From: a virus
Virus record (IMG/VR): IMGVR_UViG_3300036978_000135
Location: 1-25,826 of that record
Direction: 5' to 3' (one strand)
Length of the DNA stretch: 25,826 bases
Made by a program: the position numbers and the translations under genes. Under the pieces are notes generated by a model. That model searched no databases and was not told where the DNA came from. It worked only from the letters and a program-made list of their open reading frames with translations. Shown here in pieces: positions 1-25,826 of the stretch; positions within the stretch are counted from its first letter, which is position 1; every line of letters begins with the position of its first letter.

Positions 1-275
1 CGTACACAAGCGAAGCGGATGTCCTACTGAACATCGAAATGGTGCAACTTGTGTCGTTCACGATTCGCGGCTCCGCGCAGGCTGAACGGCAACCCCGCAA
101 GGGGTCATTCTCTCAACGCTCACCACGCAGACTGGTACACGAATCTACAGGGCTGTGCCGGGGTGCGGGGGGTGCAGCCCCCTGCATAACCCATCAATGA
201 AATTGACCGCCGGAGGCGACAAGTCGCGAAGCGAAACTTCTTGCAAGCAACCTGAAAAATTTCAATTCGTTGTGT
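1..275. other. Non-coding, hairpin-rich region after the last late gene
   Basis: No convincing complete gene is present. Several short inverted repeats are visible: CGCGG/CCGCG at 66-77, ACCCC/GGGGT with a GCAA (GNRA-type) loop at 92-105, a longer imperfect GC-rich hairpin at 148-184, and GCGAC/GTCGC at 216-227. Two plus-strand frames are open from the window edge (to the stops at 83-85 and 197-199) and could be the tail of a gene entering from the left, but their translations look unremarkable. On the minus strand a GTG at 61-59, with GGAG about nine bases upstream, opens a frame that runs off the left edge; it could start a further gene but only about 20 codons are visible. The region most likely holds the end of the late transcript. 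Confidence 0.55.
148..184 (-). terminator. Possible terminator or structured 3' end of the late operon
   Basis: An imperfect inverted repeat pairs CAGGGCTGTGCC with the far arm ending in CAGCCCCCTG, with a two-base bulge and two G-U pairs. It lies about 90 bases beyond the stop of the giant gene, where a late terminator is expected. There is no T-run on either side, so it is not a textbook intrinsic terminator. It could instead be an RNA processing or stability structure. Confidence 0.25.
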
Positions 276-3200
276 TTAGTTGGAGCGCAGTTTCTCAAGC
301 GACTTTCTCTTGCGCTCAATTGAATCCAACAATTTTTCACGCGGAGTTTTTTGAACTTTGGATGCTGACTCGCCCAGTTCAAGCGACCGCATGACCAATC
401 GATACAGTGGATAGAACGGGATGCCGCCGTACTGAAGCGTGGCAAGTGATCCACCAACAACTGCAAACATCATGTCTGTTGTCGTTGAATCTTTTCTCAA
501 CGCATCCTTTGCTTCATTGACAACGTCTTGCGCTGGGCTACCAATCAATGGTGAGATTAAGAATCTCCTGTAAACAATTGATGACAATGCATTCGCGAAC
601 ATGATTCCCATGTATCCCATCGTGACCGACATCACATCGCCTGCTAGTTGGGTTGGCACTGATACCAGTGTGTTCTCCCACCATGACTTGTTCACTGCTT
701 TCTTTTCTTCTTCATCATCTCCAGCACCAATCATCGAAGCAAACAGACTGATGACCTTTGCTGTGACAATCGTTGACAACGAGGAGATCGTTGTACCTGA
801 CACGATATTGCCACCAACTGCAAACGCAGTGCGTGTGCGGTTACCTGATAGCACCGCTCGCCTGATCTGATTGCGAGCCTTGATTGGATCGCTTGAGAAC
901 GGGAACAGCAAACGCCATCCGGCATTGCCATCTGTCCGACTAGTCGCGGCAAAGTAGGAATCGTCAAACTCATCACTGGCATTCTGCGTCTTGCGGAAGT
1001 CACGCTCTGCACGGTTCGATGCTTCGGTTAATGCATCCGTGCCAGTCAACAACCCCTCGTCTTCAACCTCTGCAAGACGAGCCTCGACCGCAGCAAGCAT
1101 GATCTGTTCGTCAGCGTAACGAAGCATATCTACCACTGCTGACAAGCCCATTACTCCTGCGCGGTTCGCATCACGAGCAGCATCGATTGCGTCTGTAATT
1201 TTGCCAGCCGCCAAGTTGTTACCAGTTGCCCGAAGGTTGTCACGCACCGCAATTAAAGCATTGCCTAATTGCGCACGATCTGAATCACCAAGTGCTCCGC
1301 TAAAGATTGACTTCATCTGCATCTGGTGACGGCGCGAGAAGTAACCATTCACCAAATGGATCTGGTCAATGCGACCACTCCAAGTACCGGGAGTGCGAGC
1401 GTATCGAGCAGCGCGAGCAGTGCCACGTGTCCACAGCGATAGCGGTATCTCCGATGACAATCGAATTGTTCCGCCGATTAGAACCTTTGCAATCGTGCTT
1501 GGGTTCATCGCCAACTTTGCGCCAGTGACGTTGCTTGTAAGTTTGTCAATGATGCTTGGCTTGGTTCGTGATGTTGCGCCAACACCGTTACTAAAGATTG
1601 ATCGAACACCACTGGCTGTGCCTGAGCCAAGTTGATCATCAATACCCTTGACTACCTTCGGGTCGTTCAACACAGTCATCGCATCCCGATACGGCTGCGC
1701 CATATGGATCATGTCGAGAGCAACCTGCATATGCCGATCCATTGTCTGCACCATGTCGGTATAGATCAACGGCTGACTACCACCAACACGGGCATTGGCA
1801 AATCCAACAGCAGTGAGAGCACCACGAACAGCCGCACCAGCAGCAGCGGAAAGGTCTACCTTCTCTCCGCCAATGCCTTCCATATTGCGAATACGTGGGT
1901 AGTAACGAGTAACAATCGGTGGCTGATCGCCCGTCACTTCCCAGATCGCCTGCATGGCTCGATCACGGATCTGTGTTTCCAATATGTCCTTCATCCGCTC
2001 AATCAAATCACGCTGTCCAACTGTAAGGTTGGCGCGGATGTTGCGGATGTCATCGCCGGATGGGTAGAGTGTCAGGATGCTAGAGGTTTCATTGAATTGA
2101 ATACCCTGTTTGCCTGCATTGGTTCCATCAAACAACGCCAATGTCTCTTCATCCATTGCAGCAATCGACATGGCAATGCCAAGCGGGATGGTGACATCCT
2201 GACCACCCAGAGATACCGTCACTAGTTCGGTTGAGCCATCGCCATAGCCGCCGTTCTTCAAACGGTAATCATCCACACCTTCGTAGCCAGCCGCTATCAA
2301 CGCAGGTTCAAGATCGCGCATGATGCGAGCGTGTTCCAACGCAGCCTCGCCCTTGCCTTCCTGTGCAAGACGAAGCAACTCGTCAATGACCCCGTCCTCT
2401 TTACCCTCAAGTTCTAAGGACAAGGTGTAGATGTCAGAGTTAGCACGGCTGATCTTGGACAGCACCGACAAGCGAGCCGCCTGATCAGCGCGAGCGCGAG
2501 CCGCGATCACACGCCGACCCGCCATGTTTGCCATAAGCCGTTGAGTCAAATCAGCGTAACGAACAATGCGTTGATCGCGTTCCGCTATGAACTCAGCACG
2601 GTCAGTGTCATACAGCGCAACTGCATTCTCAACCTTAGTCTGCGCATCTAACACACGTGAGTACAAGTCAATGGCTCCGGATAGGGTGACTGGACTTCCC
2701 TTGGCAGTGACTACCTTTGCTTGCCGCTTGCGGTTGTTCGCATCACGCAACACCACGTTTGCTTCATACAGCAAGGTAACAATCTGTTTACGGGCAGCAA
2801 CCTTCATGCCGCGCTTGTTCAGTCGCTTGGCTGTGCGAGCAATGACCTTAAGTCCTGCCGTTGCCTCTGCATTGATGGCAATGCGCACTGCTTCAATGGC
2901 AACACGGTTCGCCTGCGCAACTGTCGTAGCAGTAGCGGCACGGTTGGCAAGTGTGCCACGCAGGTTCGCCGGGATGGACAGCAATGCTTCGGACACGATC
3001 TTGCGGATGATTCGATTGCGCTCTGCAACATCATCAAGCCGGGTGTTCATCAACTCGCGCAGGTTGAACAACTGGTTCTGCAAGGTGTCTTCACGCTTGC
3101 GCATTTTCGCAAGGATCTGTGCTCGACCCTGCATGATGCCCTGCATACGTCCCTTGTTCAGACCCATCGAGTACGCGAAGTTCACTGCGCGTTGAGCAGC

Positions 3201-6200
3201 GCGAGCGTCATTGCGGACAGTGGCTTTGAGTTCGCGAACGCGGCGGACAGAGATGTCGAGCAGCGATTCAACACGGGCAAGGCGCGTCATCTCTGGCTTC
3301 AGAGTCTGTTGCCCTGCCACCTGACCCGCAACCAGCCCCTCATTGCGACCGATCCGATACGCCCAGTCAATCGCTCGCTGGCTAGCAAACTTCTGGAACC
3401 GTTCAGACTTCTGGAGTTCCTTTAGTTTCTCTTCCGCCTGTTGACCACGCTCAAGATCAGTCTGTACCGCTTGCTGTCCTGCAACCTGACCTGCAACCAG
3501 TCCTTCGTTGCGACCAATTGCATACGCCCAGTTGATCGCACGTTGCGCAGTTGCTTCCGCATTCGCCAGCGCAGTGTTGAGTGCATCGCGTTGTTCCTTG
3601 GTAGCAGTCCGCTCTTCAGCAATCGATCTCTTGGCAGCAACAACGGCATCTCGCGTAGCCGTGATCTGCTCCTCAAGCGAAGCAATCGTTTCGGCTGCTG
3701 ACTGTTGCTCTTCAATTGCCAGTTGAGTCTGCGTTTGCAGACGAGCCTTGGCACGGTTGACCTGACCAAGCCGCTGATCAGCGAGCATAGTCATGGCATT
3801 TAGTTTGCGCTCCAGTTTGCGCACCTCGCTCAGTGCGTTGACGCGCTGCGCGGCAGTCTGTAGATCAGCAGTGCGCTTGGACTTCTCAACCGCAGCGGGT
3901 GTGCCGCCAGCGATCTGCTTCTTGAGTTTGTCGATCTTGTCTTTGAGATCAAGGATCTCATCGTAGTCAGCAACGCCAGCCTCAATGATCAGTGCTTGCT
4001 CACGTGGCGATAGATCCTTCATGACCTCTGCTTGCGCAGCACGGCGGTCTGCTTGCATTTTCTGGAATGCAACATCGCGTTCGTCTCCACGGGAGAATGA
4101 AATGTCTACGTTCGTATCGTCAAATCGCCGCGACAACGGAACAACATTTCCAGACTCGTCATATGTAATCGGGTCAGCCGATTTAATTTGTGTGGGATTT
4201 GTTACTGCGTAGTGTTTTTGTTTACCCTCATCAAGTGTTGTTTGCAATTCGCCAGATTCATCCCTAACAAATTGCCATTTAGCCTGCGGATGAATTAACA
4301 TCGAATCGTAATTGCCCAACTCTTGCAATTCAGATTCTTCACCGGGAACACCATACAGTCCTTCATTAGCACTATCTTCTATTGGATAGACAAATATGTT
4401 TCCGGGATTTAAGTAGAATCGCCGAACGGTTGGAATGCCACCATTTCTTGCCGCCTTATTTGCATACCAAACCGCATTTTGTTCTGAGGTAGTAAACCAA
4501 AAGAAACCTCTAGGGAATACGCCATCGTATTCGGCAAAGTTTTCCCCTTGTCTTAACTTTGAAAATTTCTTAAATGCAGATGCGTCTCCTCTGAATACAT
4601 CAACGTTGTAACCCGCAGCCTTTGCCTTCTCATCGACCATGCGTTGCGCTGTCTCCATATCACCGCGCTCGACAGCAGCCATGTAATCAGCATCGCGCTC
4701 GTCTTCACGGGCGAAGGATTCGTCTGGTACACGACCATCTTCCCATGTGAATGATGGCATCAAGCCAACTTTTTGATCTGCAAACGTAGTGTCTTCAACT
4801 TTCGCTGCTTTATTCTTCTCGCCAAACGGACCGAAATTTAGCCAACTATTTTGACCACGGGTTTCAGAAGTCATCGCACCAATTGCTGACCCAGTAAACA
4901 AACGGACATGGGCTTGCCATGCGTTCTCTTCTCCACGCGCACGGAATCCGGCTCCCTCAATGCTGTGTCCCATTGCATCATGCACAGCACGGAACAAATC
5001 GTTAGCCGTTACACGCTTGAGTGTTCCGTCTGGTGTTCCAAATGCCCACTGCAAACCAGTGTCTGCAAGCAAAGGATTGTTGCTGACATCAATATCTGTT
5101 GCACCGCTACCGAATCCACTCTCGCTTGGGAAGACAGCCATGCGCTTGTTGGCGCGTAAGTCTCTAACCGCGTTGTATGGATTGCCAAAGCCACCGGGCT
5201 GATCAGCATATGGATCATTCTTTTCGTCAAAGAAATAGAACTGATACCCAGCATCTACCAGCATTTGATACTGAGCAGTTGTTTGCTCAATCAATTGTTC
5301 GTATGCGTCAGCAACCGCAGGGTTCTGCGGATCATGCACCATCGTTTGATATGCATCTGCAATTCGTACTGCGCGTTCAGGATCTACGTCCGCGTATTCC
5401 GCTTGACGTTTGAAGTCAATTCCTCGCGAAGCAGCGTAGCGTTTGGCTACATCTACAATGGAGGGATCTGGTCCGGTGAATCCTTGGATGACGGGCGAAC
5501 CTGCAAGCGGCGTAAGCGTTCCAGCCGCAGGCTGTTCCACTCCGTTGCCAACTGTTCTTCGTTCATCTGATCTGGCGAAGGAGACTCCGGCTTTGTCCCA
5601 TCCGTATTTGGCAACGAACTGGTCATTGACGGCTTGGACTGCAAGACGGAGATTTCTAACTTGCCCGAGAATATCGGGTCGTTCGGCTGTAATTCTATCC
5701 AAGTATCCTTCGCCATTTTTATCCTTGCTCCAGTCGTTGCTTACATTGTTACCTTCAGATCGAAACGATGCCGATCCAACAATACCACCACCAAAGGTGT
5801 CGGGCAAGGATTGAACAATCGTTTGCCATGCATCTTTGAATTCTTTGTTTGATACGGGCTTTTGACTTTTATCAAACTGCGTAAAGTTCAATACCCGTAG
5901 TCCATCCTTGCGATAGATCGGGTTGAGATCCCATCGATTGAACTTCTCATGCAATGCACGATAGAACAACTCAATCTCTTGATGACTGAGCGCACGATTA
6001 GTCCGAAGTTCAATACCGTTATGACGGATCTTTGCATCGTCAAACACAGCAGTGTGATATGCAACCGCGTCTTGCGTTAATGCATAGCCACGAATACGGG
6101 CAGCGAGATCAAGCAGTTTGATGGCAGATGGCTTGAGTCGTTTCGCCTTACCAGACTTGTCTGTCGGAGCAGCGACAAATGACTGTATCCCTGTTTGAAC

Positions 6201-9200
6201 CTTGGATTCCCACGCGCTGACACCTTCAATGGTGTCACCTTGCGGCAACCCAACCATCTCTGCCACAATGTCTTTGCCGTTTGGAAACAACACTGGAGCC
6301 AACGCTCGTTGATATTCAAACACCTTATCAAGCGTAGCGGTATGAATCCCGGGGATCGGAGCACCACTCGTTGTACTTGGCGTTGTCTCGTAGGACTGCT
6401 GCACCATTCGATCTCGCAGCGCAGTGCTAAAGTCGAACTTGGCAGCGTTAATGTCCTTGTCTTGCAGGTCGTATTCCATGCCCATCTTGTGGGCTAGGCG
6501 AAAGTGTTCCTTCTTCTTGTCCTTCTTGACTTCGTAAACCAACGACTCTTTGCCAGTATCTGGGTCAACCTTAGTGACCATTTCGCCAATGCCAAGACGC
6601 AACTCTTCGGCTTTCAGTTGTCCACGGATTGGATCGATGCGTCCCTTCATCGCTGACCAGATCGCCGCCTGCACTTGATGCGCTGTCCAACCAAGTTCTT
6701 GCGCCAGTCGAGCCGTCTCGCGTTCAGCAAACCGATACTTGGAACCCTGATCAAGAACCTTATCGCCGTAATCAAACGCAATAGCCATCCACATATCCAT
6801 CGTGGATACGTTCGTGTCCAACTTCGATGGGTCAATCTCGACCATCAGGTTCTGATAGAACGAGTTCGTCTTGATGCCACTCCACGCCTGCCCATTCTTG
6901 AGCAACGCGGTTGCCTTCTCATCAGCCTTGCTGAATCCGGCATTGATGTCCAGCCCAGCCTTGAACTGGTAGTACGCAGTCAATGCCATCGTGGTGTTGG
7001 CAGACACAGTTGCGTTGGGTGAATAGATTGCAATCAGGCTAACGATCTTCTCAGCCTCAACCTTGTCACCGCCAGTCATCTCAAGGATGGCGCGGCTTGA
7101 ATCCTCGTACCAGTACCGACCAGCCTCGCCTTCCTTTGCCAGTTTGCGCAGTTTGAAACGCAGTTTGGCGAGTTGCGCAGGGCTGTTGCCAACCCAATCC
7201 GGCGCACCAACGTACCGACCGCTCTCCTTCTCGCGCTTGTGAGCGACCCGATCCATCTTGGGCTTGGCTGCGACTGGGGCGGCGGGAGGTGAGATAGGCT
7301 CAGACAGTTCCCGATCAGCCGTTGGAATGTCACGGGCAAAGTCAACGTCCATGTCCGATGCCCACATCAGCGTCCGCGCCAGTGGGGACAGAGTCGCATC
7401 GCCAGTCCTACCACTAACCGCCTCGACCGCCGCCGACCGGGCGACCCGGTCAACCACCGCCATCGCCGCCAACGACTCCCGACCCATCAGTCCGCTACGT
7501 GCCGCCAGTCGCGTCAGGCTGCTCATAGCACCCTTTGCCTTGATGCCTGCCATCGCACGGGCAAAGGCATTTGCCTCGCCCTCCTGAGAGATTCTGGCGG
7601 CTCCAGCACGGGCAGTGTTGGGCGAGATGTCAGAGGTTTTACCCTCCAACGTATCCGCCACGTTCTCCATCTGCGCGAATGCCGCCTCGTCCTGCCGCTC
7701 AATCGCGGCTGTCTCCGCGCCCCCGCGAGACACGTATTCCAGTGCCGCGTCATAGACAGGCAGCAACCCAGCCTTGTCCACGAACGCCTGAGCAATGTCA
7801 GGGCGGAACATCTGAATATCATGGAACGCTTCTTCCAGTGCGACAGCCCGGACGCGCTGCTGATTGGAAGCAGCGTTCAGGTAGATCACCCCGGGTGTGC
7901 GCCGACTATGGAAGCCGGGATTGGAAGACTTCTTGTCAGCAGGCGTGTACCACACGACCTGAGTGCCAAGAGCCTCCATCTCATTGGCGATTTTTTTCCC
8001 CCAACGTGGAGCCTTCGTCTCGTTCAGTGCCACGCCACTGCGTGTACCAACGGACGCAAGCACTTCGACTGGTGTAGACCGCACCACCGTAGCAGGCATA
8101 TCGGAGATTTTCTCCGCGACCGCGCCGTGCTCCGCAGTTGCAATCATGTGATCGGTATTTGCAAGTACCAGTTGTTCATCAAGTTGCTTTGCCTTGTCCT
8201 GCAACACCAGCAAAGCAAATTCAGCCTCGTAGATATCTTGGTCAGCAGTTGGGCTGGCTGTCCCGGCAGCAGCCTTTGCCTTGTCGAGCACTTCCTGTGC
8301 GCCCGTCATGGCAACGTCTACTTCTTGCCGATCTGCAAGCGTTCCTTCGGCATTCGCAATGATCTCTGCCTTACGGTCAGCAAGAGCCATCACGTATTCG
8401 CCGCGCTCGTCAGGAGTCATTCCCTCAATGGTGTCAAGTTTCGCGGCAATACGGTCGCGCTGTGTTTGTTCTAGACCTTCGCTCCAGTTGGAGCGAGCCT
8501 TCATTGCATCGGAGTGGGTCTGTCGGACGATGCGCTCGCGGTCAGTCTCCGGACGAAATGCATCGTTGCGGTTAACAACAGCCTCGCGCACAGCCAAACC
8601 CCCGCTAGAAGCAGCACCGCTAGCACCACCAGAAACGGAAGCCACCGCCATACTGTAAAGAGCGTCATTGACATCCTGACCTAACGGTGCGTAAGTGAAA
8701 GGTGCATTTGCTATGCCAGCAAACAGTTCTTCGCCTGCTTCTTCAAAACCAGAAATGCCAGCAACCTGAGCACCTCGATAGATGAATCCCGGAGTGAAGT
8801 TCATCACGCCTTCATTAGCAGCATTGAATAATCTACCAGCAGTAGAATTACTACGGCGGACAACCTCTGTTGCCGCCTTCACCGCGCCAGTCTTAGCAAA
8901 CTTATTCGTTGCATATCTAGCAGCCGATGATGTACCAAGTCCTTTGGCAACTTTACCAATAAACTTTGCGCCAAACGCAGCACCACCCGCTTCAGCAGTA
9001 GTTTCAATGATTGCGCCGACTTCAGCGCGATTGCCCATTTCAACTGGATCAAACTCCGAAAGCGTTTCGCCTGCTAATGCTTGGTCGTAACGCCGCTGCT
9101 CAAGGTCATCAATGTAAGCCAATTGGCTATTGGTGTACGATGACATTGGAGTAGTAACTTGTGATGCCAACATCATTGGCAACAACGATCCTCCAGTAGC

Positions 9201-9842
9201 AAGGGTTCCAGCCGTAACAGCAAGTGACGGCAACGACTGACCAATGCCACGTGATACGTCTCCGGCAAATCCTTCTTGTTGACCCTGAGCCAAACCTTGT
9301 TGTGTTCCTCTAAGCGCAATGATCTCAGATTGCAAGTCTTGTGGACTTGCAGTCAGACCTGATCCTTTTGGCTCAAAGACCATTGATAATTTCTGAGACG
9401 CTTCACGCTTTGCCAAATTGCGAATGGCGATTTCAAATTCACTTTGAGGTGGACTCAACCAATCAGCAATTGCAAAGTACGGCTTCATCAGCGACTGCAT
9501 GAATTCCGCTCGCAATGCTGGCGTTGCAACAACCGAAGCAGCCTGACTCATCTGCTGCTGCGATCCACGCGCAACCTCACGTAAGTTCAAACCAGCCCAT
9601 GATGTGTCGGGCATTATGGTTTCAAACTTGTTTGACTCAGCCGCTGATGCAATGAGATCCTGATCAGCGGTCGAAGACCCCGGCGCGGTATCCTCACTAC
9701 TCATCAATGCATATGACTTCTCAAGTGCTTGACCCAGATAATCGGTGATATCAACACCGTCACTAGGCGGTGTTGGCGCAGCAGAAATTGGCTTTGCTAA
9801 AATGCTCGACCAATCATCAAGGGTTTGTTGTAATGAAGTCAT
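276..9842 (-). CDS. Giant polyvalent internal virion/ejection protein (3188 aa)
   Basis: Position after the small internal-protein genes, size and a hydrophobic C-terminus fit the gp16-like core protein that enters the host with the DNA; this role is inferred. Regions in order: hydrophobic stretch about 198-232; helical part to about 640; a zincin-like segment with E670-E671-x-x-H674 where HExxH is expected; 880-1060 with RYWYED (909-914), SPN (941-943) and a T-M-D site (D1016), resembling phage DUF7178-type/HhH-GPD-like proteins; 1450-1690 with H1621-D-x-x-G-H1626, H1645 and E1660-T-R-G-Q-N-S-W; 1740-1915 ADP-ribosyltransferase-like (VFRGD 1749-1753, WFTTS 1782-1786, NPTQIKSA from 1882); coiled coil 1925-2500 with three repeats; C-terminal region with FPF (2980-2982) and hydrophobic stretches about 3005-3105, like the end of large polyvalent proteins. 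An FxRxDER motif sits at 1420, 1708 and 1913, with a degenerate copy at 832. ATG directly follows the previous stop (TAAATG), so translation is probably coupled. T7 gp16 is about 1318 aa. No N4-type RNA polymerase motif was recognised. Confidence 0.9.
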   Translation of the reverse strand: MTSLQQTLDDWSSILAKPISAAPTPPSDGVDITDYLGQALEKSYALMSSEDTAPGSSTADQDLIASAAESNKFETIMPDTSWAGLNLREVARGSQQQMSQAASVVATPALRAEFMQSLMKPYFAIADWLSPPQSEFEIAIRNLAKREASQKLSMVFEPKGSGLTASPQDLQSEIIALRGTQQGLAQGQQEGFAGDVSRGIGQSLPSLAVTAGTLATGGSLLPMMLASQVTTPMSSYTNSQLAYIDDLEQRRYDQALAGETLSEFDPVEMGNRAEVGAIIETTAEAGGAAFGAKFIGKVAKGLGTSSAARYATNKFAKTGAVKAATEVVRRSNSTAGRLFNAANEGVMNFTPGFIYRGAQVAGISGFEEAGEELFAGIANAPFTYAPLGQDVNDALYSMAVASVSGGASGAASSGGLAVREAVVNRNDAFRPETDRERIVRQTHSDAMKARSNWSEGLEQTQRDRIAAKLDTIEGMTPDERGEYVMALADRKAEIIANAEGTLADRQEVDVAMTGAQEVLDKAKAAAGTASPTADQDIYEAEFALLVLQDKAKQLDEQLVLANTDHMIATAEHGAVAEKISDMPATVVRSTPVEVLASVGTRSGVALNETKAPRWGKKIANEMEALGTQVVWYTPADKKSSNPGFHSRRTPGVIYLNAASNQQRVRAVALEEAFHDIQMFRPDIAQAFVDKAGLLPVYDAALEYVSRGGAETAAIERQDEAAFAQMENVADTLEGKTSDISPNTARAGAARISQEGEANAFARAMAGIKAKGAMSSLTRLAARSGLMGRESLAAMAVVDRVARSAAVEAVSGRTGDATLSPLARTLMWASDMDVDFARDIPTADRELSEPISPPAAPVAAKPKMDRVAHKREKESGRYVGAPDWVGNSPAQLAKLRFKLRKLAKEGEAGRYWYEDSSRAILEMTGGDKVEAEKIVSLIAIYSPNATVSANTTMALTAYYQFKAGLDINAGFSKADEKATALLKNGQAWSGIKTNSFYQNLMVEIDPSKLDTNVSTMDMWMAIAFDYGDKVLDQGSKYRFAERETARLAQELGWTAHQVQAAIWSAMKGRIDPIRGQLKAEELRLGIGEMVTKVDPDTGKESLVYEVKKDKKKEHFRLAHKMGMEYDLQDKDINAAKFDFSTALRDRMVQQSYETTPSTTSGAPIPGIHTATLDKVFEYQRALAPVLFPNGKDIVAEMVGLPQGDTIEGVSAWESKVQTGIQSFVAAPTDKSGKAKRLKPSAIKLLDLAARIRGYALTQDAVAYHTAVFDDAKIRHNGIELRTNRALSHQEIELFYRALHEKFNRWDLNPIYRKDGLRVLNFTQFDKSQKPVSNKEFKDAWQTIVQSLPDTFGGGIVGSASFRSEGNNVSNDWSKDKNGEGYLDRITAERPDILGQVRNLRLAVQAVNDQFVAKYGWDKAGVSFARSDERRTVGNGVEQPAAGTLTPLAGSPVIQGFTGPDPSIVDVAKRYAASRGIDFKRQAEYADVDPERAVRIADAYQTMVHDPQNPAVADAYEQLIEQTTAQYQMLVDAGYQFYFFDEKNDPYADQPGGFGNPYNAVRDLRANKRMAVFPSESGFGSGATDIDVSNNPLLADTGLQWAFGTPDGTLKRVTANDLFRAVHDAMGHSIEGAGFRARGEENAWQAHVRLFTGSAIGAMTSETRGQNSWLNFGPFGEKNKAAKVEDTTFADQKVGLMPSFTWEDGRVPDESFAREDERDADYMAAVERGDMETAQRMVDEKAKAAGYNVDVFRGDASAFKKFSKLRQGENFAEYDGVFPRGFFWFTTSEQNAVWYANKAARNGGIPTVRRFYLNPGNIFVYPIEDSANEGLYGVPGEESELQELGNYDSMLIHPQAKWQFVRDESGELQTTLDEGKQKHYAVTNPTQIKSADPITYDESGNVVPLSRRFDDTNVDISFSRGDERDVAFQKMQADRRAAQAEVMKDLSPREQALIIEAGVADYDEILDLKDKIDKLKKQIAGGTPAAVEKSKRTADLQTAAQRVNALSEVRKLERKLNAMTMLADQRLGQVNRAKARLQTQTQLAIEEQQSAAETIASLEEQITATRDAVVAAKRSIAEERTATKEQRDALNTALANAEATAQRAINWAYAIGRNEGLVAGQVAGQQAVQTDLERGQQAEEKLKELQKSERFQKFASQRAIDWAYRIGRNEGLVAGQVAGQQTLKPEMTRLARVESLLDISVRRVRELKATVRNDARAAQRAVNFAYSMGLNKGRMQGIMQGRAQILAKMRKREDTLQNQLFNLRELMNTRLDDVAERNRIIRKIVSEALLSIPANLRGTLANRAATATTVAQANRVAIEAVRIAINAEATAGLKVIARTAKRLNKRGMKVAARKQIVTLLYEANVVLRDANNRKRQAKVVTAKGSPVTLSGAIDLYSRVLDAQTKVENAVALYDTDRAEFIAERDQRIVRYADLTQRLMANMAGRRVIAARARADQAARLSVLSKISRANSDIYTLSLELEGKEDGVIDELLRLAQEGKGEAALEHARIMRDLEPALIAAGYEGVDDYRLKNGGYGDGSTELVTVSLGGQDVTIPLGIAMSIAAMDEETLALFDGTNAGKQGIQFNETSSILTLYPSGDDIRNIRANLTVGQRDLIERMKDILETQIRDRAMQAIWEVTGDQPPIVTRYYPRIRNMEGIGGEKVDLSAAAGAAVRGALTAVGFANARVGGSQPLIYTDMVQTMDRHMQVALDMIHMAQPYRDAMTVLNDPKVVKGIDDQLGSGTASGVRSIFSNGVGATSRTKPSIIDKLTSNVTGAKLAMNPSTIAKVLIGGTIRLSSEIPLSLWTRGTARAARYARTPGTWSGRIDQIHLVNGYFSRRHQMQMKSIFSGALGDSDRAQLGNALIAVRDNLRATGNNLAAGKITDAIDAARDANRAGVMGLSAVVDMLRYADEQIMLAAVEARLAEVEDEGLLTGTDALTEASNRAERDFRKTQNASDEFDDSYFAATSRTDGNAGWRLLFPFSSDPIKARNQIRRAVLSGNRTRTAFAVGGNIVSGTTISSLSTIVTAKVISLFASMIGAGDDEEEKKAVNKSWWENTLVSVPTQLAGDVMSVTMGYMGIMFANALSSIVYRRFLISPLIGSPAQDVVNEAKDALRKDSTTTDMMFAVVGGSLATLQYGGIPFYPLYRLVMRSLELGESASKVQKTPREKLLDSIERKRKSLEKLRSN
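3117..3197 (-). repeat. Third, diverged copy of the WAY-GRNEG coding repeat
   Basis: Residues about 2216-2242 of the giant protein read A-Q-R-A-V-N-F-A-Y-S-M-G-L-N-K-G and then a G-x-x-Q-G series. This aligns with the two closer copies at 3306-3380 and 3471-3545. Similarity is clear in protein but weak in DNA. Confidence 0.6.
3306..3380 (-). repeat. Second copy of the 75-bp coding repeat
   Basis: This encodes Q2155-R-A-I-D-W-A-Y-R-I-G-R-N-E-G followed by LVAGQVAGQQ. It matches the copy at 3471-3545 over 75 bases without gaps and with scattered, mostly synonymous differences. The offset is 165 bp, exactly 55 codons, so the reading frame is kept. Confidence 0.85.
3471..3545 (-). repeat. First copy of the 75-bp coding repeat
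   Basis: This encodes Q2100-R-A-I-N-W-A-Y-A-I-G-R-N-E-G followed by LVAGQVAGQQ, inside the long coiled-coil region of the giant protein. Its partner lies 165 bp further along the gene. In-frame tandem duplication of a helical unit is the simplest explanation. Confidence 0.85.
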
Positions 9843-11639
9843 TTAGTTTTTTGGCTTTAACCTTGCGACGATGCCACGCCATTGATTGAGCATATTGTTT
9901 GCAAGCATTCCCTTTGCGCGGAACAGACGTTCGGTTGTCGTGTTTACGTCATTGACAATATTGCCAGTATCGTCCATTGAAATACCAGCCTCTGCTGCAA
10001 GTGATCGAATCTGTGCTTCGGTTTCATCTTGAGGAGAAGATTGCTTTGGTTGACTACTAGGTGATGGCTCTGCGTTACTAGTTGCTTCCTGCGCATTGCG
10101 CTCTGCCTGTGCAGCCTTTGCCTCTTCGGGTGTCAAACCAATTAACACATCCACTTCAGCAAGTTTGCGTTGAACATTCGCAAGTCTTTCTTTTGCTCCC
10201 GCTTTGTTATTAGCAGCATCAGCCCTTAAACGCTCAAGCATGGCTTGTTGTTTAGCAGGTTCAAATTGCGCTTGAATTCTTGCGGTTTTCCCACGCGCTT
10301 GCGTGAGTCCAGTATTAGCCTGTTTCTGTGCTAGTTCAGCCTCCGACATTTCTGGCGCATACTCAGCACGATTTGCTCCAAACAATGCACGTGCTTCCGT
10401 TTCAGCAATCTTGGCTTCGGTTTGACGAGTAGCCTGCTCGCGCTCCTGCTGACCGCGCTGCATCTGCGACATCGTCCCACGGATCTGCTGCGCTTCAGGT
10501 GCTTGATTTCCAGCAACCTGATTAGGCTGCATCATCGGTGGCGGACTCATTGATTGCAGGCGGCGATCAAGCGCATTGGAAACCATCGCAATGTCAGCCT
10601 GACCAAACGGCATTGACCAGCCGATCTCGCGGCTGATAGCCATTGATCGTTGCATCAAGAATTGAATCTGCTGCGGACGAGGCAACTGAGCAATGTTCTG
10701 ATAGCCGACATCATTGATAGTTGTATCGGCAAGATCGTCAATTGCGCCGGGGTTGGACTGACTGGCGTACCACGATGGGAAACTAGCAGTGCGCCGAATC
10801 CCGCCAACTGGTGGAGCCAACAATGCAAAGCGATTGGTGCTTGCCTGCTTACGCCGCAAGTCTTGAAGATATTGCGCCTTGAACTCGTCAGGAATTGAAT
10901 CATCATCCATGATTCCTTCCGCCTGAGTAGTCATTATTTCGTTCTTGTTCTTTGCCCAACTCTCTGCCTGCGCCTGTCCAACCTGCAATGAAGTCTGGTC
11001 GGCAACTTTTGCCATCTCGCGCATGACTTGTCGGTCACCCGCCTTGAACTTGTCGTACATCGACTGAACCATCGAGTACGTACCGCGTGGGTCGTTCTCC
11101 ATGTTCATCGCCGCGTAGTCCATGAAGCCCGGTGCTGCTGTTTCCAATTCTTGCGCCATCTTCTCGACCGCAGGCATGAGCCGCTGAGACTCCTGCTGAT
11201 TGCGCATCTGCTTCGCCATCGCAATACGCGCCTGTGCGCGAGTCTGCAAGCCAGCCGACCACTGCTCCTGTGACATCCGGACGGCTTGACGCTGACCGCG
11301 CTTGTCAGTAAATAGCGCAGCCGGAGTTCCATCAGGCAACACACCAAAGTCCAAAGCCTCTAGACCCGTGTAGAAACCATTGGTCAGCGCAGCATCGACA
11401 CTTTCATACGTGCCGTACGGCGCAATCTGCTTTGATCCACGGTGATCGAGCGCAGCCTTCTTGAGCAACTCGTCATCCATCAGTGGATCAGGTTGCTGCT
11501 GCGGTTGTGCTGGACGCATGAACCCATCGGCAGCAGGCGGAGCCATGCCCTCGTCCGGTCCGATCATTGGACTCTCTGGACTAGGAGGTCCCATCAGTTC
11601 CGGTTGAGTCATTGGACTTGGCTTTGGTAGTTGAGACAT
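9843..11639 (-). CDS. Internal virion protein, coiled-coil (598 aa)
   Basis: No enzyme motif was recognised. The first 50 residues are rich in Pro, Met and Gln; most of the rest is charged, Gln/Ala-rich helix, especially about residues 385-505, and the C-terminus is basic (ending LKPKN). It sits between two smaller internal-type proteins and the giant protein, in the slot of T7 gp15, which joins the internal core and the ejection apparatus. That role is inferred from order only. Its ATG overlaps the previous stop by one base (TAATG), and its own stop abuts the next ATG. It could also be an assembly chaperone or partner of the giant protein, since the two appear translationally coupled. Confidence 0.75.
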   Translation of the reverse strand: MSQLPKPSPMTQPELMGPPSPESPMIGPDEGMAPPAADGFMRPAQPQQQPDPLMDDELLKKAALDHRGSKQIAPYGTYESVDAALTNGFYTGLEALDFGVLPDGTPAALFTDKRGQRQAVRMSQEQWSAGLQTRAQARIAMAKQMRNQQESQRLMPAVEKMAQELETAAPGFMDYAAMNMENDPRGTYSMVQSMYDKFKAGDRQVMREMAKVADQTSLQVGQAQAESWAKNKNEIMTTQAEGIMDDDSIPDEFKAQYLQDLRRKQASTNRFALLAPPVGGIRRTASFPSWYASQSNPGAIDDLADTTINDVGYQNIAQLPRPQQIQFLMQRSMAISREIGWSMPFGQADIAMVSNALDRRLQSMSPPPMMQPNQVAGNQAPEAQQIRGTMSQMQRGQQEREQATRQTEAKIAETEARALFGANRAEYAPEMSEAELAQKQANTGLTQARGKTARIQAQFEPAKQQAMLERLRADAANNKAGAKERLANVQRKLAEVDVLIGLTPEEAKAAQAERNAQEATSNAEPSPSSQPKQSSPQDETEAQIRSLAAEAGISMDDTGNIVNDVNTTTERLFRAKGMLANNMLNQWRGIVARLKPKN

Positions 11640-12184
11640 TATGACATTCCCATAATCTTGCGAACGCGATCAGCCGCTGTAGTTGGTGTTGGTGTTAGTG
11701 AGAAGCCGGGTTGGAATCCAAATGGCTCTTGTGTTTCAGCAGCATTGGCTGCTTTCGGAGCAGTCAACCCGACCGACAAGCCTGACAGGTCTGGAGCCTC
11801 CATGCCGACAGCACGATCAGCCTGCGAGCGGTAGATGTCTTCCTTGGTCTTAGCCTCAGACTTTGACTTTAAGTCTTCTTGAGTGCGATCAAAACGTTGT
11901 TGCTCTGATTGCATGGCGTTGTTCAACTGCTGTTGCATTGGTCGAGATGCACCCAAGAACCCACCAGCCAACGAACTGTATTCATTGCCGGGTCGATAGG
12001 CTTGGATACCGCTTGCTACACCCACAAGGAAGTTGCCAGCAAATGTCTTAGCACCCGTCAAGAATGAATCCCATCCAGATGGAGATGGTGGAGTTAACGA
12101 CTTACCAACCCCCTTCGATTGAACAGGAAAGTTAGACAGGACTTGCATTCCAGTACCCATACCAAACATTGTGTCTTCAGCCAT
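11639..12184 (-). CDS. Small internal virion protein (181 aa)
   Basis: The open frame extends to an ATG at 12238, but that start lies inside the preceding gene. The ATG at 12184 has AAGGAA six bases upstream, and that sequence contains the stop codon of the preceding gene (ATAAGGAA), so 12184 is preferred. The protein has a Gly/Ser/Pro-rich N-terminal half with a mildly hydrophobic patch (TFAGNFLVGVASGI), then a charged Gln/Lys-rich helix around residues 85-125 and a Pro/Thr-rich C-terminus. I do not recognise a family. Position between the gp14-like and gp15-like genes suggests a minor virion or ejection component. Confidence 0.75.
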   Translation of the reverse strand: MAEDTMFGMGTGMQVLSNFPVQSKGVGKSLTPPSPSGWDSFLTGAKTFAGNFLVGVASGIQAYRPGNEYSSLAGGFLGASRPMQQQLNNAMQSEQQRFDRTQEDLKSKSEAKTKEDIYRSQADRAVGMEAPDLSGLSVGLTAPKAANAAETQEPFGFQPGFSLTPTPTTAADRVRKIMGMS

Positions 12185-12194
12185 AGTTTGTTCC

Positions 12195-13001
12195 TTATCC
12201 GAGTGCTGCGCCTGCAAGTTGACTGCCGACCATTCCACCTATTGGACCACCAACAAGTGTCCCGGCGGCTCCAGCAGCCGCGCCAACAAGCGCACCACCA
12301 ATTTGATTACCAGAGTTAATGCTTGCCTGAGCAGATGCCATCCGCTGTTGATACTCTCCAGAGATAGCAGCCGTGCCAAGTTGCTGACCCACTTCGTACC
12401 CAGTTTGCTGGGACTGAAGAGCACCTTGCGTGTATCCCTGATATTGATTGCCCAAATAGTTGGCACTACCAAGACCAGCACTCAACAGCGACTGGTTGGT
12501 GTTCGATGACATATTCGCCAGCGAGTTAGCAGTGGACTGTTGAGCAGCAGCAAGGATCTGAGCGTATTGCTCGTTCACCGCGCCAGCCTGCAACGCGCCC
12601 TGACGGGCAACCGATTGAACTTGCGCTTGCCCAAACGTAGTGTTTGACAACCCCATCATCAAGCCCTGCGCTGTCGATTGTCCGACAGCCTTATCAGTGG
12701 ACTGTTGCAGCAAGGCAAGCGTGGAGTCGCGACCAGCCTGCAAGGTCTTGTACGACTCAGCGGACGCAGCACCGAACGCAGCGCGGGTCTGCGCAGCGGA
12801 ATCAGCGTATTGCTTGACCGCATCGTTGTACTGCTTGGAGTAAACGTCAGCGTTGTTCGCTCGCTCGTCTTCAAACTTGTTGATCAGCGCGGTGTAGTTG
12901 CCCTCTTGAAGAGTGCGTTCGGCTTTGTAAGCCTTCTTCATCTTCTTCGTAGCCTTTTTCATATCCGACTCGCCGCCAAATAAGTTTCCAAAGAGTCCCA
13001 T
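12195..13001 (-). CDS. gp14-like internal virion protein with C-terminal glycine zipper (268 aa)
   Basis: The start overlaps the nozzle stop by one base (TAATG). The N-terminus is short and amphipathic (MGLFGNLFGG) with a Lys-rich stretch following it; residues about 30-220 are Ala/Gln/Ser-rich helix without cysteine. The last 35 residues form a Gly/Ala-rich hydrophobic segment with repeated G-x-x-x-G spacing (GGALVG, GGPIGGMVG, ending AALG), a pattern typical of membrane-inserting helices. T7 gp14, found at the same relative position, is ejected first and lodges in the outer membrane. Assignment rests on gene order, length and this C-terminus. Confidence 0.75.
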   Translation of the reverse strand: MGLFGNLFGGESDMKKATKKMKKAYKAERTLQEGNYTALINKFEDERANNADVYSKQYNDAVKQYADSAAQTRAAFGAASAESYKTLQAGRDSTLALLQQSTDKAVGQSTAQGLMMGLSNTTFGQAQVQSVARQGALQAGAVNEQYAQILAAAQQSTANSLANMSSNTNQSLLSAGLGSANYLGNQYQGYTQGALQSQQTGYEVGQQLGTAAISGEYQQRMASAQASINSGNQIGGALVGAAAGAAGTLVGGPIGGMVGSQLAGAALG

Positions 13002-15499
13002 TAGTATGTTCCCTTCACGTTCTTGGTATGCGTCATCGGGTCGATAAGAGCAGCCATGCGCTCAATCGCCCAAGGAACACCGTTACTATCGATGCGAGCA
13101 AAGACTGCTTGATCGCGGATGCGGCATCGAAGCGCGTCATTGCGACCAGATTGCAATTCACCAATCTGGATGAAGTTGGTGTTGGTGTACGTTCCGCTGC
13201 TTACAACGATGCGCGGAGATTGAGATGATCCCGGCAGGGTTGGTAACGGCAGCGCAGTTGGAATGCCATCTCCATAGACGTAAACACCACCGGGAGTATC
13301 AAGCGAAGTACCCGGCAATGATTCATCGCGTGTAAACAACGTTTGAATATTACCTACATTAACTTCGTTTTGAATTTTCCAAATGTTGGTTGGTGGTGAT
13401 CCAGTGTTGTAAATCCGGTTGTCACCAAATGTATACGTTCGCGCCGTTGGATCAGTGATCAACGTGTCAAGCGTGGTGTATGTGTGAGGAGCAAGTGACT
13501 GCGGATAGGCAAGATTAATTCCATTTGGAAATGATGGTGTGAATGGATTTGTTTCGCTTTGTAGACCACCGTCATATGTATTGGTGTATGTAGGAGTAGT
13601 AAAAACATCACCGCCATCCAGAACAATAGCCGGGAACGATGGGTCATATCTGACCGTGACATTGACGATTGCTTCACCAATTGCCTCCTCTGCTGTTTGA
13701 CCAGACAGAATGGATAGGAATGGTCCAGTCAATCGGACGTTCGGCGTGTTAAAATCCACAACCTCTTGCGGCTCATCCATCGTCAGTTCGACACGCATAT
13801 CGCGCAGCATGACCTGAGACAGATTCGGAGAGACAACTGGACCAATGGTCAATGAACTGACAATCTTCTGCGCAGCCGCTTGAAGGTTGCTTACTGTAAA
13901 GGGGCTACTTCCTCCTTTGTAACCAACAGCGGCTTGACCATCAACACCCGATGTCAGGTTGCGATCAAACCAACCAATGTAGCCATCTTCGCTGCCAAGA
14001 GCCAGCACTGGTGATCGAGCATCACCAAACGGAAACTCGCCAATGCATGATGGTGCTTGAAACGCGGTCCAACCCGTGCGGATTGCCCAGAATGAATCCG
14101 TAGCCTGACTGTAAACAAGGTGCGTACTGCTCGATGGCAAGTCAGTGCGCGAAAGAATGCAATAAATGTTCTGGATTTCAGGGTCAAACCCAAGCGAACA
14201 GTTCAACTTATCAAACTTCTGAGACTGGAAGAATGAATCAAGCCGACCGCCAGTGATTCGACCAGACTGAGTCACTTGGAATTCGTTCGGGCGGACGCGA
14301 TACAAACCGTCCTGCGCCATGATGTACACCGTCTGCGCATCCGAGACACACCACGCCTTGGCGGAGACAATGCCGACTGATCGCGACAACTCAATCATGC
14401 GAGCCTGCGTGTCGAACACAGGGTCAGCGGATAGATAGGTCATCGTGTGCCGACCAGCAAACAGCAGCCCACTTTCTGCCATCGGAATAAGCGCGACAAT
14501 TGGTTCGCCGGGAATGGAAAACTTGGTTGACAAGTTGCCAGCGACAGCATCGTCATTTGTTGAACCGGGAACCCAATCGTCAACGTCATTGATCTTGCTA
14601 AGGAACCAGTTGTTTGGCGATGGCGTGAAGCCGCTCAACGCTAAACGACCGCCAAAGCGAACTAGCAAACTCGCACGTTCGCCTGCTTCTGCTCCAGCCT
14701 TACCAATACTGCTTGCATTTGATGATGGTTTAATGGTCATCTCTGGACCACTAATAATCCATGTCAATCCAGTTGTATTACCACTACTTGTTGCTATTGC
14801 TGCACCAGTAAGTGTTCTTTTTAACTCAACAGACAGACTACTAATTATTGATTTGACATAAAATGTTTCTTGAAATGTATATCCAGTAATTGTCCCAGTC
14901 GCTCCAGTAAGTGTCCCTGTGGCAACAATTTCTTGATCAACAACAAAAGTTGTAGCGGTAGCAAAACTAATATGTCCACTGTTATTAACTTGTACGTTTG
15001 ATAACAGTGTCCCCCAGAACTCAACACGCATATCGTTAGGAGCGAGCGTGATGTTCATCCGGCGGTATTTTTCACCATCAGCAAAGTAAGCGTAGTTACC
15101 AAAGATCGCAACAGAAATGTCTTTGGTGTCATCTAACTTTGATGTTGATGCCGCATATGCAATAAGGTTTGGCGAGGTGTCACCCGGATCAATGATGTAC
15201 ACCTCGCCACCTGCAACAACTACGCAGCGTTGTGTAAGTTCAGTTGGTCCGCCGACAGCAACAACATAAGCGTCAGCGCGGACAATTGCTTGCACCCTGC
15301 GCGTTACTACCGATGGGCTAGTGTCATTGAACTCAAACGCGCCAAGCAATGCCCTGCGCTGACCAAGCCGCTGCTTCCCTTTGTACGGGTCATACGGGAG
15401 CACGTTTATTGAATCGAGCGTGAAGCCCGGAGGCAATGACGAGTATGCACTGTCAACGTGCAAGCCGCGTGAAGGGAGAGTGATTGGGAGGTATGGCAT
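13001..15499 (-). CDS. Tail nozzle protein, tail tubular protein B (gp12)-like (832 aa)
   Basis: Beta-rich protein whose N-terminus (MPYLPITLPSRGLHVDSAYSSLPPG) and C-terminal GELQSGRNDALRCRIRD segment resemble phage stabilisation/nozzle proteins that build a beta-propeller tube at the tail tip. Length is close to T7 gp12 (794 aa). Two segments look inserted: residues about 165-255 (very AT-rich DNA, with the pattern FYVKSI...VELKRTLTGAAIATSSG) and about 627-727 (AT-rich, Thr/Pro/Asn-rich). The ATG follows the fibre-gene stop by three bases with no clear ribosome site, so it is probably coupled to that gene. The stop overlaps the next start (TAATG). It is separated from the gp11-like adaptor by about 6 kb of fibre and membrane genes. 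Confidence 0.85.
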   Translation of the reverse strand: MPYLPITLPSRGLHVDSAYSSLPPGFTLDSINVLPYDPYKGKQRLGQRRALLGAFEFNDTSPSVVTRRVQAIVRADAYVVAVGGPTELTQRCVVVAGGEVYIIDPGDTSPNLIAYAASTSKLDDTKDISVAIFGNYAYFADGEKYRRMNITLAPNDMRVEFWGTLLSNVQVNNSGHISFATATTFVVDQEIVATGTLTGATGTITGYTFQETFYVKSIISSLSVELKRTLTGAAIATSSGNTTGLTWIISGPEMTIKPSSNASSIGKAGAEAGERASLLVRFGGRLALSGFTPSPNNWFLSKINDVDDWVPGSTNDDAVAGNLSTKFSIPGEPIVALIPMAESGLLFAGRHTMTYLSADPVFDTQARMIELSRSVGIVSAKAWCVSDAQTVYIMAQDGLYRVRPNEFQVTQSGRITGGRLDSFFQSQKFDKLNCSLGFDPEIQNIYCILSRTDLPSSSTHLVYSQATDSFWAIRTGWTAFQAPSCIGEFPFGDARSPVLALGSEDGYIGWFDRNLTSGVDGQAAVGYKGGSSPFTVSNLQAAAQKIVSSLTIGPVVSPNLSQVMLRDMRVELTMDEPQEVVDFNTPNVRLTGPFLSILSGQTAEEAIGEAIVNVTVRYDPSFPAIVLDGGDVFTTPTYTNTYDGGLQSETNPFTPSFPNGINLAYPQSLAPHTYTTLDTLITDPTARTYTFGDNRIYNTGSPPTNIWKIQNEVNVGNIQTLFTRDESLPGTSLDTPGGVYVYGDGIPTALPLPTLPGSSQSPRIVVSSGTYTNTNFIQIGELQSGRNDALRCRIRDQAVFARIDSNGVPWAIERMAALIDPMTHTKNVKGTY

Positions 15500-15502
15500 G
15501 AA

Positions 15503-16903
15503 TTACGCTAAGTCGATGTATTCAATAATGAGCATTCCGCCAACGCCTCCACTTGCTGCATTTGCACCACCCGCGCCGTTTGCTGTTGATCCTGTTCCTC
15601 TGGCTCCCGGTCCGTAACTACCACCAACTACATATGCCACACCAGCAGTAAACCCCGATCCCCTTGGTCTAGTACCGCCTGATGCTGTACTACCCAAATA
15701 ATCTGCCAGAATTGTTGTTCCAGCAGGAGCAGTTGTGAGCGTAGAAGTACCACTTGCCCCATCAGTTGCAGATGATGCACCACCACCTCCTCCAGCAGTT
15801 ACTGAAAGAAACGTGGTGTTGCCTCCAGCAACTCCCGGATCGTTACTACCACCACTTGGTGCTCCAGCACCACCTGCTCCGACTGTATATGCGTAAACCG
15901 CTGCTGGTGTAACAGAGTAAAGCACAGTGCGACTACTTGCACTACCGCCAAATCCACCGGGATTTTGAGATCCGCCGCCACCGCCACCACCAACAGCAAT
16001 TACTCTCAACGAAGTTACTCCGGCGGGAACCGTAAAGTTTCCAGAGCCTGTGTAATACTGGGCGGTAGTGATTCGCGGGATGCTAGAAAGTTTAGTGCTA
16101 GTTACTGAGCCTGCTGCAAGTTGCGCATCAGTGATACCAAGATTAGCAATTGCCGCGCCAGCGACCGATCCCGCTGGAAGAGTAATAGTGCCAGCAGAAA
16201 CAGTCAATCCATTACTTGCGGTTACAAGACTGCTTACTGTCAATCCAGTAGTAACGGTAGTCAGTGAGTTTCCAATTCTTACGCGGCTTGCACCATCGGT
16301 GGCAATACCAATTTCCTGTGCAGCAGATTGATAAAGCCCTGTGGTTGTGTCCCCGGTAATCGTCAATGACGGCAGAGGTGCTGTTCCCGAAGAAAGAAAT
16401 GTTCTTCCGCCGACAGTAAGGTTTCCACTGAGAACCAAGTTGGTAATCGACAGGCTTTCACTAGCACTCAACGTGTCAATGCGTTTCCATGCAGTCCATA
16501 CTGCGTTGTAAGCGCGAATCCATCGCTTGCACGGTGTCAACGATGTTGTCAACTCTTGAATGATGATGTTGTTCGTTGGAACAGTAACAAGAAGAATTGA
16601 ACTGCCATCAGTTGTAGTGTTAGTAAAATCTCCCGGCGCGTTTGTGTAAGAGGAACCGCTTAACAACGGATATCGACCCTGAGCAAGCGATGTATTTAGA
16701 TTGTTCCCTGCACTAACATCTAACTCTGGGTAGGTTGAGTTGACGTATGGAAGGTTATCCCACGTTAAGCCTCCAGTTCCAATCTTAAACGCCGTCTTGC
16801 CAACGTCAGTGACAAAGCCCAGTTCACCGGGTTCAAGAGTTGGATTACCAGCGGCTAACCATGCCGCTAAAGTTCCGCGCCGAATTTGCATCTTGATCGC
16901 CAC
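15503..16903 (-). CDS. Tail fibre/adhesin with polyglycine tip, GTG start (466 aa)
   Basis: An upstream ATG at 16969 would lengthen the frame, but it overlaps the 36-codon gene and has no ribosome site. GTG at 16903 has a perfect AGGAGG seven bases upstream, so it is chosen. Residues about 6-55 (IRRGTLAAWLAAGNPTLEPGE...) match a common fibre N-terminus of the R-G-T-x-x-x-W...N-P-x-L-x-x-G-E-x-G type that attaches fibres to the virion. The middle has short fibre repeats (GDTTTGLYQSAAQEIGIATDG). After SGNFTVPAGVTSLRVIAVGG comes a glycine-rich region with seven consecutive Gly (305-311) and further GGxGG runs. This resembles polyglycine-sandwich receptor-binding tips of S16/gp38-type adhesins, so the C-terminus probably contacts the host receptor. 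Confidence 0.85.
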   Translation of the reverse strand: MAIKMQIRRGTLAAWLAAGNPTLEPGELGFVTDVGKTAFKIGTGGLTWDNLPYVNSTYPELDVSAGNNLNTSLAQGRYPLLSGSSYTNAPGDFTNTTTDGSSILLVTVPTNNIIIQELTTSLTPCKRWIRAYNAVWTAWKRIDTLSASESLSITNLVLSGNLTVGGRTFLSSGTAPLPSLTITGDTTTGLYQSAAQEIGIATDGASRVRIGNSLTTVTTGLTVSSLVTASNGLTVSAGTITLPAGSVAGAAIANLGITDAQLAAGSVTSTKLSSIPRITTAQYYTGSGNFTVPAGVTSLRVIAVGGGGGGGSQNPGGFGGSASSRTVLYSVTPAAVYAYTVGAGGAGAPSGGSNDPGVAGGNTTFLSVTAGGGGGASSATDGASGTSTLTTAPAGTTILADYLGSTASGGTRPRGSGFTAGVAYVVGGSYGPGARGTGSTANGAGGANAASGGVGGMLIIEYIDLA

Positions 16904-16910
16904 TAGTAAT

Positions 16911-16916
16911 CCTCCT
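16911..16916 (-). promoter_or_regulatory. Perfect Shine-Dalgarno setting a GTG start
   Basis: AGGAGG on the minus strand lies seven bases before the GTG at 16903. It is the strongest ribosome site in the window and decides the fibre start over the longer ATG reading at 16969. Confidence 0.85.
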
Positions 16917-16922
16917 CTTGTA

Positions 16923-17033
16923 TTAGAACTGCTTCTTGCTGCGCAGGTAATACCCTGCACCAACGCCAACTACCAACGCCAAGCCAACTGCCCACACGCT
17001 GCCGATGAACGAACTGAGGTCTGCGAGAATCAT
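16923..17033 (-). CDS. 36-residue single-pass membrane protein
   Basis: This is a complete short gene: ATG at 17033, stop TAA at 16923-16925, with AAGGAG five bases upstream. The ATG overlaps the stop of the lipoprotein gene (ATGA), matching the overlap one gene earlier. The product begins MILADLSSFIGSVWAVG, has a hydrophobic helix at about residues 8-29 (ALVVGVGAGYY) and ends in a basic tail RSKKQF, which by the positive-inside rule places the C-terminus in the cytoplasm. Size, single helix and position beside a spanin-like gene suggest a small holin or pinholin-like lysis protein; this is inference from context only. The ribosome site, clean overlap and membrane pattern argue that it is real. 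Confidence 0.75.
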   Translation of the reverse strand: MILADLSSFIGSVWAVGLALVVGVGAGYYLRSKKQF

Positions 17034-17515
17034 GGTGTCTCCTTTACAGCCCGAGCGTCCTTGAACGCCGCGTTGAAGTATGGATCAGAGGCTCTTCGGG
17101 CTGCGATAAATTCGCGAGCGTTCTCTGGTTTGTCAGGGTCAAGCATATTTGCCGCTAACTCCGCTTCCTGTCGAGGCTTGCGTGGAATCCAGCCAATCGC
17201 AATTCTGATAGCAGTACCCAAACCTGTCTGGAACAGCAAGATCACTAGTGCTATCGCAACTACCGATACCGCTATCCAACCTGCTAGCACCATCCAAGCC
17301 GGAGTCTTGTCCTCCACGAACGGCAACTCCGCGTGGATGCCTGCCGCTAGCCCATCGATCCGGGTCGCGCCTGCGACCACCACCGTGTCTCCTGTCGCCT
17401 GCCCGTGCTCGATCAGCAGTTGAGCCTCAGCACGGATCTCGTTGCTGCTGGCACTGATACGGGCTACTGGGGAGCAGCCTGACAGCAACAGCGCAGCAAC
17501 GAGCAGGTACTTCAT
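17030..17515 (-). CDS. Lipoprotein with inner-membrane segment, possible u-spanin-like lysis protein (161 aa)
   Basis: The N-terminus MKYLLVAALLLSGC is a clear lipoprotein signal with lipobox L-S-G-C14; the +2 residue is Ser, compatible with outer-membrane sorting. Residues 15-70 would be periplasmic. A strong hydrophobic helix follows at about 73-97 (from WMVLAGWIAVSVVAIALV), then PRKPR, which predicts a cytoplasmic tail of about 55 residues. A lipid anchor at one end and an inner-membrane helix at the other is the topology of unimolecular spanins (T1 gp11), which fuse the two membranes in the last step of lysis. The cytoplasmic tail is longer than usual. It overlaps the genes on both sides by ATGA. 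Alternatives are an o-spanin partner of the 87-residue protein or a host-surface lipoprotein. Confidence 0.7.
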   Translation of the reverse strand: MKYLLVAALLLSGCSPVARISASSNEIRAEAQLLIEHGQATGDTVVVAGATRIDGLAAGIHAELPFVEDKTPAWMVLAGWIAVSVVAIALVILLFQTGLGTAIRIAIGWIPRKPRQEAELAANMLDPDKPENAREFIAARRASDPYFNAAFKDARAVKETP

Positions 17516-17775
17516 GGGCGCGTTTCCATTCGCTCCAGCCGCTTCTCGACCTGCGAGACGCGCTCGCCGATTACACGGATCTGGGCGTTGGCATCAGCGT
17601 TCCGATCCTTGATGAGATTGATGTCAGACGCAATGCTTTCTAGCAAGTGTTGCTGATGCTCGTCAGACTGCAAACGCCTGCCTACATAAACCACCGACCC
17701 AAGAATGAGGATGACAGTCAGAGTCAACTGGGCTTTTTCCAGATTGAACAGTTTGGTAGTGGATTCGGGACTCAT
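17512..17775 (-). CDS. Small membrane protein with coiled coil, lysis-cassette candidate (87 aa)
   Basis: One hydrophobic helix at about residues 16-32 (LTLTVILILGSVVYVG), then a charged heptad-like helix to the end (LLESIASDINLIKD, RVSQVEKRLERMET). This is the shape of an inner-membrane spanin (Rz-like) or a small holin-associated protein. Arg-Arg directly after the helix leaves the topology ambiguous: an i-spanin needs its coiled coil in the periplasm. The gene has no obvious ribosome site and a 35-base gap from the preceding gene, the longest gap between genes here apart from those holding hairpins, so a promoter inside 17776-17810 is possible but not visible. It overlaps the lipoprotein gene by ATGA, like Rz/Rz1 pairs. 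Confidence 0.7.
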   Translation of the reverse strand: MSPESTTKLFNLEKAQLTLTVILILGSVVYVGRRLQSDEHQQHLLESIASDINLIKDRNADANAQIRVIGERVSQVEKRLERMETRP

Positions 17776-17810
17776 GTATTTAATTGCAAACTAAAGGCGA
17801 AAGGTTTCGT

Positions 17811-20204
17811 TTATGCGCTTGCGAGAAGTATTTGGATGATCTCATGCGCCATGACGGTGTAACCGTCTGAAGTGTCTTTAGTACTTGGCGCAGTGGCAAT
17901 ACCGCCGGACAAATGAACGGTAGTGTCCGTGGTCTGGTAATACGAACGACCATTTCCTACCCCGACAATAGCGCGGGTGTATGGCATGAATTTATTTACA
18001 TCAAGGACCGTCATATCCGGCTGCGAGATTGCAAGAGAATTTGCCGCTGCACGAACGGCAGTTAGGTTCCCACCAGTTCCGTTGTTGCTATTGTCCACAG
18101 CACCTTTTGCAACACCAACAAAGGACACAATGGCAAGATCATTGGCTGGATAGCCGAGTGCTGCCCACACTGCTTTATAGGTGTTCCAGATAGAGAAATG
18201 AGATGATGTCCAATCGGAGGCTGTTTCGTTGCCGTTGATTCCGCTGTGGCTAATGATTAAGACGCGACCGGATGAAGTAGCACTTGCCGCAAGTTGCCGT
18301 TCGCGGAGTTCTTGAAGGTGCAGTTGAAGTGTTGGTCCAATGGTAGTAGCCACTTGGTTAACCATTAGGCTGTCGTACCCGGCTAGATAACCGTGACTTG
18401 TTACAGACCAACCCTTGCGTTTGCAATAGATACTGTTTCCGTGAAGTGCAGCAGGTCCGACCGTTCCACGGCTTCCAGCAACAGTTCCGCCTGCAAGTGG
18501 TCCGGCTTCAATTTGATCTCCTACAACTGGTGTACTAGGCGTAAACGAATATTCCGACACTTGGAAACTATTGGCGTTTCCTGTGTTTGTGTTTATCACA
18601 GAAGAGGTTGCTAATGTTACATTGGTTGTACCGTTGTACTTGCGTGTAGCAGGACGGAAATAACCGCTACCTGTATTGAAGGTTCCCCATCGAACACGAT
18701 GCCAAAGAGTCAATGATGGGTCATAAAGCGGATGCGAAATAGTCATATATACATTTGGATACCAATTCCAATATTCGGCTCCGTTGATGTACACCCACGA
18801 GTCCTTTGCTGGGGATTTAGCGGTTGCACTTCCATAACGAGTCCACGGGCAAGTCTGAATTGTGTGTGTTCCGCTTCCCGCGCTGCTGGTATTAATGGCT
18901 GTTCCAGTAGGACTTAATGCAAGCGTGAATGTATCGGGCGTGAGAACGGAGTTGACAAAGTAGGTGTAGCCTGTATTTGAAACATTAAATACTGCGCCTA
19001 CAGCACCACTGCTGGCTGTAGTAGTAACCGCAGCCCCGTTACGGGTGGCAGACAACTGGAATGTAGTTGATGTGCTACCAGCGGCAATGATGTAGTAAGT
19101 AGTTGGGTTTGAGTAGCCGCTAATGTCGCCGCTGGTGAATGTTCCAGAAATCGTTACTGGTTGTCCAATAGCAAGCACTTGGCTTACCGCCGTGCAAGTA
19201 AAGTTTCCACCACTAAGAACAGCAATCCCTGTTATGGTGGCTGACAATCCCGCAGGAAGCAATCCGGTTGTGTCAAGGAAGACCGGAGCACCAGCCGTCA
19301 AGCCGTGTCCCGTGTAGGTCACAACACCCGGACTTGCGTTAGAGATCGTGACGGTTGTAACACCTTTGCCGGGAGTCCACGCTGAATAGGCGGTTGATCC
19401 GCCGCTGATGTTTCCGTTAAACAATGTCCCAGACGGTTGCTTAACGTACGCCGTAGAATTCCACCCGCCTGTGTTGGTGTCTACTAGCCAATCGGTCATC
19501 AGATGCGAATAGTGTGTTCCGTAGCACAACCATCCCAATTCAAACATCGCTTGGCTGAAGCCGTTGTGGTAACCCCACATACCAGCCTGCGATGATCCGG
19601 TGTTGCTGTCGCCAATGATGACTATGTCAAGGCTATCAGTTCCATCCGCTAGGTCGCTAAAGAACTGACTAGCGCGTGAACTGCCGTATACCACCGGACC
19701 GTCATTTGATTCACTTGCATTGAACGAATATTCCTGTGGAATATAAACACGCTTGATTGCAGTGCCATCAGCAACCGCCGCATTGTCCATCAAAGTCACT
19801 GAATATCCCGATGCAGTAACACCGTTTGTCAGAACACCAGCAGTAGTCGATACGCCAAGAAGCGTCCCTGAACCAACGGTAGCGTTGACCAATACCTTTG
19901 CTTGGCAAATGCCGCCGAACTGCACCTCCACCTCGCGACCATTGCCACCCGCTCCAGACATCAGACCAGTGACTACGCCAAGGTAGCCAGTGTTTCCAGT
20001 CTCTGTGGACACCGCCTTGCGAACGCAATTGAATACATAAGACGTATTCCCAGCCTGCTCTGGGTTAACAACCGCGCCAGCGTGGATGAACGAGGTAATG
20101 ACAAGATCGCCAATAGCGAGCGTTCCGCCAGACTTGTTTACGCAGGTGACAGTTGTTCCTACTGGTTGAACGCCAAGACGATTTTGAATCGGTGCAAATG
20201 TCAT
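17811..20204 (-). CDS. Tail/head-associated SGNH hydrolase with decoration-like N-terminus (797 aa)
   Basis: A TTG at 20210 extends the frame by two codons; ATG at 20204 has AGGA about eight bases upstream and is preferred. Residues 1 to about 163 are homologous to the stand-alone 167-residue protein at 22737-23240 (shared VITSFIH, YVFNCV, GYLGVV, VQFGG). Then an SGNH/GDSL hydrolase: block I G198-D-S200-N (Ser200 likely nucleophile), a G-I-N-G-N segment at 655-659 as block III, and H764 in TTDTTVHLSGG as the catalytic His. The nearest Asp (760) is four residues before His, not three as in the usual DxxH. About 170 residues of beta modules (roughly 282-451) interrupt the hydrolase. SGNH domains in tail proteins typically deacetylate or de-esterify surface polysaccharide; substrate unknown. 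Confidence 0.85.
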   Translation of the reverse strand: MTFAPIQNRLGVQPVGTTVTCVNKSGGTLAIGDLVITSFIHAGAVVNPEQAGNTSYVFNCVRKAVSTETGNTGYLGVVTGLMSGAGGNGREVEVQFGGICQAKVLVNATVGSGTLLGVSTTAGVLTNGVTASGYSVTLMDNAAVADGTAIKRVYIPQEYSFNASESNDGPVVYGSSRASQFFSDLADGTDSLDIVIIGDSNTGSSQAGMWGYHNGFSQAMFELGWLCYGTHYSHLMTDWLVDTNTGGWNSTAYVKQPSGTLFNGNISGGSTAYSAWTPGKGVTTVTISNASPGVVTYTGHGLTAGAPVFLDTTGLLPAGLSATITGIAVLSGGNFTCTAVSQVLAIGQPVTISGTFTSGDISGYSNPTTYYIIAAGSTSTTFQLSATRNGAAVTTTASSGAVGAVFNVSNTGYTYFVNSVLTPDTFTLALSPTGTAINTSSAGSGTHTIQTCPWTRYGSATAKSPAKDSWVYINGAEYWNWYPNVYMTISHPLYDPSLTLWHRVRWGTFNTGSGYFRPATRKYNGTTNVTLATSSVINTNTGNANSFQVSEYSFTPSTPVVGDQIEAGPLAGGTVAGSRGTVGPAALHGNSIYCKRKGWSVTSHGYLAGYDSLMVNQVATTIGPTLQLHLQELRERQLAASATSSGRVLIISHSGINGNETASDWTSSHFSIWNTYKAVWAALGYPANDLAIVSFVGVAKGAVDNSNNGTGGNLTAVRAAANSLAISQPDMTVLDVNKFMPYTRAIVGVGNGRSYYQTTDTTVHLSGGIATAPSTKDTSDGYTVMAHEIIQILLASA

Positions 20205-20206
20205 AG

Positions 20207-21424
20207 TCAAGATCCTGTATAAGTTTGAAGTTCAATGTCTGAAAGAAGTCGTGGATAGAACACCACGGAATGGACACCGTTATTGAGGTGACCTTCAAAG
20301 TCGCTAATCCCCGTAATCGAGTCAGTGCCAATATTCATCCAACCAATCGTTGATGGACTGACATTAGATGTACCACTTGTTACCGTCCCGCCATTCGTAC
20401 ACATTCGGATCGCAGCGTTAGAAGATCCGTTAATAGTAAACGCTGTGCAGTTGCGCGAACTAGTCAGTGACGTTGCTGTTATAGAACCAGTTGTCCAAGC
20501 CAAAGTACTTGTCGCAGATCCATTCGCGTGTTTCAAGTGAAGGTGCTTAGTTGCCGCTACGTCAAACGCAAGCACTGATCGATCACCAGCACCAATCGCT
20601 CCACGGAAGTATTTGACAACAAACGTACCGGGCTGTCTAAACCATGAAGTGAAATTCGTTCCACTCATTGTCAATCGATCATCACCACGGGTGTCAGGCG
20701 TAAGTGTGACGGGAACATATGAAGAGGCAGCGGTCCCGTCTTCTAGTTGTGCTCCCCAAATCTCAATTGAATTTGTGTTATCAACAATACGAAAAGAAAG
20801 TTTGGCTTGAGCAGAACCCGTAGTTCCTTGATATCGAACCCAATCATTGGTGACAGTAACAGATGAATATGCCGGAGTAACAGCAGTAGAAACTTGAATG
20901 TTCCCAGTACCACTCACCCGGCGAATCCATGCAGACCATGTACGTATTGCTGAAGTAGACGTAGTTAATCCATGCGTAATGGTTGCATTCCCAGCACTCG
21001 CAGTAAAGCGAACAGCGTTCGTAGTTCCGTCCGGCGAGACTTGACCAGTGGCTCTGGTGATATTTACGTCAGTCCACTGAAAGTCTCCGCCAACAGTAGA
21101 GAACGTTTGGCTATGCGTGAGAAGATTGGTAACAGCAGCCTCGATCAATACACCCTTGGACACATAGGTAGATCCAATGAGTTCGTAAGTGAATCGAGGT
21201 TCTCCACTAGCAACGTAACCGACCAAACCGTTTGACCGAATGAATGTCGCTGCTCCAGCACGGGCAAAGGTTAAGCCATAGGCAGAAAGATTAACCTTGC
21301 CACCCATCGTGTTGAAATCAAACTTCCTTGTGCCAACCGTTTGACCATCAAGAGACAGCGTTCGATTGCGTTCTTGGCGCAATGTCGGAGGGGCAATAGA
21401 CCATGTTCGATTTGATGACATCAT
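20207..21424 (-). CDS. Structural protein with two jelly-roll (LamG-like) domains, fibre or head fibre (405 aa)
   Basis: Residues about 32-240 match a common phage pattern: a Tyr-Gly-L-T-F-x-R-A-G segment, GVLIEAAVTNLLTHSQTF, then a W-A-S-W-type jelly roll (ITRATGQVSPDGTTNAVRF, TWSAWIRR) ending IEIWGAQLEDG. A second jelly roll spans about 265-400 (FVVKYFRGAIGAGDRS ... GHLNNGVHSVVFYPRLLSD). Such concanavalin-like folds bind carbohydrate or stabilise fibre trimers. The gene starts directly at the previous stop (TAAATG) with no strong ribosome site, so coupling is likely. Whether the protein sits on the tail or on the capsid cannot be told from sequence. Confidence 0.8.
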   Translation of the reverse strand: MMSSNRTWSIAPPTLRQERNRTLSLDGQTVGTRKFDFNTMGGKVNLSAYGLTFARAGAATFIRSNGLVGYVASGEPRFTYELIGSTYVSKGVLIEAAVTNLLTHSQTFSTVGGDFQWTDVNITRATGQVSPDGTTNAVRFTASAGNATITHGLTTSTSAIRTWSAWIRRVSGTGNIQVSTAVTPAYSSVTVTNDWVRYQGTTGSAQAKLSFRIVDNTNSIEIWGAQLEDGTAASSYVPVTLTPDTRGDDRLTMSGTNFTSWFRQPGTFVVKYFRGAIGAGDRSVLAFDVAATKHLHLKHANGSATSTLAWTTGSITATSLTSSRNCTAFTINGSSNAAIRMCTNGGTVTSGTSNVSPSTIGWMNIGTDSITGISDFEGHLNNGVHSVVFYPRLLSDIELQTYTGS

Positions 21425-21949
21425 TTAGATAAATGAAACGAGTGCGTTAGCAGCCGCTGCGGTTCCAGTGAAATACAACTCAATAAGTTCGCTACCGCAG
21501 GTATCAACAATAATGAAACCAGATGTGCAACTCGTTGTCCCCTCAAATCTCTTGTAGTCACCAGCACCACTAGCCGAGAAAGTTATTCCGGGGAACAGGG
21601 CTGTGCCAGCAACAGTAATTGCACCACCAGTCGCGACCGTTGCTGTGGTCTGCGCAAGATTGACTGGAATCCAGCGATCAGCAACCTTTGAGAATGACCA
21701 ACCAATGACGTTCAGAACGATTGCCCCACCGCTTGTGACGTACAAGGGACACACCTTGATGTAGTTCATTGAAGGAGTTACAACAATTGACCCACCGTTT
21801 GTAGCAGGTCGAGTAGATGTTTGTACTCGCGCAGTCAAACTACCAGTAGCAACGACAGTGATGTTTGCTAACGATGCAACTTCCAGTGCATCTGGAATCG
21901 TTTGCAGTGCGGTAACAGTTCCGGAGCGTCCTGATAGGTCTACTGACAT
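21425..21949 (-). CDS. Small beta-rich structural protein (174 aa)
   Basis: The ATG has AAGGAA seven bases upstream, and that site includes the stop codon of the adaptor gene. The sequence is rich in Val, Thr, Gly and Ala with few charges, predicting an all-beta fold. It includes KVCPLYVTSGGAIVLNVIGWSF and a cysteine pair in TTSCTSGF and VDTCGSE. I do not recognise a family. It lies between the adaptor and the jelly-roll fibre gene, so a minor head, tail or fibre-attachment protein is the likely role. Confidence 0.75.
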   Translation of the reverse strand: MSVDLSGRSGTVTALQTIPDALEVASLANITVVATGSLTARVQTSTRPATNGGSIVVTPSMNYIKVCPLYVTSGGAIVLNVIGWSFSKVADRWIPVNLAQTTATVATGGAITVAGTALFPGITFSASGAGDYKRFEGTTSCTSGFIIVDTCGSELIELYFTGTAAAANALVSFI

Positions 21950-21958
21950 GGCGTTTCC

Positions 21959-22684
21959 TTATGATGGGCTTGGGACGGTGTTTGTCATTACAAACCCGCC
22001 GTTGTTTCGATAGTTGTTTGTCCAAACGTTTGGTCGCAACTGTCCAAAGTGGGCTTGCAGCATCCCGTCCTTGCGCTGTGCAGTACCAAACAGTGTTCCA
22101 GCCTCAATCTCCGCAAGACGCTGCGACTGCTGCCCATCTTCATACGACTCAGTGATCGCACGAACGTAGAGAACGAGCAGAGCCTCTAGATAGAGTGGGA
22201 TTGAGATGACATCCATAGCCAAATTAGCAGTCGATACACGCTGCCAGCCAGTGCGATATGTGATCTTGATCTTGTTTGTCTCCGAACTAGTCGGAGTTGG
22301 ATAGATTTGCAACTGATACGACTGTGTAGGAATCGCAGTCGTAGGCACAATAGCCTTCACGTACCCTCGCGTACCGTGACTGTTGAAGTCAGACGAGCGG
22401 GTGTTCTCTACCTCGTCCTGATTGGTGATCAAGAGCGGCAGTGTTCCACTCCACGCGGCAATCAGTTCAGAGAAGTCAGTAGGCAGCGACACATATGACT
22501 GGGATACAACCGTTGACAGCAGCGCGGTGGCTTGCCTGAACGTCCACTGGTAGCCAAACAGATGCTCACCAGCCTGATTGATAATCTCAGCCTGTCGTTC
22601 TGCGACAGTCTGACCAGCGGCAGTCGATGGGCGACCACCAATGGCAAGCAACACATGGTTTGTCAGGTCTTTGTAGTAAAGCAT
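21959..22684 (-). CDS. Head-tail adaptor, tail tubular protein A (gp11)-like (241 aa)
   Basis: The helical N-terminus (YYKDLTNHVLLAIGG, QTVAERQAEIINQAGEHLFG) followed by YVSLPTDFSEL, a beta core (SYQLQIYPTP) and a long helix (LEALLVLYVRAITESYEDG) is the pattern of podovirus adaptors that form a ring under the portal. Length is near T7 gp11 (196 aa). A perfect 12-bp hairpin ends six bases before the ATG and contains the only possible ribosome-site bases (GTGGA), so expression may be limited by that structure or depend on its opening. Unlike in T7, the nozzle gene is not next to it. Confidence 0.85.
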   Translation of the reverse strand: MLYYKDLTNHVLLAIGGRPSTAAGQTVAERQAEIINQAGEHLFGYQWTFRQATALLSTVVSQSYVSLPTDFSELIAAWSGTLPLLITNQDEVENTRSSDFNSHGTRGYVKAIVPTTAIPTQSYQLQIYPTPTSSETNKIKITYRTGWQRVSTANLAMDVISIPLYLEALLVLYVRAITESYEDGQQSQRLAEIEAGTLFGTAQRKDGMLQAHFGQLRPNVWTNNYRNNGGFVMTNTVPSPS

Positions 22685-22690
22685 TGAAAT

Positions 22691-22718
22691 CCACTGGACG
22701 GGTTTCCCCGTCCAGTGG
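22691..22718 (-). terminator. Perfect GAAA-loop hairpin before the adaptor gene
   Basis: On the minus strand a 12-bp perfect stem (CCACTGGACGGG / CCCGTCCAGTGG) closes on a GAAA tetraloop. It lies 18 bases after the double stop (TGATGA) of the decoration-like gene and six bases before the adaptor ATG. Only ATTTC follows, so termination would be partial. It may act as an attenuator, an RNA-processing site, or a translation control element. Confidence 0.6.
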
Positions 22719-22736
22719 TGTGGGTTTAATCAATCA

Positions 22737-23240
22737 TCAAGGCGTAGCAATACGGAACCAATACTGGAGCGGAACAAACACGCGAGCAAGAATCGTGGAA
22801 GTTCCGGTCGTGTCTTGCATCAGAACAGCACCACCAACGGTAGCGGATGTAGTTCCACCACCGTCAACAAATGTTGCACCAGCATCACTTGGAGTCAAAA
22901 TCGTTCCCGGAACGAGAGTGGTAGATGGCGTTACTTTCGCAGTAACAATTCCACCAAACTGCACGGTCACGATTGAGCCAGCAGCACCAGTGGTTCCATT
23001 GAGATCAGTAACAACCCCAATATAACCATTGTTGTTTGTCAAATTACCATCAGCAGGAGCAACGCAGTTGAACACATACAGAGGGTCATAGCCCAAACTT
23101 GGATCGAGAACAGGAGTACTGTGAAGAAATGAAGTGACAACAACATCACCAACTGCGAGTGTTGCTACGCGAGCAACACACTTCGTGATGTATGGCGCAG
23201 GGTGTGCGCCAAGAGGACCAGCCGAAGGGGTAAAGATCAT
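22737..23240 (-). CDS. Putative head decoration protein (167 aa)
   Basis: The frame can be read from an ATG at 23279, but that ATG lies inside the terminator stem after the capsid gene. The ATG at 23240 has AAAGGAA five bases upstream and is chosen. The protein is short and beta-rich (ARVATLAVGDVVVTSFLH, YVFNCV, GYIGVV, VQFGGIVTAKV, GTILTPSD) with few charges, like small capsid cement proteins encoded directly after the major capsid gene. A homologous copy forms the N-terminus of the SGNH protein. It ends in TGATGA. Function as a decoration protein is inferred from position, size and fold type; a tail attachment protein is the alternative. Confidence 0.8.
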   Translation of the reverse strand: MIFTPSAGPLGAHPAPYITKCVARVATLAVGDVVVTSFLHSTPVLDPSLGYDPLYVFNCVAPADGNLTNNNGYIGVVTDLNGTTGAAGSIVTVQFGGIVTAKVTPSTTLVPGTILTPSDAGATFVDGGGTTSATVGGAVLMQDTTGTSTILARVFVPLQYWFRIATP

Positions 23241-23254
23241 GTGATTTCCTTTGT

Positions 23255-23284
23255 GAGAGAAGGGGGTGGGATGACCCACCCCCC
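23255..23284 (-). terminator. Hairpin terminator after the major capsid gene
   Basis: A perfect 9-bp stem (GGGGGTGGG / CCCACCCCC) with a four-base loop TCAT begins nine bases after the capsid stop codon and is followed by TTCTCTC. The stem is very strong but the T-run is interrupted, so partial read-through is expected. This resembles T7 T-phi, which lies after gene 10 and lowers transcription of downstream tail genes. Confidence 0.75.
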
Positions 23285-23291
23285 GTTTGTG

Positions 23292-24566
23292 TTAGACAGC
23301 GATAGGGGCAACGATTCCGTGACGCTGACGGCTGTTGCAGAACACGTTCCACCAGCAGTCAACAGGCTGAACCCAAGTGAACGGCTGATTTGGGTGACGC
23401 ATGACATCATGCTTCTTCATGTAGCGAGTTGAGTGATAGATAGGCGTGATGTACTGACCGTTGACGAACCAGAATCGAGCACCCTTATCAATGGTGTTCA
23501 ATGCAAATTCACTTGCGTTAGCAACAACGGCTTGACCATCACGACCAGCCTTGCTATCTGTTACCGGTGAACCAGCAGCAATAGCAGGATAAATCGCAGC
23601 CGTATCCATGTTGGCACAGTATTCAACAGGAATACCACTAAAGGTTGGCGTGTTGTACGCCGAATCCTGTGCGCTTACAAGCACATCATTTGATGCACGA
23701 AGTGTTCGCTTGTAGAGGTTCATTCCCTCCTTTGAGCACAAGATCATCTGGCGATTGAAGTTCGTCTCTTCAAAGTACTGCTTCTGAGTCAGAGGCGACT
23801 TGAACTGCACCTTCAAGTACATATCGTCAAATGCACCAAACAGACTATAAACAGATCGTGCAATCGATGCGTTTGCGTTATGACCCGTGTATGTCAGGTT
23901 GGTCGTAGGACCAGTGTTAATTGCCGCAGCCCTGTTGTAGAACGAAATCTGATTCGACCAACGTGGATCAGTTGCTGGGTTAATACCCAAGATATTCGGA
24001 GCACTTGACTGTGTTGCAAGCCATGCCGAACCACCACGCTCACCAAAGGTGAGATCAGTGTTGACGGTTTCCGTGATGAATGCAGGAAGCGAGTACGGCT
24101 CCTTGCCACCAGTTTCCATGTTGCCATAGTTATTGAAGGCTGATGCCCACAGATCGTTTTCCATGCCGTTGAGCATGGAAGTCCACATACGCATTTCCTT
24201 GATGCGCTTCACGCGCTTGTACATGACCTTGGCATCGCCTTCGTTCAGTTCGATTTCCTGATCGGTCCACGACATATGGTCCATGCTGAAACGCCAAGGA
24301 GCGGTCAGCGTGTCGGTCACCTGTGGGTTGCGCCAAGTGAACACTTCATTCGGCTCATACTTCTGGTAGGTGGACGAATCGTCAAAGACGATGACATCCT
24401 TGATGGAAGTACCACCCTGAACAGTCGTTTCGCTTGCCTTCTCCTTGAGGAGACGCGAGAGAACGTAGTTGTTCTTGACGGCTTCGTTGATAACGGCATC
24501 GGCACTCTTCAGATAAGAAGGTCCGGTTGACTGCATGAAGTCATTGAATTGATTGATATTAGGCAT
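23292..24566 (-). CDS. Major capsid protein (424 aa)
   Basis: Position after the scaffold gene, length, and a C-terminal segment of the type common in podovirus capsid proteins (FVNGQYITPIYHSTRYMKKH, then HPNQPFTWVQPVDCWW) support the call. The N-terminal half has a long charged helix region (ELNEGDAKVMYKRVKRIKEM) like the spine helix of HK97-fold subunits, preceded by a beta strand pair (TLTAPWRFSMDHMSWTD). No delta-domain protease cleavage site was recognised, in line with a separate scaffold. The ribosome site AAAGGA overlaps the scaffold stop codon (TTAAAGGA). A strong hairpin follows the gene, so this is probably the most highly expressed transcript segment. Confidence 0.92.
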   Translation of the reverse strand: MPNINQFNDFMQSTGPSYLKSADAVINEAVKNNYVLSRLLKEKASETTVQGGTSIKDVIVFDDSSTYQKYEPNEVFTWRNPQVTDTLTAPWRFSMDHMSWTDQEIELNEGDAKVMYKRVKRIKEMRMWTSMLNGMENDLWASAFNNYGNMETGGKEPYSLPAFITETVNTDLTFGERGGSAWLATQSSAPNILGINPATDPRWSNQISFYNRAAAINTGPTTNLTYTGHNANASIARSVYSLFGAFDDMYLKVQFKSPLTQKQYFEETNFNRQMILCSKEGMNLYKRTLRASNDVLVSAQDSAYNTPTFSGIPVEYCANMDTAAIYPAIAAGSPVTDSKAGRDGQAVVANASEFALNTIDKGARFWFVNGQYITPIYHSTRYMKKHDVMRHPNQPFTWVQPVDCWWNVFCNSRQRHGIVAPIAV

Positions 24567-24577
24567 AGCCTATTCCT

Positions 24578-25450
24578 TTAACGTTTGGTGCGGGACGAAC
24601 GATTGTGCGTCCCAGAAAAGATTTGATCAAGAACATCATCGTCAGCATCGCGAACAGGAGCCTTCACAGGTGGACTTGACGCACGTGGCGCGGTTGGCTG
24701 TGAGTTCTTGATCGATGGTGCAGACTTTGTGGTTCCAACTAGTTCCGTGTAGGCGGCTCGCGTGAGTTCATCAATGCTCGCGTACCCACCCGGCTTTGCC
24801 GCACCCATTGCAGACATCTTCGCTACGACTACGTCAAAGGTTGGAGCCTTCGCCCCGTACTGAACACGTATCGAAGCATCCGATGCACGGGCTTCGGCAA
24901 GCAGCATTCTTTCCTGCATCTGCTGCTGTTGCATCTGAAAGGCTGATCGGACTGGCGCAACAACGTCTTCGCCATACATTTCCGCCATTTGCTCAAACGG
25001 ATCAGCCGCTACTGGAGCAGCATTCGTAGGCTTGTTAGCCTCGACAGCCGCTTCCGGTGGTGACTTCCCTTGAGCAAGTTGCTCCTCCATCTGCTTCACT
25101 CGACCGCCGTATGAATCGACATCCTTCTGTCGCTTCTCTGCCTTTGCAGCCCATTCGGCTAGCACAGCATCGGAAGCAGAAGAAATGATTGCATCCGGTA
25201 CGCCATCTCTTTTTAGGATTTTGGCGACCACTTCACGGTCAAAGGCGGGTGTGGATGGTTCAGACTCAGTAGCGGGTGCAGACGAATCTACATCGGCTTC
25301 ATCATCATCGGATTCCACACTTCCAAGCAATGCATCCAGTATCGAATCATCGTCATCTGGTTGTGATGATTCAACTTCGATACCGTTGTCTTGCTCCGTT
25401 GTCCCGCTGGGCAACGTTTCGACATCAATGGGTTCAGCGGTGCTGTCCAT
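24578..25450 (-). CDS. Capsid scaffolding protein (290 aa)
   Basis: The first 75 residues are strongly acidic (runs such as PDDDDSILDALLG and ESDDDEADVDSS), residues about 105-135 and 165-200 are helical with coiled-coil character (QMQQQQMQERMLLAEA), and the C-terminus is a short helix plus basic tail (DDDVLDQIFSGTHNRSSRTKR). An acidic, helical body with a basic C-terminal capsid-binding end, directly before the capsid gene, is typical of podovirus scaffolds. The ATG is two bases after the previous stop, with AGAGGA in the end of the preceding gene. Confidence 0.88.
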   Translation of the reverse strand: MDSTAEPIDVETLPSGTTEQDNGIEVESSQPDDDDSILDALLGSVESDDDEADVDSSAPATESEPSTPAFDREVVAKILKRDGVPDAIISSASDAVLAEWAAKAEKRQKDVDSYGGRVKQMEEQLAQGKSPPEAAVEANKPTNAAPVAADPFEQMAEMYGEDVVAPVRSAFQMQQQQMQERMLLAEARASDASIRVQYGAKAPTFDVVVAKMSAMGAAKPGGYASIDELTRAAYTELVGTTKSAPSIKNSQPTAPRASSPPVKAPVRDADDDVLDQIFSGTHNRSSRTKR

Positions 25451-25452
25451 AG

Positions 25453-25755
25453 TTAGTCCTCTGCTCGCATATAGCCGTGCTCAGACGCAACATTGCGTTC
25501 GTGCCTGCGGCTTGAGATGATTGGTTGACCCTTTGCATTGCAAGGAACTCCCGGCATATGGCGCGGAAGTGTGTTGCTGACATAGGGGTATGTGCCTGTG
25601 GTGAAGTTAGGCGACAGTTGCGCACTGCTTAGAATGCGTGTCAACGTGCCGCGTTCCGGATGCTGCACCACTGCGCCTACCGAAGGGACAGTGGACATGG
25701 GGTAATAAACCTCCACGACCTGCCCTGCTTGATTGGTAAATTCGTAGTTCGGCAT
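25453..25755 (-). CDS. FmdB-like small phage protein lacking zinc-ribbon cysteines (100 aa)
   Basis: The start MPNYEFTNQAGQVVEVYYPMS follows the FmdB regulatory-protein pattern (MPxYEY...), but the CxxC pairs that bind zinc are absent; the only cysteine is in PGVPCNAKGQ. The C-terminal PGVPCNAKGQPIISSRRHER segment resembles small proteins encoded between portal and scaffold genes in several phages. The ATG overlaps the upstream stop (TAATG), with AAGGA just upstream. Its role is unknown; a structural or assembly role is more likely than metal-dependent regulation. Confidence 0.75.
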   Translation of the reverse strand: MPNYEFTNQAGQVVEVYYPMSTVPSVGAVVQHPERGTLTRILSSAQLSPNFTTGTYPYVSNTLPRHMPGVPCNAKGQPIISSRRHERNVASEHGYMRAED

Positions 25756-25826
25756 TACATCCTTGAAGCAGCCGCTGCAATTGCGCCTTGTGATCGCGCC
25801 GATATTGCAGGTTGCTCGCCAGTAGG
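25755..25826 (-). CDS. C-terminal end of upstream gene, probably portal protein (partial)
   Basis: A frame open from the right window edge encodes 23 residues (PTGEQPAISARSQGAIAAAA then SRM) and stops with TAA at 25757-25755, overlapping the next ATG by one base. The overlap has the same form as junctions elsewhere in the window. The portal is the usual gene before scaffold in T7-like order, but the visible part has no diagnostic motif. Confidence 0.55.
   Translation of the reverse strand, partial: PTGEQPAISARSQGAIAAAASRM

Follow-up and report, generated by a model that had tools for sequence, protein, structure and literature searches.

How one β module has come to lie within another, inside a phage hydrolase, is the question raised by a 25.8-kb IMG/VR virus record, which was analyzed as one stretch of 25,826 nucleotides (the window). 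The record belongs to the tailed phages, since it encodes an SU10-type adaptor (21959-22684, minus strand, Pfam), a major head protein (23292-24566, minus strand, phrog_9953) and a tail protein (20207-21424, minus strand, phrog_5939). A 3188-aa ORF occupies positions 276-9842 of the same strand. The host protein of the modules, P0001 (797 aa; translated from 17811..20204, minus strand), consists of an N-terminal domain and an SGNH-type hydrolase that carries the nested arm.

The host protein and its hydrolase

The N-terminal domain of P0001 (residues about 1-151; 19752-20204, minus strand) is joined to different partners in other phages and, judged from sequence comparison, appears to be a swappable anchor. 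Copies up to 80% identical are found in L013-L026 and L030, and the rest of those proteins is a different hydrolase or unmatched. Weaker relatives of the domain occur as stand-alone ORFs within the same loci.

SGNH hydrolases are recognized by a Ser in a GDS motif, a Gly, an Asn and a His, distributed across four blocks. All four residues are present in P0001, with Ser200, Gly655, Asn657 and His764 invariant in 32/32 aligned sequences, the window among them. Ser200 (19605..19607) is part of a GDSN sequence in which D199-S200-N201 is equally invariant; Asn657 and His764 map to 18234..18236 and 17913..17915 (all minus strand). We take these three residues to represent SGNH blocks I, III type and V type, respectively. 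Asp760 is present in 19 of the 32 sequences. The hydrolase has no Pfam match, and its SGNH label thus rests on the motifs.

Two insertions, one inside the other

The first-pass annotation had placed two similar β units between Ser200 and His764, and the translation confirms them there, with both catalytic residues at exactly the positions given. The motif pattern described for the two units is indeed common to both. The translation reads VTISNASPGVV... from residue 285 (position 19352), AIGQPV at residue 345, NVSNTGYTYF at residue 407 and SGTHT up to residue 448 (18861). The first half of the outer module (P, residues 285-321; 19242..19352, minus strand) aligns to the first half of an uninterrupted outer module in SGNH relatives, and its second half (Q, residues 411-450; 18855..18974, minus strand) aligns to AGTTYYV...SGTHTIQ of relatives that contain the outer module only. 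The inner module (residues about 322-410; 18975..19241, minus strand) is missing from these outer-only relatives, in which its site reads GLS-AGTTYY. It starts ATITGIAVLSGGNFTC, with limits set by comparison with the outer-only proteins, and is divided by sequence into an N-half (residues 322-362; 19119..19241) and a C-half (residues 363-410; 18975..19118), giving the HMM architecture PNCQ. The inner unit is found where it had been reported, but it is longer than reported.

We gathered relatives by a search with the whole protein (best 80 of 176) and a search with the hydrolase alignment (40/40). Further searches contributed the best 80 of 277, 485, 522 and 357 relatives, and 21/21 in another; all counts of relatives are drawn from these best-scoring samples. 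Homologues lacking the inner module and homologues lacking both modules, which the first-pass annotation had proposed to look for, were both found. No module is present in the SGNH homologues L332, L027, L031, L032, L028, L337, L338 and L350-L353. The closest of them, L332, shares 62% identity in the hydrolase core, and its site reads WTPGT-AWTRYGT without interruption. Ten sampled homologues contain an outer module only, of about 80 aa (L002, L005, L007, L009-L012, L015, L019 and L333). Two proteins, the window protein and that of L001, have both modules, the outer one being interrupted after GLS by about 89 residues that precede its TYY strand. Hydrolases without any module and hydrolases split by the outer module alone thus coexist, with continuous flanks. 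The nesting itself is well supported, and the reported order of a domain in a domain in a domain, as well as its origin by repeated insertion, is borne out by relatives in each state. The natural empty sites indicate that a surface loop between WTPG and W-x-RYGS of the hydrolase took up a small β module, and that another member of the same superfamily then entered this outer module, at the loop that leads into its TYY strand.

Inner-type modules are also found at other hydrolase loops (L003, L033, L341, L344, L347 and L361), located 8 residues downstream in the protein, close to FRVRYG, or behind the loop of the catalytic His. A second inner-type module lies near the hydrolase end in L003 (6131-6400) and also in L033, L341, L344 and L361; that of L003 directly follows the catalytic HLSGG loop. 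In L037, L038, L040 and others, the TFNLATSAT strand of an outer-type module leads straight into an inner module, and INTSSAGSG-like outer residues resume beyond it. A second acceptor loop probably lies at this place.

Traced on the hydrolase-core tree, the outer arm requires 4 changes between presence and absence (mean of 9.8 for shuffled labels, with 0/2000 at 4 or fewer). These change counts indicate that the outer arm has been gained, lost or exchanged. The inner nest requires 2 changes, because the window and L001 are not sisters on the tree; the nested arm may therefore have been transferred as a whole, or it may have been lost more than once. Loss instead of gain may lie behind the distribution of the arm.

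We modeled the arm with AF2 from an alignment of 70 rows (A5). Besides the window and L001, it contained seven pieces of outer first halves and 61 inner modules, each cut short ahead of its last strand (6/67 were skipped by the trimming rule). The outer second half was represented by two rows, and three redundant first-half rows were omitted. A single-sequence AlphaFold model of whole P0001 had a mean pLDDT of 32 and was discarded. The structural check proposed in the first-pass annotation succeeded for the inner unit, which alone folds confidently (pLDDT about 86-95), and fell short for the outer halves, which are modeled poorly (about 50-59, below 60). The low confidence of the outer halves would fit an absence of true nesting, with one continuous, irregular β domain or a linear stalk of look-alike strand repeats, and phages do carry many β-rich repeats of simple composition. 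We nevertheless regard this explanation as unlikely: the flanks are intact in outer-only and module-free relatives, the inner unit alone is modeled as a compact unit, and all 12 closed deep nests described below are balanced. A single continuous domain without internal repetition, the outcome that would have spoken against the original claim, was not seen in the model.

Relationship, fold and possible role of the modules

The family profiles of outer and inner units align with each other over 51 columns (hhalign E 1.3e-6, probability 90.7%). The outer unit of the outer-only protein L015 matches the inner unit of the window with a local score of 83, which was reached by 1/5000 shuffles, whereas 43 other stretches of 93 aa from that protein scored 38 at best. 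In addition, MAFFT repeatedly placed outer-only rows onto the inner unit, a misplacement that is itself a sign of homology. Inserted and host domain thus belong to the same superfamily by profile comparison, by shuffling and by the occurrence of nests of N-halves within N-halves. Their homology and shared motif order would also fit an in-place duplication, in which one copy of the outer module ended up inside the other. The inner unit of the window, however, scores 213 against its best match among inner-type modules of other phage proteins and 83 against the outer unit, and inner-type modules stand alone in many proteins. We disfavor such a duplication as highly improbable: since the inner unit is closer to modules of other proteins, its source was a larger family of modules, from which it was inserted. 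Outer and inner units are homologous members of one superfamily, but no recent copies of each other, and the description of the inner unit as a copy of the outer has to be abandoned in favor of a different subfamily.

Among virion genes of IMG/VR, the inner module (about 84 aa) is common; its hosts are hub proteins (phrog_3287 match), head-closure proteins (phrog_578 match), hydrolases and unknowns. For the outer module, the common hosts are major tail proteins and fibers, including those of cultured Rhizobium, Sinorhizobium, Leptospira and Microbacterium phages. The term fiber module used in the first-pass annotation is hence too narrow, as modules of this kind also reside in hub, head-closure and tail-tube proteins. 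The inner module was not found as a family in Pfam, NCBIfam or PHROGs. An inner query returned no match among cultured phages and plasmids, to which a low-complexity filter may contribute, and the family profiles, compared with PDB sequences, had no match or matches at chance level. The sole inner-module match in the genome-contig search is L240 (LFWW01000045.1), assigned to an MCG-6 archaeon MAG; this contig is perhaps a binned virus contig.

The same module occurs in many hosts and loops and nests repeatedly, as might be expected of a dedicated mobile DNA element that inserts it in frame. The one junction that we read at the DNA level has no obvious target duplication, and near-identical copies within one locus were not found, the best of 39 pairs reaching 82% nucleotide identity. 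A dedicated element is thus very unlikely, and the modules can be called mobile, as had been proposed, in the sense of domain shuffling only. At the DNA level, genes that carry modules would have recombined in frame, by illegitimate or homologous recombination.

We compared the fold of the module with known structures. VIA-align of the inner unit gave E1 FCCH (5um6) as best match (Z 7.3, rmsd 2.9, 82 aligned), with the caveat that a Z under 8 may reflect a common arrangement; the top rows are mostly E1 enzymes, followed closely by phage head-to-tail and tail-tube chains. Foldseek found no match to the window model in the PDB at E ≤0.001, with a weak similarity to an endosialidase barrel (PDB 4hiz, E 0.16). 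Against predicted viral proteins, it returned 7 matches at E ≤0.001, including uncultured phage proteins and a cyanophage tail fiber. The outer-type module of L250 is weakly similar to phi92 endosialidase (phmmer E 0.012). The endosialidase barrel PF12195 (gathering 35 bits) is unmatched in the window and reaches 19.9 bits at best, on L250; E1_FCCH PF16190 (gathering 29.5 bits) is likewise unmatched in the window and reaches 12.5 bits in Leptospira phage LE3. Fold comparison of the model thus weakly favors the FCCH barrel of ubiquitin-activating E1, which differs in its biology, and sequence weakly favors the barrel of phage endosialidases, a small barrel in a glycan-degrading phage enzyme. 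The phage modules remain below the Pfam cut-offs for both barrels, and we know of no nesting in phage endosialidase barrels.

Given this weak similarity, the arm would present binding barrels, probably for host-surface glycans, beside the hydrolase, much as phage endosialidases use their β-barrel. We consider it likely that a virion-type SGNH hydrolase took up a module of the wider family and then a second one nested inside the first, lengthening a presumably glycan-facing arm by loop insertion. The weakest step, drawn by analogy, is to read the arm as an extension that would face glycans, mounted on an esterase that would act on capsule or lipopolysaccharide. The main rival on function is a passive spacer that lengthens or stiffens the mount of the enzyme and binds nothing, a reading that we hold to be less probable but a serious contender. 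It would account for modules in hosts as unrelated as hub, head-closure, tail-tube and hydrolase proteins, and two chain crossings per joint may make for a stiffer rod than a tandem string. On the other side stand the inner-type module of L003, next to its catalytic loop, and the nearest characterized barrel, that of endosialidases, which binds substrate: K1F endosialidase binds polysialic acid at three sites, and the barrel is one of them (PMC12632334).

Deep nests and known recursive insertions

To follow nesting in other proteins, the inner family was split into N-half and C-half HMMs, with P and Q denoting the outer halves. With a cut-off of 10 bits, the first half-module HMMs overlooked a divergent N-half in several deep ORFs, whose strings came out unbalanced; after iteration and with a cut-off of 8 bits, the strings were balanced, for example NNNNNNNCCCCCCNCC. 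Nests were counted after dropping duplicates and contained fragments. In the sampled virion hub proteins, closed nests reach depths of 6 or 7; 12 distinct ones were counted, and 12/12 are perfectly balanced, with the N-halves first and the matching C-halves last. The sample as a whole holds 5 closed nests of depth 7, one of them in an ORF cut downstream by a contig end, 7 of depth 6 and one of depth 3 (L455). Depths 2 (several) and 3 (one) were found in proteins other than those with the deep hub nests. Among the shallower arrangements are N(NC)(NC)C in L077 and L408, N(NC)C in L144, P(PQ)(PQ)Q in L244 and L245, and P(NC)Q in L001 and the window. The hub protein L097 contains a second outer-with-inner nest, read by eye as PNCQ where the half-module HMMs score NCCPQ, and an uninterrupted relative of its module is present in L133. 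A nest in L364 is cut by the contig end. L250 is unbalanced as scored (PPQPQPQ) and ambiguous; its last P (11 bits) looks like a resumed outer loop. Starts are regularly spaced (median of 37 aa for N-N and 50 aa for C-C). No module is found in 54 of 101 distinct hub-family ORFs sampled, where the empty site reads ATATGS-ITATFDNN; a nest of some 700 aa occupies the same place in others.

By alignment, the acceptor loop of the outer module matches the loop at which the inner family self-nests in other phage proteins. The arm would grow from inside outward, as each new unit enters a loop of the previous one, and each level would be one domain composed of an early and a late half, with two chain crossings to the next level. 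This model of growth and pairing in deep nests is strongly supported by their perfect balance. Similarity between levels of the N- and C-arms also agrees with nested pairing (r 0.49, P 0.016 at depth 7; r 0.69, P 0.003 at depth 6) over sequential pairing (r -0.28 and 0.04, respectively); significance is lost when the two most canonical levels are left out (P 0.16 and 0.24). The extra level of the depth-7 nests falls at levels 4-5 (once level 2) of the N-arm and levels 3-5 of the C-arm; the two arms agree within one level in 19/28 comparisons, often at adjacent, non-identical levels.

Surviving relatives have module depths of 0, 1, 2, 3, 6 and 7, which makes several questions testable: how a chain folds whose domain halves lie hundreds of residues apart, whether double linkage of domains gives stiffer stalks and how balanced nests grow without breaking reading frame or pairing. 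Among the decoration domains of phage tail tubes and fibers, Ig-like and others, a terminal or tandem position is usual. They resemble the modules described here in being interchangeable β domains across virion proteins, and outer-type modules indeed occur in major tail proteins, but the modules described here interrupt loops, and also one another. Our literature search, with subscription journals largely outside its coverage, found no earlier report of self-nested phage modules. Domain insertions mostly have a single level. The deepest nest to which a 2026 survey draws attention, as an example of complex organization among 48,551 insertion events, has six levels and belongs to one cellular enzyme (PMC13114784). 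This is Si3 of the cyanobacterial RNA polymerase β-prime subunit, in which domains of one family (HABAS/SBHM) are recursively nested (PMC13114784, PMC11515920, PMC10802570). Same-family nesting of such depth is very rare among known proteins. Si3 and the phage modules share the recursive insertion of one-family domains into each other. Si3 differs in having another fold, in being confined to a single cellular enzyme and in being described as partly domain-swapped, whereas the phage modules occupy several host proteins, with regular spacing, up to seven levels and surviving intermediates. On balance we favor the view that a phage self-nesting module builds virion arms from inside, each copy being taken up at one loop, into balanced nests of up to seven levels in which every level is a two-half domain with two chain crossings, and that it would represent an invention separate from Si3, going deeper than six levels in several virion proteins whose intermediates survive.
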